From Betaproteobacteria bacterium (GTDB taxonomy: Bacteria > Pseudomonadota > Gammaproteobacteria > Burkholderiales > Rhodocyclaceae), in the NCBI GenBank assembly GCA_009782565.1, contig WRIU01000001.1, forward strand, positions 378,367 through 442,366: a stretch of 64,000 bases of DNA, given 5' to 3'. How positions within the stretch are numbered: position 1 is the stretch's first letter; every line of letters starts with the position of its first letter. Made by a program: the position numbers and the translations under genes. Below are positions 1-64,000 of this stretch, one piece after another. The notes beneath the pieces are model-generated. The model was not told the DNA's origin and ran no database searches. It saw nothing but the letters and a program-made list of their open reading frames with translations.

Positions 1-561
1 GTTATCGTTGCCGATGCGCCCCAGCCAGTCGCGCAACCTGTCCGCAGGCGCGACGAGGATGCCGGTATTGATCTCGCGCACACGGCGCTCGTCGGACGTT
101 GCATCCTTCTCTTCGACGATGCGCGTCACCCGACCCGCGCCATCGCGCAGGATGCGACCATAGCCTGCCGGGTCATCCAACTCGACCGTCAGCAAGGCCA
201 GCCGATCCTGTCCCGCTGCGTCCATCAGGCGCGCAAGCGTGGGTGTGCTGATCAGGGGCACATCGCCGTAAAGCACCAGTACCCTCGATCCAGCGGACAA
301 ATACGGCACTGCCTGTTGTACCGCGTGCCCCGTCCCAAGTTGCAGGCTTTGCTCTGCCCAAACGAGATCAGGCGCATCGAGCCGCACGCGCACCGTCTCG
401 CCTCCATGGCCGTAGACGACACAAATCCGTCGCGCCCCAAGCATGCGGGCGCTCGCCAGCACATGTGCAAGCAAGGGCCGACCTGCGAGGGGTTGCAATA
501 CTTTGGGTAAAGCCGAGCGCATGCGTTTGCCCTGCCCGGCAGCGAGAATCACGACTTCCAT
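1..561 (-). CDS. glmU: Bifunctional GlmU, N-terminal part (UDP-GlcNAc pyrophosphorylase), cut by window edge
   Basis: Translating the minus strand from the ATG at 561 gives [14 protein letters not shown], then [26 protein letters not shown] and VLYGDVPLI. These are the nucleotidyl-transferase signature (LAAGxGxRM), the conserved QxGTxHA-like segment and the GDxP metal/UTP site of GlmU. The frame stays open for 187 codons to the first base of the window, so only the uridyltransferase domain is visible and the left-handed beta-helix acetyltransferase half lies outside. GlmU makes UDP-N-acetylglucosamine for peptidoglycan and LPS in the cytoplasm. The gene is divergent from ackA across a 366-bp gap. 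A stand-alone nucleotidyltransferase cannot be excluded without the rest of the gene. Confidence 0.9.
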
Positions 562-927
562 GAGTTTTCCACGGGAAAAAACTTTTTAAGTTTATCACTT
601 GGGAAACCTGACTGAGTACCGATACGCATCCCCTCTCCCCACCTGGATAGCTCAAAATGCTTGTACGAAAAATGCCTGTACAAAAATGACCCATATCAAT
701 TTTTTAACAATCCGAACGGCTTTCCGGTATGCTGGTGGGCAGCACCATACCAGGGAACCCCTGCACAACCCCTTTTGATGGATTGCTTCGTCACTTCGCT
801 CCTCGCAATGACGGATAAAAATGGGTGTCATTGCGAGCGAAGCGAAGCAATCCAAGCTTGTTCAGGGTTTTCCTAGGGGCGAAAATACCCAGTCGATCAA
901 CCATCATAAAAAGGGAGACACTTGCAC
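562..927. other. Intergenic region between glmU and ackA
   Basis: Divergent spacer of 366 bp. I see no convincing gene in it. It holds a short direct repeat near 663-690 (two copies of a TGTAC-AAAAATG-like unit) and a REP-like palindromic element at 754-872, annotated separately. It must carry the promoters of both genes, but I cannot point to a clear -35/-10 pair. Confidence 0.6.
754..872. repeat. REP-like palindromic repeat, copy 1
   Basis: An approximately 119-bp intergenic element made of two inverted arms: ATTGCTTCGTCACTTCGCTC near its left part and the complementary GAGCGAAGCGAAGCAAT on the right, with GCAATGACGG / GTCATTGCGAG as the inner arms. A nearly identical copy lies at 34352-34471 and a shorter relative at 2716-2788. 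The two long copies match beyond the palindrome (CCCCTGCAYAACCCC on the left, AAGCTTGTTCAGGGTTTTC on the right), so they are copies of one element and not chance hairpins. Confidence 0.85.
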
Positions 928-2112
928 ATGAAATCCATTCTCGTCCTCAATGCAGGTTCATCGAGCCTGAAATTCGCCGTTTTCCCGCTGGAACCCACGC
1001 TGGCCGAACATCCCGCGCTTTCAGGCCAGATCGAAGGCATTGGAGCCACTCCCAAACTCTCCGCCAAAACATCGGACGGCAAACGTTTCAAGGAAGACGT
1101 CGGCCTCAAAGGCGACCTGACCGAACAGCACCGGGAATCTCTCTCCTACCTGTTCAGTTGGTTAGAGACCAACGCACCGGAATTAAAAATCTCCGCCGCA
1201 GGCCATCGCGTGGTGCATGGCGGAGAAGGCTACAGCGCCCCGGTCAAGCTCGACGACGCCATCCTGGCCAAACTCGAAACCCTCATCCCCCTTGCGCCGC
1301 TGCACCAGCCGCACAACCTGCGCGCGGTAAGCACCATTTTCAAACTGCTGCCCAACGTACCCCAGGTCGCTTGCTTCGACACTGCCTTTCACCGGCATAA
1401 CCCCGAAGTCGCGCAGATTTACGGCTTGCCGCGCGCACTCACACAGGGCGGCATCAAGAGCTACGGCTTTCACGGCCTATCCTATGACTACGTTACCCGC
1501 ACCCTGCCAGAGGTCATCGGGGAAAAAGCCAAGGGCGCGGTCGTCATCGCCCACCTGGGCAACGGCGCGTCGATGGCCGCCGTGCGCGACGGCGTAGGCG
1601 TAGCGACAACGATGGGCTTTTCCACCATCAACGGGCTGCTCATGGGAACACGTTGCGGCTCCATCGACCCTGGTGTGCTGCTCTATCTGATCGACCAGAA
1701 AGGCATGGACTACAAAGCACTCACCCAGTTGCTGTACAAAGATTCGGGGCTGCTGGGCGTCTCCGGGTTCAGCCAGGACATGCGTGACCTGTTGGCATCG
1801 GACGCGCCTGAAGCCCGCGAAGCGGTCGATCTCTTCTGTTACCGGATTGCCCGTGAACTGGGTTCACTGGCGGCAGCGGCAGGCGGGCTGGATGCGCTGG
1901 TCTTCACCGGCGGCATCGGCGAACACGCTGCCGCTATCCGCGAGCGTGTCTGCGCCCTCTCGGCCTGGCTTGGCATCGACATCGACCCAGCGGCCAACGG
2001 CGAAGACAAACTCCGCATCGACAGCCCAAAGAGCCGTGTCACCGTCGCCGTCGTGCCCACAAACGAAGAGGGCATGATCGCCCGCTACACTGCCGAACTT
2101 TTGAAACTGTAA
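928..2112 (+). CDS. ackA: Acetate kinase
   Basis: 394 residues, the usual length for AckA. The N-terminus MKSILVLNAGSSSLK carries the phosphate-binding signature (residues 8-15), GHRVVHGG lies at about 92-99, the catalytic-type Asp is in CFDTAFH (D151), and FTGGIGEHA at about 326 is the C-terminal ASKHA nucleotide motif. The enzyme interconverts acetate plus ATP and acetyl-phosphate plus ADP in the cytoplasm. I chose the ATG at 928 because AAGGGAGA lies 9-10 bases upstream; the TTG at 922 in the same frame is less likely. pduL follows 21 bp downstream on the same strand, so the two probably form a phosphotransacylase/acetate kinase operon. Confidence 0.97.
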   Translation: MKSILVLNAGSSSLKFAVFPLEPTLAEHPALSGQIEGIGATPKLSAKTSDGKRFKEDVGLKGDLTEQHRESLSYLFSWLETNAPELKISAAGHRVVHGGEGYSAPVKLDDAILAKLETLIPLAPLHQPHNLRAVSTIFKLLPNVPQVACFDTAFHRHNPEVAQIYGLPRALTQGGIKSYGFHGLSYDYVTRTLPEVIGEKAKGAVVIAHLGNGASMAAVRDGVGVATTMGFSTINGLLMGTRCGSIDPGVLLYLIDQKGMDYKALTQLLYKDSGLLGVSGFSQDMRDLLASDAPEAREAVDLFCYRIARELGSLAAAAGGLDALVFTGGIGEHAAAIRERVCALSAWLGIDIDPAANGEDKLRIDSPKSRVTVAVVPTNEEGMIARYTAELLKL

Positions 2113-2133
2113 AAAGCCTTTAACGGAGGAATC

Positions 2134-2715
2134 ATGGCTTACAAAGTTCCCATCGGCATTTCCAACAAACACCTGCATCTGTCCGAGCAGGCGTTGGCGG
2201 CGCTATTCGGCGAGGGATACAAACTCACGCCGTACAAAGAACTCGTACAGCCGGGGCAATATGCCGCGCATGAACAGGTCGACATCATCGGCCCGAAGGG
2301 TTCGTTCAAAAATATCCGCATCATTGGGCCAACCCGCCCGCAGACGCAGGTCGAAGTCTCCCTGACAGATGCGCGCGCGCTCGGCATCGAGCCGCCCGTG
2401 CGGGAATCCGGCAAGCTGCAAGGTTCTCCCGGCGTCAGGCTCGTCGGCCCCAAGGGCGAAGTCGAACTGGAGTCCGGCGCGATCGTGGCACTGCGCCACA
2501 TCCACCTCTCGCCCGAACAGGCCAGGGAAGCAGGGCTTCAGGATAAAGACCTCGTCGATGTCAAAACCAGCGGGAAAAGGCCGCTGATTTTTGAAGACGT
2601 GCTCATCCGCTCCGGTGAGGGGCACTTCCGCGAGTTTCACATCGACACCGACGAAGCCAATGCGGCAGGTATCGCCAACAACGACGAAGCGGAAATTATC
2701 AGGAAGAAAAACTAA
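2134..2715 (+). CDS. pduL: Phosphotransacylase of the PduL type
   Basis: 193 residues. The N-terminus MAYKVPIGISNKHLHLSE and a second RHIHLS (H122, H124) are the two histidine motifs that hold the zinc ions of PduL; the tandem PduL beta-barrel repeats fill the protein. It exchanges CoA and phosphate on acyl groups (acetyl- or propionyl-CoA to acyl-phosphate), which AckA, encoded just upstream, then uses. No N-terminal encapsulation helix precedes the first motif and no microcompartment genes are nearby, so it should be a soluble enzyme substituting for the unrelated Pta. A strong GGAGG precedes the ATG. Confidence 0.93.
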   Translation: MAYKVPIGISNKHLHLSEQALAALFGEGYKLTPYKELVQPGQYAAHEQVDIIGPKGSFKNIRIIGPTRPQTQVEVSLTDARALGIEPPVRESGKLQGSPGVRLVGPKGEVELESGAIVALRHIHLSPEQAREAGLQDKDLVDVKTSGKRPLIFEDVLIRSGEGHFREFHIDTDEANAAGIANNDEAEIIRKKN

Positions 2716-2788
2716 CCGTCATTGCAAGCGAAGCAATCCAGGCATCTTTTGCTGGATTGCTTCGTCGTTGCACTCCTCGCAATGACGG
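2716..2788. repeat. REP-like palindrome, short form, after pduL
   Basis: Starts on the base after the pduL stop. Outer arms CCGTCATTGC and GCAATGACGG, inner arms GCGAAGCAATCCAG and CTGGATTGCTTCG around a 10-base loop. It shares its arms with the longer copies at 754-872 and 34352-34471. As a transcript it would fold into a long hairpin between the convergent pduL and dacB genes and may act as a transcription end or mRNA stabiliser, but it has no T-tract. Confidence 0.8.
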
Positions 2789-2801
2789 GAACCGTATCGG
2801 T

Positions 2802-4397
2802 TCAACGCTTACCGCGCGATGATCTGAGGTTGGGCGGCTGCCAGGGCGTGGCCGAAAGTTCGGGGAGAGCCTGTAACGTCCCCGACCAGACCCACTCTAC
2901 CAGCGCATCTTGCGCCTTTTTTGAATTTGCGGCCTCGGGGTGATTGACCATCATCACCACAGCATGGCGACGCCCATTCCGATCGAGCACATAGCCTGCA
3001 ATGGCTCTCACGTCATTGATCGTGCCCGTTTTCAAGTGTGCCTGCCCATTCGCCGGACTGTCGTTCAGACGGCGGCGCGCCGTGCCATCGCGTCCCGCGA
3101 CAGGCAGCGAAGCAACAAAATCCGGCATCCACGGGCGTTGCCAGGCACGAACCAGCAAAGCTCCAAGAGTATCCGCGCGGACGCGGGCGTTACGGGACAA
3201 TCCAGAACCATTGTCGACCTCCAGGCCGGAAGTCTCGATGCCCGCCCCGGCCAGGCTCCGGCGCGCAGCGGCGGCTCCGGCGGCCATCATATCGGCAGAC
3301 GCATTCGCATTAGCAGTCTCGCGCCCCACCTGAGCCAGTAATTGCCGGGCAATGACGTTGCTCGACCATTTATTCATGGTACGCACGACATCGGCCAGCG
3401 GCATGGACTCGTCGGAAATCAAGACTTGCGCGTCAGCAGGGATGACCCCGTTTTTCACTTGCCCAAGCACCGTCCCACCCAATTCCCACCATAAAGCCCG
3501 CACCATCAATATGCCGTAATCAGACGGTGCAAACGGTGACGTCGCCCAGACGCGCGGCCCGCAACTGGCGGGCAAGCTGCCCGTGAGCACCAACTGCCTT
3601 TTCTGCCCCGTGCTCGCTTTGAGATCACGATACCAAGGCTCGCAGTTCCCGCCTGAGGTGACAATCTGGTTATCAATCTCCATTCCCGCCAGCGGCGGCT
3701 CTGCAACCAGCTTGACGGCTTCCTGCGGGCGGGAACCAGGAAGAAGCATCAACTCCTGCGTATTGAAATGAATCAACAATCCGTCTCCGCCACTGTTGTA
3801 TGGGCGTAAGCCTTTCCCGTCAAAGGCATAAGGATCGTGCGCGGGCAGCGTCAATGCCGAACGATCGAGTACGATATCACCCGAAATTCTGGAAAAACCC
3901 AGGCTACGCAGCCGTCGAAACATTCGCCAGACGCGCTCATACGTCAGCATCGGATCGCCGTCGCCCACCAGGTAAACATTGCCCATCAGGATGCCGTCTT
4001 CCCGAAGGGTTCCAGTGGTTGCGATGCGGGTCGTCCAGCTTCGTTCCGGCCCAAGCGTTTCCAGCGCGGCAAAGGTCGTCACCACCTTCATCACAGAAGC
4101 CGGATTCATCGGCCACTCGGCATTCAACGCCAGCGTAGGCTGTTTCGCGTCTACCGGCTGAACCCATACCGCTACCGCATCCGCCGGAATATTGGCGCGA
4201 TCAAGCTCCGCCCTCACAGCGGACGGCAGGTTCCCCACCGGGGCAGCCTGCGCGTGTGGCTGTACCAGGATGAAGAGCGCGGCAAGCACAAAACCGACCA
4301 CAGCAAAATAGAAAAGACGTGACCGGGAGAGCATAGACAAGAGCGTTGCCGATGTTAATGTGATCGACATCGCGCTAGAACCTAGCAGCATCATCAT
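2802..4397 (-). CDS. dacB: D-alanyl-D-alanine carboxypeptidase/endopeptidase (PBP4, peptidase S13)
   Basis: 531 residues from the ATG at 4397. The three penicillin-binding motifs are present: SVMK (S101-K104), SSN (345-347, in KWSSNV) and KTG (456-458). A hydrophobic segment followed by AQA-A (about residues 28-51) is a signal peptide, so it acts in the periplasm, trimming or cutting peptidoglycan cross-links. The start is unsure: the first ATGs sit close to a GAGG, while the ATG at 4334 gives a more typical signal peptide but lacks a clear ribosome site. The 17-bp gap to the divergent gene at 4415 is very tight. Confidence 0.93.
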   Translation of the reverse strand: MMMLLGSSAMSITLTSATLLSMLSRSRLFYFAVVGFVLAALFILVQPHAQAAPVGNLPSAVRAELDRANIPADAVAVWVQPVDAKQPTLALNAEWPMNPASVMKVVTTFAALETLGPERSWTTRIATTGTLREDGILMGNVYLVGDGDPMLTYERVWRMFRRLRSLGFSRISGDIVLDRSALTLPAHDPYAFDGKGLRPYNSGGDGLLIHFNTQELMLLPGSRPQEAVKLVAEPPLAGMEIDNQIVTSGGNCEPWYRDLKASTGQKRQLVLTGSLPASCGPRVWATSPFAPSDYGILMVRALWWELGGTVLGQVKNGVIPADAQVLISDESMPLADVVRTMNKWSSNVIARQLLAQVGRETANANASADMMAAGAAAARRSLAGAGIETSGLEVDNGSGLSRNARVRADTLGALLVRAWQRPWMPDFVASLPVAGRDGTARRRLNDSPANGQAHLKTGTINDVRAIAGYVLDRNGRRHAVVMMVNHPEAANSKKAQDALVEWVWSGTLQALPELSATPWQPPNLRSSRGKR

Positions 4398-4414
4398 TAC
4401 CTCGAAAAAGCGAA

Positions 4415-4765
4415 ATGAGCGGATTTGGACATTACGACCGTACCGTCGCAGAACTTATAAAGGAAATTGCCACTTGCTGCATTTTGCTCGAACTGGATTG
4501 GAAAGATGCAATCCAAGTACAAACGCTGGTCAACGAATCTCTGCGTTGCACACCTGAACAGCGCCTCGCCATGCTACGCGCCCCGGACGAACGGACGAAA
4601 ACCCAGGGCAAATTGTTCGCGCTCCTCACCTTACTGCTCGACGTTTCGCGCCAAAGCGCCCAAGCCGGCGTACTGGTCACAGGCTCCGGACTCTGGCGGG
4701 CATTGAACCAAGCCTTCATCGAAGCCTATGACTGGCTCGACGGCAGCGGGCATTCCAGCGCATAA
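4415..4765 (+). CDS. Conserved-looking hypothetical protein, 116 residues
   Basis: I do not recognise a family. The product is soluble, mostly helical-looking and leucine-rich (LFALLTLLLDV near the middle), with no signal peptide or membrane span. It starts 17 bp from the divergent dacB start and its last 40 bases overlap the end of lysA tail to tail. Composition and codon use resemble the neighbours, and the predicted protein has ordinary globular composition, which favours a real gene over a chance frame. The ribosome site is weak (GAAAAAGCGA). Confidence 0.55.
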   Translation: MSGFGHYDRTVAELIKEIATCCILLELDWKDAIQVQTLVNESLRCTPEQRLAMLRAPDERTKTQGKLFALLTLLLDVSRQSAQAGVLVTGSGLWRALNQAFIEAYDWLDGSGHSSA

Positions 4766-6006
4766 AGCGATTCCACCGTCTCCCTGGCGCGCACGAGATG
4801 AACTTCCTGCCCGTCGACAAGCACTTCGGCAGCGCGTGGACGGGAATTGTAGTTGGAACTCATGCTCATCCCGTAAGCGCCCGCCGACAGCAGCGCGAGA
4901 AAATCCCCCTCTTCCACAGCCAGATCACGGCCACGCGCGAGAAAATCCCCGCTCTCGCAAATCGGCCCCACAACATCGACCGTCCTCTTCGGCACGTCGC
5001 GCTCGGCAAGCTCCACTACCGCATGCCAGCCACCGTAAAGCGACGGTCGGAGCAGATCATTCATTGCCGCGTCGACAATGGCGAAATTCTTTTCCTCGCC
5101 CGGTTTCAGATACTCGATGCGCGTGAGCAGCAGGCCAGCGTTCCCGGTAAGCGAACGCCCCGGCTCGAAAAACAGCTCTTCCGGCCTGCCCTCAAAGAGT
5201 TTTAGCAAGGGCGCGAGATAAGCGCCCACTGTGGGAGCTGCTTCGTCCCGGTAGCGGATGCCAAGCCCGCCGCCGAAGTCGATATGTTCCAGATGGAGAC
5301 CTTCCCCCGCAAGCCGGTCGACAAGATCGAGCATCCGGCGCGCGGCTTCTACCATCGGCGCGGAATCGAGCAGTTGCGAACCGATGTGGCAGTCAATGCC
5401 GCAAACACGCAGATGAGGCAAAGCCGCAGCGCGCCGATAAAGCGCCAGCGCGTCCCCGAAGGCCACCCCGAACTTGTTGCTCTTCAGCCCCGTCGAAATA
5501 TAGGGATGCGTTTTCGGGTCGACATCTGGATTCACCCGCAACGCAACGGGGGCTGTTTTGCCCACCTCTGCCGCGATTCCGTTCAACCGTTCAAGCTCAG
5601 TGGCGGATTCCACGTTGAAACAGCGAATCCCCGCCTCCAACGCCTGACGCATCTCCGCGCGGCTCTTGCCCACGCCCGAAAACACCACATGATCCGCGCG
5701 CCCCCCGGCGGCCAGCACCCGCGCCAGTTCCCCGCCCGAGACAATATCGAACCCGGCCCCAAGCCGCGCGAACACCGAAAGCACGCCAAGATTGGAATTC
5801 GCCTTGACCGAGCAGCACACCAATGAGCGCCGCGCACCGAGCGCACGCCGGTACGCATCGTAAGCGTCCGTGAGCGCCGCGCGCGAATACACATACACAG
5901 GGGTTCCGAAACGCTCGGCGACATCGGCCAGGGCAACCTGTTCGATCAACAGCCCGCGCGGGCTGCGGGCAAGCGTCGGCATGGGAAATGAAAATTCCTG
6001 ATTCAT
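4726..6006 (-). CDS. lysA: Diaminopimelate decarboxylase
   Basis: 426 residues, alanine-racemase-like PLP fold. The PLP lysine is K68 in CSVKANSN; GFDIVSGGEL, HIGSQL, GGGLGI, EPGRSL and CESGDFLA follow in the order expected for LysA, the last holding the active-site cysteine contributed across the dimer. It converts meso-diaminopimelate to lysine, the last step of lysine synthesis, in the cytoplasm. lptM lies 3 bp upstream on the same strand, the usual lptM-lysA pairing in proteobacteria. Its 3' end overlaps the hypothetical gene at 4415-4765 by 40 bp. Confidence 0.97.
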   Translation of the reverse strand: MNQEFSFPMPTLARSPRGLLIEQVALADVAERFGTPVYVYSRAALTDAYDAYRRALGARRSLVCCSVKANSNLGVLSVFARLGAGFDIVSGGELARVLAAGGRADHVVFSGVGKSRAEMRQALEAGIRCFNVESATELERLNGIAAEVGKTAPVALRVNPDVDPKTHPYISTGLKSNKFGVAFGDALALYRRAAALPHLRVCGIDCHIGSQLLDSAPMVEAARRMLDLVDRLAGEGLHLEHIDFGGGLGIRYRDEAAPTVGAYLAPLLKLFEGRPEELFFEPGRSLTGNAGLLLTRIEYLKPGEEKNFAIVDAAMNDLLRPSLYGGWHAVVELAERDVPKRTVDVVGPICESGDFLARGRDLAVEEGDFLALLSAGAYGMSMSSNYNSRPRAAEVLVDGQEVHLVRARETVESLYALECPLPSSQS

Positions 6007-6009
6007 GTT

Positions 6010-7207
<1,198 letters not shown>

Positions 7208-7224
7208 GGGGAATAACGCCGCCT

Positions 7225-7518
7225 TTACGCCAGCTTGCCTTCCACGAATGCCACCAGTGTTTCAACGGTAGCAAAGGTGGAACCGTCAATTTCGTCATCG
7301 CCGATGATGAAGCCGAAGCGTTCTTCGAGCAGGTTCAGCACACCCACCGCCGCCATCGAATCCAGTTCGGGCAGCGCGCCCAAGAGCAGCGTGTCGGGCT
7401 GGAATGCCAGCGCACGCCCTTCAAGGCCCAAAGCTTCGTCAACGACCGCCAGCACTTCCCGCCCGATGCCTGTCAATTTGAAATCCGTCAATTTCCGACT
7501 CCAATTCGCCCCACTCAT
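7225..7518 (-). CDS. Acyl carrier protein, exosortase-A locus type
   Basis: 97 residues. The phosphopantetheine attachment serine is S54 in LPELDSMAAV, the normal DSx signature, in a four-helix acyl carrier fold. It is slightly longer than the housekeeping AcpP and lies head to head with an AMP-forming acyl ligase, with the PLP decarboxylase just beyond. This trio is a known companion of exosortase A (XrtA) loci, where it is thought to help make or modify exported polysaccharide or protein; the exact substrate is unknown. No exosortase gene is in this window. Confidence 0.85.
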   Translation of the reverse strand: MSGANWSRKLTDFKLTGIGREVLAVVDEALGLEGRALAFQPDTLLLGALPELDSMAAVGVLNLLEERFGFIIGDDEIDGSTFATVETLVAFVEGKLA

Positions 7519-7615
7519 GAGGGGGTCGCTATTATAGGCAGTCTTTTTCCAGGTTCAACCCCGCACACCGGCGCGAAAGGGCGGTCTGGATATCCGATTG
7601 ACCGATAACGCAACG

Positions 7616-9247
7616 ATGCCCGTGACACTCCTTCATCACCTGATTACCTCTTCCGCCTCCCACACACCCGAGGCCGTCGCCTTGCGCGCGGGAGGCGTTT
7701 CTCTGGATTACCAGGAACTTGCCAATGCCGTCAATACCTTCGCGGGCGGGTTTATCCGCCTGGGGCTTGGCCGAGGCGGGCGGATCGCCATTTGGCTCGA
7801 TAAACGGTTCGAGGCCGTCATCGCCTGTTTTGGCGCTGCGGCGGCAGGCGGCGCGTTCGTACCCGTCAACCCGGCGCTCAAACCCGCGCAGGTCGGCCAT
7901 ATCCTGCGCGACAGCGGCGCATGCGCCCTCGTCACCAGCCCCGAACGCTTCGCCGGACTCACCGAAACGCTTGCCACCTGCCCCGATCTGCGCCACCTGG
8001 TACTGACCGGCAAGCCGGAAATCGCACCGACTGCCCGCACATTTGCTACACATGGATGGGACGAAATCCTGGCGCTGGCTTCAAAAGTTCCCGGCCACCG
8101 CGTCATCGACGCCGACATGGCCGCGATTCTCTACACCTCGGGCAGCACGGGACTTCCCAAAGGCGTCGTGCTGTCCCACCGCAATATGGTCGCCGGGGCG
8201 CAAAGCGTTGCCCATTACCTCGAAAACCGAGCCGACGATGTATTGCTCGCGGCATTGCCGCTGTCGTTCGACGCCGGTTTCTCGCAACTGACCACGGCCT
8301 TCTCTGTAGGCGCGCGGGCAGTGCTGCTCAATTACCTGCTGCCGCGCGATGTGCTGAGGGCGATGGAGCGCGAGCGCGTGACGAGCCTGACCGCCGTACC
8401 GCCGCTCTGGATACAACTCGCGCAACTCGCGTGGCCTGCGGGGATCAACGAGCATCTGCGCTACTTCGCCAATACCGGCGGGCAACTGCCGCGCGCCACG
8501 CTGGAGCGCCTGCGCGCCCTGCTGCCCTCGGCCCGACCCTACCTGATGTACGGCCTCACCGAAGCCTTCCGCGCCACCTACCTGCCGCCCGAAGAAATCG
8601 ACCGCCGCCCCGGCTCCATCGGCAAAGCGATTCCCAACGCCGAAGTGCTCGTATTGCGCGAGGATGGCAGCGAATGCGCGCCCAATGAACCGGGCGAACT
8701 GGTGCAGCGCGGCTCGCTGGTCGGCCTCGGATACTGGAACGACCCCGAAAAAACCGCCGAACGTTACAAACCCCTGCCCCCGGCAGCGGCAAACCGCGCC
8801 CCTGGGCTGGTGATGCCGGAAATCGCGGTTTTCTCCGGCGATACCGTGCGGAGCGACGAAGACGGCTTTCTGTATTTCATTGGCCGACGCGACGAAATGA
8901 TCAAAACGTCGGGATACCGGGTCAGCCCCACCGAAATAGAAGAAGTCCTCCACGAAACGGGGCTGGTCGGAGAATGCGCCGCGTTCGGCCTGCCTCACGA
9001 CACGCTTGGGCAAAGCATCGCCGTGGCCATCACCCCCGCCACCGGCTGCGCCGTCGAGCCGGAAAAACTCGTCGCGCAGCTTTTGGATATATGCCGTAAA
9101 AATATGCCGTCCTACATGATTCCGGCCAGAATCGAGGTGTGGCAAGGGATGCTGCCACGCAATCCAAACGGAAAAATTGACCGTACCGGATTATTATGCG
9201 AGTTGTGCAAAATGGACGGCAACGCATTGGGAGTTCGCGTAGAGTAA
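7616..9247 (+). CDS. Acyl-CoA ligase (AMP-forming), exosortase-A system type
   Basis: 543 residues from the ATG at 7616; a TTG at 7598 would add six. The adenylate-forming P-loop TSGSTGLPKG (about 174-183) is clear, followed by MYGLTEAFR (motif A5), FSGDTVRSDEDGFLYFIGRRDEMIKTSGYRVSP (A7-A8 hinge) and NPNGKIDR with the catalytic lysine near the C-terminus. It should activate a carboxylic acid as acyl-AMP and load it onto CoA or onto the acyl carrier protein encoded divergently 97 bp away. The sequence fits the exosortase-A-associated ligase family; the acid is unknown. Confidence 0.87.
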   Translation: MPVTLLHHLITSSASHTPEAVALRAGGVSLDYQELANAVNTFAGGFIRLGLGRGGRIAIWLDKRFEAVIACFGAAAAGGAFVPVNPALKPAQVGHILRDSGACALVTSPERFAGLTETLATCPDLRHLVLTGKPEIAPTARTFATHGWDEILALASKVPGHRVIDADMAAILYTSGSTGLPKGVVLSHRNMVAGAQSVAHYLENRADDVLLAALPLSFDAGFSQLTTAFSVGARAVLLNYLLPRDVLRAMERERVTSLTAVPPLWIQLAQLAWPAGINEHLRYFANTGGQLPRATLERLRALLPSARPYLMYGLTEAFRATYLPPEEIDRRPGSIGKAIPNAEVLVLREDGSECAPNEPGELVQRGSLVGLGYWNDPEKTAERYKPLPPAAANRAPGLVMPEIAVFSGDTVRSDEDGFLYFIGRRDEMIKTSGYRVSPTEIEEVLHETGLVGECAAFGLPHDTLGQSIAVAITPATGCAVEPEKLVAQLLDICRKNMPSYMIPARIEVWQGMLPRNPNGKIDRTGLLCELCKMDGNALGVRVE

Positions 9248-9376
9248 GCGAAAACAAAAATAAGTCGGGCACAATCCTCATCATCCCTGGCGGGGCGAAT
9301 CAACCCGGCAAAGTAGTATTTTTAGCGTTTTATTTTGTTTCCCCAACACAACCTATGACAGGACTTGTCCGGGATC

Positions 9377-10612
9377 ATGAACTCGATCGCCCCCCTGCAT
9401 GCCCCAATGAAGCTGTTCCCCGTCAACAATGGCGAATTGATTGTCGGCGGACTCCCCCTGAAACAACTGGTAGCGCGTGTCGGGCGCACACCGTTCTACG
9501 TGTATGACCGCAGCCTGCTGACGCGCCGTGTCGAGGAACTGCGCGCCGCGCTGCCCACCCGGCTGAAACTGCACTACGCCATCAAGGCCAACCCGATGCC
9601 TGCCCTGGTCGCGCACATGGCCTCAAGGGTCGACGGCTGCGACGTGGCGTCAGCCGGGGAACTGAAAATTGCGCTCGACTCCGGCATTGCGCCGCGCGAC
9701 ACCAGCTTTGCCGGCCCCGGAAAAAGCGAAACCGAACTCCAACAGGCCGTCGCTGCCGGAGTCCTGATCATCATCGAGTCTTTCCGCGAAGTCCCGCTCC
9801 TGGCGGCTATCTCGAAAACCCTGGGGCTGCCCGCGCGGGTGGCGGTGCGTATCAACCCGGATTTCGAGCTGAAATCTGCGGGCATGAAGATGGGCGGCGG
9901 GCCGAAGCCCTTCGGCATCGACGTCGCCAGGACGCCCGAACTGCTCAAGGCTATCGGAGAGGCGAAGCTCGCATTTGAGGGCTTCCATCTGTTCGTCGGT
10001 TCACAGAATCTCCGCGCCGGAGCCATCGCAGAAGCGTTACGCAAGAGCTACAGCCTCATCACGGAACTGGCTGCCGACGCACCCGCACCGATCAAGGTCA
10101 TCAACCTCGGAGGCGGTTTCGGCATCCCGTATTTTCCGGGTGAACAAAGCCTTGATCTGACCCCGATCGGAACCACACTCACCGGTATTGTCGAAGAAGC
10201 CGCGAAAACATTCCCGCAAGCCGAGATCATCATCGAGCTTGGCCGTTACCTGGTCGGAGAGTCTGGTCTGTACGTGTGCCGCGTCCTCGACCGCAAAGTC
10301 TCGAACGGCGAACTCTTTCTGATCGTCGATGGCGGCATGCACCACCACCTCGCGGCTTCCGGCAATTTCGGGCAAGTGCTTCGCAAGAACTACCCGGTTG
10401 CTGTCGGCAGCCGCATGCACGCAATCAAAGCCGAATCCGTCACCATCGTCGGTCCGCTCTGCACGCCGCTCGACATTCTGGCCGAGCGCATGGTTCTGCC
10501 GCGAGCTGAACCGGGCGACCTGGTCGTAGTTTTCCAGTCCGGAGCCTACGGCGCGAGCGCAAGCCCGCAAGCATTCCTGGGGCACCCCCCGCCGCTGGAA
10601 GTGCTGGTTTGA
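9377..10612 (+). CDS. PLP-dependent decarboxylase, exosortase-A system type
   Basis: 411 residues from the ATG at 9377; a TTG at 9365 is an alternative. Same fold as LysA: the PLP lysine is K70 in HYAIKANPMP, with GCDVASAGEL, GGGFGIPYF, ELGRYLVGESG and FQSGAYGASASP. It differs from the true lysA at 4726-6006 by containing HHHLAASGN and an insertion after the GGG motif, as in the exosortase-A-associated decarboxylase family. It probably decarboxylates an amino-acid-like or carrier-bound substrate prepared by the ligase upstream. The two genes are 129 bp apart on the same strand. Confidence 0.85.
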   Translation: MNSIAPLHAPMKLFPVNNGELIVGGLPLKQLVARVGRTPFYVYDRSLLTRRVEELRAALPTRLKLHYAIKANPMPALVAHMASRVDGCDVASAGELKIALDSGIAPRDTSFAGPGKSETELQQAVAAGVLIIIESFREVPLLAAISKTLGLPARVAVRINPDFELKSAGMKMGGGPKPFGIDVARTPELLKAIGEAKLAFEGFHLFVGSQNLRAGAIAEALRKSYSLITELAADAPAPIKVINLGGGFGIPYFPGEQSLDLTPIGTTLTGIVEEAAKTFPQAEIIIELGRYLVGESGLYVCRVLDRKVSNGELFLIVDGGMHHHLAASGNFGQVLRKNYPVAVGSRMHAIKAESVTIVGPLCTPLDILAERMVLPRAEPGDLVVVFQSGAYGASASPQAFLGHPPPLEVLV

Positions 10613-10629
10613 CACGCTTGCCCCCTCGC

Positions 10630-10741
10630 TAGAGCGTTTTTTGTTTAGTCCTATACAGACCCATGTGAGTGCGCCCCCCCTTATCCCTCTCCCACAAGGG
10701 GAGAGGGGAGTTTTGTGCACACCTGAACAGAAAACGCTCTA
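10630..10741. mobile_element. MITE-like element with TA-flanked terminal inverted repeats
   Basis: A 112-bp element ends in perfect inverted repeats TAGAGCGTTTT (10630-10640) and AAAACGCTCTA (10731-10741). The outermost TA at each end fits the TA target duplication typical of IS630/Tc1-mariner-type elements. The inside holds a GC-rich palindrome (CCCTCTCCCACAAGGGGAGA) related to repeats at 46404-46538. It has no coding capacity and lies between the exosortase-type decarboxylase and the sensor kinase. Confidence 0.6.
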
Positions 10742-10846
10742 AATCAACGTGGTGCGAAAAATCTGGGCAGCTCAGATTGACTGTCCGGGTGAAGCGGCGC
10801 AGAGTGTCCATGCACACGCCTCATCGCGTCACATTTCAAAGAAAAA

Positions 10847-12295
10847 ATGGATGGACACTTTCGTCCCTTCGCCGGGTTCCGGGGAGCCGTACTGTTCGCG
10901 CTTGTGTGGACGGCGCTGGTACTGGCTTCCCTCTTCCTGCAACGCGAACAGTTGAACCGCACCGCTGCGGAACTCGCACGCATCGCGGCAACGGCCAGTC
11001 TCCAGAAAGACATGGAAATACGGGAATGGGCTTCCTCGGTCGGGGGCGTTTTCGTGCGCGACGACCGTGTGCCCTCGTTCAGTTCGCTCGAACAGGAGCA
11101 GCGTTTTTCCGCCGCCGACCGATCCGGGGAACCTCTCAGCCTCGTCCTGGTGACGCCCATGCACCTGTTGCTGGCTATCCAGAGCATGTCGAACCAGCGA
11201 TCCGAATTCCAGGAACGGCTCACCTCCAGGCAACTCCGCAACCGCGAGAACGTGCCTGACGAATGGGAAACCAAGGCGCTCGAAGAACTCGGCAAGGGGG
11301 CATCCATCATCACGGAGCCGCTCTTGCGCGAGGCGCGGGGGCACGGGCTGATGCGCGTCATGCTTCCCATGAAGATGGAAGAGGAATGCCTCGAATGCCA
11401 CCGCGACACCCTCGTCCCGGTGGGCGGGCTGCGCGGCGGTGCGAGCATTTCTGTCGATCTCAATGCCTATCGGGCGGCACAGGAACCTACCTGGCGCACG
11501 ATCCAGTTCTGGCATGGCGCTGTCTGGTTGCTCGGATTGGCCACCATCGCCCTCCTGCACGTCATCACCCGCCGCCGGGCGGAAGAACTGCGCCGCTCCG
11601 GGGACGCGCTGCGGGAGTCAAGGGCGCGCCTGCGAGAACTCGCCCGTTTCCTGCAAGGTGTGCGGGAAAGCGAGCGTACCTCCATTGCCCGCGAACTTCA
11701 CGATGAGTTGGGCCAAGCTCTGACTGCGTTACGCATCGACCTCGGCTGGCTGCGTAGGCATGTCGCCCGCCCCAGCAGCACCGACAACGACAAAGCCCGC
11801 GTGGATCGCATCGACGGCTCGCGCGCCCTCGTGGAACGCACCATCGAATCCATGCGCCGCATCTCCGAGGGGCTGCGCCCCGGCATGCTCGACGTGCTCG
11901 GTTTGCGCGCCGCGCTCGAACACCTCATCCAGCAATTCGGGGAGCGTTGCGGCGTCGATTGCGTTTTCCATGCGGATCGGGACGAATACGAACTTGATTC
12001 AGACCGCTCTACCGCCGTTTTCCGGTTTGTCCAGGAGGCGTTGACCAACATCTCCCGCCACGCGCGCGCCACGCATGCCGACATCCGGATGGAAGAAATC
12101 GACGAAAAACTGCACCTTCTCATTCAGGATGACGGCGTCGGCTTCGATCCCCGCGCTTCCCGGAAAGGTTTCGGCCTCCTCGGCATGTCCGAGCGCATGA
12201 GCATGCTCGGCGGGGAAATGAGCGTCGATGGCAGCCACGGTGTCCGCATCTCCGCCATCCTGCCCCTGAGCGACGATTCACCGGACGAGGGCTAA
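10847..12295 (+). CDS. Membrane sensor histidine kinase with a haem-c (CxxCH) Tll0287-like sensor domain
   Basis: 482 residues. Order: transmembrane helix (about 13-32), periplasmic domain, second helix (about 223-243), coiled linker, NarL/DegS-type dimerisation domain with the phospho-acceptor in ARELHDELG (H285), and a HATPase with DDGVGFDP and GFGLLGMSERM. The periplasmic part ends in EECLECHRD (C181, C184, H185), a covalent haem-c motif placed as in Tll0287-like (DUF3365) sensors. The family is known to bind haem c; the ligand or redox signal here is inference. The ribosome site before the ATG is weak (AAAGAAAA). The partner regulator starts 2 bp downstream. Confidence 0.88.
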   Translation: MDGHFRPFAGFRGAVLFALVWTALVLASLFLQREQLNRTAAELARIAATASLQKDMEIREWASSVGGVFVRDDRVPSFSSLEQEQRFSAADRSGEPLSLVLVTPMHLLLAIQSMSNQRSEFQERLTSRQLRNRENVPDEWETKALEELGKGASIITEPLLREARGHGLMRVMLPMKMEEECLECHRDTLVPVGGLRGGASISVDLNAYRAAQEPTWRTIQFWHGAVWLLGLATIALLHVITRRRAEELRRSGDALRESRARLRELARFLQGVRESERTSIARELHDELGQALTALRIDLGWLRRHVARPSSTDNDKARVDRIDGSRALVERTIESMRRISEGLRPGMLDVLGLRAALEHLIQQFGERCGVDCVFHADRDEYELDSDRSTAVFRFVQEALTNISRHARATHADIRMEEIDEKLHLLIQDDGVGFDPRASRKGFGLLGMSERMSMLGGEMSVDGSHGVRISAILPLSDDSPDEG

Positions 12296-12297
12296 CC

Positions 12298-12954
12298 ATG
12301 ATTCGCGTACTCATTGCAGACGACCACGACATCCTGCGCGCCGGTCTCAAGCACATCCTCCACGACGCCGGCGACATCGTCGTTGCCGGGGAAGCCAGCA
12401 ACGGCGCAGAGGTGCTCGCCCAGTTGCGCGACGGGCAATGGGACGCCGCCGTGCTCGACCTCAGCATGCCGGGGCGCAACGGCATCGAACTCATCAAACG
12501 GGTCAAGGATGAGTTTCCGCGCCTGCCCATCCTCATCCTGAGCATGTACAAGGAAGACATCTATGCCGTGCGCGCCCTCAAGGCGGGCGCGTCCGGCTAT
12601 CTCTGCAAGGACAACGCGGAAGCCCTGCTGGTCGATGCCATCCGTAAAATCGTTGGCGGCGGTCTTTTCATCAATCAGGACGTTGCCGAAAGCCTGACCC
12701 GCGACATGCTCCAGGGCAATCAGGAGCAGTTGCCCCACAAACGCCTCACCGACCGCAATTACCAGATATTCCTCATGCTCGTGCAGGGGCTTGGCGTCTC
12801 CGAAATTGCCCGGCGGCTCAAGTTGAGCGTGAAAACCGTCAGCACCCACAAAGCCACCATTCAGGTTAGGATGGGGCTGGCAAACACCGCCGAACTCGTC
12901 CGGTACGCCATCCGACATCAGCTCATCGAAGGCGACGCGCCGCTGTCGGAGTAG
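12298..12954 (+). CDS. Response regulator, NarL/FixJ family
   Basis: 218 residues. The receiver domain has the acidic pair DDHD (8-11), the phospho-acceptor D54 in LDLSMPG, the conserved Ser in LILSMY and KAGASGYLCKD with the conserved lysine. The C-terminal LuxR-type helix-turn-helix spans LTDRNYQIFLMLVQGL to VSTHKATIQVRMGLAN. It is cotranscribed with the haem-c kinase, so it should be phosphorylated from H285 of that protein and bind DNA. Its targets are not evident; no metabolic gene in the same direction follows. Confidence 0.93.
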   Translation: MIRVLIADDHDILRAGLKHILHDAGDIVVAGEASNGAEVLAQLRDGQWDAAVLDLSMPGRNGIELIKRVKDEFPRLPILILSMYKEDIYAVRALKAGASGYLCKDNAEALLVDAIRKIVGGGLFINQDVAESLTRDMLQGNQEQLPHKRLTDRNYQIFLMLVQGLGVSEIARRLKLSVKTVSTHKATIQVRMGLANTAELVRYAIRHQLIEGDAPLSE

Positions 12955-13065
12955 GGTGGGGTTTTGACATCACGCGGAAGAATCGGGCAAGAATCGGCAA
13001 CAGACCACAATTACCTTCAAGATAAGGGGGAGTGAGAAGCTCAGTGAATGGGCGATTTTTCCGTT

Positions 13066-13107
13066 AAAAAAGCACTTAGGCCAGTTCAACGACTGGCCTG
13101 AGTGCTT
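13066..13107 (-). terminator. Rho-independent terminator after tRNA-Pro(GGG)
   Basis: On the minus strand a 16-bp near-perfect stem (AAGCACTCAGGCCAGT against ACTGGCCTAAGTGCTT, one mismatch) with a 6-base loop is followed by a run of six T. It lies about 9 bases past the CCA end of the tRNA and ends the translation operon. Confidence 0.9.
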
Positions 13108-13115
13108 GATTTCAT

Positions 13116-13193
<78 letters not shown>

Positions 13194-13207
13194 CTTGGAA
13201 AGGCGCG

Positions 13208-13236
13208 ATTGTACAAAATCCGCCCGAAACTTGCCA
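13208..13236 (-). promoter_or_regulatory. Possible promoter of tRNA-Pro(GGG)
   Basis: On the minus strand TACAAT (13213-13208) is preceded, 17 bases upstream, by a weak -35, TGGCAA. It lies in the gap between merR and the tRNA and would start transcription some 10 bases before it. Read-through from ihfA-merR is the alternative. Confidence 0.4.
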
Positions 13237-13268
13237 GAAGAATCTGGCCGCAAAATACCCTGCCCCGT

Positions 13269-13655
13269 TCAGCCCCGCAACACGCCCAACGTGGCTTCGA
13301 TCTCGGCGCGTAGCTCGATGAGCAGGGCGTGAGCCTGTTCGGCGGCGATGGCGTTTTCCTGATCTTGAATTGCGGCTTCATCGAGCCGGTTGCGCGCCCC
13401 CGAGATCGTGAACCCCTCGTCGTAGAGCAGGTGGCGAATCTTGCGTATCAGGAGCACTTCGTGGTGCTGGTAGTAACGCCGGTTGCCGCTGCGTTTGATG
13501 GGCTTGAGTTGGGAAAACTCCTGTTCCCAGTAGCGCAATACGTGCGCTTTGACCCCGCACAACTCGCTGACTTCGCCAATGGTGAAATAACGCTTGGCAG
13601 GAATCGGCGGCAGAGCCATATCGGCAGAAACGGGGTCAGGCGTTTCTGCCGACAT
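13269..13655 (-). CDS. MerR-family transcriptional regulator
   Basis: 128 residues. The winged helix-turn-helix is [25 protein letters not shown] (about 23-47), followed by the wing and arm [21 protein letters not shown], then a coiled-coil dimerisation helix. There is no metal-binding cysteine cluster at the C-terminus, so it is not a metal sensor of the MerR/CueR kind. Its first 20 bases overlap the end of ihfA on the same strand. In many betaproteobacteria a MerR-like gene follows pheT-ihfA, and its target is not established. Confidence 0.9.
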
Positions 13656-13941
13656 GACCAGGTTCCTCCACGGCCGCCTTCAACTTCTGACTGGGATGGA
13701 AAGTCACGACGCGCCGGGCGGAAATAGGGATTTCTTCGCCGGTCTTGGGATTGCGCCCTGGGCGTTGAGGTTTGTTTCGCAACTGGAAATTGCCGAAGCC
13801 GGAGAGTTTGACGCTCTCCCCCTGCTCCAGAGCCGTGCGAATTTCTTCAAAAAAACCCTCCACCATGTCCCTGGCTTCGCGTTTATTCAACCCAACCTGT
13901 TCAAAAAGCAGGTCGCCAAGCTCTGCTTTGGTCAAGGTCAT
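13636..13941 (-). CDS. ihfA: Integration host factor subunit alpha
   Basis: 101 residues, HU/IHF fold. [20 protein letters not shown] at the start and [20 protein letters not shown] contain the DNA-intercalating beta-arm with the RPGRNP tip. IHF bends DNA as an alpha/beta heterodimer and helps sigma-54 promoters, phage integration and replication. It follows pheT by 15 bp, the standard proteobacterial pheST-ihfA order. IHF may matter locally because two flagellar promoters near 62.4-62.9 kb look sigma-54 dependent. Confidence 0.96.
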
Positions 13942-13956
13942 GGAATTTCCCCCCCC

Positions 13957-16365
13957 TCAAACGCGCAACCGTCCACCCACGGTGCGCTCAACATGTTGAA
14001 GTAGCCCGGAGATCGCCTCATCCACTTCGGCGTCTTCGAGAGTACGCTGAGTATCTTGCATGGAAACCCTGAATGCAAGGCTCTTGCAGCCGGATTCGAC
14101 GCCTTTGCCTTGATAAAGATCGAAAAGCACGATTTCCCGCACGACGGCGGGGGCGGCTTCTCGCAATGCGTTCAATACCCGTTCTGCGGGAACGCTTGCC
14201 GGAACCAGCAACGCGAGATCACGCGACACTGTCGGCATGCGCGATATTTCGCCGCTCTCCGGGCAGAGGGCGGAAAGCGCCGCGTCGAGATCGACTTCAA
14301 ATACGACCGGGGCTACGCCCAGTTCAAAGCGTTGCACCCAAACGGGATGAAGTTCGCCGATCACGCCGATGTTGCGGCCTTCCAGGAATACCGAGGCCGC
14401 GCGCCCAGGATGCAGAGCCGGGGCCGCTGAGGCCGGCGGTGCGAACGTCAGTGCACGCGGCGCAAACAGGGCTTCGAGGTCACCTTTGAGGTCGAAGAAG
14501 TCGACCGCCCGCGCCGATTCCCCCCACTGTTCGGGCAGGGCAAACCCTGCCGCCAGCGCGGCCAGCCGCCGGGGTTGATGAAAGCCGGGGACTTCCTCCC
14601 CTGCCCCGTCTGCGGCTTGCCCCTGTTCCTGGCGCGTAAAACAGCGCCCCAATTCAAAAACCCGCACACGGTTTTGCTGGCGTTTACGGTTCGTCGTCAG
14701 GTTGGATACCAAGCCCGGAATCAGGCTGGACCGCATCACGTCCATCTGGCTGGCAATCGGGTTGGCGAGCCGAATCGGTGCGGCATTGGCGCAGAAATCC
14801 CGTTCCCAGGCAGAATCGACGAACGCGTAATTGACGACTTCCTGAAAACCGCGACCGGCTAAAAAGTGGCGCACATCCCATTCCGTTCGCGCCGATTCGG
14901 TGCTGGCAAGCATGCCAAGATTACCTTGCGGCGCATGGGACGGGATGTTGTCGTAACCGTAGAGCCGCGCGATTTCTTCGATGAGGTCTTCCTCGGTTTC
15001 AATGTCGAAGCGGAACGCGGGCGGAGCCACCCGCAGTTCGACCGCCAGGTCGCGCACGGTCAGGTGCACACGCTCCAGCAAGCTTCGCATGGCCTCAGTA
15101 TTCAAGTGGATGCCGAGCACCTGGCAGACTCGCGCCGGGCGCAGGGCGACTTCCTCACGGCGAGGCAGATGTTCATCCGAGCGCGCTTCTTCCACCGGGC
15201 CGGGCACGCCGCCGCAAATGTCGAGAATAAGTTGCGTGGCGCGCTCGATGGCCGGACGCTGCAACTGGAAATCCACCCCGCGCTCATAGCGGTGCGAGGC
15301 GTCGGAAGTGAAACCAAGCACGCGCGCGCGCCCGGTGATGGCTTCTGGCGTAAAGAAAGCAGACTCCAGGAAGACTTCCGTCGTCTCGATGGTGACGCCG
15401 GTTTCCTCTCCGCCCATGATCCCGGCCAACGCCAGCGCGCGGGCTTCGTCGGCAATCAGCAAGGTATCGGGCGCGGGCTTTACGTTCTGTTCGTTCAGGA
15501 GCCGCAGTTCTTCGCCCGGACGCGGCAGACGAACGTGAATCGCGCCGGAAAGGCGCGCGTTGTCGAAGGCGTGTAAGGGCTGGCCGAGTTCGAGCATCAC
15601 GTAGTTGGTGATGTCGACCAGGGCGTGGATCGGGCGCAGGCCGGAGCGTTTCAGGCGGTCTTTCATCCAGTTCGGCGTGGGGGCCTTGGCATTCACGCCG
15701 CTGATGACACGCCCGCAATAGCGCGGGCACTTTTCAGGCGCATCGAGCACGATGTCGCGGCGCGCGTCATTCGCCGGGGGAACCAGCTTGAGCGGCGCGG
15801 GCGTGAGCGGCACGCCGGTCAGCGCGGCCACTTCCCGCGCCACGCCGGTCAGGCTCAGGCAATCGGCCCGGTTGGGGGTGAGTTTGATGACGAAACAGGT
15901 GTCATCGAGCGCGAGCCATTCGCGGATGTCCATGCCGACCGGGGCATCCTCCTCCAGCGCGAGCAGGCCGCCGTGATCTTCGGACAGTCCCAGTTCTCGC
16001 CCTGAACACAGCATGCCGAAGGATTCGACCCCGCGCAGTTTGGCGGCCTTGATGGCGAAATCGCCGGGCAGCACCGCACCCACTTTCGCGCACGGCACTT
16101 TCATGCCCACGGCGGCATTGGGCGCGCCGCAAACGATTTGCAGGGGCTCATTCTCGCCGACATCGACCTTGCACAGCTTGAGCTTGTCGGCATTCGGATG
16201 TTTTTCGGCCTCGATGATGCGCGCCACCACCACGCCGCTGAAAGGCGGCGCGACCGGATGGGCTTCTTCGACTTCAAGCCCGGCCATGGTCATCAGATGC
16301 CCAAGCGCCTCGGAGCCGAGCGGCGGATTGACGAAGGTACGCAACCAGTTTTCGGAAAATTGCAT
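13957..16365 (-). CDS. pheT: Phenylalanine-tRNA ligase beta subunit
   Basis: 802 residues, typical of the long bacterial PheT. The N-terminal tRNA-binding (EMAP/OB) domain is GVVVARIIEAEKHPNADKLK onward; B3/B4 editing, B5 and the catalytic-like core (DLIEEIARLYGYDNIPS) follow; the C-terminal ferredoxin-like anticodon-binding domain contains SRDLALLVP. It forms the alpha2-beta2 enzyme with PheS, encoded 19 bp upstream. It charges tRNA-Phe and edits Tyr-tRNA-Phe in the cytoplasm. Confidence 0.97.
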   Translation of the reverse strand: MQFSENWLRTFVNPPLGSEALGHLMTMAGLEVEEAHPVAPPFSGVVVARIIEAEKHPNADKLKLCKVDVGENEPLQIVCGAPNAAVGMKVPCAKVGAVLPGDFAIKAAKLRGVESFGMLCSGRELGLSEDHGGLLALEEDAPVGMDIREWLALDDTCFVIKLTPNRADCLSLTGVAREVAALTGVPLTPAPLKLVPPANDARRDIVLDAPEKCPRYCGRVISGVNAKAPTPNWMKDRLKRSGLRPIHALVDITNYVMLELGQPLHAFDNARLSGAIHVRLPRPGEELRLLNEQNVKPAPDTLLIADEARALALAGIMGGEETGVTIETTEVFLESAFFTPEAITGRARVLGFTSDASHRYERGVDFQLQRPAIERATQLILDICGGVPGPVEEARSDEHLPRREEVALRPARVCQVLGIHLNTEAMRSLLERVHLTVRDLAVELRVAPPAFRFDIETEEDLIEEIARLYGYDNIPSHAPQGNLGMLASTESARTEWDVRHFLAGRGFQEVVNYAFVDSAWERDFCANAAPIRLANPIASQMDVMRSSLIPGLVSNLTTNRKRQQNRVRVFELGRCFTRQEQGQAADGAGEEVPGFHQPRRLAALAAGFALPEQWGESARAVDFFDLKGDLEALFAPRALTFAPPASAAPALHPGRAASVFLEGRNIGVIGELHPVWVQRFELGVAPVVFEVDLDAALSALCPESGEISRMPTVSRDLALLVPASVPAERVLNALREAAPAVVREIVLFDLYQGKGVESGCKSLAFRVSMQDTQRTLEDAEVDEAISGLLQHVERTVGGRLRV

Positions 16366-16384
16366 GTTCGCTTACCTTTACCTG

Positions 16385-17416
16385 TTACCTGAATTGGCTC
16401 AAGAAACGCAAATCGCCTTCAAAGAAGAGGCGCAAATCGTCCACGCCGTAGCGCAGCATGGTCAAGCGATCCGGCCCGAAGCCGAACGCGAATCCCGTAT
16501 AGCGTTCGGGGTCGACGCCGCCGAAGCGCAATACGTTGGGATGTACCATGCCGCATCCGGCCACTTCCAGCCAGCGCCCATCGAGCGCACCGCCCGTGAA
16601 CGCGACGTCGATCTCCGCCGAAGGCTCGGTAAATGGGAAGAAGGACGGGCGAAAACGAAGCTGCAAAGAGTCCGTCTCGAAGAACTTTCGCAGAAAATCG
16701 GCGACCACGCCCTTGAGGTCGGCGAAACTCACCCGTTCGCCTATCCATAGTCCTTCGACCTGGTGGAACATCGGCGAATGGGTGGCGTCGGAGTCGACCC
16801 GGTACACCCGCCCCGGCGCAATCACCCGCAAGTCGGGCATGGGGTCGCAATCGCGGGTTTGCTCGACGTGCGCGAGCATGGCGCGGATTTGCACCGGGCT
16901 GGTATGGGTTCGCAATAGCACGTCCTGCCTGCCTTCGAGGAAGAAGGTGTCGTGCATCGAGCGCGCCGGATGATCCGCCGGGATATTGAGCGCGGTAAAG
17001 TTGTGCCAGTCGGTTTCAATTTCCGGGCCATCGACAGACACGAACCCGATAGACTGAAACAGGCGCTCGATGCGTTCGAGCGTGCGGCTGACCGGATGCA
17101 GCCCGCCAGGAGCCGCGCCTCGCCCCGGCAGGGTGACATCGAGCGCCTCGGCTTCGAGTTGCGCGGAAAGTTCCGCATCGCGCAGGGCTTCGCGCCGCTC
17201 GGCAAGCGCCGATTCGATGGCGGCCTTGACGCGGTTGACCTCAGCGCCCCGCTCGCGTTTCTGTTCGGGAGCCAGCCCGCCGAGCGCCTTCAGTTGCTCG
17301 GTGACGAGGCCGTTCTTGCCAAGAAAGCGCGCTTTCGCCTGCTCCAGCGCCGCAGCGGCCGTAGCTTCGGCAAAAGCTGCGCGTGCATCAGTGACCAGTT
17401 GATCGAGATTGTCCAT
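16385..17416 (-). CDS. pheS: Phenylalanine-tRNA ligase alpha subunit
   Basis: 343 residues. An N-terminal coiled coil is followed by the class II catalytic core: [10 protein letters not shown] (the HPx start of motif 1), [27 protein letters not shown] (motif 2), [10 protein letters not shown] and [17 protein letters not shown] (motif 3). It activates phenylalanine and partners PheT downstream. A strong terminator-like hairpin at 17440-17472 separates it from rplT and may control how much transcription reaches pheST. Confidence 0.97.
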
Positions 17417-17439
17417 GTTCTGCCCTTGCGGGGGAATTC

Positions 17440-17472
17440 AGCAAAAAAGGAGGCATGGCCTCCTTTTTTGCT
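17440..17472 (-). terminator. Terminator or attenuator hairpin between rplT and pheS
   Basis: A perfect 15-bp inverted repeat with a 3-base loop (arms AGCAAAAAAGGAGGC and GCCTCCTTTTTTGCT) lies 23 bp before the pheS start. The descending arm contains six T on the minus strand, as in an intrinsic terminator. In E. coli the pheST operon is attenuated at this place. I see no phenylalanine-rich leader peptide in the 49 bases between rplT and the hairpin, so any control would differ. Confidence 0.7.
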
Positions 17473-17521
17473 GCTGTAAGCTACGGAAACTAGGGAAGTT
17501 TACGTAAATAGTGTTGCGGCG

Positions 17522-17881
17522 TCACGCAGCGATCTGAGCCTTGGCCTGTTCGGCGAGCGCGGCGAACGCGGGCTTGTCGAACACGGCCAGATCGGCCAGA
17601 ACCTTGCGATCCACCTCGATAGCGGCTTTCTTAAGGCCATTCATGAAGGTGCTGTAGGTCAGTCCCAATTCGCGGGCGGCAGCATTGATCCGGACGATCC
17701 ACAGGGCACGGAACTGGCGCTTGCGTTGACGGCGGTCGCGGTAAGCGTACTGACCCGCCTTCATCACCGCTTCTTTGGCGATGCGGTAGACGTTTTTGCG
17801 GCGGCCGCGATACCCCTTGGCCTGATCGAGAACTTTCTTGTGACGCGCGCGGGCGGTTACACCACGTTTGACTCTAGGCAT
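17522..17881 (-). CDS. rplT: 50S ribosomal protein L20
   Basis: 119 residues. [30 protein letters not shown] and [20 protein letters not shown] are the strongly conserved basic N-terminal extension and RNA-binding core of L20. It binds 23S rRNA and is needed for early large-subunit assembly. It follows rpmI by 12 bp, the usual infC-rpmI-rplT order, in which L20 represses the operon in other bacteria. Confidence 0.98.
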
Positions 17882-17893
17882 GGCAGTCTCCTA

Positions 17894-18091
17894 TCAGGCG
17901 AAGGGCAACATGGCGCGAATCAGCTTCGCGTCGCTGTCATTGACAGTGACCGTGCCGCGCAACTGGCGCTTGTTCTTGGTGGTTTTCTTGGTGAGGATGT
18001 GGCGCTTGAACGCACAGGAACGCTTGATGCTCCCGTCGGCGCGCACCCTGAAGCGCTTTTTGGCGCCACTCTTGGTTTTCATCTTGGGCAT
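17894..18091 (-). CDS. rpmI: 50S ribosomal protein L35
   Basis: 65 residues from the ATG at 18091. [30 protein letters not shown] and [10 protein letters not shown] are the L35 signatures. A longer reading from 18148 lacks homology and starts inside the infC-rpmI spacer. That spacer holds two GC-rich hairpins (CCGGGTAGCCCTTCGGGC and GCTCCTTTCGGAGC) that could be targets of feedback control, but this is inference. Confidence 0.97.
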
Positions 18092-18195
18092 TGCAACAAC
18101 TCCTTGTTTATAGAATGCCGCCGGGTAGCCCTTCGGGCATTTTCGCACCCGGCGTCACTTGTTTTGCTCCTTTCGGAGCCGCTTTATGCCGCCGT

Positions 18196-18720
18196 TCAGC
18201 GGCTCTTTCGAGCCGGAGCGACGACCATTACCATCAGACGCCCTTCCATCTTGGGCATCTGTTCGACCTGGGCAACATCTTCCAGGTCGGCTTTGATCCG
18301 TTCAAGCTGCCTCAGACCAAACTCCTGGTGCGCCATCTCGCGCCCCCGGAAACGCAAGGTCACCTTGCACTTGTCGCCGTCTTCCAGGAAACGGCGCAGG
18401 TTGCGTAGCTTGATCTGGTAATCGTTTTCATCGGTACCCGGTCGCAGCTTGATTTCCTTGACCTGCACCTGTTTTTGCTTCAAACGGGCTTCGTGGGCTT
18501 TTTTCTGCTCCTGGTAACGGAACTTGCCGAAATCCATCACCTTGCATACGGGCGGTTGCGCCATCGGCGCAATTTCGACCAAATCCAACCCAGTCTCCTC
18601 AGCCGCTTCGAGCGCCGCACGCAGGGACATGATCCCAAGCGGCTCTCCATCCTCACTGACCAGACGAACTTCAGGCGCGCTGATTTCCTCATTTACGCGC
18701 TGTTTTTTTTCTTGAACGAT
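18196..18720 (-). CDS. infC: Translation initiation factor IF-3, with a rare ATC start codon
   Basis: No ATG, GTG or TTG gives a full-length N-terminus: the first in-frame ATG (18630) removes about 30 conserved residues. Reading from ATC at 18720 gives (M)[20 protein letters not shown] and then [25 protein letters not shown] sequence, totalling 174 residues, the normal IF-3 length. A GGAGAG sits 6-7 bases upstream. Rare AUU/AUC starts are the known basis of infC autoregulation, because IF-3 rejects non-standard starts. IF-3 binds the 30S subunit and checks the start codon-anticodon pairing. thrS ends 26 bp upstream. Confidence 0.93.
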
Positions 18721-18746
18721 GGTTCAACTCTCCACAAAAGCCAATA

Positions 18747-20663
18747 TCAGACTGCCGCCGCCTTCGCTTCTATTTCGCGAAGCCAACGCTCAATCAACGA
18801 ATCGAGAGACATTTGGCCAAGATCCTGGCCGCCCCGGACACGCACCGCCACCGTTGCCGTCGCTTTTTCCTTCTCGCCCGCGACGATCTGGTACGGCAGC
18901 TTGTGCATACTGTGCTCGCGGATTTTATAGTTGATTTTTTCGTTTCGCAAATCGACTTCTACACGAAAACCCGCATCGCGCAACTTTTGCGTGACATTTT
19001 CTGCATAATCGGCCTGTCCTTCCGAAATATTCATCACCACCGCCTGCACCGGCGCGAGCCACAGCGGCAGCGCGCCTGCATGATGTTCGATCAGGATGCC
19101 GATGAAACGTTCCAGCGATCCCAGAATCGCGCGGTGGAGCATGATCGGTGTTTTGCGCGCATTGTCTTCGCTCACGAACTCCGCGCCAAGCCGTCCCGGC
19201 AGGTTGAAATCCAGTTGCAGCGTCCCGCATTGCCACACCCGCCCAAGGCTGTCCTTGAGCGAAAATTCGATCTTCGGGCCGTAAAACGCGCCCTCCCCCG
19301 GCTGCAATTCGTAGGCCAGCCCCTGGGCGTCGAGCGAAGCGGCCAGCGCCGCTTCGGCGGTATCCCACTGCGCGTCGGTTCCCACCCGCTTGTCGGGGCG
19401 CGTCGAGAGTTTGACCAGCACGTCGTTGAAGCCGAAATCGCGGTAAATCTTTTGCAACAGGCGAATGAATTCTGCCGATTCCGGCTGCACCTGCTCTTCG
19501 GTGCAAAAGATGTGCGCGTCGTCCTGAACGAAATTACGCACCCGCATGATGCCGTGCAGCGCGCCCGATGGCTCGTTGCGGTGACAGGAGCCGAATTCGG
19601 CCATCCGCAGCGGCAGGTCGCGGTAACTCTTGAGCCCCTGATTGAAAATCTGGATATGGCAGGGGCAGTTCATCGGTTTGACCGCGTACTCCCGTTTTTC
19701 GGACTGCGTCGTAAACATCAGTTCCGAATACATGTCCCAATGCCCGGAACGCTCCCACAGCGCGCGGTCGACGATCAGCGGCGTCTTGACTTCCTGATAG
19801 CCGTGACGCTGGAGCGTCCGCCGCAGGTATTGCTCAACCTGCTGCCACAGCGTCCAGCCCTTGGCGTGCCAGAACACCATCCCCGGCGCTTCGTCCTGGA
19901 GATGGAAAAAATCGAGCTGTCGGCCAAGTTTGCGATGGTCGCGTTTTTCGGCCTCTTCGATCATGTGCAGCCAGGCGTCGAGGTCTTCCTTTTTCGCCCA
20001 CGCCGTGCCGTAGACGCGCTGGAGCATCTCGTTGGCCGAGTCGCCGCGCCAATAGGCCCCGGCAAGCCGGGTGAGCTTGAATACCTTGAGTTTTCCGGTC
20101 GAAGGCACATGCGGCCCCCGGCAAAGGTCGACGAAATCGCCCTGCCGGTAGAGCGACACATCTTCGCCTTCCGGAATCGAGGCAATGATTTCGGCTTTGT
20201 AATGCTCGCCGATGCTCTTGAAGAACGCGATGGCCTTATCGCGCGGCCACACCTCCCGCGTCACGGGCAGATCACGGCGGGCGATCTCTCCCATGCGCGC
20301 CTCGATGGCCAACAGGTCTTCCGGCGTAAATGGGCGCTTATAGGAAAAATCGTAGTAAAACCCGTTTTCAATCACCGGCCCGATCGTAACCTGTGCGTCC
20401 GGGAACAATTCCTTCACCGCCTGCGCCAGCAAGTGCGCGCAGGAATGGCGGAGAATATCGACCCCTTCCGGGTTTTTGTCGGTAATGATTGCCAGAGCCG
20501 CGTCCGACTCGATGCGATGGGACACATCCACCAGCCGCCCGTCCACTTTTCCGGCCAGCGCCGCCTTGGCAAGCCCCACGCCAATCGAGGACGCAACGAT
20601 GCCCACAGTGATTGGCTGATCGAAACTTCGGACAGAACTGTCGGGCAGGGTGATATTCGGCAT
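18747..20663 (-). CDS. thrS: Threonine-tRNA ligase
   Basis: 638 residues from the ATG at 20663 ([14 protein letters not shown]). Domains in order: TGS (1-60), editing domain with [16 protein letters not shown], class II core with [10 protein letters not shown] (zinc cysteine), [19 protein letters not shown], and a C-terminal anticodon-binding domain. It charges tRNA-Thr. The ATG lies only 5 bases after the CCA end of tRNA-Val and no Shine-Dalgarno fits between them, so the processed mRNA would be almost leaderless. The conserved TGS start makes this ATG secure all the same. Confidence 0.97.
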
Positions 20664-20668
20664 GGAAT

Positions 20669-20745
20669 TGGTAGGCGCGATTGGACTCGAACCAACGACC
20701 CCCACCATGTCAAGGTGGTGCTCTAACCAACTGAGCTACGCGCCT
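20669..20745 (-). tRNA. tRNA-Val (anticodon GAC)
   Basis: The minus strand begins AGGCGCGTAGCTCAGTTGGT and ends with encoded CCA. The anticodon arm is CCACC / TTGACAT / GGTGG, giving GAC, which reads GUC and GUU. The T arm contains GTTCGAGTC. It is the first gene of the thrS-infC-rpmI-rplT-pheST unit, driven by the promoter at 20760-20787. Confidence 0.96.
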
Positions 20746-20759
20746 GCTAAAGAGGCGGA

Positions 20760-20787
20760 ATTATAAGTGAGAAAACGGCGCTGTCAA
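20760..20787 (-). promoter_or_regulatory. Sigma-70 promoter for tRNA-Val-thrS operon
   Basis: On the minus strand a consensus TTGACA (20787-20782) and a consensus TATAAT (20765-20760) are separated by 16 bases. Transcription would begin about 8 bases before the mature tRNA. This near-perfect promoter fits a strongly expressed tRNA and translation operon. Confidence 0.88.
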
Positions 20788-20952
20788 GAAGCAACGACAC
20801 TACCTTATTCAACCATAAAGCCAGGATCAAAAAATATAGCGTTGTAATTTAATTTGTATAAATAAATATGCAAATTAAAGAATCATTCCCGCGATTGGCG
20901 ACGAAAAGCCTTGTTGCCATGTCAGGCATTATCAAGGAGAATTATTGCCCTG

Positions 20953-20999
20953 AAAAAAACAGGTGAGTCGGCGAGTGTTTCGCTACGCCTGTTTTTTTT
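20953..20999 (+). terminator. Terminator-like hairpin inside the pntAA leader
   Basis: AAAAAACAGG and CCTGTTTTTT form the outer stem, GCGAG/CGC an inner one, and eight T follow. It ends 36 bp before the pntAA start codon, so it would either end a short upstream RNA or act as an attenuator for the transhydrogenase genes. Any upstream plus-strand transcript can only start within the preceding 200 bp. Confidence 0.65.
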
Positions 21000-21035
21000 G
21001 TGTGTTGGTCAGATATTGACCGGACGGGGGTTCAT

Positions 21036-22169
21036 GTGCCGGAACAAACAAAGATTGGCGCGTTACGCGAGACCGTGGCGGGCGAGCAGCGCATCACGAT
21101 GACGCCAGATGTTGCTAAACGCTATCAGGCGTTGGGCGCGCAGTTGCTGCTGGAAAAGGGGCTCGGAGCCGATACGTTTCTGCCCGATAGTGCTTTTCCA
21201 CTGGAAAATTTCGCGGCCTCCGGACGTGAGGTTCTACAGCAAGCGGACATCGTGCTGAAAGTTCAGCCACCGGACACCATTGAACTGGCGGCGATGAAAG
21301 AAGGTTCCGTTCTGATTGGCCTGTTGCAGCCCTACTCCGACATCGAGCAAATCAAGGCGCTACAGGCGAAGAAAATCACGGCGTTCGCGATGGAACTTCT
21401 GCCGCGAATCACGCGGGCGCAAAGCATGGATATTCTCTCCTCGCAGAGCACAATTGCCGGGTACCAGTGCGTGCTGATCGCGGCGGAACATTGCCCGAAA
21501 TTTTTTCCAATGCTCACCTATGCAGCCGGAACGATCCGTCCAGCGCGCGTATTAGTCATCGGCGCAGGCGTTGCGGGACTACAGGCCATTGCGACGGCCT
21601 GGCGGCTCGGGGCGATGGTCGAGGCTTACGACATTCGTCCTGAAACGCGCGAGCAAATCGAATCCTTGGGCGCCAAGTTTGTGGATACCGGCGTCTCAGC
21701 GGTCGGTACAGGCGGTTATGCGCGCGAACTGACCGATGACGAAAAGCGCCAACAAGCCGAAAAACTGGCGCGCGCCGTGGCGCAATGCGATGTGCTGATC
21801 ACCACTGCGGCGGTTCCGGGCAAACGCGCGCCGCAGATCATCAGTGCGGACATGGTCGCCGCCATGAAACCGGGTGCGGTGATCGTCGACATGGCAGCCG
21901 AAACGGGGGGCAATGTCGCGGGAACCGTCGCGGGCGGTAAAGTACGCACGGAGAATCAGACGCTCATCATCGGGCCGACTCACATCGCCAGCCGCATGCC
22001 GGTACATGCCTCGGAGATGATCGCCAAAAATCTGTTCAATTTCATCTCCCCTTTCATCAAGGAGGGAACATTGACGCTCGATTGGGAAGACGAAGTGCTC
22101 ATCGGCACTTGCCTGACCCATGCCGGAGAACTCCGGCACACCGGCGTCAAACAGGCTCTCGGCCTGTAA
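21036..22169 (+). CDS. pntAA: NAD(P) transhydrogenase subunit alpha, part 1 (soluble NAD(H)-binding domain I)
   Basis: 377 residues from a GTG at 21036, preceded at the right distance by GGGGG; a start further upstream at 21000 would lie inside the terminator hairpin. RETVAGEQRITMTPDVAKRYQ, RAQSMDILSSQSTIAGYQ, the dinucleotide fold VIGAGVAGLQAIATAWRLGAMVEAYD and TTAAVPGKRAPQIIS are characteristic of alanine dehydrogenase/PntA domain I. It binds NAD(H) on the cytoplasmic side. Together with PntAB and PntB it couples proton entry to NADPH formation. The alpha subunit is split in two, as in many alpha- and betaproteobacteria. Confidence 0.95.
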   Translation: MPEQTKIGALRETVAGEQRITMTPDVAKRYQALGAQLLLEKGLGADTFLPDSAFPLENFAASGREVLQQADIVLKVQPPDTIELAAMKEGSVLIGLLQPYSDIEQIKALQAKKITAFAMELLPRITRAQSMDILSSQSTIAGYQCVLIAAEHCPKFFPMLTYAAGTIRPARVLVIGAGVAGLQAIATAWRLGAMVEAYDIRPETREQIESLGAKFVDTGVSAVGTGGYARELTDDEKRQQAEKLARAVAQCDVLITTAAVPGKRAPQIISADMVAAMKPGAVIVDMAAETGGNVAGTVAGGKVRTENQTLIIGPTHIASRMPVHASEMIAKNLFNFISPFIKEGTLTLDWEDEVLIGTCLTHAGELRHTGVKQALGL

Positions 22170-22196
22170 CCGTCGAATAAGCAAGGAATAAGGATT

Positions 22197-22484
22197 ATGG
22201 AAGGTTTCGTTGCGGCATATATCTTCATGCTGGCCGCTTTTACCGGTTATGAAGTCATCTCCCGCGTGCCGGTCATTCTGCACACACCTCTGATGTCGGG
22301 TTCCAACTTCATTCACGGCGTCGTCCTCGTCGGCGCGATGGTCGCCTTGGGCAACGCCGATACGCCGCTCGAACAAGCCATCGGCTTTGTCGCCGTATTG
22401 CTCGGCGCAGCCAATGCCGCAGGCGGTTATGTCGTGACCGAACGGATGCTGGCCATGTTCAAAAACGAAAAGAAAGGAAACTGA
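22197..22484 (+). CDS. pntAB: NAD(P) transhydrogenase subunit alpha, part 2 (membrane)
   Basis: 95 residues with three hydrophobic helices. EVISRVPVILHTPLMSGSNFIHG is the conserved membrane signature of domain II from the alpha side, followed by GAANAAGGYVVTERML. It anchors the soluble domain I subunit and forms part of the proton channel with PntB. It starts 27 bp after pntAA and pntB begins 3 bp after its stop, so translation is probably coupled. Confidence 0.96.
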   Translation: MEGFVAAYIFMLAAFTGYEVISRVPVILHTPLMSGSNFIHGVVLVGAMVALGNADTPLEQAIGFVAVLLGAANAAGGYVVTERMLAMFKNEKKGN

Positions 22485-22487
22485 CCC

Positions 22488-23924
22488 ATGCAGGAAATCC
22501 GATGGCTGATCAGCGCAAGCTACTTCATTGCCGCCATTCTTTTCATTTTGGGCCTGAAAAAGATGAGTTCGCCGGTCACGGCGCGTAAAGGCATCGTCTG
22601 GGCCGGTTTGGGCATGGTTCTGGCAACCTTGGTGACTTTCCTGACGCCGGGCATGCCGACGGGCAACATCGTCCTGATGACGATTGCGATTGCCATTGGA
22701 GGCTCCATTGCCTGGGTTTCCGGCAAGAAAGTCGCCATGACCGACATGCCGCAAATGGTAGCCATCTATAACGGCATGGGCGGCGGCGCGGCGGCGGGGA
22801 TTGCCGCCGTCGAATTCGCGCGCGGGCACATGGCTGGCACGATGTTGTTTACGCTGGCCACACTGGGCGCTTTGATCGGGTCGGTATCCTTTTCCGGTTC
22901 ATGCGTAGCGTTTGCCAAGTTGCAGGGTTTGATGAAAAAAGCCTACCGCCTGCCCGCGCAGAACACCGTCAACATCGCCCTGGCCCTGGTGACGCTTGGG
23001 CTGGGAATCGCCATCGTCTGGCTTGGTCAGGCAGCCTCTCCCGATCCCATCCATGACTTGTTGTTTGGCAAGGGGCCGTTGGCGGTTCCCCCCTGGCTCC
23101 TGGTCGGCTTTTTCATCTGCGCGCTGGCCTTGGGCGTCGTCGTTACGCTGCCGATTGGCGGCGCCGACATGCCGGTGGTCATCTCGCTGTTCAACGCGTT
23201 TACCGGGCTGGCGGTCGGCTTTGAAGGCTACGTCATGGGGAATCCGGCGCTGATCATTGCTGGTATCGTCGTCGGCGCAGCTGGTACGCTGCTCACGCAG
23301 TTGATGGCCAAGGCGATGAACCGCCCGATCACCAATATCCTGTTCCAGCCGATCAGCGGCGAAGCGCAGGCGAGCGGTACGGTCAACGGTACGATGAAAG
23401 AAGTCTCCGCGCTCGACGCAGCGGCGATGATGCACTACGCCAACAAAGTCATCATCATTCCCGGTTACGGCATGGCCGTAGCAGGCGCGCAGCATAAAGT
23501 CAGGGAGATGACCGAGTGGCTTGAAAACGCCGGGGTCGATGTCAGATTCGCCATTCACCCGGTTGCCGGACGGATGCCGGGCCACATGAACGTCTTGCTG
23601 GCCGAAGCGGGCGTGCCTTACGACAAGATTTTCGATCTGGAAGAAATCAATTCTGATTTCAACCAGGCCGATATCGCGCTGGTCATCGGCGCAAACGACG
23701 TGGTCAACCCCGTGGCGCGAACCGACAAGGCCAGCCCGATCTACGGCATGCCGATCTTGAATGCCGATTACGCGTCACAGGTCATCGTCGTCAAACGCGG
23801 CCAGGGCGCAGGTTACTCCGGTATCGAAAACGCCCTGTTCTACATGGAAAATTGCCGCATGCTGTACGGCAGCGCCCAAAAAGTCATCGCCGACGTAATC
23901 CAGAACCTCAAGACGATGGAATGA
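22488..23924 (+). CDS. pntB: NAD(P) transhydrogenase subunit beta
   Basis: 478 residues: eight or nine membrane helices up to about residue 280, then a soluble NADP(H)-binding domain III. MVAIYNGMGGGAAA, GADMPVVISLFNAFTGLA and SGSCVAFAKLQG mark the membrane part; IIPGYGMAVAGAQHKVREM, HPVAGRMPGHMNVLLAEA, GANDVVNPVARTD and KRGQGAGYSGIEN mark domain III. It completes the proton-translocating transhydrogenase. Its last 17 bases overlap the 3' end of tyrA on the opposite strand. Confidence 0.97.
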   Translation: MQEIRWLISASYFIAAILFILGLKKMSSPVTARKGIVWAGLGMVLATLVTFLTPGMPTGNIVLMTIAIAIGGSIAWVSGKKVAMTDMPQMVAIYNGMGGGAAAGIAAVEFARGHMAGTMLFTLATLGALIGSVSFSGSCVAFAKLQGLMKKAYRLPAQNTVNIALALVTLGLGIAIVWLGQAASPDPIHDLLFGKGPLAVPPWLLVGFFICALALGVVVTLPIGGADMPVVISLFNAFTGLAVGFEGYVMGNPALIIAGIVVGAAGTLLTQLMAKAMNRPITNILFQPISGEAQASGTVNGTMKEVSALDAAAMMHYANKVIIIPGYGMAVAGAQHKVREMTEWLENAGVDVRFAIHPVAGRMPGHMNVLLAEAGVPYDKIFDLEEINSDFNQADIALVIGANDVVNPVARTDKASPIYGMPILNADYASQVIVVKRGQGAGYSGIENALFYMENCRMLYGSAQKVIADVIQNLKTME

Positions 23925-24798
23925 GCGGGGCTTGTGCCTCCCCCCATTTCGTCCGCGCCTGCCGCGCTTCTTCAAAAAGCTGCTCAAGCCGTTGGCCGTT
24001 GCCGGAGAGCAGCAGGGAGCGGATGAGGGCAAGCTCGCCGAGGTATTGGTCGAGTTCGCCTACGAGCGCCTGACGGTTGGCAAGGCAGATGTCGCGCCAC
24101 ATTTCGGGATGACTGGCGGCAATGCGGGTGAAATCGCGGAAGCCACTGGCGGCATAGGAAAACAATAGCTCGGCGTTGGCGCGTCCTGCGAGTTCATGGA
24201 CAAGCCCGAAGGCCAACAGGTGCGGCAAGTGGCTGACGGCGGCAAATACACGGTCGTGATCCTGGGGGGGCATGTCGACGACCAACGCGCCGCAGGCCTG
24301 CCATGCTTTCCGTACCATCTCAACGGCAGCAGGATCGTTTTCCGGCAACGGGGTCACGACCGTGCGCTTTCCCCGGAAAAGCGCAGTACTGGCGGCTTCT
24401 ACGCCGCTTTTCTCGGTTCCGGCAATGGGATGCGCGGGGATGATGCGCGACAGTTGGGCATCGAGGTGGTGATAAATGGAGGCCATGACGACGTGCTTGG
24501 TACTTCCGGCGTCGGTGACGATGGTCGGCGCTTGCAAGTGAGGAGCCATCGCTTCCATGACCGCGTCGGTCTGGCCTACCGGCATTGCCAGCAGGACGAA
24601 ATCGGCTCCATCGAGCGCCGAAGCCCAATCCAGGGCAATTTCGTCAATCACGCCAAGCGCCTTGGCGCGTCCGAGCGACTCCCGTGAGCGCCCAATGCCG
24701 ACCACATGCCCCACTTCTTTCCTGTCGCGCAGCGCGAGCGCGAAGGAACCCCCGATAAGCCCGACGCCGCACACTACCAGTTTGCCGATCAAGGCCAT
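23908..24798 (-). CDS. tyrA: Prephenate (arogenate) dehydrogenase
   Basis: 296 residues. The N-terminal Rossmann motif is VVCGVGLIGGSFALALR; LAMPVGQTD, TDAGSTKH, HPIAGTEKSGVEAA and a C-terminal helical dimerisation domain (SGFRDFTRIAASHPEMWRDI) fit TyrA. It oxidises prephenate to 4-hydroxyphenylpyruvate for tyrosine. A good GGGGAG precedes the ATG. It is the third gene of pheA-hisC-tyrA, but 161 bp of non-coding repeat-like DNA separate it from hisC, unlike the overlapping pheA-hisC junction. Confidence 0.95.
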   Translation of the reverse strand: MALIGKLVVCGVGLIGGSFALALRDRKEVGHVVGIGRSRESLGRAKALGVIDEIALDWASALDGADFVLLAMPVGQTDAVMEAMAPHLQAPTIVTDAGSTKHVVMASIYHHLDAQLSRIIPAHPIAGTEKSGVEAASTALFRGKRTVVTPLPENDPAAVEMVRKAWQACGALVVDMPPQDHDRVFAAVSHLPHLLAFGLVHELAGRANAELLFSYAASGFRDFTRIAASHPEMWRDICLANRQALVGELDQYLGELALIRSLLLSGNGQRLEQLFEEARQARTKWGEAQAPLIPSS

Positions 24799-24835
24799 GA
24801 CGTACTCTCCCCTGTTTCTCTCATTTTTCTCCCGT

Positions 24836-24959
24836 TTGAGTCACCCCTGCCTGAAGGCCGGGGATTCCTCGATACGGTTTAGGGGAGCCTTCGGCTCCCC
24901 GTTACGCTTTGTCTCGCTTGACTCCGCCATAAATGGCGGAGGTTGCGCGAGACACGTGT
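24836..24959 (-). mobile_element. Possible right-end relic of an IS200/IS605-type (TnpB) transposon
   Basis: On the minus strand the hisC-tyrA spacer contains a hairpin GGGGAGCC/GGCTCCCC (24900-24882), then GAGGAATCCCCGGCC and AGGCAGGGGTGACTCAA forming a second hairpin (24863-24844) that ends in TCAA. A GAATCCCC stem, closing GGGG and TCAA resemble the right ends of IS200/IS605/IS1341 elements, where the guide-RNA scaffold of TnpB ends. A short open frame across it reads NGEPKAPLN...EESPAFRQG, like tails read through such ends. No tnpA or tnpB is present. This rests on pattern memory, not on a database match. Confidence 0.45.
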
Positions 24960-26099
24960 TCAAGCCAACGCCTGCCGCAACGCCGCGATGAAGCGCGCGT
25001 TTTCTTCCGGCAAGCCAATGGAGACGCGCAACCATTCCGGCATGCTGTAACTGGCAATGGGGCGCACGATGACCCCCTGCGCGAGCAGGGATTGGTCGAC
25101 TCGGGCGGCATCGCCGACCCGGACGGTGACGAAGTTGCCGAAGGATGGTATCCATTCCAGTCCCAATTCGGCAAAGGCCGCCGTCAGTTGAGCCATGCCC
25201 CGGCGGTTGTTTTCAGCAACGGCTTCGACGAAATCCTGATCTTCGAGCGCGGCCACAGCGGCGGCCTGCGCCACGGTGGAAGCGTTGAAGGGTTGCCGCA
25301 CCCGGTTCATGAGGTCAGCGACTTCCGGATGCGCGACACCATATCCAAGGCGCAGCCCCGCCAATCCGTAAGCCTTGCAGAGTGTACGGGAAACCAGCAG
25401 GTTGGGAAAACGCGCCACCCAGGCGATAGAGCCGTAGCGCGCTTCAACCGGCAGAAATTCGGTATAGGCCTCATCGAGTACCACCAGCACATCCTGCGGC
25501 ACGCGGGCGATAAAGGCTTCGATTTCGTTGCCCGGCAGGAAAGTCCCAGTGGGATTGTTGGGATTGGCGATGAAAACGATGCGGGCGGTCTGGTCGATGG
25601 CTGAGAGCATCGCGTCGAGGTCATGGCCGTAGTTTCTGGCAGGGACCTGGATGCAGCGCGCGCCGCGCGCAATCGTCGCCAGAGGATAGACCGCAAACGA
25701 ATACTGGGCGAAAACCGCCGACGCGCCGGGTGAAAGAAACGCCTGAGTGGCGATTTCAAGCACATCGTTGGAACCGTTGCCAATCACCAGTTGCGACATG
25801 TCCACGCCGTATTTCCGAGCCAGCGCCGCTTTGAGCGCGAAGGCGTTTCCATCCGGGTAGCGGGCGGCGTCTTCCAGCGCGGCAACCGCTGCCGCCTTGG
25901 CTTTCGGACTCATCCCAAACGGATTTTCATTGGACGCGAGCTTGACGATTTCCGATTCGGGGATGCCGGTTTCGCGCGCCAGCTCGGAAACGGGCTTGCC
26001 CGGCTGGTATGGCGACAGGGAACGGACATAGGCAGGGGCGCAGTTTGCGATGCAGACACTCATTGCTTGTGTTCCTGGTAGTTTGAGTTTGGCGTTCAT
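24960..26099 (-). CDS. hisC: Histidinol-phosphate aminotransferase
   Basis: 379 residues, fold-type I PLP enzyme. KLASNENPFGMSPKA, GNGSNDVLE, FIANPNNPTGT, VLDEAYTEF and the PLP lysine in SRTLCKAYGLAGLRLGYG (K242) are in order. In a pheA-hisC-tyrA context this HisC often serves both histidine and aromatic amino-acid transamination; that dual role is inference. The ATG overlaps the pheA stop (ATGA), so translation is coupled; an internal ATG at 26063 would drop 12 residues. Confidence 0.95.
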   Translation of the reverse strand: MNAKLKLPGTQAMSVCIANCAPAYVRSLSPYQPGKPVSELARETGIPESEIVKLASNENPFGMSPKAKAAAVAALEDAARYPDGNAFALKAALARKYGVDMSQLVIGNGSNDVLEIATQAFLSPGASAVFAQYSFAVYPLATIARGARCIQVPARNYGHDLDAMLSAIDQTARIVFIANPNNPTGTFLPGNEIEAFIARVPQDVLVVLDEAYTEFLPVEARYGSIAWVARFPNLLVSRTLCKAYGLAGLRLGYGVAHPEVADLMNRVRQPFNASTVAQAAAVAALEDQDFVEAVAENNRRGMAQLTAAFAELGLEWIPSFGNFVTVRVGDAARVDQSLLAQGVIVRPIASYSMPEWLRVSIGLPEENARFIAALRQALA

Positions 26100-27184
26100 C
26101 CGGCGACGGGATACGATCCCAGTATCTTGAGAAAAGCTGCCCGTTCCCTCAATTCCGCCAGCGCGGCAGCCACCGAAGCGTCGTCCCGGTGGCCGATGAG
26201 GTCAATGTAAAACACGTATTCCCACATCCCGTCTGGTGCGGGGCGCGATTGCAGACGCGACATATCGACGCCGTGGCGCGCGAGGGGCTCCAACAAATCG
26301 AACACGGCTCCCGGACGATTGGGGGCGGAACACACGAGCGAGGTTTTATCCTGACCGGAAGGGTTCGCGCTGTGATGGGAAATGACGAGAAAGCGGGTCG
26401 AATTGCCAGGATCGTCTTCGATGTTCGTGGCGAGTTTACCAAGCCCGTAAAGATCCGCTGCCGCCTCCCCGGCAATGGCGCAGGACTCAGGGTCTTCCGC
26501 CGCCATGCGCGCCGCCTCGGCATTGCTCGCCACAGGAACCCTCGGCAAGTGGGCGAGGTTGCCATTGAGCCATTCATGGCATTGGGCAAGCGATTGCGCG
26601 TGTGAATAAAGCCTGCGTATCGCGCCAATTTCCGAAGCATTTGAAAGCAGATGATGATGAATGCGTAGTTGCACTTCGCCGCAAACCTGGAGCGAATGCG
26701 CGAGCAGCAGGTCCAACGTACTGCCAACCGCGCCCTCGCTCGAATTTTCGACCGGCACGACGCCGTAATGCGCGTGGTTCGATTCTACGGCGCGGAAAAC
26801 TTCGTCGATGGAGGCTTGCGGCAGGAAGGTCGGCGCGGAACCGAAATGGCGGCGGCTAGCACTCTCGGAAAACGTCCCCGCCGGACCGAGATAGGCCACC
26901 TTGAGCGGCAATTCCAGTGCGAGGCAAGCCGACATCACTTCGCGGAAAATCTGCCGTATCGCGCCTTCCGGGAGAGGTCCAGGGTTGAGTTCGGCAATCC
27001 CACGCAAGACCTGCGCCTCGCGCTCAGGGCGGTAAGGAAAACCCGCTTCGCCATGGCGCGATTTGATTTTGCCGACTTCCTGCGCACAGTGGGCACGGCG
27101 GCTCAGGAGATCGAGCATCTGGCAGTCGATGCTGTCGATTTCCGCTCGCAAGCCGGAAAGTTCGGTATGCAAAGTCGAATTCAT
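26096..27184 (-). CDS. pheA: Bifunctional chorismate mutase/prephenate dehydratase
   Basis: 362 residues from the ATG at 27184. The chorismate mutase helix bundle spans about 1-90 (LRAEIDSIDCQMLDLLSRRA), the dehydratase about 95-275 (AYLGPAGTFSESASRRHFG, NSSEGAVGSTLDLL and the TRFLVISHH catalytic segment) and the ACT regulatory domain the rest (LVCSAPNRPGAVFDLLEPLA, YVFYIDLIGH). It makes phenylpyruvate from chorismate and is usually inhibited by phenylalanine through ACT. It is divergent from glyA across 61 bp. Confidence 0.96.
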   Translation of the reverse strand: MNSTLHTELSGLRAEIDSIDCQMLDLLSRRAHCAQEVGKIKSRHGEAGFPYRPEREAQVLRGIAELNPGPLPEGAIRQIFREVMSACLALELPLKVAYLGPAGTFSESASRRHFGSAPTFLPQASIDEVFRAVESNHAHYGVVPVENSSEGAVGSTLDLLLAHSLQVCGEVQLRIHHHLLSNASEIGAIRRLYSHAQSLAQCHEWLNGNLAHLPRVPVASNAEAARMAAEDPESCAIAGEAAADLYGLGKLATNIEDDPGNSTRFLVISHHSANPSGQDKTSLVCSAPNRPGAVFDLLEPLARHGVDMSRLQSRPAPDGMWEYVFYIDLIGHRDDASVAAALAELRERAAFLKILGSYPVAG

Positions 27185-27245
27185 AGTAACGGCGTTAAAA
27201 GCATAAGTATAATTGTCGTTTGCTTCCAATTTATAGAGACTCTCT

Positions 27246-28496
27246 ATGTTCTCCGCACAAAACACGCTGGCCAAGGCCGACCCTGAATTGTGGGCCGCCA
27301 TGCAGGCCGAAAACCTCCGTCAGGAAGATCACATCGAACTGATCGCTTCCGAAAACTACGTCTCCCGCGCGGTCATGGAAGCGCAGGGTTCGCAACTCAC
27401 CAACAAGTATGCCGAGGGTTATCCCGGCAAGCGTTATTACGGCGGTTGCGAGCATGTTGACGTCGTCGAGCAGATTGCCATCGACCGGCTGAAGGCGCTT
27501 TTTGGTGCGCAGGCCGTCAATGTGCAGCCAAACTCCGGTTCGCAAGCTAATCAGGCGGTACTGATGGCCTTTGCCAAACCGGGCGACACCATCATGGGCA
27601 TGAGCCTGGCCGAAGGCGGACACCTCACCCACGGCATGCCGCTCAACATATCCGGCAAATGGTTCAACGTCGTCGCCTACGGGCTTGACGCAAAGGAAGT
27701 CATTGACTACGCGGCAATGGAGGCGCTGGCACGCCAGCAGAGACCAAAAATCATCATCGCGGGCGCATCCGCCTATTCGCTGAAAATCGATTGGGCGCGC
27801 TTTGCGAAGGTGGCCAAAGAAATCGGCGCAATTTTTTGGGTAGACATGGCGCACTATGCCGGACTCGTCGCCGCCGGGTTCTATCCCAACCCCGTGCCGC
27901 ACGCCGATGTAGTGACTACTACCACCCATAAAACCCTGCGCGGCCCGCGCGGCGGCGCAATCCTGATGCGCGCTGAACACGAAAAAGCGATTAATTCCGC
28001 GATTTTCCCCGGCCTGCAAGGCGGCCCGTTGATGCACGTCATCGCCGGCAAGGCGGTATGCTTCAAGGAAGCGGTCACCCCCGCGTTCCGCCACTACCAG
28101 GAACAGGTCATCGCCAATGCCCGTGTCATGGCGCGCGTACTCAGCGAAGAACGGGGCATGCGAATTGTCTCGGGTCGGACGGAAAGCCACGTTTTCCTCG
28201 TCGACCTTCGCGCGAAAAACATCACTGGCAAGGCTGCAGAAGCGGTATTGGGTCAGGCGCACATCACCGTCAATAAAAACGCTATTCCGAAAGACCCGCA
28301 AACCCCGTTCGTCACCTCGGGCATCCGTATCGGCTCGCCTGCAATGACCACGCGCGGCTTCACCGAGATCGAAGCGGAAAAAACCGCCCACTTGGTTGCC
28401 GATGTGCTCGATGCGCCGGAGGACGCATCGGTCATCGAAAAAGTGCGTACAGAGGTCGCGGCGCTCTGCGCGCGTTTCCCGGTGTACGGCAAATAG
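27246..28496 (+). CDS. glyA: Serine hydroxymethyltransferase
   Basis: 416 residues. [61 protein letters not shown] and the PLP lysine in [13 protein letters not shown] (K229) are the SHMT signatures. It converts serine plus tetrahydrofolate to glycine plus 5,10-methylene-THF. A TATAAT box at 27208-27213 lies in the short spacer but without a good -35. No glycine or folate riboswitch could fit in the 61-bp gap. nrdR and ribD follow, a common glyA-nrdR-ribD order. Confidence 0.97.
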
Positions 28497-28515
28497 GCTT
28501 CACGCCACCTATACG

Positions 28516-29031
28516 GTGAAATGCCCATTCTGCGGTGATCCCAACACCCAGGTCACCGATTCCCGTGAAAACGACGACGGCGACATCGTACGCCGTCGTC
28601 GTCGCTGCCCGCGTTGCGACAAACGTTTTACCACTTACGAGCGCATCGACCTCAAGATGCCGCATATCGTCAAGCGCAACGGCAACCGTAGCGAATACGA
28701 ACGCGACAAGCTCCTCGCTAGCATGCAGCTTGCTCTACGCAAGCGCCCGGTGACAACCGAGTTGCTTGAGGCTGCCGTAGACCGCATCGAAGCGAAATTG
28801 TTGGCTGTCGGCGAAACCGAAATTCCGAGCGCACAGATTGGCGACTTGGTGATGAAAGAGCTCAAGAAGCTCGATAAGGTTGCCTACATCCGTTTTGCCT
28901 CGGTTTATCGCAACTTTGCCGATGCCGACGATTTTTCCAGCCTCGTCCGCGAAGTGCAGCCGCAACCCCGCCCTCGCCGCCGCGAAACCGATCTGCCCGA
29001 CAAGCCAGAACATGACCTTTTCGACGACTGA
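28516..29031 (+). CDS. nrdR: Transcriptional repressor NrdR
   Basis: 171 residues from a GTG at 28516. The zinc ribbon uses C3, C6, C31 and C34 (MKCPFCG and [17 protein letters not shown]), followed by an ATP-cone ([20 protein letters not shown]) that senses ATP/dATP. Known NrdR proteins repress ribonucleotide reductase genes by binding NrdR boxes; no such gene lies in this window. The ribosome site is weak, suggesting coupling to glyA, which ends 19 bp upstream. The last 20 bases overlap the ribD start. Confidence 0.95.
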
Positions 29032-30103
29032 CCGCGATGCGATGGCGCGCGCGCTCGCGCTTGCCGAACAGGGACTCGCCACGACCACGCCCAACCCACG
29101 GGTAGGCTGCGTGATCGCGCGCGACGGCGCAATCGTTGGCGAAGGCTGGCATCATCGCGCGGGCGAACCGCATGCCGAAATACTGGCGTTATCCGCTGCC
29201 TTCGAGCCCACGCGCGGTGCGACAGCCTATGTCACGCTGGAGCCGTGTTCCCATTTTGGCCGTACCCCGCCCTGCGCCGACGCCCTCATCGCCGCTGGGC
29301 TGTCGCGCGTCGTCGTTGCGATGGAAGACCCCAATCCAAAAGTCGCCGGACGAGGGCTGAACAAGTTGCGTGCCGCAGGTATCGAGGTCGATTGCGGCCT
29401 TCTCGCCGACGAAGCGCGAGAACTCAACGTCGGATTCGTCTCGCGCATGACGCGCAACCGTCCTTGGTTGCGGCTCAAGGTTGCCGCCACCCTCGACGGC
29501 AAAACCGCGCTGGAAAACGGCCTCAGCCAATGGATTACCGGGTCGGAGGCCCGCGCCGACGGCCACCGCTGGCGCGCGCGCGCCTGTGCCATCCTCACCG
29601 GCATTGGAACCGTCAAGGCCGATGACCCGCAACTCGCCGTCCGTGACCATCCCTGTGAACGCCAACCCCTACGTATCCTCCTTGACCCCCGTTTGGAAGT
29701 AGCCCCCGCTGCCCACATCCTTCAGGGTGCACCCACGCTCATTGTCACCGCTGTCGACAACGACGAAGCTCGCGCACGGCAACTCGCCGCGTCCGGCCAC
29801 CGCATCCTTTCCCTGCCCTCGCCGGATGGGTACGTCGATCTCCATGCTCTGATGCGCGAACTGGCAAAGCTCGAACTCAACGAAATCCATGTGGAAGCCG
29901 GAGCCACCCTCAACGGCGCGTTGCTTGCCGCCGGATATGTAGATGAGCTTCTGCTTTACCTCGCACCCCTGGCCGTCGGAAATGCCGCGCGCGGGATTTT
30001 CAATCTCCCTGCCCTCACCGCGCTTGATGAGGCGGTGAGGTTTGAGATTCGGGAGTGTGTGAGGGTGGGCGGGGATTTGCGGGTGGTTGCGAGGGCAACA
30101 TGA
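29012..30103 (+). CDS. ribD: Bifunctional diaminohydroxyphosphoribosylaminopyrimidine deaminase/reductase
   Basis: 363 residues from the ATG at 29012; the ATG at 29039 is also possible. The deaminase domain has HAE (H54, E56) and [11 protein letters not shown] (zinc cysteines C79 and C88). The reductase domain begins near residue 145 with [14 protein letters not shown] and [15 protein letters not shown], and ends with [26 protein letters not shown]. It performs steps two and three of riboflavin synthesis. The start lies inside nrdR, so the two are translationally linked. Confidence 0.95.
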
Positions 30104-30133
30104 AGGAAAACAAATCCCCACCACCACGGCTAC

Positions 30134-30781
30134 CTAATCTAACCACGGAGTACCAGACAATTCGGGCTCCGCTTCAAGTAGCGATATTTCTGCGCCTGTT
30201 TTGTTCCTAATGGAACGCACAATATCCAGAAAGGTTTTTTCAGTCCATTGTTCTTGAGTGCCTATTGTGGCATCAACCAAACTTTGACTGATCTGAAAAA
30301 GACCTCCCTCTTCTTTTGAGAGCACTGCATACAGATCAAGATGATACCCATCTGCATACGGGAAAAGGCATGCGGTCAATCTCAGTACGCTACCACCGCC
30401 AGATCTCCCTCGTGTATCCCGTACAGCTTGTGCAGTCCAACTAGCCTCCTCGCATTTCGCGACACGCATACCAACGCCTGCAGCACCTCCCGCAAGCGCA
30501 GCTAAACGCGTACCCCTGAAAGGCTCTTCCAATCTGAAACGTCCCGCTTTCTCAGGAAGCTCGCCAGACGACGGGATAGGGGTCGTTTCCTGAGCGTTAT
30601 TCACATTTCGACCAAGGCCTTCACTCGCAGCCTTTGAGACGGCTTTACGGTCAACCGTTGTTTTTATGTCGAATATCCGATAGTACTCGACTGTTTTGGT
30701 TTTTTTCGCAAGATAGTTGTTGGTTGCGCCACATCCGGTAACAGCTAATACCACTGCGGCTACTAAAAAATAGTTTCTCAT
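30134..30781 (-). CDS. Hypothetical lipoprotein, 215 residues
   Basis: The signal peptide MRNYFLVAAVVLAVTGCG ends in a lipobox with the lipid cysteine at C17. The mature part is soluble, with a Gly-rich stretch (RLAALAGGAAGVGMRV) and two further cysteines. I recognise no family. Codon use is AT-richer than in ribD next to it. It is divergent from a small Xre regulator, with a 29-bp palindrome between them, so it is probably that regulator's target. GGAGGGGG precedes the ATG on the minus strand. Confidence 0.75.
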   Translation of the reverse strand: MRNYFLVAAVVLAVTGCGATNNYLAKKTKTVEYYRIFDIKTTVDRKAVSKAASEGLGRNVNNAQETTPIPSSGELPEKAGRFRLEEPFRGTRLAALAGGAAGVGMRVAKCEEASWTAQAVRDTRGRSGGGSVLRLTACLFPYADGYHLDLYAVLSKEEGGLFQISQSLVDATIGTQEQWTEKTFLDIVRSIRNKTGAEISLLEAEPELSGTPWLD

Positions 30782-30821
30782 TTACCCCCTCCTTCATCGA
30801 CGAAATACAGAAAACAATCTC

Positions 30822-30850
30822 TGAAAATATCCTGATATGGGATATTTTCA
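30822..30850. promoter_or_regulatory. 29-bp palindromic operator candidate between lipoprotein and Xre gene
   Basis: Perfect 11-bp arms TGAAAATATCC (30822-30832) and GGATATTTTCA (30840-30850) flank a 7-base spacer. It lies 41 bp from the lipoprotein start and 24 bp from the Xre start, where a dimeric repressor could control both. Symmetry of this length in a 92-bp divergent promoter region is unlikely by chance. Confidence 0.7.
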
Positions 30851-30873
30851 AATAAGTCTTACCGTGTGTCAAC

Positions 30874-31122
30874 ATGAGTTACACATGGTCATCATCTCAA
30901 TCGCTCTTGCGCGAAAAGCTGCGGGAAATGCGTATGCGCTCAGGCTTTACGCAAGTGCAACTCGCGCAGCATCTCGGTAAACCTCAGAGCTATGTAAGCA
31001 AAGTTGAAACCGGCGAGAGAAGATTGGACTTCCTGGAAACTCGGGATTATTGCTTGGCATGCAAACAGGATTTCATATCCTTCGTCAAGACAATGGAAAC
31101 ATTTTTGATTCAAAACAAATAA
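30874..31122 (+). CDS. Small Xre-family DNA-binding protein
   Basis: 82 residues. The helix-turn-helix is REKLREMRMRSGFTQVQLAQ followed by HLGKPQSYVSKVETGERRLD, with the normal Xre scaffold; a short C-terminal helix follows. No peptidase or toxin domain is attached. It probably binds the palindrome just upstream and controls itself and the divergent lipoprotein. No second small gene is adjacent that would make it an antitoxin. Confidence 0.88.
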   Translation: MSYTWSSSQSLLREKLREMRMRSGFTQVQLAQHLGKPQSYVSKVETGERRLDFLETRDYCLACKQDFISFVKTMETFLIQNK

Positions 31123-31323
31123 TAAAAACAAACAACCTAAACACCTATGGAACCCCACCTTCACCGCCCCAGGCGGCAGCCATTCGCGCAGGTTTTCAGT
31201 GCGGGCTTCGGAAATTAAGAAAAAGGAGGCTCGAAAAGCCACTATTTGCATGGTGTGGCTCATATAATCAGCGGATGCGAATCGCCGCCATACACGGCGC
31301 TTGACACGCGCACGGGGGAAAAA

Positions 31324-31710
31324 ATGAACCTTGAAAAAGTAATTTTCGGTTTCTTCATCCTGCTCGCCGCCACGCTGAATTTCGGCTTTTTCCTCGGCCC
31401 GATAGGAGACCCCGCCGCGCATGATGTCTATGAGCTGTTCGGCGCAATCGTCATCAGCCTGATCGCCACCATGCTCAAATTCGGCGACCGTACCCAGATC
31501 GGCGCGGTTCACCTTGCCACCAGCCTGGTAGCCGACCTTCAGTTGATCGCCGCCGCGCTCGTATGGGGCTACGCGACCCATATCGCCGGTCACGATCCAC
31601 TCACCCCGGTTGAGATGGCAAGAGTGGTTTCGCTGTCGGGCGGCGCGTTTCTCGCCAACGCGGTTTCGGTCACGATGCTGGTGACTGAAACCATGATGCA
31701 GCGGCGCTGA
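31324..31710 (+). CDS. DUF6394-type small membrane protein
   Basis: 128 residues from the ATG at 31324, with GGGGGAA just upstream. Four hydrophobic helices (FGFFILLAATLNFGFFLGPI; LFGAIVISLIATML; LIAAALVWGYATHI; LSGGAFLANAVSVTML). The pattern AAHDVYELFGAIV and TQIGAVHLATSLVADLQL fits my memory of the DUF6394 family; the function is unknown. The K+ channel gene starts 5 bp after its stop, so the two are almost certainly co-translated and may work together in the inner membrane. Confidence 0.75.
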   Translation: MNLEKVIFGFFILLAATLNFGFFLGPIGDPAAHDVYELFGAIVISLIATMLKFGDRTQIGAVHLATSLVADLQLIAAALVWGYATHIAGHDPLTPVEMARVVSLSGGAFLANAVSVTMLVTETMMQRR

Positions 31711-31715
31711 AAAAA

Positions 31716-33476
31716 GTGCCCACGCTGCCAAACGCGCCAGCGGAGCGCCACCAGAGCATTTTCCTGATGATCATCCGGCGCCTGCGTGCGCCATTGATCC
31801 TGCTCATCGTCATCATCTCGGTCTCGGTGCTCGGCCTCACTCTGGCTCCCGGCCCGGTCATCGACGGCCAGCCGCGCAATTTAAGCTTTTTCCAGGCGTT
31901 CTATTTCATCAGCTATACGGCCACCACGATCGGCTTCGGTGAAATTCCCTATGCCTTTTCAGACCAACAGCGCCTTTGGATTGTGTTCTGCATCTACATG
32001 TCGGTTGCCGGTTGGGCCTATACCCTGGGAACCGTGTTCGCGCTGCTGGCCGACCGCAACCTTCGGCAGACCATTGCGCTGATGCGCTTCAGGCGCGCGG
32101 TACTCCACATGAGCGAGCCTTTCTACCTCGTGTGCGGCTACGGCGAAACCGGGCGGCTGATTTGTCAGGCGCTCAACCGGCGAAGATTCCGCATGGTCGT
32201 CGTCGAGATCGACGAAACCCGCGCCGGTGAAATCGACCTTTCCGACTACGATGCCGATGTGCCCGCGCTCGCGGCGGACGCAAGCAACCCGGACACATTG
32301 CAACAAGCCGGACTCACGCACCCGAACTGCGTCGGGGCTATCGCCGTCACCAATGACGACGACGCCAACCTGGCCATCTCGATTGCCGCCCGCCTGCTCT
32401 CCCCCCACCTGCCCGTCGTGGCAAGAGCCGAAACGCGGGAAGCCGCCGCAAACATGGCTGCGTTCGGAACCGCCCACATCATCAACCCGTTTGAAACGTT
32501 CTCCGAAACCCTGGCCTTGGCATTGCGCGCCCCGGCAACATGGCATTTACTCGGCTGGCTCACTGGCCTACCCGGCGCGCCTACCGAGCGCCGACGCGAA
32601 CCGCCGCGCGGAACCTGGATACTGTGCGGATACAACCGCCTTGGCCGCTTGCTCATCAAGGCATTGGACGCCAACAAATCGCTCGTCACCGCCATCGACC
32701 ACCAACCTCGGAGCGACCCACCCTTCCCTCACTCCTGGGTGCAGGGCAACGCCTCCAGCCGTGAAACCCTTGAAGCTGCCGGAATACGGGAAGCGGTCGG
32801 GCTGGCAGTCTGTACCGACTCGGACGTCAACAACCTGTCCATCGCCGTCACCGCGCACGAACTCAACAAAAACCTGTTCGTGCTCATTCGCCAGAACCAC
32901 ATTTCCAATCACGCGCTGTTCGAGGCGCTCAAATCCGATCTCGCATTCGTCCCGAGCGAAATCATCGCCCATGAATGCCTGTCCATCCTCAGTACCCCTT
33001 TGCTGGCCCGCTTTCTTGCCGATATCCACAAACGCAACGACGAAGAATGGTGCGCCTGGCTGTTCGACCGCATGGCCTGCCGCCTGGGAACAATGGCGCC
33101 TGAAATATGGAGCGAGCGCATCAATCTCACGCGCGCACCCGCCCTGTACAGGCGGCTGATGCGCGGGGAGACCATCGTTCTCGACCAGCTTTTGCGCTCA
33201 TATGCCAACCGCTACGAATTCCTCGCCTGCGAGGTGCTCTACATCGCGCGCGACAATGGCAACAAACTCGCCGTTCCCGCCTCCTCAACGCGAATCCTCC
33301 CCGGCGACGAATTCCTGCTGGCCGGCCGCCCCGGCGCGCGCAGCGCCTTCGATCACAACATCAGCAACGACCATGCCCTCGCCTACATCCTGACCGGAAA
33401 CGACACACAACGCGGCTGGATATGGAGCAAACTCGCGCCCAGGCAGACGCGGGAAGGGGCGAGTCATTTGCGGTAA
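31716..33476 (+). CDS. Potassium channel with two TrkA/RCK NAD-binding domains
   Basis: 586 residues from a GTG at 31716; an ATG at 31767 is the alternative. Two membrane helices (about 24-46 and 83-105) flank a pore loop with the selectivity filter TIGFGE (71-76), a variant of TVGYGD. Then come two RCK/TrkA-N Rossmann domains, YLVCGYGETGRLICQAL and WILCGYNRLGRLLIKAL, and TrkA-C-like parts. It should be a ligand-gated inner-membrane K+ channel. Its final 66 bases exist again, decayed, at 34226-34291. Confidence 0.9.
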   Translation: MPTLPNAPAERHQSIFLMIIRRLRAPLILLIVIISVSVLGLTLAPGPVIDGQPRNLSFFQAFYFISYTATTIGFGEIPYAFSDQQRLWIVFCIYMSVAGWAYTLGTVFALLADRNLRQTIALMRFRRAVLHMSEPFYLVCGYGETGRLICQALNRRRFRMVVVEIDETRAGEIDLSDYDADVPALAADASNPDTLQQAGLTHPNCVGAIAVTNDDDANLAISIAARLLSPHLPVVARAETREAAANMAAFGTAHIINPFETFSETLALALRAPATWHLLGWLTGLPGAPTERRREPPRGTWILCGYNRLGRLLIKALDANKSLVTAIDHQPRSDPPFPHSWVQGNASSRETLEAAGIREAVGLAVCTDSDVNNLSIAVTAHELNKNLFVLIRQNHISNHALFEALKSDLAFVPSEIIAHECLSILSTPLLARFLADIHKRNDEEWCAWLFDRMACRLGTMAPEIWSERINLTRAPALYRRLMRGETIVLDQLLRSYANRYEFLACEVLYIARDNGNKLAVPASSTRILPGDEFLLAGRPGARSAFDHNISNDHALAYILTGNDTQRGWIWSKLAPRQTREGASHLR

Positions 33477-33627
33477 ATTACAGATCAACAGATCATGCAC
33501 CTTATTTGTTTGTAGTAATTCATTTTCATGTTGCAAGCTAAATGGCAACATGCTAAAGTGCTTCGGTATGGTATTTGCAATGGCATTATGCTTGGTGTCA
33601 TCCTAACTTGATGAAGGAGTGATTCGT

Positions 33628-34185
33628 ATGTTAGTCAAAAATCCACTGGAAAGCCTCGTGTCCGTATCAATGAATGAAGCCAAGTCGCGCGGACTATCGA
33701 ATTGTGCAATCTACTGGCGTTCCCGAAGCCTTATGATGGTGGTTTTCGCGCTGACTATCGTACTTATGATGTTTATGACAGCATGCAGCAACAAAAAGCC
33801 TATTGAAGCCAATATGTATCGAGAGAAACTTGAAAAAATGGGTTATCAAGTCGTTGATATTACCGACCAATATCATAATAAAGAGCCTAGCATCTTAAAA
33901 GTGTTAGGAAATGAGTCAAACGGCCTTCATATGGAGTTTTTTGAAATTGATACTATGGATCATGCTACCGGGCTTTTCAACGTAAATAAACAAAAGGTGG
34001 AGTCATATAAAGGCTCAGTCTCAGCAACTACATCTGTGAGTATAGGTGATTACCGAAAATACACATTAAAAACAGCAGAGAAATATTATGCTATTGTGCA
34101 GATCGGAAAAACACTCATATATTCTTACTGTGATAAATCAAACTCTGAAAAGCTGGATGCCATTCTAAAAGATCTGGACTACTGA
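33628..34185 (+). CDS. Hypothetical lipoprotein, AT-rich, island gene
   Basis: 185 residues from the ATG at 33628, which has AAGGAG at good spacing; a GTG at 33619 overlaps that site and is less likely. A hydrophobic stretch (SLMMVVFALTIVLMMFMTAC) ends in a lipobox-like TAC-S but sits unusually far in (about 34-53), so it may be a signal anchor or a later internal start may be used. I recognise no family. The gene is far more AT-rich than the channel gene before it and lies between that gene and a decayed copy of its tail, as expected of a transferred cassette. Confidence 0.7.
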   Translation: MLVKNPLESLVSVSMNEAKSRGLSNCAIYWRSRSLMMVVFALTIVLMMFMTACSNKKPIEANMYREKLEKMGYQVVDITDQYHNKEPSILKVLGNESNGLHMEFFEIDTMDHATGLFNVNKQKVESYKGSVSATTSVSIGDYRKYTLKTAEKYYAIVQIGKTLIYSYCDKSNSEKLDAILKDLDY

Positions 34186-34225
34186 CATCTGTTTCCCTGC
34201 TCGCCTGCGCTGGAACCAGCAGCAG

Positions 34226-34291
34226 CGCGCCTGGATATGGAGCAAACTCGCGCCCAGGCAGACGCGGGAAGAGACGAATCATTTGCGGTGA
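34226..34291 (+). pseudogene. Decayed duplicate of the 3' end of the K+ channel gene
   Basis: 66 bases match 33411-33476, the last codons and stop of the channel gene, with about five differences. In frame it still reads WIWSKLAPRQTRE and ends HLR-stop, but the three clustered changes before the stop are all amino-acid changing (G to E, A to T, S to N), as expected without selection. The sequence before it does not match. It marks the far side of the inserted lipoprotein gene. Confidence 0.8.
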
Positions 34292-34351
34292 GCAGATGCC
34301 ATGCTGCTATTCGTAGTGTTTCACGAGCAAATCATGACGCACAAAATTTAA

Positions 34352-34471
34352 GGATCCCCTGCATAACCCCCTTTGATGGATTGCTTCGTCACTTCGCTCC
34401 TCGCAATGACGGGTAAGAAATGAGTGTCATTGCGAGCGAAGCGAAGCAATCCAAGCTTGTTCAGGGTTTTC
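34352..34471. repeat. REP-like palindromic repeat, copy 2
   Basis: A 120-bp copy almost identical to 754-872, including the non-palindromic ends. It abuts the stop codon of the Tae4 gene (34474-34472), so it sits exactly at the 3' end of the effector-immunity pair. Nothing else coding is seen in the 286-bp gap 34186-34471 apart from the channel-gene remnant. Confidence 0.85.
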
Positions 34472-34954
34472 TTAATGTAACGGCCAAAACCAAGTTTCAC
34501 GCGCATTAAAATAACAGCCAGAATTGCATATTCCTGTCGGTTCATACAAATCTATATGACCGCCCCCATAGTTTGGAATTGTATGGAAGAAAATAACGCC
34601 GTGCTGGGTTCCTATATCATTTAACGCTTTTGCTCCATCCAAAAATACTTGAGGCTTGCCAAACAAATGTGGACGCCGCAATTCATCCGCCAATCGAATA
34701 GCACCCATCTCCACAAAACGACCTTTGAAGCGGCCATCCTTCACAAGAAGACGTCCATTGAAATGCACATTGGCATTCAATAAAGCCAAACTCATACGAA
34801 TAGCACAAGTATTTTCAAATTGAGGATTTTGAGCATACAATTTATCAAAATAATAGCCAATCTCCTTATAAACATCTTCTTTACTTTTGAACGAAGACAT
34901 CCATTCCAGTGAAGAATAATGTCCGGACTTCAAAACATGATAAAGCGGCTTCAT
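34472..34954 (-). CDS. tae4: Type VI secretion amidase effector, Tae4 family
   Basis: 160 residues, no signal peptide. ENTCAIRMSLALL holds the catalytic cysteine (C50) of this papain-like NlpC/P60 amidase family, and GGGHIDLYEP the histidine (H133) with D135. A close cysteine pair, C143 and C147, matches the disulfide position seen in known Tae4 proteins. Tae4 cuts the gamma-D-Glu-mDAP bond of peptidoglycan in rival cells after type VI delivery. The gene overlaps its upstream neighbour, a Tai4-like immunity gene, by one base (TAATG) and has a strong GGAGG. No T6SS structural gene, Hcp or VgrG is in the window. Confidence 0.85.
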   Translation of the reverse strand: MKPLYHVLKSGHYSSLEWMSSFKSKEDVYKEIGYYFDKLYAQNPQFENTCAIRMSLALLNANVHFNGRLLVKDGRFKGRFVEMGAIRLADELRRPHLFGKPQVFLDGAKALNDIGTQHGVIFFHTIPNYGGGHIDLYEPTGICNSGCYFNARETWFWPLH

Positions 34955-35313
34955 TATTTACCTCCACATGGACGATGTGCTCTTAGAATATCGGTAATAA
35001 CGTGTGCTGCTCGCTCATCGTAGCGCGACTTGTCAACTTTTCTCAGCAAGGTATAAAAGGAACTGATAAGTTCACTGGATTTAACTAACTGAAAGCTGCA
35101 CCATTCTTTTTTTTCTGTTGCATCAATAACACCGTAAAGATAAACAAGTGCTTGACGACGCAACACAGCATCTTCACCCGTATAGGCTCCCATATAATCA
35201 CCAAATGTCAGTCTGTTATTCGCATAAAAAATTTCATCTGCCCACGCAACCTTAGAGACAATCAACAAAGCAGCAAAAAACAGAGCTATCCGATTGAGGA
35301 GAATTTTTTTCAT
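34954..35313 (-). CDS. tai4: Periplasmic immunity protein, Tai4/Rap1a family
   Basis: 119 residues from the ATG at 35313, with AGGG upstream; two earlier in-frame ATGs are possible. The signal peptide MKKILLNRIALFFAALLIVS ends at AWA-D. The mature protein has LTFGDYMGAYTG, ALVYLYGVID, a mid-protein Cys and a C-terminal AHRPCGGK, the helical pattern and cysteine pair of Rap1a/Tai immunity proteins. Known members bind Tae4 in the periplasm and protect the producer. It is first in the operon, so immunity is made before effector. Both genes are AT-rich compared with tsaC next to them. Confidence 0.8.
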   Translation of the reverse strand: MKKILLNRIALFFAALLIVSKVAWADEIFYANNRLTFGDYMGAYTGEDAVLRRQALVYLYGVIDATEKKEWCSFQLVKSSELISSFYTLLRKVDKSRYDERAAHVITDILRAHRPCGGK

Positions 35314-35446
35314 GGTATCCATCCCTGAGACATATATACATCGTGACATAACAATAATCACACGTCAAGTCGATTAGCTAAAAAATGACAATAAGACTCA
35401 TAAATATTCCCATGATTACCGTAGCCATCGACTTGATATGTACAAA

Positions 35447-36490
35447 TCAAGTATTCCCCTGTTCCTCTGACACCGCACCCGAACCAACAGTAGCACGCCT
35501 GAGACGGTCGCCAATGGCTTGCCAAGCCGAACCGGCGGGAACTTCTTCGACAAGAATGACATCCGCGCCCAAGGCATCCAACGCGCGCAAATTTGCGTAA
35601 AGCTCGCGCGCATAGGCGGCTGGTTCAGGCACGGCGGTTTGCCAGTGGCAAACGAGGCTGACATCGTGTAGCGCACAAGCACTATGAGCAAGTACCGCAA
35701 CCCGCCGCCCGACGCGAACAAGGCGCGTGATCTCCTCGGACAACGCGCCGGATTCCACCTGCCGCAGTGGCGTAAGCGGCGCGTAATGCGCGTCCAACGA
35801 CCCGGAAACACGCGGCATTTCATGCGTCTCATGACCCATCCCTGCCCTGCCGCGCACACATGGCAAAACGCCGGTTGTGCGGGCAATGTCATCGGGGCTG
35901 ATTGCGCCGGGGCGCAGAATTTCGGGCATGCCGCGCGAAAAATCGACAATCGTGGATTCAATGCCCACCGTGCAAGGCCCGCCGTCAAGAACCATTGAAA
36001 CCTTATTGCCCAACTCTTCCCGCACATGCGCCGCTGTCGTGGGGCTGACGCGCCCGAAGCGGTTGGCGGACGGCGCGGCAATCCCGGCGGCTCCGGGCGC
36101 GCGCGCGGCCGCAAAAGCATCAAGCAATTCCAGCGTGAGCGGATGCGCGGGAACGCGCAAACCCACCGTATCCTGCCCGCCGGTCACGGCCAGGGGAACC
36201 CAGGGCTGTTTCTTCAGAATCAAGGTTAGCGGGCCGGGCCAGAACGCGGCGGCCAAATCCCACGCGCCCTGCGGAATGCCTTCCGCCCATTGCGCGAGAG
36301 AGGCCGCATCGGCAAGGTGCACGATCAGCGGATGGTCGGCGGGTCGGCCCTTGGTGGTGAAAATCCTGGCGACGGCTTCCGGATTGGCAGCATCCGCCCC
36401 AAGGCCGTAAACGGTTTCGGTTGGCAGCGCCACAAGCTCGCCAGCCAGCAAATGTACAACGGCTTTTTTGATGATCGGAGAAGCCATCAA
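35447..36490 (-). CDS. tsaC: Threonylcarbamoyl-AMP synthase (Sua5/YwlC, long form)
   Basis: 347 residues. The YrdC/TsaC domain contains GELVALPTETVYGLGADA, KGRPADHPLIVH, FWPGPLTLIL, VGLRVPAHPL and APSANRFGRVSPTTA. A C-terminal Sua5 domain (GSLDAHYAPLTPLR onward) makes it the long Sua5 form and not the short E. coli TsaC. It makes threonylcarbamoyl-AMP from threonine, bicarbonate and ATP for the t6A37 modification of ANN-reading tRNAs. Its start overlaps the purK stop by 4 bp. Confidence 0.95.
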   Translation of the reverse strand: MMASPIIKKAVVHLLAGELVALPTETVYGLGADAANPEAVARIFTTKGRPADHPLIVHLADAASLAQWAEGIPQGAWDLAAAFWPGPLTLILKKQPWVPLAVTGGQDTVGLRVPAHPLTLELLDAFAAARAPGAAGIAAPSANRFGRVSPTTAAHVREELGNKVSMVLDGGPCTVGIESTIVDFSRGMPEILRPGAISPDDIARTTGVLPCVRGRAGMGHETHEMPRVSGSLDAHYAPLTPLRQVESGALSEEITRLVRVGRRVAVLAHSACALHDVSLVCHWQTAVPEPAAYARELYANLRALDALGADVILVEEVPAGSAWQAIGDRLRRATVGSGAVSEEQGNT

Positions 36491-37626
36491 CCGATACCCA
36501 TCTCCCGCCGCGCAGCCAGCGCCGTATCCAGCGCCTCATCCAGCCTGTCGCCGACAACGGTGAAATGCCCCATCTTGCGGCCGGGGCGAGCCCGACGTTT
36601 TCCGTAAAGATGCAGTTTCAGATTCGGGACGGCGTAAAGCGCATTCCAGTCCGGTTCACGGGCTTCGCCCACCGCGTCGAACCAGCAATCACCGAGCAAA
36701 TTGACCATCACCGAAACGGAATGGGCGCGCGGGTTGTGCAAAGGCAGGCCGCACAGCGCGCGCACCTGCTGCTCATACTGGCTCGCCGTACAGGCATCCA
36801 ACGTGTAATGCCCGCTGTTGTGCGGGCGCGGAGCCATTTCATTGACGAAAACCCGGCCTCCGCTCACGAAAAACTCCACCGCCAGCACCCCTATATAACC
36901 GAGCTTTGCCGCGATTCGTCCCGCAATGTCCCGCGCCTCGTCGGCCAGCGCCGCCGCCACTCTGGCCGGGGCGATGGAAACATCCAGGATTCCGCGCGTA
37001 TGCTGATTCTCCGCCACAGGAAAACACCGCGTCTGCCCCTGCGCGTCACGCGCAAGCACCACGGACACTTCGCAGTCGAGCACGAGCCTTTTTTCCAGCA
37101 CCGCTGCTTCGCCCCGAAAAGTCCGATACGCCGCCAGCGCAGCCTCACGGCTCTCCACCACCACTTGCCCCTTGCCGTCGTAACCGAAGCGGGCAACCTT
37201 CAGGATGCCGGGGAAAAGATCGGGGTTCGCTGCTTCGATGTCCGCATCACTCAGAACAACGGCGAAAAGGCCATGCGGGAACCCGTTATCGCGCAGAAAC
37301 GTCTTTTCAGCGATGCGGTTCTGGCAAACCCCCACCGCGCCCGCTGAAGGATGAGCCGGAATTTTCGCCGCCAGAGATGCCAGCGTCGCGGCGGGCACAT
37401 TCTCAAACTCTGTCGTCACTGCCGCGCAGTGCTCAGCAATCTCCGCAAGCGCGTGGGCGTCATCGTAAGCCGCGCACAAATGCCGGTCGGCGATGCGCCC
37501 GGCGGGACACTCCGCGTCCGGGTCGAGCACCCAAACGGCATAACCCATCTCATGCGCGGTGGCAACGAAAAAACGGCCCAACTGGCCGCCGCCCAACATG
37601 GCAAGTGTGGCGGGAGGGAGAATCAT
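36487..37626 (-). CDS. purK: 5-(carboxyamino)imidazole ribonucleotide synthase
   Basis: 379 residues from the ATG at 37626. LAMLGGGQLGRFF at the N-terminus, the ATP-grasp part FGYDGKGQVVV, FVNEMAPRPHNSGHYTLDAC and SQYEQQVRALCGLPL are PurK signatures. It uses ATP and bicarbonate to make N5-CAIR, which PurE then rearranges; purE is not in the window but may be upstream elsewhere. tsaC is translationally coupled behind it. The antitoxin gene ends 5 bp before its start. Confidence 0.96.
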   Translation of the reverse strand: MILPPATLAMLGGGQLGRFFVATAHEMGYAVWVLDPDAECPAGRIADRHLCAAYDDAHALAEIAEHCAAVTTEFENVPAATLASLAAKIPAHPSAGAVGVCQNRIAEKTFLRDNGFPHGLFAVVLSDADIEAANPDLFPGILKVARFGYDGKGQVVVESREAALAAYRTFRGEAAVLEKRLVLDCEVSVVLARDAQGQTRCFPVAENQHTRGILDVSIAPARVAAALADEARDIAGRIAAKLGYIGVLAVEFFVSGGRVFVNEMAPRPHNSGHYTLDACTASQYEQQVRALCGLPLHNPRAHSVSVMVNLLGDCWFDAVGEAREPDWNALYAVPNLKLHLYGKRRARPGRKMGHFTVVGDRLDEALDTALAARREMGIG

Positions 37627-37631
37627 GGCAA

Positions 37632-37943
37632 TCAATGCGTAACCGGGGTCGGGCAAATCGGCTGGATAGCCAAGCGTAACCCCATGGCGCGTAGGATCGC
37701 GGTCAGGCTCTTGACCTCCGGATTACCCTTCTCCGACAGCGTACGATAGATCTGATTGGGGTTCAGTTCGGCCGACTTGGCCACGCTTCTCACGCCACCG
37801 AAGGCTTCGGCCATCTGGCGCAAGGCAATCAGCAGTTCGCCTTGCTCACCATCCTCAAGGATATTGTTCAGCAACTCGACCGCATAGGCGGGGTCGTTAC
37901 GGAACACTTCGGCCATCACCGTGTCGTGTGCCCGGTCTCTCAT
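37632..37943 (-). CDS. Addiction-module antitoxin, HTH type (HI1420/COG3636-like)
   Basis: 103 residues. YAVELLNNILEDGEQGELLIALRQMAEAFGGV, SVAKSAELNPNQIYRTLSEKGNPEVKSLTAILRAMGLRL is the Cro/C1-type DNA-binding antitoxin pattern of RelE/HigB-like modules. AGGAG precedes the ATG. Its toxin partner should lie directly upstream; only an N-terminal piece remains (37908-38049), so this appears to be an orphan antitoxin. It may still repress through the palindrome at 38048-38063. Confidence 0.85.
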   Translation of the reverse strand: MRDRAHDTVMAEVFRNDPAYAVELLNNILEDGEQGELLIALRQMAEAFGGVRSVAKSAELNPNQIYRTLSEKGNPEVKSLTAILRAMGLRLAIQPICPTPVTH

Positions 37944-38049
37944 CGTCCAATCTCCTATTCATTGCTCGCACTTGCTCGCGCCCCTTAGCGAAGATGCCGC
38001 GACCGCTCTGGTCGAGATAGTGCCGTATCTGCTGCATGTCCGACAGCAT
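37908..38049 (-). pseudogene. Remnant of a RelE/HigB-type toxin gene
   Basis: Reading the minus strand from the ATG at 38049 or 38037 gives MLSDMQQIRHYLDQSGRGIF, which resembles the N-terminus of COG3657 addiction-module toxins (xEIRxYxxxxGRxPF). After about 25 residues the frame runs through the antitoxin start in another frame and stops at about 45 residues, against about 100 for an intact toxin. The middle and C-terminus with the catalytic residues are gone, probably by an internal deletion. Confidence 0.6.
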
Positions 38050-38063
38050 CGTTTATAAACGAT
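38048..38063. promoter_or_regulatory. Palindromic operator candidate of the toxin-antitoxin locus
   Basis: ATCGTTTATAAACGAT is a perfect 16-bp palindrome overlapping the start of the toxin remnant. Upstream on the minus strand, TTGACA (38073-38068) matches a -35 exactly; the -10 17 bases on is poor (GATGCT). Toxin-antitoxin operons are typically repressed at such palindromes. It lies about 65 bp before the RDD gene on the other strand. Confidence 0.6.
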
Positions 38064-38125
38064 ATTTTGTCAAAATCTTGCAAAGTGAGACACTACAAAC
38101 ACTCGATATTCTATTGTGGTTCAGA

Positions 38126-38602
38126 ATGCTTCCCGAAAAAAACCCTTCTTCCGGCGCTTCGGCAAAGCTCGTTGCAGTTGAACTTGCCAGTCTGCGTCAC
38201 CGTCTGGCGAGTATGGTGTACGAATTGCTGCTGCTCTTCGGTGTGCTTGCCGTCGGCTTTTTACTTCCGTGGGCAATCCTGAGCGCACTAATGGATTTGA
38301 AGGATTCTCCCGCTTGGGCGGGGGTGCTTGAGTTGCTGTACCTTTTTGCCTTGCTGGGTGCTTATTTTGTTTATCACTGGCGTCATGGGCAGACGTTGGC
38401 GATGCGTACCTGGCACCTTCAGGTCGTGACTACAGGGGGAAGCCTTCTTTCGTGGAAGCGCGCCAGCCTGCGTTACGCGCTGGCCTGGCCTTCGGCGCTG
38501 TGCTTCGGGGTCGGCATTTTCTGGGCTTTTTTCGACCTCGACAATCTTTTCCTGCACGACAGGCTGGCAGGTACAAGGGTGGTGAGTTTGCCGAAGGGAT
38601 AG
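38126..38602 (+). CDS. RDD-family membrane protein
   Basis: 158 residues from the ATG at 38126. The RDD pattern is RHRLASMVYELLLLFG at helix 1, GQTLAMRTWHLQVV with the conserved polar loop, and FLHDRLAGTRVV at the end, with about four membrane spans. The family is widespread in inner membranes; some members have been linked to sodium or proton exchange, but nothing here fixes a role. No strong ribosome site precedes the ATG. A longer frame from 38036 crosses the toxin-antitoxin operator and is unlikely. Confidence 0.88.
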   Translation: MLPEKNPSSGASAKLVAVELASLRHRLASMVYELLLLFGVLAVGFLLPWAILSALMDLKDSPAWAGVLELLYLFALLGAYFVYHWRHGQTLAMRTWHLQVVTTGGSLLSWKRASLRYALAWPSALCFGVGIFWAFFDLDNLFLHDRLAGTRVVSLPKG

Positions 38603-38752
38603 GGGCAGCCTGAATCTGGTGACAACTTACTTTCGTAAGTACTGGACGGTTGCCAGGGGCAAAAACAGGGCAAACGGCGAGTCTGGCAAAGCGATGAAGC
38701 CATGATATCGGTAAAAGGCCGCCGCTGCCTTGTCCTTCGCGTTTGTAGTTGT

Positions 38753-38829
38753 TGGGGCGACATACCGGAATCGAACCGGTGACCACCAGAGCCACAATCT
38801 GGTGCTCTACCAACTGAGCTAATGCCGCC
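38753..38829 (-). tRNA. tRNA-His (anticodon GTG)
   Basis: The minus-strand anticodon arm is CCAGA / TTGTGGC / TCTGG. The acceptor GCGGCAT pairs with ATGTCGC, and an extra G at the 5' end faces C73, the G-1 identity mark of tRNA-His. CCA is encoded. It is last in the Pro-Arg-His tRNA operon. Confidence 0.96.
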
Positions 38830-38868
38830 GCCGCAAGGACTTTGCCAACGCGAAGCCCGCAAACCATA

Positions 38869-38945
38869 TGGCCTGCCCGGCAGGGATCGAACCTGCAACC
38901 CCCGGCTTAGAAGGCCGGTGCTCTATCCAATTGAGCTACGGACAG
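38869..38945 (-). tRNA. tRNA-Arg (anticodon TCT)
   Basis: The anticodon arm is CCGGC / CTTCTAA / GCCGG, giving TCT for AGA/AGG codons. The acceptor CTGTCCG pairs with CGGGCAG with one G-T wobble; GTTCGATCC is the T loop and CCA is encoded. It is the middle gene of the tRNA operon. Confidence 0.96.
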
Positions 38946-38973
38946 TCGATCTCCGAGGACAGACGGGGTGAGC

Positions 38974-39050
38974 TGGTCGGGGTGGAGGGATTCGAACCCC
39001 CGACATCTTGCTCCCAAAGCAAGCGCGCTACCGGACTGCGCTACACCCCG
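38974..39050 (-). tRNA. tRNA-Pro (anticodon TGG)
   Basis: The anticodon arm is CTTGC / TTTGGGA / GCAAG, giving TGG. The acceptor CGGGGTG pairs with CACCCCG, GTTCGAATC is the T loop and CCA is encoded. It is the first gene of the Pro-Arg-His operon, starting about 10 bases after the -10 box at 39066-39061. Confidence 0.96.
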
Positions 39051-39060
39051 AGAAACGTGT

Positions 39061-39089
39061 ATTTTGCCGTGACTTCCACTCACCGTCAA
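39061..39089 (-). promoter_or_regulatory. Promoter of the Pro-Arg-His tRNA operon
   Basis: Minus strand: TTGACG (39089-39084), a 17-base spacer and CAAAAT (39066-39061). The distance to the first tRNA base is 10 bases, as expected for a tRNA promoter. Confidence 0.72.
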
Positions 39090-39443
39090 ATATATCTCGG
39101 AAAGGGCGCTCGGCCAAAAGGACCGAACCGGACGATCTCTGCGACTGTTGTAAATGGGAACCTTAGATACGAACTGATACCTCCACCACTGCATTACCCA
39201 ATGGCATATCCACTCCCTCCGACTTCTCTCCCATATTTCCTGTATCAAGGAAATAGTATCTCTATATACCCACAACAGAAATACTTACGGCATTCTCTAT
39301 GCCATTTTTTGTTCTTATTAAATATATCGTCGGCATTCGATATGATGCTGATTTTGTAACGCTTTGTAAGGAATGCGGATGGACGTCAGATTCGCGGCTA
39401 TAGTTACATCAGCCCACATTCATGAACCATCAGAGGACGCAAA
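39090..39443. other. AT-rich intergenic region before the Ser-rich lipoprotein
   Basis: About 350 bp without a recognisable gene. A small hairpin GGCAT/ATGCC followed by six T near 39290-39315 (plus strand) could be a weak terminator with no known gene before it. The last part should hold the promoter of the lipoprotein gene, but I could not assign one. Confidence 0.5.
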
Positions 39444-40067
39444 ATGAAAACACAATTTCGCATTTCCACCTGGCTCCCGATTCTACCGCTTTGTTTATTA
39501 CTGTCTGCCTGCACTTCATGCCGCGACTACTGTGAGTATGGGGATGGCATGGATGAGTACGGTACGACCTACCACTATTATGAAGACGACGATTGGAGGT
39601 ATTCAGGGCACAGGGGCACGCCCCATCGCTCATCTCAGCACCGGGACAGTCGACGCACCCAAAACAACAACTCACGAAACGGTCGCTATTTGGCTCCAGC
39701 AGCGCCCGCTCCCTCCCATGATGGGTACGCACCATCGCCAGCCCCTCGGCGCAATGAGCCACCCCAGGCAAGCAGGCCGAGCCGTGAATCTCCCGCGCCT
39801 TCTTATTCCCCCGAAAGAAGCTCTTCATCGCCTTCTTCTCAGCGCAGCGAACCATCCCAAGCAAGCAGGCCGAGCCGTGAATCTCCGGCACCTTCTTATT
39901 CCTCCGAAAGAAGCTCTTCATCGTCCTCCTCTCAGCGTAGCGAGTCATCCCAGGCAAGCACGCCGAGCCGAGGATCTTCATCGTCTTCTTCTTCCTCCGA
40001 AAGAAGCTCTTCATCGTCCTCTTCTCAGCGGGAGGAGAGTTCGGGAGGCAGCCATCGGAAACGTTGA
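39444..40067 (+). CDS. Ser/Pro-rich repeat lipoprotein
   Basis: 207 residues. The signal LPILPLCLLLSAC ends in a lipobox (lipid Cys at C23). A Tyr/Asp-rich stretch follows, then three tandem 31-residue units (93 bp each, starting near 39765, 39858 and 39951) with the core QASRPSRESPAPSYS and SERSSSSSSSQR, then a basic tail. The repeats look like an extended, unstructured surface stalk, perhaps a glycosylation target. I know no family. The long open frames on the other strand and in frame two arise from the repeat itself. Confidence 0.75.
   Translation: MKTQFRISTWLPILPLCLLLSACTSCRDYCEYGDGMDEYGTTYHYYEDDDWRYSGHRGTPHRSSQHRDSRRTQNNNSRNGRYLAPAAPAPSHDGYAPSPAPRRNEPPQASRPSRESPAPSYSPERSSSSPSSQRSEPSQASRPSRESPAPSYSSERSSSSSSSQRSESSQASTPSRGSSSSSSSSERSSSSSSSQREESSGGSHRKR
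39765..40043. repeat. Three 93-bp tandem repeats inside the lipoprotein gene
   Basis: Units begin at 39765, 39858 and 39951 with CARGCAAGCASGCCGAGCC. The first two are closely similar over their full length; the third has lost part of the Pro-rich segment and gained extra TCT/TCC serine codons. The period is a multiple of three, so copy-number changes keep the frame. Confidence 0.85.
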
Positions 40068-40222
40068 TTTATCAAATAATGAAGCGGGCAAGGGGCTGAA
40101 GCCCTTGCCCTTGTGCTACTGCACTCGATAAGCGGGAGAGGATGCCTTTGAGGGGCTGGGTGGTCGTAGCGTGCAGGTGGCGAGAAGCGCCGGAGTGATG
40201 CGGCGCTCGACGTATGTTTATG

Positions 40223-42262
40223 TCAAATACTGAAATGCGAAACATGCTCCCGTAGCACCTGAGCCAGTTGTTCCAGTTCCGATGCACACTGCGCCGATTC
40301 CTTTGCAATATGAGTGTTCTGATCGGCCATTGTGGTGATCTTCTCGATGTTGCGGGAAATTTCAGTAATGACTAACGATTGTTCCGTGAGCGTGTGTGAA
40401 ATGTTTGTGACTGCCGCCGTGACCTGACTGGCGCTCTGGCGGATAGTGACAATACTTCCGCCTGCCTGGCTAGCGTAGGAAACGCCTTCCTCGACTTGGC
40501 GCACACCTTCTTCCATACTGGCGACGGCATTGGTCGTCCCATCGAGGACGCGTCGGATCGAAGCGCTGATTTCCTGCGTCGAGCTTGATGTGCGTTCGGC
40601 AAGCTTTCTCACTTCGTCGGCAACAACAGCAAAACCGCGCCCCTGTTCACCGGCGCGCGCAGCCTCGATCGCCGCGTTCAGCGCCAGCAGGTTTGTTTGA
40701 TCGGCAATCTCGCTGATCACGTTGACGATGCTGGAAATGGCCTGCGATTCCTGCCCCAGCGCACTGACAGCACTAGAAGCGGTTCGCACGGTATCAGCAA
40801 TGCGCGTCATGCTGTCCGAGGCCTGCTGAATGACCACAGTGCCTTCGCTGGAAATATTGTCGGAATCGAGTGATATCTGGTTCGCTTCTTTGGCGCTGTC
40901 GGAAACATTTATGATGCTGGCGTTCATTTCTTCGACGCTGGAAGCCATCGTCGCAGCGGAATCGCTTTGCTGCGCCGATTGGGCGACAACATCGTTGGCG
41001 GTACTCACCAGGCGTTCGGCGCTACCGGCCAGTTGCTGCGCGGCGTTCTGGATATCGCTCAACGCAGAACGCATCTTGTCGGCCATGATGTTGGTAGCCG
41101 CCATCAAGCGCCCCACTTCATCATTACCATGCTCTGGGATCGAGATATTCAGACGGCCCTCGGCGATTCTCTCCATCGCGGTAACGGCTTCCTTCAGCGG
41201 CCGCGCAACCCAACGCTGCGAGGAAATGAAAACGACGGCGAAGAGCAATGCACACAGTACGATAGCGCCGACGATAAAGTTATTACGCGCGTTGACGGCA
41301 TTTTCGGCCATATCCTCCCTATAAAGGCTGGAGGCAATGACCCAGTCCCATTGAGGAATGGCATTGAAAACCACGATTTTTTCACGCACATTGCTGCCGT
41401 CTGCATCGCCAAACTTGTACGGCAAAACACCGTTTTTCTGTTCGACGATGGCACGGATATAGGCAAAGCCGTCAGCATCCTTTTCGTCGTACATATTTTT
41501 TCCTTCGTGCGTCGGGTGCACGACCATCGTCCCAGAATCCTTTCCGGCTTCGAGCACGAACATATAACCATTTTTGCCGAGTTTGACTTCCCGGATATTC
41601 CGCCGTAGCGAAGCCATCTCCTCGGTAAAGTCGAAACCGGCGAAAAGCGCGCCGACGACATTGCCGGAGGCGTCCTGCACCGGCAGGTAATGGGTCATGT
41701 AATCGCGCTTGAAAAGAACCGCCTTGCCCGTGAAAGGCCTGTTCGCCATCAACGCAGCATACGCCGGATGCTCGTGATCGAGCTTCGTCCCGATGGCGCG
41801 CTCACCGTTTTCTTTTTTCAACGACGTGGTGACGCGGATGAATTCGTCACCGTCACGCACGAAGATGGTAGCGATGGCATCGCCCGACTCGGCAAAATGA
41901 TCGACAACGTCAAAATTGAGGTTCAGCGCCACGTTGCCCGCTCTGAGTACCGGGGTTTGTTCTCCGGCAACGGCAATATGTTGCGTCGCATCGAGCGTGT
42001 AGACGGATGACAGTGACTTTTTCAGGACTGAAGCCATTCTTGTGACATGATTTTCCAGTGTTTCGTCATAGACCTGGATCATGTTCAGCGTCTGTTGGTT
42101 GATCTGTTGCACCGTATTGGTATGGTCTTCGATGGTAGTTCGCTCCAGCCATCCGGTCAGCCAGGTAATGGCAACGGTAAACGACACGACCAGCGCGACG
42201 AGTTGAACGACGTTGAGCTTGGCCGCAATCGACCAGTTGCTGAAAAAAGTCTTCGATACCAC
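40223..42262 (-). CDS. Methyl-accepting chemotaxis protein with periplasmic Cache domain
   Basis: 679 residues from a GTG at 42262, chosen because AGGAGA lies 8 bases upstream; the TTG at 42277 would put that site inside the gene. TM1 (about 16-38), a large periplasmic Cache-type sensor (about 40-295; [19 protein letters not shown]), TM2, HAMP, then a cytoplasmic signalling domain whose tip [20 protein letters not shown] and [18 protein letters not shown] is fully conserved. It signals to CheA/CheW to steer the flagella encoded further right. The ligand is unknown. No C-terminal CheR-binding pentapeptide is seen. Confidence 0.94.
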
Positions 42263-42502
42263 GACCTGTCTCCTCAATTCCGAATCGCCTTACCATCAAT
42301 GATGGGAGTTGCGCCCAATTCACGCTCAACCTGATGCGGGAGCTTTTTCTCACCGTGCAAATTCAGCAAAAACCTCTTGTCGATAGAAGGTTTCTATCAT
42401 AAGAATGCCATATTCAATGAGAAATACGTCATGACGGCATGCGACCGATGGAACCGGGCGGAACGAAACTCAAAGCCGCAGCAGGGCGGCTCCGTACCCG
42501 GT

Positions 42503-43255
42503 TCAGTTCTCGGCGGAAACGAACTTGACGATGGCGAGCGCGATGTTGTCGCCGTTGCCTTTGGAGCGCTTACGAGCCAAGTCGAGCAAGCGTTGCGCCG
42601 CTTCGCCAGCAGGTAGGCTGACCAGCGTATCGGCCAGTTCCTCGTCGGAGAAGAAGCTCCACAAACCGTCCGAACAAAGCAGGAAGTGATCCCCGGCTAC
42701 CACGCTGTCACAACCGCCCGCCTCGATCAGCGGCGTACGGTCTCCGCCCAGGCAGGAAACCAGCACATTACGCTGCGGATGGTGGAGCGCCTCTTCTGCG
42801 GTCAGTTTTCCCCGGCGCTGCAATTCCCCGACCAGCGAATGATCCTTCGTACGCAGTATTACCCTGCGATTGCGAAAATGATAGAGACGCGAATCGCCAC
42901 AATGTACCCAACATACCCGCCCCCGGTAGAGCATGAATGCCACGATTGTGCTGTGCGGATCCTGCTCGCTGGTAAATCGGCTCAGCCGAATGGACGAATG
43001 CGCGTTCTGAACCAGCGTGTTCAGTAACTGCCCTGGCTGCTCGGTCGCCGGAGAAAAGGCTTCAAGGTTCTGTTGAGCCGCAAGGACGATCTGTTCGGCG
43101 GCCATCGCGCCGCCGCTATGCCCGCCCATACCATCGGCCAGCGCAATGAGCAACGCGCCGGGATGCGTCGGATGAGTCAATATGGCGACACGATCCTGCT
43201 GTTCCTTGCGGTCGCCGATATGGCGGGCAACACTGGTCTCGACGGAAACGCGCAT
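42503..43255 (-). CDS. PP2C-family protein serine/threonine phosphatase
   Basis: 250 residues from the ATG at 43255. GDRKEQQDRV, LIALADGMGGHSGG, VHCGDSRLYHFRN, LLCSDGLWSFFSDEEL and GNGDNIALAIVKF are the metal-binding motifs of bacterial PP2C (Stp/PppA) phosphatases. It is soluble and cytoplasmic. No Hanks-type kinase lies next to it, so its substrate is unclear. Such phosphatases can regulate type VI secretion, which would fit the Tae4/Tai4 pair only loosely. Confidence 0.92.
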   Translation of the reverse strand: MRVSVETSVARHIGDRKEQQDRVAILTHPTHPGALLIALADGMGGHSGGAMAAEQIVLAAQQNLEAFSPATEQPGQLLNTLVQNAHSSIRLSRFTSEQDPHSTIVAFMLYRGRVCWVHCGDSRLYHFRNRRVILRTKDHSLVGELQRRGKLTAEEALHHPQRNVLVSCLGGDRTPLIEAGGCDSVVAGDHFLLCSDGLWSFFSDEELADTLVSLPAGEAAQRLLDLARKRSKGNGDNIALAIVKFVSAEN

Positions 43256-43358
43256 GAGAAAGAAGGCGATGCAATAATAAGGGTGTCGATGATAACAACC
43301 GAAAACGGCCTGGTATAGCGTGAAATTCTGCAATGTGTTTGAGTTTTGTTTTTGTCAG

Positions 43359-43387
43359 TTGACCTCTCTGTGATTTCCTCATAGAAT
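43359..43387 (+). promoter_or_regulatory. Sigma-70 promoter of rplU-rpmA
   Basis: TTGACC (43359-43364), a 17-base spacer and TAGAAT (43382-43387) lie 30 bp before the rplU start codon, giving a short leader of about 22 bases with GGAG in it. Confidence 0.8.
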
Positions 43388-43416
43388 GAGCGGTTCATCA
43401 AATTCGGAGTAACACC

Positions 43417-43728
43417 ATGTACGCGGTGATAAAAACTGGTGGCAAGCAGTATCGCGTTGCGACCAGCGAAAAGATCAAGGTAGAACAGATACCGGCCGAC
43501 GTGGGTTCCCAAATCACTCTCGACCAGGTTCTGATGGTCGGTGAAGGCGAGTCGGTCAAGATCGGTACGCCTGTGATTGCCGGAGCCACCGTTACGGCAA
43601 CAGTGCTCTCGCACGGCCGTCACGACAAGGTCAAGATTTTCAAGATGCGTCGGCGCAAGCACTATCAGAAGCACCAGGGGCATCGCCAGAACTACACCGA
43701 AATTCGCATCGAAGCGATTTCGGCCTGA
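43417..43728 (+). CDS. rplU: 50S ribosomal protein L21
   Basis: 103 residues. [14 protein letters not shown], the DQVLMVGEG segment and [26 protein letters not shown] at the C-terminus are canonical for L21, which binds 23S rRNA near L20. It is first in rplU-rpmA-obgE-proB and has a good promoter at 43359-43387. Confidence 0.98.
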
Positions 43729-43746
43729 GACCGGAGGCTATTCGAC

Positions 43747-46381
<2,635 letters not shown>

Positions 46382-46403
46382 GGATACGCTGATTTTCCAG
46401 CGC

Positions 46404-46538
46404 TTTCCCTCTCCCCTTGAGGGAGAGGGTGCCCCGCAGGGGCGGGAGAGGGGAATGCCAGGGAGAGAGTAAGTCTCGACCTAACAGAAACGTCTTCCCC
46501 CCTCTCCCCAAACCCCTCTCCCACGAGGGGAGAGGGGC
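46404..46538. repeat. CCCTCTCC-type intergenic palindromic repeats
   Basis: Two blocks, 46404-46453 and 46497-46538, are built from CCCTCTCCC and its complement GGGAGAGGG in both orientations, giving several stable hairpins in the 204-bp gap after proB. The second block shares CCTCTCCCACRAGGGGAGAG with the core of the element at 10630-10741. They lie between the convergent proB and the gene at 46586 and may also end transcription. Confidence 0.75.
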
Positions 46539-46585
46539 TTATACGAATGATCTTGGAAAGACCATTACTGAAGGCCGAAACGAAC

Positions 46586-46969
46586 CTATCCGACTATTGT
46601 CGGTTGCTCCGATATCGGTCGCTCCGATTTCCCGCGAAACAGTGATTGGATTGTATAGACGAGTATCGCGCATCCAATAGCACCCAGAAGCGCAATGCCC
46701 AGCAGCATGATAACGTCTATGGGGCCGCCTATATCGCTGAAACGCGAAGATGTCATCGCCTGCACGTACAGCACTGCGGCGATGGCACCGAACGGCATCG
46801 ACAGTTGCGCCCAGAGAAATTTTCGCATCGACATCGACCGGTCACGGATCAACACATACAGGTAAAGCACCGTGATTGCCGCTGCGACGGCGACCATGAT
46901 CCACCACAAGCCGCGTCCAAAAATTTCTTCAAACACGGCTATCATGGTTTCAAGCGTCAGTTGGTTCAT
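46586..46969 (-). CDS. Small membrane protein, probably DUF5368 family
   Basis: 127 residues with three hydrophobic helices (LWWIMVAVAAAITVLYLYVL; QLSMPFGAIAAVLYV; VIMLLGIALLGAIGCAILVY). The N-terminal LETMIAVFEEIFGRGLWW and YLYVLIRDR pattern agrees with my memory of DUF5368 proteins, which occur next to sulfide-oxidising flavoproteins. Function unknown. It follows the sulfide:quinone oxidoreductase gene by 11 bp on the same strand, so the two are likely cotranscribed. Confidence 0.7.
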   Translation of the reverse strand: MNQLTLETMIAVFEEIFGRGLWWIMVAVAAAITVLYLYVLIRDRSMSMRKFLWAQLSMPFGAIAAVLYVQAMTSSRFSDIGGPIDVIMLLGIALLGAIGCAILVYTIQSLFRGKSERPISEQPTIVG

Positions 46970-46980
46970 GCTTCGTCCTT

Positions 46981-48339
46981 TTAGGCTTTGCCGCGCAACA
47001 TGGCGTTATAAGTGGCTTTCAGCGCCACTTCCTTCATCAGCCAACTGATCCAGAGTTCCTCCAGCGGCGCGATGATGCCGGGAAATGAGGGCACCAGATT
47101 GTCGTTGTAGTCGAATTCGACAAGCATCGCGCGGCCCACGCGCGTGATCATCGGGCAGGAGGTGTAGCCGTTATAAGTTTCGGTTCCCTCGCGCCCCTCG
47201 ATGGCGGCTATCAGATGGTCTTCGACCACCGGCACTTGCCATTTGACCGAGGCGGCCGTTTTGCCTTTGGGCACACCGGCAACATCGCCGAGTGCGAAAA
47301 TTTCAGGGTAGCGAAGATGACGCAGGGTTTGCTTGTCGCATTCCACCCATCCCTGATCAGTCCATTTGTCGGCCCAACTCAGCCCCGACTGGCGAATCAC
47401 CTCTGGCGCACGCTGTGGCGGGATGATATGGATGTAGTCATACGGCATTTCTACCGTGGACGTAGCGGCTGTCCCCGTCGAAGGGTCGGCGGCAGGCGTC
47501 TCGAAAAAAGCGATCTTGCGACCAGGGTCGACGGCTTTCAGTGTGTGCCCGTAATGTGGGGCGATGTTGCGGCTCCCGAACAGCATCCGCACTTTTTCCG
47601 ACACGATCGGCACCGAAAACAGCACTTTCTGCGGGCAGGCGTAATGCGCTTCATATTTGCCTTTCGCCCCACCCCGGCTTGCAATGTCGTCAACCAGGAA
47701 AGTATGCTTGAGCGGTGCCCCGGCACATTTCATCTCGGTCGCCGGACGGGTGAATAGGCCCACTCCGCCTTCCTCGGTGAATTTCGACGCGGCCTCCCAA
47801 GTCCGTCCCGCATACTCCGGCCCTGCGTAAAGCGCGCCGATTCCGTTCTTGCCCACCATATCGAGCGAGAACCCCTCAATGGCACCGTGATCGAGCACGA
47901 GGCCCGGGGCGACGACGAGGAAATCATAGTCGAGCTTTTGCCCGCCAGTGGTCGAAACGGTCTTTGCCACCGGGTCGATGTCCGCCGCCGATTCGGCAAT
48001 CAGTGTGACGCTGGAAGGCAGCCAATCGCGAGTTTTCGAGATCGAATACCCGACCGGCTGCAATCCCGCCGCAATCAGCGAAAAACCGGGCTGGTAATAG
48101 TGTTCCTGGCGTCCGTCCACGAGCGTGATCTTGGCGCCCTCCAGCCGTTCGACCAGTCGGTTTGCCAGCGCGGTTCCCCCCGCGCCAGCACCGACGATGA
48201 CGATACGGGCATTCGTGGGAATGGTCTTTGCCGCCCGAACCAGGCCGGTCAGACCCAGTGCGCCCACCGCGCCAGTGGCGGCGGCCAGTTTAAGCAGGTT
48301 CCGCCTTGATGCAATAAAACTTGAATGGTGTGGCATCAC
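46981..48339 (-). CDS. sqr: Sulfide:quinone oxidoreductase-like flavoprotein with Tat signal
   Basis: 452 residues. The N-terminus has a twin-arginine signal (SRRNLLKLAAATGAVGALG, ending at VRA-A), so the folded FAD protein is exported. IVIVGAGAGGTALANRL binds FAD; DYDFLVVAPGL and IFALGDVAGVPKGKTAASV complete the flavin fold. Cysteines in EMKCAGAPLKH and YTSCPMITRVGRAMLVEFDY match the catalytic pair of SQRs, and the last segment is typical of them. It should oxidise sulfide to polysulfide or sulfur and reduce quinone at the outer face of the inner membrane. Flavocytochrome c sulfide dehydrogenase is a less likely alternative. Confidence 0.85.
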   Translation of the reverse strand: MMPHHSSFIASRRNLLKLAAATGAVGALGLTGLVRAAKTIPTNARIVIVGAGAGGTALANRLVERLEGAKITLVDGRQEHYYQPGFSLIAAGLQPVGYSISKTRDWLPSSVTLIAESAADIDPVAKTVSTTGGQKLDYDFLVVAPGLVLDHGAIEGFSLDMVGKNGIGALYAGPEYAGRTWEAASKFTEEGGVGLFTRPATEMKCAGAPLKHTFLVDDIASRGGAKGKYEAHYACPQKVLFSVPIVSEKVRMLFGSRNIAPHYGHTLKAVDPGRKIAFFETPAADPSTGTAATSTVEMPYDYIHIIPPQRAPEVIRQSGLSWADKWTDQGWVECDKQTLRHLRYPEIFALGDVAGVPKGKTAASVKWQVPVVEDHLIAAIEGREGTETYNGYTSCPMITRVGRAMLVEFDYNDNLVPSFPGIIAPLEELWISWLMKEVALKATYNAMLRGKA

Positions 48340-48385
48340 CTGCCTCCTCTTAACATCTGCGCGGCTTTGGCCGCCGCATTATTTT

Positions 48386-48580
48386 TTAGAGTTTGCAAGT
48401 TCTGATGCCGAACAGCCTGTAGAGCGGGCAGAAGGATATTCCAGCCGTGACAAGCGGTATGAGGCCAAGCCATCCCCAAGGCGTTTGGGGGCCAACGAAA
48501 ACCAGTGCAATGAGGATGAGACCGATAACGACCCGGACGATTCTGTCGGCAGTGCCGAGGTTTTTGCATTTGCAGTTCAT
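48386..48580 (-). CDS. DUF2892 (YgaP-like) small membrane protein
   Basis: 64 residues. MNCKCKNLGTADRIVRVVIG, then two hydrophobic helices and a final CPLYRLFGIRTCKL form the DUF2892 pattern, a two-helix membrane unit also found fused to rhodanese in YgaP. It is often linked to sulfur or redox genes. It lies between the Crp-type regulator and the sqr gene on the same strand. Cysteine pairs at both ends are conserved in the family, but a function has not been set. Confidence 0.85.
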   Translation of the reverse strand: MNCKCKNLGTADRIVRVVIGLILIALVFVGPQTPWGWLGLIPLVTAGISFCPLYRLFGIRTCKL

Positions 48581-48658
48581 GGTGAAACTCCCTTTATGGA
48601 TTGAGACGCCGGGAGCGTAAACACACGGCGCCAGGCAATCAGTGACTAAGTCACAGAA

Positions 48659-49303
48659 TCAATCTGTAATCACGGCCTCAAGCGCATGCCGATCGAGCAG
48701 AAGGATGTATCCGCGTTGCAGTTCGACCCAGCCGGACTGCTCAAAGGCTTTGAGCTGGCGGCTGACAACTTCGCGCGCGCTGCCAAGGTCGGCGGCAATA
48801 TCCTGATGGGTGCGCTCGACAGTATTGGTTGTTGGCGGAGCCAGCCGCAGCAGCAAACGCGCGAGACGGACGTCGATACGTTCGAGCGCAACCTCTTCGA
48901 TGCGCGCCACGAGTTCGGTCAGCCGCGCCGCGTAGGCACTAAAAACAAAGCTGCGGAAGACGGGCGATTCGGCAAGCAGGCGCTGGAAAACCGGAGTCGG
49001 CAGCACTACGCCCTGGATTGGCGTCTCGGCAATGCCCATGGCCGGATAAGCGGTGCTGCCAAGCAGACAGGATGCCGTGACGACGCAACTATCGCCTGGG
49101 TAGATGCGATAGAGAACGATTTCGCGGCCATTTTTCGCCAGCGCCTGCACACGCACGATACCATCGAGCAAAAGCAGAAACTGCCTGCATGGCGAACCGG
49201 GCGCAAAGAGCTGCGTTCCGGCAGGGGCGCTGACAGGCTGCGCGGCGCTGGCCATCGCCTGAGCCAACTCGGCGTCGAAGAGGCTTTTGAGTGTATGGAT
49301 CAT
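48659..49303 (-). CDS. Crp/Fnr-family transcriptional regulator
   Basis: 214 residues. The cyclic-nucleotide-binding fold covers about 20-130 (LFAPGSPCRQFLLLLDGIVRV; GREIVLYRIYPGDSCVVT) and a winged helix with RTHQDIAADLGSAREVVSRQLKAFEQSGWVEL follows. A Cys in FAPGSPC and two in DSCVVTASC may sense redox or sulfide; the N-terminal Fnr [4Fe-4S] cysteine cluster is absent and cAMP contacts are not evident. It probably controls the downstream sqr cluster. Confidence 0.9.
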   Translation of the reverse strand: MIHTLKSLFDAELAQAMASAAQPVSAPAGTQLFAPGSPCRQFLLLLDGIVRVQALAKNGREIVLYRIYPGDSCVVTASCLLGSTAYPAMGIAETPIQGVVLPTPVFQRLLAESPVFRSFVFSAYAARLTELVARIEEVALERIDVRLARLLLRLAPPTTNTVERTHQDIAADLGSAREVVSRQLKAFEQSGWVELQRGYILLLDRHALEAVITD

Positions 49304-49528
49304 TCCAGTAATTTACCACGTAGGCAGGCCATTGAACGTTCGAGCAGGGGAATCGGCAGGGTGGCGCTTCGCAGACCACAATACTGCTGTGTCACACATG
49401 GGAAGACTGGTTATCGCCCGGCTTGTCACGAACAAAAACAACTCGCATCAATATATCAATACCCATTTTGCGATCTCCTGTCAGGAGACCGCAGTATAGC
49501 TTCTGGGTACTCTATTTGTTCGTCTTAC

Positions 49529-52500
49529 TCAGGACGGAAGCCTTGAGCTAGACGGGGACTCGACCAGATTGATGAGCCGCGTGAGTTGTTCCTGCTGGTT
49601 CCGCAACCAGGCTGGCAGCCAGACCCGCGTGACGGCGGGCCAGCGCATGCTGTCGCGCAAGAGGGACGGCACACCGTCCCGATCCATCACTGCCCTTCTC
49701 CACTCCGGACCGTCAAGCATGACGGCCAGACGCCAGCCTTTTTCTCCAGCCTTCTTTACGGCGAGATCGACCCGGAAGGCCGAATGGCCTACGTCGGTTT
49801 GCGTAACGTAACCACGCACTTTCAGGGCTTTGGCGATCTCCTGCGCCAGAATGCCGCGCTCTTGCCCCGGAAGGGATGCTTCCGGCACGCCTCCGCCGGA
49901 ACTGGCTGCAAACGCCAGGTAGTCGCTCAAATCCTTCATACCGGCCAACGCCATATGCTCAGGGCCGATGTGTTCCGGGCCGAACGAAGTGAGCAGCCGT
50001 ACCTGTTTGCGGGCGCGCGTGACTGCAACGTTCAACCACCGCCCGCCGCCTTTTCCACTCAGCGGACCGCAGTCCGGAGGCAATGCCTTTGTTGCTGGAT
50101 CGACTGAGAGCACGAACGAAATCAGAATGACATCGCGTTCCTCGCCTTGCGCGTGCTCGAAGCTCTTCACGAAAAGCCTTCGCTCGTCAGAGGCAGCCAG
50201 GGCATCGCGGATTGAAGGTTCTTTCGATTCTTCCAGCATATCCAGAATCAGGTCGCGTTGCGCGGCGTTCAGGCACAGCACGCCAAATGATTCGCCCCGT
50301 CCTGCCGGGTCGCGAAGCCGGGCAGTCAGTTCATCGACTAACGCGCGCGCCTCGATCGGGTTGGTCTCGTCCACGCCGCGCAGGAACTTACCATCGAGCC
50401 GCCGCCAGGTGATGCCCGCATGGGCATCGCGCCGCGCGGACGGCAGGGCGGCAAGTTCACCGCCGTAGTACCGGGCATTCGGAAAAGCGATAAGTTCTTC
50501 GTTCTCGCTCCGGTAATGCCACTTCAGCCGCAACCGAGGCAAACCGGAGTCCAGCGCCGCACTCAGGATACTTTCCTGTTCTCCTTGGGCAAGCGCCGCT
50601 GCCGCAGAGCGCGGGGCAACGTCCATCACGGCGGCAGGAGGCAGTTGTTTCGTGTCGCCGACAATCACGACGGCCTTGGCTCGCCCCATCGCGCCAACCG
50701 CTTCGGCTGTCCGTATCCGGGAGGCTTCGTCGAAAATCACCACATCGAATTTCAGCGTCCCGGCATCGAGGACGCGCGCCGCCGAACCGGGGCTCATCAG
50801 GAAAGCCGGGGCAAAGGTCAATAAGGCTTCAGGATAGCGGGCAGAAATTTCCCTCAGCCCCATGCTGGCGCGTTTGCGCTCGATCTGCCGCACGAGGGCG
50901 GTGACTTCGCCAAGGATGTTGTTCGTGCGGAAAGGCCGCCGTGCGAGCAAGCGGGCGGGAACAGCATGTATGGCGCATTTGCGCGCCTCGCGCATGCTTT
51001 CCAGAAAAGCGGAAACCGCCCTGTCCTGCGCGGCATCATCGAAACTTTCCATGCCGCTGCCCGCCAGACGCTCGCGCAGCGAGGCCATCGCCAGGCCGCG
51101 CCGCATGACTGTTTCAGCTTCGTCCAAGGAAAAAGCCCTGTGCGCCAATTTATTTGCGAAGTCGACGCCCCCTGCCCACTCGATGGATCGAAGCTCCTTA
51201 CGCAATGCGGCATGGCGCTGCAACTGTAAAAGCCCCGTTCCGGCCAGGTCGTTTTCCCATCTGGACATGGATTCGTCCCACGCCTCCAACCAGGCTCGCC
51301 CCGCCAGCCACTGGTCGATACTGCGTTCCGTCGCGCCGATGACAGAGAGCCAGCGCGACCAAGTCGCCTCGATTTCCTTCAGCATCCCAATTTCCCGCGC
51401 GTCCTTGGGTTCCAGCGCCTTCAGCCAAGCTATCGGAGCCATCCGCTCCAGCCAGACGGCGCGCTGGGACAGGTTGATGGCGGCATCGAGTTCTTCCAGC
51501 GCCTGGGGACGGTGCGCGGCCCAGTTGGTCGGCAGGATCAGGCCAACGATGGCGACCGCGTGGGTTTTCAGTTCGGTAACCTGGGTACGGATATTTTGCG
51601 CGTTCTGCAAGACTTCCAGGAGATTCGCGCCTTCCAGGTCGACATCGCGATGGACGAGCGGTTTGATGGCGGCACGGATGGATTTGCGCCGAAATTCGGC
51701 AAACAACCTGGCTTTGGACAAGCTGGTCGCGCGGATCGTCCACTCGTTGAGCATGGAAGAGTCGATGAGCCCCGGCGCAAGCATCGAGAGCGCATCGCGA
51801 TTGGAATCGAGGAAAAACTCCAGCTTTTCCCGCAACGCGGCAACGGCACTCCGCCAAACAGGACGGTCAATGTCGCGGAAATACGCCTTGCTCGGCAAAA
51901 GCCCGTACAGGTTCGCGCCAACACACTCGTTGAGGGTCGCCATCATTTTGCCGGGCCTCAGTTCCTTGAACGCATCCGGCCAGCCGCGCCCCAGTTCCTG
52001 TACCCGCCTGCGCGCCAGCGCCAGAGCTTCGAGGGCGCTGGTCAAGGGCGTGAAAGTCAAGTTGTCTACGTTGTCCAGCCCGAGAAGCAGCCAATGGTCG
52101 CGCTCCGGCTTGCCGATTTTCCGGCTGATTCCGACCGCTCGCCCCAGCGCGTCCGACATGGCCTGGGCGTCGACTTTCCCGATCTGCTTCGGGTCGAGTT
52201 CCCATCCCGGCCCTTCGCCCAGGCGCGCCAATTCATCGTATGCCGACCAAAGAGAAAGCCCTGCGGCGTTGGGCGCGTGCAGGCGTGCGGAGTAATCGCG
52301 TAGCGCCGCAACCGTACCGGCGTATTTATCGAAGGCCGATTTCCAGATTCTTTCGTGGGCATCCGCCGCCGCGCACATGGAGCGTTTCAACTGTTGCCGG
52401 ATGTCATTCATGCTCATCCCGGAACCATACGCTTGCAGCGTGAAGTCCTTCAGCCCGATCCCCTCCAGGCGCTGGCTCACAGCTTCGAGCGCCGCTTTTT

Positions 52501-55027
52501 TCCCGGAGACGAACAATACGCGCTTGCCCATTTCCAGCCCGCGAGCAATCAGGTTGGCGATCGTCTGCGATTTGCCTGTGCCCGGGGCGCCTTCCAGAAC
52601 GAAGGATTTCCCATCCATCGCCGCCGCAATGGCAGCCATTTGAGAACCGTCGGCAACGAGCGGCAAGATCAGATTTTCTTCTTCAAAAGACACTTCATCC
52701 AACGGCTCGAAAGCATCTTCCGGTTCTTCGACGAGATGGCGGATGACGGGGTTTTCCATGAGGATTGGCCAGTTCCTGTCCAGATCCTTCCACATCTGAA
52801 ACGCGGGGCAATCCAGAATCGCCAGACTCGCGTTTTCTTCGACGCTCCAGGGAAGTTGCGCTGCTTGCAGATTGGCGCGGATTTTCTCGAATGCCGCGTT
52901 GAGCATCATCCCCACACCATCGAGGCCGGGATTGTCCAGCCCGTCGAACGTCAGGTTGTGGGTGACGCGCAGCCACTCGATCAGGCAGGGATTGGGTTGT
53001 GCCGTCTCTTCGCCAGCAAGGGAAAGCGTGAAGGCGTTTTCTTCCGGTGCGCCTCTACCACCCGCGCCCACAGTCACGGGAAGCAAAAACAGGGGCGATT
53101 TCACACCCTTGCCCCGGAGACCCGGATGGGTCAGCGTACCAAGCGTTAAGTACAGGTAATGGCTCCCCGCCTCCTGCTCCAGCGTTTCGGACTCGCGCCT
53201 CAACGCGCGCAAACGCTTTGCCGTCCGGACAGGTTCCAACCCCTCGAACGCGGCGGCGGTAATCTTGCCCCGGTACAGGGCTTCGGCAACCTCGCTCAAC
53301 GCACGATCCTTAACGGCCAATTCGAGCGTCTGCCGGGTGCGTGACAAATCAAGCAATGGGTTACGTAAACTGAAATCGAACAGCGACCGTTGCCACCGCC
53401 TGATACGGGACGGGGCGTCATCTTTGTGCACAACGGGAATGTCGTTGGCAAGCTCCACGCTCACCGGTTCTTCAACGATAGATTCCAATATGGGGATTTC
53501 CGCTTCATCCGGGATTTCTACGGAAGTTGCGCTTTCCACGGAATCGGATTCTTTTTCGTCCGCTTTTTTGCCCGTCTTTCTCTGCTTCTGCGGCAATTTT
53601 TCGCTCGGCGCAGGCGCAGATTGGAGACCGCTTTCCTTCACCGTTTCTTCGTCCGGCAAAGGAAGTTCATTTTCGGACAAAGGTCCCGAAAGGATGCCTT
53701 CCCGGCGACATTGCGAAATGACGACGGCAGCTTTCAGTTCGTTGGGAAGGCTACGGACATAGTCAGCAGCCTTTTTTGTGGCTCCGCGAAAACTTAAGGA
53801 ACGCTTGCCTGACCCGATGCCACCGAGTTCCACAGCAATGATGGCTTTCATTTCCACGAGATTGGCGATGATAGAACCATCGTCGATGACCGTTTCTTCC
53901 AGAAAGTTGAAACCTTTGCCACTGCCGAGCGCCAGCGAGTATTCCAACTCGGAAACGGCGATAAAGGCAGGGAGGGCGCGGGACGCCGTAAAAATGACAA
54001 TAGGTTTGAGTCCTGCGGCTTCGCAGCATGCCGCGTAGGTCACGGACAGTTCAATGGAGTCACCGAACCGCTGGCCGACCACCTGCTCGGCGCTTCTCAA
54101 CTTGTGTTCGATCGCTTCAAACGACGCCGGGGAACCGGCGCAGACGATCTGTTCTTCGCGCATCGCCAGGTAAATTGCTTCGGCAATGAGTTTTGCGCGC
54201 GCAAGGCTGGTTTTATATCCGTCCAGTTCGCCTAGCCCGGTTTTTTGAATCAGAAGTTCCGAGGCTGCGCGGAGGATTTTCTCCACCGCCCGGTTTCGGG
54301 GTTGCACGAAAACGGCGATGGACTGCCAGGCTCCGGGGAGTTTGAGGAACTCGCCGGAATCACCTATCTCGACCGTCGTGGCCAACGAGACTTCCCGGCC
54401 GCCTTCTTCGCTTCGCGGGTCGGCTCCCTGCCCCTCTGTCCGGGACGGATGCGCGGTCACGGTCAGCGTGGCAAGCACCGACTCATGGCGTTCGCCGATC
54501 AGCGCATCGAATTCCGGGAAACGCCCGCCATTGAAACAAACCGTGCCGCCGGAAGGCATGCCTTTTTCTTCCCGGCAGGCCAGCCAGTGCCCGTCATCGC
54601 TCTCCACGGTCACTTCGGCTGAGAGTTCGATACCCGACAATTCGCCGCCGGTTTCGTTGTGCACGGTAATCGCCCGGATGAACGGCAGGCGGCTCGCGAG
54701 CAACGAGGCATTGATCCGCCGCTGGAATTCGACTTGTAACCGAATTCCCGATGCTGTGTGATCCAAGACTTCGTATACCGTGGTTCGGTCTTCACCAGGC
54801 ACGCTACCTCCCTGGGCACAGGGCCTATTCCTGAAACTGCTTGATTGTATTCCAGGTGAGAGCACGGCTGCCCCTGATGGAATCCCGGTAACGATTGCCC
54901 CTCCGTGACCTGTGTCACGTAACACTGCTATCTCTGTATCGCTCGCTTCCAGCCCATACTTGCCCAGTTCCGGATTCTGAACGCGCTTTTGGCTGGATAT
55001 GCTCATCGAATTAATAATCTGTGCCAT
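49529..55027 (-). CDS. Giant DUF4011 helicase with C-terminal Vsr/MTES_1575-type nuclease domain
   Basis: 1,832 residues from the ATG at 55027, with AGGA 8 bases upstream. Order: beta-rich N-terminal region (about 1-430), charged Lys/Glu linker (about 440-535), DUF4011 (about 540-760; RWQRSLFDFSLRNPLLDLSR), superfamily 1 helicase with Walker A GAPGTGKSQ (K819), Walker B DEAS (D1433), GDTKQLPP, WHYRSENEELI and VTRARKQVRL, then a nuclease-like domain with FRVDLAV (D1754) and VMLDGPEWRR...RVWLPAW. The usual acidic IExD is replaced by VMLD, which I believe is normal for this lineage. Related multi-domain helicase-nucleases are candidate anti-phage proteins. It starts 12 bp after flgJ, where flgK would be expected. 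Confidence 0.88.
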   Translation of the reverse strand: MAQIINSMSISSQKRVQNPELGKYGLEASDTEIAVLRDTGHGGAIVTGIPSGAAVLSPGIQSSSFRNRPCAQGGSVPGEDRTTVYEVLDHTASGIRLQVEFQRRINASLLASRLPFIRAITVHNETGGELSGIELSAEVTVESDDGHWLACREEKGMPSGGTVCFNGGRFPEFDALIGERHESVLATLTVTAHPSRTEGQGADPRSEEGGREVSLATTVEIGDSGEFLKLPGAWQSIAVFVQPRNRAVEKILRAASELLIQKTGLGELDGYKTSLARAKLIAEAIYLAMREEQIVCAGSPASFEAIEHKLRSAEQVVGQRFGDSIELSVTYAACCEAAGLKPIVIFTASRALPAFIAVSELEYSLALGSGKGFNFLEETVIDDGSIIANLVEMKAIIAVELGGIGSGKRSLSFRGATKKAADYVRSLPNELKAAVVISQCRREGILSGPLSENELPLPDEETVKESGLQSAPAPSEKLPQKQRKTGKKADEKESDSVESATSVEIPDEAEIPILESIVEEPVSVELANDIPVVHKDDAPSRIRRWQRSLFDFSLRNPLLDLSRTRQTLELAVKDRALSEVAEALYRGKITAAAFEGLEPVRTAKRLRALRRESETLEQEAGSHYLYLTLGTLTHPGLRGKGVKSPLFLLPVTVGAGGRGAPEENAFTLSLAGEETAQPNPCLIEWLRVTHNLTFDGLDNPGLDGVGMMLNAAFEKIRANLQAAQLPWSVEENASLAILDCPAFQMWKDLDRNWPILMENPVIRHLVEEPEDAFEPLDEVSFEEENLILPLVADGSQMAAIAAAMDGKSFVLEGAPGTGKSQTIANLIARGLEMGKRVLFVSGKKAALEAVSQRLEGIGLKDFTLQAYGSGMSMNDIRQQLKRSMCAAADAHERIWKSAFDKYAGTVAALRDYSARLHAPNAAGLSLWSAYDELARLGEGPGWELDPKQIGKVDAQAMSDALGRAVGISRKIGKPERDHWLLLGLDNVDNLTFTPLTSALEALALARRRVQELGRGWPDAFKELRPGKMMATLNECVGANLYGLLPSKAYFRDIDRPVWRSAVAALREKLEFFLDSNRDALSMLAPGLIDSSMLNEWTIRATSLSKARLFAEFRRKSIRAAIKPLVHRDVDLEGANLLEVLQNAQNIRTQVTELKTHAVAIVGLILPTNWAAHRPQALEELDAAINLSQRAVWLERMAPIAWLKALEPKDAREIGMLKEIEATWSRWLSVIGATERSIDQWLAGRAWLEAWDESMSRWENDLAGTGLLQLQRHAALRKELRSIEWAGGVDFANKLAHRAFSLDEAETVMRRGLAMASLRERLAGSGMESFDDAAQDRAVSAFLESMREARKCAIHAVPARLLARRPFRTNNILGEVTALVRQIERKRASMGLREISARYPEALLTFAPAFLMSPGSAARVLDAGTLKFDVVIFDEASRIRTAEAVGAMGRAKAVVIVGDTKQLPPAAVMDVAPRSAAAALAQGEQESILSAALDSGLPRLRLKWHYRSENEELIAFPNARYYGGELAALPSARRDAHAGITWRRLDGKFLRGVDETNPIEARALVDELTARLRDPAGRGESFGVLCLNAAQRDLILDMLEESKEPSIRDALAASDERRLFVKSFEHAQGEERDVILISFVLSVDPATKALPPDCGPLSGKGGGRWLNVAVTRARKQVRLLTSFGPEHIGPEHMALAGMKDLSDYLAFAASSGGGVPEASLPGQERGILAQEIAKALKVRGYVTQTDVGHSAFRVDLAVKKAGEKGWRLAVMLDGPEWRRAVMDRDGVPSLLRDSMRWPAVTRVWLPAWLRNQQEQLTRLINLVESPSSSRLPS

Positions 55028-55039
55028 CCCCAATTTCCT

Positions 55040-55984
55040 TTAGCCAAGATGCGCCATGTTCAGCGCGTTCTTCAAAGTATTGCCTCCGATGATGCGAATG
55101 AGCTTGTCGGCATACATTGGGTCGGTGGCATAGCCCGCTTTTTTAAGTCCCTGCGCGAATCCAGCGGCGTCAACCCTGCCGAGGACATCGGCGTAGCGCG
55201 GAGCTTCGGTAAGCAGCTTCGCGTAATCGGCAAACGCTTCGGCCCAGGACGCATAGGAGCGGAACGCGGCTTGCTGGGCCTTCCAGTTTCCGCCTTCAAA
55301 CTCGGATACGGACTTCTGAGCGGTCGTCGAGCCATTCCAGTTTGGCCCCGCCTTGATGTTGAACAGGTTGTAACTGGGCGAGCCGTCGGCGTTCTTCAGT
55401 TGTTTCGTGCCCCACCCGGTTTCCAGCGCGGCCTGTGCCACCATAAAGTGCGCCGGAATGCCGGTAGCGCGGCTGGCGGCATGTGCATGAGGCCAGATGT
55501 CCGCAACAAAATCACGCACATGTTCGGGAACCTGTCCCCCCGCTTTGCGCGCGGCAGCGATGGTTTCGTCGATTTTTGCCGATTGCGCGGCAGATTCGGC
55601 CACTGAGGCTTTCGGGATGTGCCGGAATGAGATATTCGCATTCGCGGCATCCTGCGGGTTCATGCCTTCTTCCTTGTTCCGTCCGCCACCTAATTGACGG
55701 AAAAGCGCGTCGGCCAAACCGACCCCTCTGGATTGCGCCAAATCGCTTGCCAACTGCTGATCGTACAATCCCTGTATGAGTTTCGTCTGCTCGCTGTCGA
55801 AAGGACCATTGGAAAGCGCGGCATTTCGCATGGATTTCAGCATCATTTGCAAAAACAGGGATTCGACCTGCTTGGAAGCCGCGCGCAAAGCCTCATCGGA
55901 ATGACCCTCGGTTTTCGCCAGCCGCTTGAAATCACTCATCGAGCGCGGATCGAGGGTATTGAGGGATGCGTTGTAAGCCATCAT
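55040..55984 (-). CDS. flgJ: Flagellar rod assembly protein/muramidase FlgJ
   Basis: 314 residues. N-terminal rod-binding domain (about 20-110; KQVESLFLQMMLKSMRNAAL), variable linker, C-terminal glucosaminidase (about 150-310; FVADIWPHAHAASRATGIPA, AQAALETGWGTKQL with the catalytic Glu, and YNLFNIKAG). It opens the peptidoglycan for the rod and caps rod growth in the periplasm. It follows flgI by 15 bp. The expected flgK and flgL do not follow it. Confidence 0.95.
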   Translation of the reverse strand: MMAYNASLNTLDPRSMSDFKRLAKTEGHSDEALRAASKQVESLFLQMMLKSMRNAALSNGPFDSEQTKLIQGLYDQQLASDLAQSRGVGLADALFRQLGGGRNKEEGMNPQDAANANISFRHIPKASVAESAAQSAKIDETIAAARKAGGQVPEHVRDFVADIWPHAHAASRATGIPAHFMVAQAALETGWGTKQLKNADGSPSYNLFNIKAGPNWNGSTTAQKSVSEFEGGNWKAQQAAFRSYASWAEAFADYAKLLTEAPRYADVLGRVDAAGFAQGLKKAGYATDPMYADKLIRIIGGNTLKNALNMAHLG

Positions 55985-55999
55985 GATTCTGTTCCCACC

Positions 56000-57154
56000 T
56001 CAAATGATTTCGAGTTCTGCCCGCAAGGCCCCGGAGGCTTTCATCGCCTGGAGGATGCTGACGAGATCGAGCGGCTTGGTTCCAATCGCATTGAGCGCCT
56101 TGACCACATCGGCCAGATTCGCACTGCCGCGTATTTCCATAATCGCGCCGCCTTCCTGCTTGATATTGACCTCGCCCGATGCGCTCGCCACCGTGGAGCC
56201 GAGGGAACCAGGCGCGGGTTGACTGACATCGGTGTGCGAGCCGACCGTCACCGTAAGGTTGCCGTGGGCGACGGCGCAGTTTTCAAGCGTGACGCTCCGA
56301 TTCATCACCACCGAGCCGGTACGGGCGTTCACGATCACTCGCGCCCCCGGCTGCGTGGCAGCGACTTCGAGATTTTCAATCCGCCCAAGGAAGGCCACCC
56401 GTTCCGGGAGAGAGGTTGGGGCACTCACCTGGATGCTGCGCCCGTCGAGCGCCTGCGCCGAATGCGGCGCGGCGTTGTTGATGGCCTCAGCCACCCTGCG
56501 CGCGGTGTCGAAATTGGTTTCTTTCAGTTCGACGATCACGTTCATGCCCTCGCCGACCATAGCCGGTACGGCGCGCTCCACCGTTGCCCCGCCGGGAATG
56601 CGCCCGGCTAGCAGATGATTGACCGTCTGCTGTGCGCCGCCTGCCTGCGCGCCCGCCCCACCAACAGCCAGATTGCCCTGTGCAATCGCGTAGATGTGCC
56701 CGTCGATGCCCTTGAGCGGCGTCATGACCAATGTCCCCCCTTTCAGGCTCTTTGCATTACCCATCGAAGAAACAGTGACATCGATCCGCTGGCCGGGACG
56801 CGCATAGGCGGGAAGTTCCGCCGTCACGATCACGGCGGCCACGTTTTTGAGTTGCAGGTTGCTGCCGGGCGGCAGGGTCACGCCCAGGTTGCCGAGCATG
56901 TTGACGATGCTCTGCACCGTGAAAGGGGTTTGCGTGGTCTGGTCGCCAGAGCCGTCCAGCCCGGTCACGAGGCCGTAGCCGACCAACTGATTGTCGCGCA
57001 CGCCGCCGATGGTGGCGATGTCCTTGATGCGGTCGGCCTGCACGCTCGTGGAAAACAAAATGGCAACGACAACGATCATTACCCGCCAAAGCGCGCGCAT
57101 CGGCAAATGTGCCGGCAGATGGATATTCTGGACGGGATACTTATGCGCGAACAT
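56000..57154 (-). CDS. flgI: Flagellar P-ring protein FlgI
   Basis: 384 residues from the ATG at 57154 with GGAGAG upstream; the ATG at 57100 gives a shorter signal peptide. The signal IVVVAILFSTSVQA-D is followed by RIKDIATIGGVRDNQLVGYGLVTGLDGSGD, the FlgI hallmark, then KNVAAVIVTAELPAYARPGQ, and LVDVLQAL-like end LDLVSILQAMKASGAL. It is exported by Sec and assembles the P ring around the rod in the peptidoglycan layer. Confidence 0.96.
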   Translation of the reverse strand: MFAHKYPVQNIHLPAHLPMRALWRVMIVVVAILFSTSVQADRIKDIATIGGVRDNQLVGYGLVTGLDGSGDQTTQTPFTVQSIVNMLGNLGVTLPPGSNLQLKNVAAVIVTAELPAYARPGQRIDVTVSSMGNAKSLKGGTLVMTPLKGIDGHIYAIAQGNLAVGGAGAQAGGAQQTVNHLLAGRIPGGATVERAVPAMVGEGMNVIVELKETNFDTARRVAEAINNAAPHSAQALDGRSIQVSAPTSLPERVAFLGRIENLEVAATQPGARVIVNARTGSVVMNRSVTLENCAVAHGNLTVTVGSHTDVSQPAPGSLGSTVASASGEVNIKQEGGAIMEIRGSANLADVVKALNAIGTKPLDLVSILQAMKASGALRAELEII

Positions 57155-57192
57155 GGTTCTCTCCACGATACCCGATGAAAACGCAATTATTT

Positions 57193-57894
57193 TTAGAATG
57201 GGTTGATGAAGTTGAAGAAGCGTTGCAGCCACCCCATGCTGTTAGCTTCCTCAACGAAACCACTGCCACGATATTCGATTCGTGCGTCGGCTACCTGTGT
57301 CGACTGCACGGTATTGGAAGCAGAAACGTTGTCAGCGTTAACGATTCCCGAAAAACGGATGAATTCGTTGCCCTGGTTGATCGTCAGCATTTTTTCGCCT
57401 GAGACCAGCAGATTTCCGTTGGCAAGAACATCGATCACGGTCACGGTGATCGTTCCGTTGAACGCATTGTTGGCTGCCGTCGCGCCCTTGCCTTCAAACG
57501 CGGATTTCGTTGCCGCTTCCGCCGACAGTCCGGCAAGCCCGGAGAGCGGCAGGCTGGCGCTGGCTGCCGACAGCCCCCCGGACAAACTGGATGCGCGGTT
57601 CGTGCTGGCGTTGGCGTTTTTCTGCGCGGAGGTGCGTTCGACGAGATTGACGGTGATGATGTCGCCAACATGGCGGGCGCGGCGATCTTCCAGCAGCGAG
57701 CGCCCTAGCCCCGGTTGCCAGATCGCGCCATTGGCGGCATGCGTCGCTGAGGCCACGGGGCGCGTGGACATCGGTTGATGCACGGAGGTGGGCGGAGTCG
57801 GTTGCACCTGGGCGCAGGACGAGATGAGCGTAACAAACATCACCGCCACGAAGGTGGTGGCAAGGATGGAAACGGCGCGCGCGATGGCGTTCAT
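57193..57894 (-). CDS. flgH: Flagellar L-ring lipoprotein FlgH
   Basis: 233 residues. The lipobox VTLISSC puts the lipid cysteine at C27. [56 protein letters not shown] and [26 protein letters not shown] are FlgH signatures. It forms the L ring in the outer membrane. It lies between flgG and flgI in the standard order. Confidence 0.96.
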
Positions 57895-57906
57895 GGCTGC
57901 TTCCTC

Positions 57907-58689
57907 TCAAATCTGCGTCAGACGGCCAAGCATCTGATCGGAAGTGCTGATAACGCGCGAGTTCATTTCGTAGGCGCGCTGCGTGACGATCATGCTCACC
58001 AGTTCTTCGGCCACGTTGATGTTGGAGGATTCGACGTAACGCTGGTTGATGACCCCTGCGGCGTTCGTGCCCGGCTGCTGCGGCGTTGCCACGCCGGAAG
58101 AAGCGGTCTCCAGAAAGAGATTTTCGGAGACGGCCTGCAAACCACCCGAATTGATGAACATGGCGACCTGAATGCTTCCGATCTGTACGGGAGCGTTGCT
58201 TCCGGCTTGCAGGACGCTCACCACGCCATCCTTGCCTACGGTGATCGAAACTGCGTCGGCGGGGATGTTGATGTTGTCGGCAAGCAGGTAGCCGCTGGCC
58301 GTCACCATGTTGCCCTGGTTGTCGCGCTGGAACGCGCCATCGCGCGTATAGGCGGTCGTACCGTCCGGCAAGGTAATCATGAAAAAACCATCGCCCTGGA
58401 TCATCAGGTCGAGGTCGCCTCCGGTTTGCTGCGGGGCGCCCTGAGTGAAAATGCGCTCGGTCGCGACCGTCCTCACGCCCACGCCGAGTTGCAGGCCACT
58501 GGAAATCTGCGTCTGCTGCGTTGATTGCGCGCCAGGCTGGCGGATGACCTGATAGAGCAAATCCTCGAAGACCGCGCGTTGGCGCTTGAAGCCGTTTGTC
58601 GAAACGTTGGCGAGATTGTTGGCAATCACATCCAGCGAGGTTTGCTGGGCATCCAACCCGGTGCGGGCTGTCCATATCGAGCGGATCAT
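57907..58689 (-). CDS. flgG: Flagellar distal rod protein FlgG
   Basis: 260 residues. [47 protein letters not shown] is the FlgG N-terminus, with the family [13 protein letters not shown] box; the C-terminal [26 protein letters not shown] forms the coiled coil. It is the distal rod subunit exported by the flagellar type III system. flgH follows 12 bp downstream. Confidence 0.97.
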
Positions 58690-58735
58690 GTTGGGGAATC
58701 CTTATATTTTTTCGTTATCGGCGTGCTATCAGCCT

Positions 58736-59461
58736 TCAGCGCGGCGCAATCACCTGTGTTGCAGAGCGGTCGTTCTCCTGCGCGCTGGTAATCACGCGCA
58801 TCTGCATCTCGAACTGACGCGAGAGCGAAATCATTTGCACCATCTGCTCGGCCACGTTGACATTGCTGCTCTCCAGATAGCCCCCGGCAACCTGTACCGC
58901 CTCATCTGCCGTAGCGGTTTGTCCGCCTTGCAGGCGAAAAAAGCCATCTTCGCCGCGCACCAGTTCAGCTTCTGGCGGGTTCACCAGTTTCAGGCGCGCA
59001 ACCTCGTTGGTGATGCCGTTCTGTATCGCGGAAATGGTTCCGTCCGCACCGATGACGATCACGCTCTCAGGCGGGATCGTGATTGGGCCGCCGTCGCCCA
59101 ATACCGGAAAACCGGCGTGGGTTTGCAGCACGCCATTGGAAGAAACTTCCAGCGAACCGTCGCGGGTATAGGCTTCACCACCCATAGTCTGGATGGACAG
59201 CCAGCCCTTGCCTTTCACGGCCACATCGAACGGGTTGCCGGAAAACTTCAGCGGCCCCGGCGTAAAGTCCGTGGCAATGCTCGCGTCGACCACAAAGGCG
59301 CGAGTATGAAAGGCGTGGGTCTGCACTTCCACCGCGCGCATCTTGTGCATCTCGGTGCGAAAGCCGGTGGAATCGACATTGGCAAGATTGTGGGCTACCG
59401 CCGCCTGCTGCCCGAGGGTGCTCTTTGCGCCGGTCATTGCCGTGTAGATCACGCGATCCAT
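58736..59461 (-). CDS. flgF: Flagellar proximal rod protein FlgF
   Basis: 241 residues. MDRVIYTAMTGAKSTLGQQAAVAHNLANVDSTGFRTEMHKM and the C-terminal SSNVNVAEQMVQMISLSRQFEMQMRVI fit FlgF, the least conserved rod protein. It begins with MDRxIYTAMTGA, the usual FlgF start that separates it from FlgG. It lies between flgE and flgG as expected. Confidence 0.96.
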   Translation of the reverse strand: MDRVIYTAMTGAKSTLGQQAAVAHNLANVDSTGFRTEMHKMRAVEVQTHAFHTRAFVVDASIATDFTPGPLKFSGNPFDVAVKGKGWLSIQTMGGEAYTRDGSLEVSSNGVLQTHAGFPVLGDGGPITIPPESVIVIGADGTISAIQNGITNEVARLKLVNPPEAELVRGEDGFFRLQGGQTATADEAVQVAGGYLESSNVNVAEQMVQMISLSRQFEMQMRVITSAQENDRSATQVIAPR

Positions 59462-59534
59462 GATGTTGCCTCCCGGCGGGTCGTCTCATATAAGGGAAAC
59501 CCGCCGTTTTTGTTTCTACTGCTTCAGATCACGA

Positions 59535-60764
59535 TCACCGCAGATTCACCAGCGTCTGCATGATCTGGTCCTGGGTGCGGATCGTCTGCGCGTTGGCCTG
59601 GTAATTGCGCTGCTGGATGATCATGTTCACCAGTTCCTGCGTCAGGTCGACATTCGATTCCTCGACCTGCCCGCCGGAAATCAAACCGTTCAGCCCAGAG
59701 CGTGGCCGACCGATGATTGGCGGGCCGGACTCGGGCGATTCGACCCACAAGTTGTCCCCCACGCGGGTCAAGCCCTGATTGCTGCGGAAGGTCGCCAGCA
59801 TCACTTGACCCAGGTTCTTGGCCTGCCCATTGGTATAGCGCCCCTGGATGATGCCGTCCTGATTGACCACGATCCCCGCAATCCGCCCCATCGTGTAACC
59901 GTCCTGCGCGAGATCGTTGATCGCCGATTTCGACCCGTACTGGTTCAGGTTGGTGATGTCGATGTTGACGTTCATCGTCGCCGCGCTGCTGGGGAGCGCA
60001 GCGGTGTAGGGAATCTGCACGGGCGTGGTGACAGGTTTCCCATATGCGTCAAAACTCAGAGCCGTTGCGGGGGACAAGGTCGTGAGGTCGTTGTCCAGCA
60101 TCGCATACGCATCCCAGGTCCCCGGAGCCGTTTTCACGAAATAAATCGCAAGCATATGCTGCCCGCCAAGGCTGTCGAACACGCCGACGGGGTGCATGAA
60201 ATTGTAAGAATCGAGGTCGGTCGGATCGAACGGCGCATGAATGGGAACATCGTCGTCCGCATCGAGATTGCCGGAGCGGATTGACACATTCTCGGTCGCT
60301 CTTGGGGCGCAATCTTCCTGCGATACGAAAAGCGGCTCGATGATGCCCCCGGAAGACGGAAGGAATCCATTGTCATCCGCCTTGACGCCCATCACTTTCT
60401 CGCCAAGCGGCGTGATGACGTATCCATCCTTATTGATGTCGAACTGCCCGTTGCGGGAGTAGGCCGTCGTCCCATCGAAACGCTCGATGATGTAGAAGCC
60501 GTTGCCGATGATCGCCATATCCAGCGGGTTGTTGGTCGTAGTCGGTATGCCGTCGATGAAACTCTGATAGACCGCCGTAATCTTGCTGCCGTAGCCGATC
60601 TGAATGGCCGAACTCACCCCGGTGAGTGATCCGGCATACACATCGGCAAAAACGGCGCTGGAGGCTTTGAACCCCACGGTACTGGTATTGGCGATGTTGT
60701 TGGAGATGACATCGAGCGCGCGGGAGGACGTGTTCAGCCCACTCAAGCCTTGTGAGAATCCCAT
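59535..60764 (-). CDS. flgE: Flagellar hook protein FlgE
   Basis: 409 residues. MGFSQGLSGLNTSSRALDVISNNIANTSTVGFKASSAVFADVYA at the start, GTTAYSRNGQFDINKDGYV in the middle and EESNVDLTQELVNMIIQQRNYQANAQTIRTQDQIMQTLVNL at the end are the hook-protein signatures. The central domain (about 150-320) is of ordinary length. It polymerises into the hook on the FlgD scaffold. Confidence 0.97.
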   Translation of the reverse strand: MGFSQGLSGLNTSSRALDVISNNIANTSTVGFKASSAVFADVYAGSLTGVSSAIQIGYGSKITAVYQSFIDGIPTTTNNPLDMAIIGNGFYIIERFDGTTAYSRNGQFDINKDGYVITPLGEKVMGVKADDNGFLPSSGGIIEPLFVSQEDCAPRATENVSIRSGNLDADDDVPIHAPFDPTDLDSYNFMHPVGVFDSLGGQHMLAIYFVKTAPGTWDAYAMLDNDLTTLSPATALSFDAYGKPVTTPVQIPYTAALPSSAATMNVNIDITNLNQYGSKSAINDLAQDGYTMGRIAGIVVNQDGIIQGRYTNGQAKNLGQVMLATFRSNQGLTRVGDNLWVESPESGPPIIGRPRSGLNGLISGGQVEESNVDLTQELVNMIIQQRNYQANAQTIRTQDQIMQTLVNLR

Positions 60765-60779
60765 GATGTTTCTCCTGTC

Positions 60780-61439
60780 TCAAAGAACCTGTTTAACATC
60801 GTCGAGCTTGAAGATGCCCAACCCGCCAACCTGCAAATCCGCTCCGTTCGGGCCGCGTATCACGCTCGTCACCGGGCCGAATTGCAACGCGTTGACGCCA
60901 ACCGGCGTGTCGCCCAGGCTTGCGGACACACTCACGGTGTACATGCCCTGCGCGGCCTCGCTGCCGTCTTCGGCCAACCCGTCCCAGAGATAGTTGTGGC
61001 TGCCCGCATCCACGTCACTGAATTCGAGCTTCGTCACCACCCGTCCGCTGGAGTCATAGATCGTCACTGTGACCTTGTCGGCGGGCATGTTCAGATCGAA
61101 ACCGCCAATCGCTCCAGCCTCAGTCAATCCGAGCCCCTTGCCAGCGACCAGTACGCCATGCCCGATCAGCGCCGTGTTGTCCGCAAGCTCCTTGGAATTC
61201 ATCAACGATTCCACCAGCTTGTTGAGGCGCTCGATGCCGTCGACCGTGCTCATCTGCGCCAACTGCATCGTCAAATCCGCGTTATCCAGCGGATTCATCG
61301 GGTCTTGGTTGCGAAGTTGCGTCGTGAGCAGCGTGAGGAAACGGTTCTGTTCGTCCTGCATCAACGTTTTCTGGATCGGCTCACTGCGAGCCAGCCCGGA
61401 CAGGACACTGGATACCGTGTTATCGGTGGTGACACTCAT
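60780..61439 (-). CDS. flgD: Flagellar hook assembly scaffold FlgD
   Basis: 219 residues. The N-terminal FLTLLTTQLRNQDPMNPLDNADLTMQLAQMSTVDGIERLN is the FlgD signature, followed by the fibronectin-like and tudor-like domains (VTIYDSSGRVVTKLEFSDVDAGSHNYLWDG). It caps the growing hook. It sits 15 bp before flgE and 44 bp after flgC. Confidence 0.96.
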   Translation of the reverse strand: MSVTTDNTVSSVLSGLARSEPIQKTLMQDEQNRFLTLLTTQLRNQDPMNPLDNADLTMQLAQMSTVDGIERLNKLVESLMNSKELADNTALIGHGVLVAGKGLGLTEAGAIGGFDLNMPADKVTVTIYDSSGRVVTKLEFSDVDAGSHNYLWDGLAEDGSEAAQGMYTVSVSASLGDTPVGVNALQFGPVTSVIRGPNGADLQVGGLGIFKLDDVKQVL

Positions 61440-61483
61440 TTTCGTACTCCTGCTTAAACCGGCGGTTTCGCCGGCCCGGTCAT

Positions 61484-61900
61484 TTATTGACCGATCTGCA
61501 AGGTACGCTGGAGCAAGGTTCGTGCCGTGTTCATTACCTCGGCGTTGTTCTGGTACGAACGCGAGGTGGAGATCATGTTGACCATCTCCTCGACCACGTT
61601 GACATTGGGCATCTCGACATAGCCTTCGGCATTGGCGGCGGGGCTGTTCGGCTCATAGACAAGCCGCATCGGCGCGGCGCTCTTGACGATCTGCGTCACC
61701 ACCACGCCCGCCGAAGCCGGTCCTGCCCCCGGCAATTGCCGGGCGGCAAAAACGACCTGTTTAGCGCGGTAAGGTTGGCCGTTTTCGCTCGTTACGCTAT
61801 CGGCGTTGGCGAGGTTGGACGCCGTCGTATTCAGCCGCATCGACTGCGCCGTAAGCGCCGAACCGGCAATACCGAGTACGTTGAGCATGTTGCCGTCCAC
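61484..61900 (-). CDS. flgC: Flagellar proximal rod protein FlgC
   Basis: 138 residues; the second ATG (four codons in) is an equally good start. [27 protein letters not shown] contains the ASNLANA box, and [33 protein letters not shown] is the conserved C-terminal helix of FlgC. It forms the proximal rod with FlgB and FlgF. Confidence 0.96.
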
Positions 61901-61953
61901 TGCCGTCTCCTGTTGCAGCCTTCAAACAACGCAGCGGGCGCGGCTCCGGCCCG

Positions 61954-62364
61954 TCACTGGCCGACGATGGCCGTCTGCATCGAGCGAAGCAGGCCGTTGA
62001 TGAAAGTAATACTGGCTTCGTAATGCACCGAGTTTTCGGCAAAAGCGGCGCGTTCCATATCCATATCCACGGTGTTGCCGTCTACCGCCGATTGCCATTC
62101 CGCACGATAACGCGCAAAAGTTTCCGGCGAAAATTCCACTTTGCCGCCCAGATGCCGCGCATTGGTTTTCATCAGCGGCAACGATTGCCCCCAGTTCCCC
62201 CGGCCCAATGCCGCATCCAGTGCATCGCGAAATACAATATCGCGCGCCTTGAAATTTGGCGTGTCGGAATTGGCAATATTCGAGGCCAACAACTGTTGCC
62301 GGTACGCCTGAAGATTCAGCGCCGTTTGATGAACCCGCAAATCCTTTTCGAGCAAATTTTTCAT
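61954..62364 (-). CDS. flgB: Flagellar proximal rod protein FlgB
   Basis: 136 residues. LRVHQTALNLQAYRQQLLASNIANSDTPNFKARDIVF carries the ASNIANSDTPxFKARDxxF box of FlgB; VDMDMERAAFAENSVHYEASITFING is the C-terminal signature. GGAGA precedes the ATG. It is the first gene of the flgBCDEFGHIJ run, with a close sigma-54 promoter match at 62393-62408. Confidence 0.97.
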   Translation of the reverse strand: MKNLLEKDLRVHQTALNLQAYRQQLLASNIANSDTPNFKARDIVFRDALDAALGRGNWGQSLPLMKTNARHLGGKVEFSPETFARYRAEWQSAVDGNTVDMDMERAAFAENSVHYEASITFINGLLRSMQTAIVGQ

Positions 62365-62392
62365 AGTCTCTCCTATGCCCTGAACCTCACGT

Positions 62393-62408
62393 TGCAGTTT
62401 TCATGCCA
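62393..62408 (-). promoter_or_regulatory. Sigma-54 promoter of flgB
   Basis: On the minus strand TGGCATGAAAACTGCA fits the -24/-12 consensus TGGCACG-N4-TTGCA, with GG and GC at the exact spacing. Transcription would start about 12 bases on, leaving a 17-20 base leader that includes the flgB ribosome site. It implies RpoN with a FleQ/FlrA-like activator. Confidence 0.78.
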
Positions 62409-62914
62409 GTTCTCGTGAGGCACTTTTTGCCACCATGAGGGCGATGATAAACCCTTTTTTTTTCGACTATTACCTAGATAAGACAGGTAATTCAGTATCA
62501 GTTTATTGAAATAGTACATGAAAGAACTCGTTGCGGTGCGGCAGAAATTTCCGCATGGAAAGAGACATTTTTGCCGTATCGACAAAAATGCAACACGTTG
62601 TATTCAATGATATTTACTATATAAAAACACCAAAACAGGCACGAATATCAAGTTAAAAAAACACCCTCACTACTCAAATAATCGTGACATCTTCCACATC
62701 ATCTGCCGTGATTTTTTCATTGTCCTTCATGCTGCGTCACGGAAAAACAGGTTTGAGAGTAAAACCTCCTTTTCGCCCCCCTTCTGCTCCCCCTACAGAG
62801 GAAATAAACCCCGCCCTAAATTCCCCTCCTTGGAGGAGTGGCACAAAGCGACGGAGTTATTATTCCCCTCCTTGGAGGGGTGGCGCGAAGCGACGGGGTG
62901 GTCAAGCTTACGAT
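62409..62914. other. Intergenic region between flgB and flgA
   Basis: Divergent spacer; no gene supported. The flgB side is AT-rich with runs of T and A (near 62456 and 62652) and could carry activator or IHF sites for the sigma-54 promoters. The flgA side holds CT-rich sequence and two 42-bp tandem repeats at 62821-62904. A reading frame runs from here into flgA, but it translates the repeats and is not protein-like. Confidence 0.6.
62821..62904. repeat. Two 42-bp tandem repeats upstream of flgA
   Basis: 62821-62862 and 62863-62904 both read TTCCCCTCCTTGGAGG-GTGGC-C-AAGCGACGG-GT with a few changes. Each unit contains the short palindrome CCTCCTTGGAGG. They end 11 bp before the flgA sigma-54-like box. 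Confidence 0.8.
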
Positions 62915-62930
62915 TCGCACAGTTCTTGCA
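62915..62930 (+). promoter_or_regulatory. Possible sigma-54 promoter of flgA
   Basis: TCGCACAGTTCTTGCA matches TGGCAC-N5-TTGCA except that the first G of the -24 GG is C. It would start an RNA near 62942, about 76 bases before the flgA ATG. The mismatch is at a strongly conserved base, so it may be weak. Confidence 0.5.
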
Positions 62931-63017
62931 AGCGTTCATCGGTCGTGTTGCAATTCCATCCAAGCATGCTTTCATTCATTTTTGCCGCAAAACTTCATCC
63001 ATGCAGGACAAAACAAA

Positions 63018-63710
63018 ATGATTGGCCGTCCCGTAAACCTCATCATAGTTTCCGCCCTATTCTTCGCTACAGCCAATGCTATTGCACAGCAAACATCCGC
63101 CCCAGTCGAAACGGCAGCCCGCGCGCTCATTGAAGAAAAGACGCGGGGGCTTCCCGGCGAAATCAGTATCGAAATCAGCCCGCTCGACCCCGGCAACCGT
63201 TTGCCGCCCTGCCCTGTGCCGATTGCCTTTCTGCCCAGTTCGGCTCGCGCCTGGGGCGCGTTCAGCGTTGGCGTGCGTTGCGAATCCCCGGCTGCCTGGA
63301 CGATCTATCTTCAGGCGCGCGTAAAAGTCGTCGATGGCTACTTCGTTGCCGCCCGCCCCCTGTCCGCCGGACAAATTCTCGGCTCTGCCGACCTGGAACA
63401 CCGGCGTGGCGACATTGCCGCCCTGCCCGGCGATGTGCTCACCGACGCCAGCCTCGCCACGGGGCGTCCCACCCGGCAAGCGCTCGCCCAGGGTACGCCC
63501 CTCCAAGCCCGTATGCTGCGTACACCAGAAGCCGTGCGGCAAGGCAGCAAAGTCACTGTTTTCAGCCAGGGCGAAGCCTTCCGGGTTTCCAATACCGGAC
63601 GCGCCCTCAATTCCGCCGCACCGGGCGAAACGGTTCGGGTACGCCTGCCAAACAATCAAGTCGTTACCGGCACGGCGCTCCATGACGGTACTATAGAGAT
63701 CAACCCATGA
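63018..63710 (+). CDS. flgA: Flagellar P-ring assembly chaperone FlgA
   Basis: 230 residues from the ATG at 63018, with AGGA upstream. The signal peptide MIGRPVNLIIVSALFFATAN ends at AIA-Q. The SAF domain includes GYFVAARPLSAGQILGSADLEHRRGDIAALPGDVLTD, and [60 protein letters not shown] is typical of FlgA. It helps FlgI polymerise into the P ring in the periplasm. It is divergent from flgB, as is usual, and flgM follows. Confidence 0.95.
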   Translation: MIGRPVNLIIVSALFFATANAIAQQTSAPVETAARALIEEKTRGLPGEISIEISPLDPGNRLPPCPVPIAFLPSSARAWGAFSVGVRCESPAAWTIYLQARVKVVDGYFVAARPLSAGQILGSADLEHRRGDIAALPGDVLTDASLATGRPTRQALAQGTPLQARMLRTPEAVRQGSKVTVFSQGEAFRVSNTGRALNSAAPGETVRVRLPNNQVVTGTALHDGTIEINP

Positions 63711-63779
63711 CGCCTTCCCGGCGTCGCGCGGCAACGCTCCTCTTTGAGCCTTGCCAACGGTATTTTTCAAAAAATCTGC

Positions 63780-63806
63780 TAAAGTTCTGCGGTGCTATGC
63801 CGTAGC
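63780..63806 (+). promoter_or_regulatory. Sigma-28 (FliA) promoter of flgM
   Basis: TAAAGTTC, an 11-base spacer and GCCGTAGC match the FliA consensus TAAAGTTT-N11-GCCGATAA at 12 of 16 bases, including the key TAAAG and GCCG. It lies about 50 bp before the flgM start, where a class III promoter is expected. Confidence 0.78.
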
Positions 63807-63856
63807 AAACAGCAGAAGCCTCAAAGCGCAAACTCTCTTTTTCCGGAGTTCCCACA

Positions 63857-64000
63857 ATGAAAGTCGAAAGCCTTGGCAAACCTATCGGCCCGGCTCCCAC
63901 CACTGAAGTACGGCTACGTCCAAGTTCCGCGCCCATTGCAAACAACGGGGAACAGGTACAGTTATCGTCACTCGCCTCCACCTTGCAAAAGGCCGAGGCC
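63857..64000 (+). CDS. flgM: Anti-sigma-28 factor FlgM, N-terminal part, cut by window edge
   Basis: 48 codons are visible: MKVESLGKPIGPAP, then a Ser/Pro-rich unstructured stretch and EQVQLSSLASTLQKAEA, the start of the FliA-binding half of FlgM. FlgM holds FliA inactive until the hook is finished and FlgM is exported. It follows flgA, the usual flgAM order, and has its own FliA promoter. Confidence 0.88.
   Translation, partial: MKVESLGKPIGPAPTTEVRLRPSSAPIANNGEQVQLSSLASTLQKAEA

Follow-up and report, generated by a model that had tools for sequence, protein, structure and literature searches.

A ProA-like helicase-nuclease gene next to flgJ, probably a defence gene and probably separate from the flagellar operon

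Introduction

Does a gene for a very large helicase-nuclease that lies directly downstream of flgJ belong to the flagellar operon, and if not, how did it come to be there? The question is raised by a locus in a 64,000-nucleotide stretch of a Rhodocyclaceae genome, which we refer to as the window. Upstream of the helicase gene is a run of flagellar genes, flgD, E, F, G, H, I and J. The initial annotation proposed that the helicase gene begins with a good ribosome site 12 bp after flgJ, that it is expressed from the flagellar operon and that it may be a defence tied to motility. For comparison we used 21 genomes of the genus, including that of the window (G000). Those with a relative of the helicase of about 44% identity or more are called carriers, and these comprise 17 of the 21, some with the gene cut or split by contig ends.

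Results

The helicase gene starts at a conserved GTG

The following features define the junction with flgJ.

49529..54802, minus strand: corrected gene, DUF4011 / Upf1-like SF1 helicase / MTES_1575 nuclease, 1757 aa, GTG start
54800..54802, minus strand: GTG start codon, aligned in one column across 9 of 9 loci
54807..54811, minus strand: Shine-Dalgarno GGAGG, with a purine-rich stretch at the same place in relatives
54844..54849, minus strand: -10-like box TACAAT, the box being present in 17 of 17 carriers
54904..54919, no strand assigned: CRP/FNR-type palindrome CGTGACACAGGTCACG, its centre lying 62 nt from the -10-like box
54968..55038, plus strand (opposite to the helicase): remnant of the 5' end of apt together with the stretch upstream of it, containing the false ATG 55027
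55040..55984, minus strand: flgJ, the upstream neighbour (TIGR02541, 314.8 bits, cut-off 193)

The minus-strand open frame extends from 49529 to 55033 (1834 aa) and is a real ORF. When the flgJ-helicase junction of the window was aligned with those of eight relatives, one point proved to be conserved in all nine, a GTG at window 54802 preceded by a purine-rich stretch. The protein database entry for the window product, P0002, is 1757 aa long and matches this start, and four entries of relatives are compatible with it (P0003, 1749 aa; P0006, 1757; P0009, 1747; P0021, 1738). Counter to the GTG, longer database calls from upstream starts exist for P0004 (1846 aa), P0005 (1824) and P0013 (1827). 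ATG 55027 was rejected as a start on two grounds: across the 69 codons that precede the GTG, dN/dS between G000 and G015 is 0.11/0.23 = 0.48, compared with 0.145 for the gene, and the frame of this stretch contains stops in G017 and G016. The gene does lie on the same strand directly downstream of flgJ, as had been annotated, but with the start at 54802 the spacing is 237 bp rather than 12.

The ATG at 55027 falls within an antisense relic of apt, which encodes adenine phosphoribosyltransferase. The stretch 54968-55038 matches the apt region of G016 at 70% over 71 nt (blastn, E 3e-5), and apt relics with matches of E 7e-7 to 1e-30 are present in G015, G012, G019, G011 and G010. In G008 the comparison turned up no relic of the apt coding sequence. 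The appearance of a start with a ribosome site next to flgJ is thus accounted for by the apt 5' relic that lies there in antisense.

The predicted promoter region has a -10-like box in every carrier and a palindrome in most

The -10-like box reads TACAAT in 14 of the 17 carriers, TACAAC in G008 and G014, and TATAAT in G017. A GTGA-N6-TCAC palindrome is present in 12 of the 17, eleven times with perfect half-sites and once, in G001, with a single mismatch; it is absent upstream of the helicase in G018, G014, G005, G009 and G020. Its centre lies 62 nt from the box in six genomes, 41 in three, 59 in one and 57 in two, and the gap between the 62- and 41-nt spacings, 21 nt, corresponds to about two helical turns. 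The palindrome has one match in the window, and shuffled sequences yielded a mean of 0.25 matches, with at least one in 23 of 100. Since a lone match is not rare by chance, the support for this element is its retention across relatives. Moreover, every one of the seven carriers without apt has perfect half-sites, which argues that the palindrome serves the helicase. From the consensus, we take its regulator to be of the CRP/FNR type. A genome-wide search for the palindrome gave no clear enrichment (8 sites versus 6 in a reversed control), and a CRP regulon based on it was therefore dropped.

A generic sigma-70 scan covering 54600-55400 gave no hit at the -10 region, and a scan for terminators found none on the helicase strand between flgJ and the gene. 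Based on these sequence elements, the helicase is predicted to have its own promoter, while read-through from flgJ may also reach it. The separate promoter and terminator that would set this gene apart from the flagellar genes are accordingly represented in the gap by promoter-like elements, but not by a terminator.

Downstream of the helicase, positions 48659-49303 encode a Crp/Fnr-family regulator with a recognition-helix-like REVVSR stretch. A pairing of the helicase with this gene was considered and rejected; the regulator gene is absent at this place in the relatives examined, where prc or other genes follow.

Adjacency to flgJ is confined to one part of the genus

The helicase is absent from G002, G004, G006 and G007. 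The comparison also covered 15 genomes from other genera of the family, of which 11 gave no match; the remaining four gave weak matches to the helicase core only. In 10 of the 17 carriers a full-length, divergent apt adjoins the helicase; in the remaining seven no apt match was found in the genome, two of these genomes being 66-70% complete. On the other side, prc, which encodes a tail-specific protease, neighbours the helicase in six carriers (G003, G014, G016, G017, G018 and G019), at a distance of about 1 kb in G003. Two of the four non-carriers, G004 and G007, have prc and apt adjacent, about 100 bp apart, and so present an empty site.

Comparison of the sequence downstream of flgJ across relatives went against the flagellar placement. 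Only in eight of the 17 carriers does flgJ adjoin the helicase on one contig (G000, G015, G012, G019, G011, G008, G010 and G017), and elsewhere the helicase lies by apt or prc. These eight belong to one inner clade of the helicase tree or, for G010 and G011, which are not in that tree, are close to it by identity. In G017 flgJ and the helicase are still kept apart by a full-length apt on the opposite strand. On the outer branches, represented by G013, G003, G001 and the G018 group, the helicase contigs have no flgJ beside the gene.

It had been suggested that flgK and flgL be located. The flgK of the window genome was found on another contig (G000:C2:171381), and of the 20 genomes in which flgJ was matched, G003 alone carries flgK on the flgJ contig, right after flgJ. 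In G007, G013, G001 and G009 more than 1 kb downstream of flgJ is free of flgK, and in none of these is the helicase beside flgJ; the split of flgJ from flgK was therefore not caused by the helicase. Other flgJ copies lie so close to contig ends (e.g. in G014 and G004) that their neighbours are not readable. A simple reciprocal exchange, which would have placed the old neighbours of apt at flgK, was rejected, as no shared neighbour was found in the stretches compared.

These data bear on the proposal that the helicase is a defence gene in the distal part of a flagellar operon, expressed in step with motility. It draws support from the shared strand, the position 237 bp downstream of flgJ with no terminator found in between, and the adjacency in nearly half of the carriers. 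Against it stand the conserved start, -10-like box and palindrome that belong to the gene itself, the intervening apt in G017, the missing adjacency on the outer branches and the origin of the false ATG in the apt relic. No link to motility was found. We consider this proposal very improbable; the helicase probably stands outside the flagellar operon, and its flagellar adjacency is best read as secondary.

An apt match is missing from nine of the 21 genus genomes (G000, G011, G015, G019, G002, G012, G008, G006 and G010), some of which are incomplete, and adenine salvage has apparently been lost repeatedly in the genus. Six of the nine have apt relics next to flgJ. As a further observation, the flgJ of G013 (G013:C152:2816-3787) is broken by one in-frame TAG.

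The helicase is apparently inherited vertically and is under purifying selection

Trees of the helicase and of FlgJ were compared for the 14 carriers in which sufficiently long pieces of the two were available. The groups G003/G001, G009/(G018,(G014,G005)) and G000/G015 are common to the two, and in each tree the other inner genomes cluster with one another. The helicase tree has G013 inside this inner group, whereas the FlgJ tree has it on a long branch at the midpoint root. Distances for helicase and FlgJ are correlated with r 0.87, a value reached in 0 of 5000 permutations; the correlation with FlgI is weaker (r 0.57, 12 genomes). The helicase thus appears to have been inherited vertically, although it is less usual for defence genes to descend stably across a genus.

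With outgroups, the Prc tree places G006 as basal in the genus and leaves the position of G004/G007 unresolved. A concatenated Prc-FlgI-FlgJ tree of 19 genomes, rooted on G006 and with G010 and G020 left out, puts G004/G007 outside the 15 included carriers with modest support (90.7/85). Because of this modest support and the lack of resolution in the Prc tree, loss in G004/G007, instead of a later gain in the carriers, is possible. G002, which has no helicase and whose genome is 87% complete, is nested inside the carriers.

In eight of nine pairs the dN/dS of the helicase is 0.145-0.245, and in G003/G001 it is 0.367; the equivalent values for flgJ are 0.118-0.276 and 0.389. The helicase is under purifying selection, much like flgJ. 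This result largely refutes the notion that the gene is decaying and on its way to being lost. Such a process might explain its absence from G002 and why the presumed Cys/His pair of a transglutaminase-like domain is mostly lost (see below), but the frame is full length and the helicase motifs and both acidic residues of the nuclease domain are conserved, so that we regard decay as scarcely credible.

The protein resembles single-protein defence systems

The domains of the protein are as follows.

54356..54763, minus strand: predicted N-terminal beta-sandwich, residues 14-149 of 1757
53720..54340, minus strand: predicted transglutaminase-like domain, residues 155-361
52970..53383, minus strand: DUF4011 domain (Pfam PF13195, E 1.9e-14)
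49991..52648, minus strand: SF1 helicase motors AAA_19 / AAA_11 / AAA_12, with a long helical insertion
49568..49843, minus strand: MTES_1575 (Vsr-like) nuclease domain (PF18741, E 3.7e-11, 43.4 bits, cut-off 38.2)

The annotation of DUF4011, an SF1 helicase and a Vsr/MTES_1575-like nuclease in one frame is borne out by the Pfam matches. Walker A, Walker B (DE), GDxxQ, HYRS and NVAxTRAR motifs are all intact in the window protein, with a few single-letter changes among some of the 27 other aligned rows. The predicted model (pLDDT 82.5) has an Upf1-type motor fold and matches Upf1, Senataxin and Dna2, while Foldseek matches to the N-terminal half are weak (best E 5e-4). Two acidic residues of the MTES_1575 domain are invariant in 28 of 28 aligned proteins, no clear candidate for its catalytic lysine was seen by eye, and from its sequence the C-terminal domain is predicted to be a nuclease. 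At the positions of the presumed transglutaminase-like Cys/His pair the window protein has Ser and Arg, whereas P0022, P0029 and P0032 retain the pair.

A scan with defence-system profiles gave ProA (NF058533) as the best match, with 1094 bits in two stretches, the better covering profile positions 454-1704 of 1903. This is below the 1500-bit equivalog cut-off. The architecture is that of ProA, DUF4011 followed by an SF1 helicase and MTES_1575, with PF13195, PF13086, PF13087 and PF18741 above their Pfam cut-offs. The genus relatives P0025 (1172.8 bits) and P0029 (1028.5) match from profile position 1, also below the cut-off, and P0032, at about 39% identity, clears it with 1574 bits. The window protein differs from ProA in having no DUF3320 match, in the loss of the presumed Cys/His pair and in the apparent vertical inheritance of its gene between core genes. 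The PADLOC candidate PDC-S37 scores 629 bits, the best stretch aligning residues 601-1826 of the 1834-aa frame with profile positions 99-1340 of 1550, but this family is itself a candidate for defence. Hhe (NF042953; PADLOC Hhe) is named as a DUF4011 anti-phage protein, but its model gives only 428.9 bits against a cut-off of 2000, with the best stretch in the C-terminal quarter (residues 1375-1824). For the eukaryotic Upf1/Ighmbp2 helicases (TIGR00376) the score is 77.7 bits against a cut-off of 348.9; to our knowledge, these enzymes have neither DUF4011 nor the MTES_1575 nuclease. Hhe is classed as SF1 Upf1 (PMC10925250), the same class as the predicted fold of the window protein. The resemblance to single-protein anti-phage systems that had been noted therefore stands, in that ProA, PDC-S37 and Hhe are the near models, with scores below the cut-offs for ProA and Hhe.

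Titles and abstract openings in the open-access literature searched yielded no description of ProA as an anti-phage helicase; there was no match for PDC-S37, and DUF4011 is mentioned in three papers. Nine of ten nearby window genes had no PADLOC match. The tenth, a PP2C-type phosphatase gene at 42503-43333, matches the candidate PDC-M21C weakly (41 bits).

Discussion

We consider it probable that the gene encodes a ProA-like, Upf1-type helicase-nuclease, likely a single-protein defence, inherited vertically and with a predicted promoter of its own, and that its adjacency to flgJ arose by rearrangement and loss of apt. The defence function of the window protein is inferred by analogy with the curated models. 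A likely history would begin with a single capture of the helicase gene between prc and apt within the genus. The apt-helicase-prc block would later have moved beside flgJ, after the branching of G013 and before that of G017, and apt would then have decayed in the seven sampled carriers now without it. The simplest history also includes a loss of the helicase in G002.

By analogy, the N-terminal part, with its sandwich, transglutaminase-like and DUF4011 domains, may act as a sensor for a component of the phage or for an abnormal end of a nucleic acid. Under the control of this sensor the Upf1-like motors would translocate on nucleic acid and, as the ProA and Hhe models suggest, would feed it to the C-terminal nuclease for cutting. 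The palindrome is a candidate site through which expression could be coupled to a regulator of the CRP/FNR family.

A non-defence housekeeping role must be weighed against this reading. An Upf1/Dna2-like enzyme, domesticated from a defence gene, might act in genome maintenance or R-loop removal. The apparent vertical descent, the flgJ-like selection, the site between core genes, the lack of a defence neighbourhood in the window and the fold matches to Upf1, Senataxin and Dna2 are all consistent with such a role. So is a large DUF4011 gene that is core in every P. aeruginosa isolate studied and flanks a defence hotspot (PMC10250203); given that this gene is likewise core, core status cannot choose between defence and a domesticated enzyme. 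On the other hand, the closest curated models are anti-phage. The absence of the gene from four members of the genus and from the sampled other genera, weak helicase-only matches aside, also means that it is not essential. Distant relatives, furthermore, occur on plasmids, in 329 of 72,556 records, all under 60% identity; 234 of the 329 are from Klebsiella and 204 are predicted conjugative. On balance we judge a housekeeping role unlikely and continue to favour defence. A more far-reaching version of the capture history, which we hold to be doubtful, is that, after a single capture into the prc-apt gap, a defence helicase-nuclease became domesticated. It would now serve as a core enzyme of nucleic-acid surveillance, switched by CRP/FNR, that has lost its transglutaminase-like active site, has gained a conserved operator and is maintained like a housekeeping gene.

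As a whole, these results remove what is likely a false flagellar defence operon, and they illustrate a trap in the reading of gene order: when a reverse-strand gene is lost, an unrelated promoter region can mimic an operon junction complete with a ribosome site. They also describe a ProA-like helicase-nuclease kept by descent in a genus. The empty site in relatives, the candidate operator and the degenerate transglutaminase-like domain make it possible to test what this domain does and how such proteins are regulated.

Matches were also obtained outside the locus, in one of 50,697 phage records and at 21 distant loci on viral contigs. Within the genus, further distant DUF4011-type helicase frames of 897-2145 aa, with 32-41% identity in the matched pieces, occur in single members (G011:C23, G008:C111, G008:C153, G006:C133, G002:C279 and G020:C81). 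Their distribution is patchy, unlike that of the prc-apt copy.
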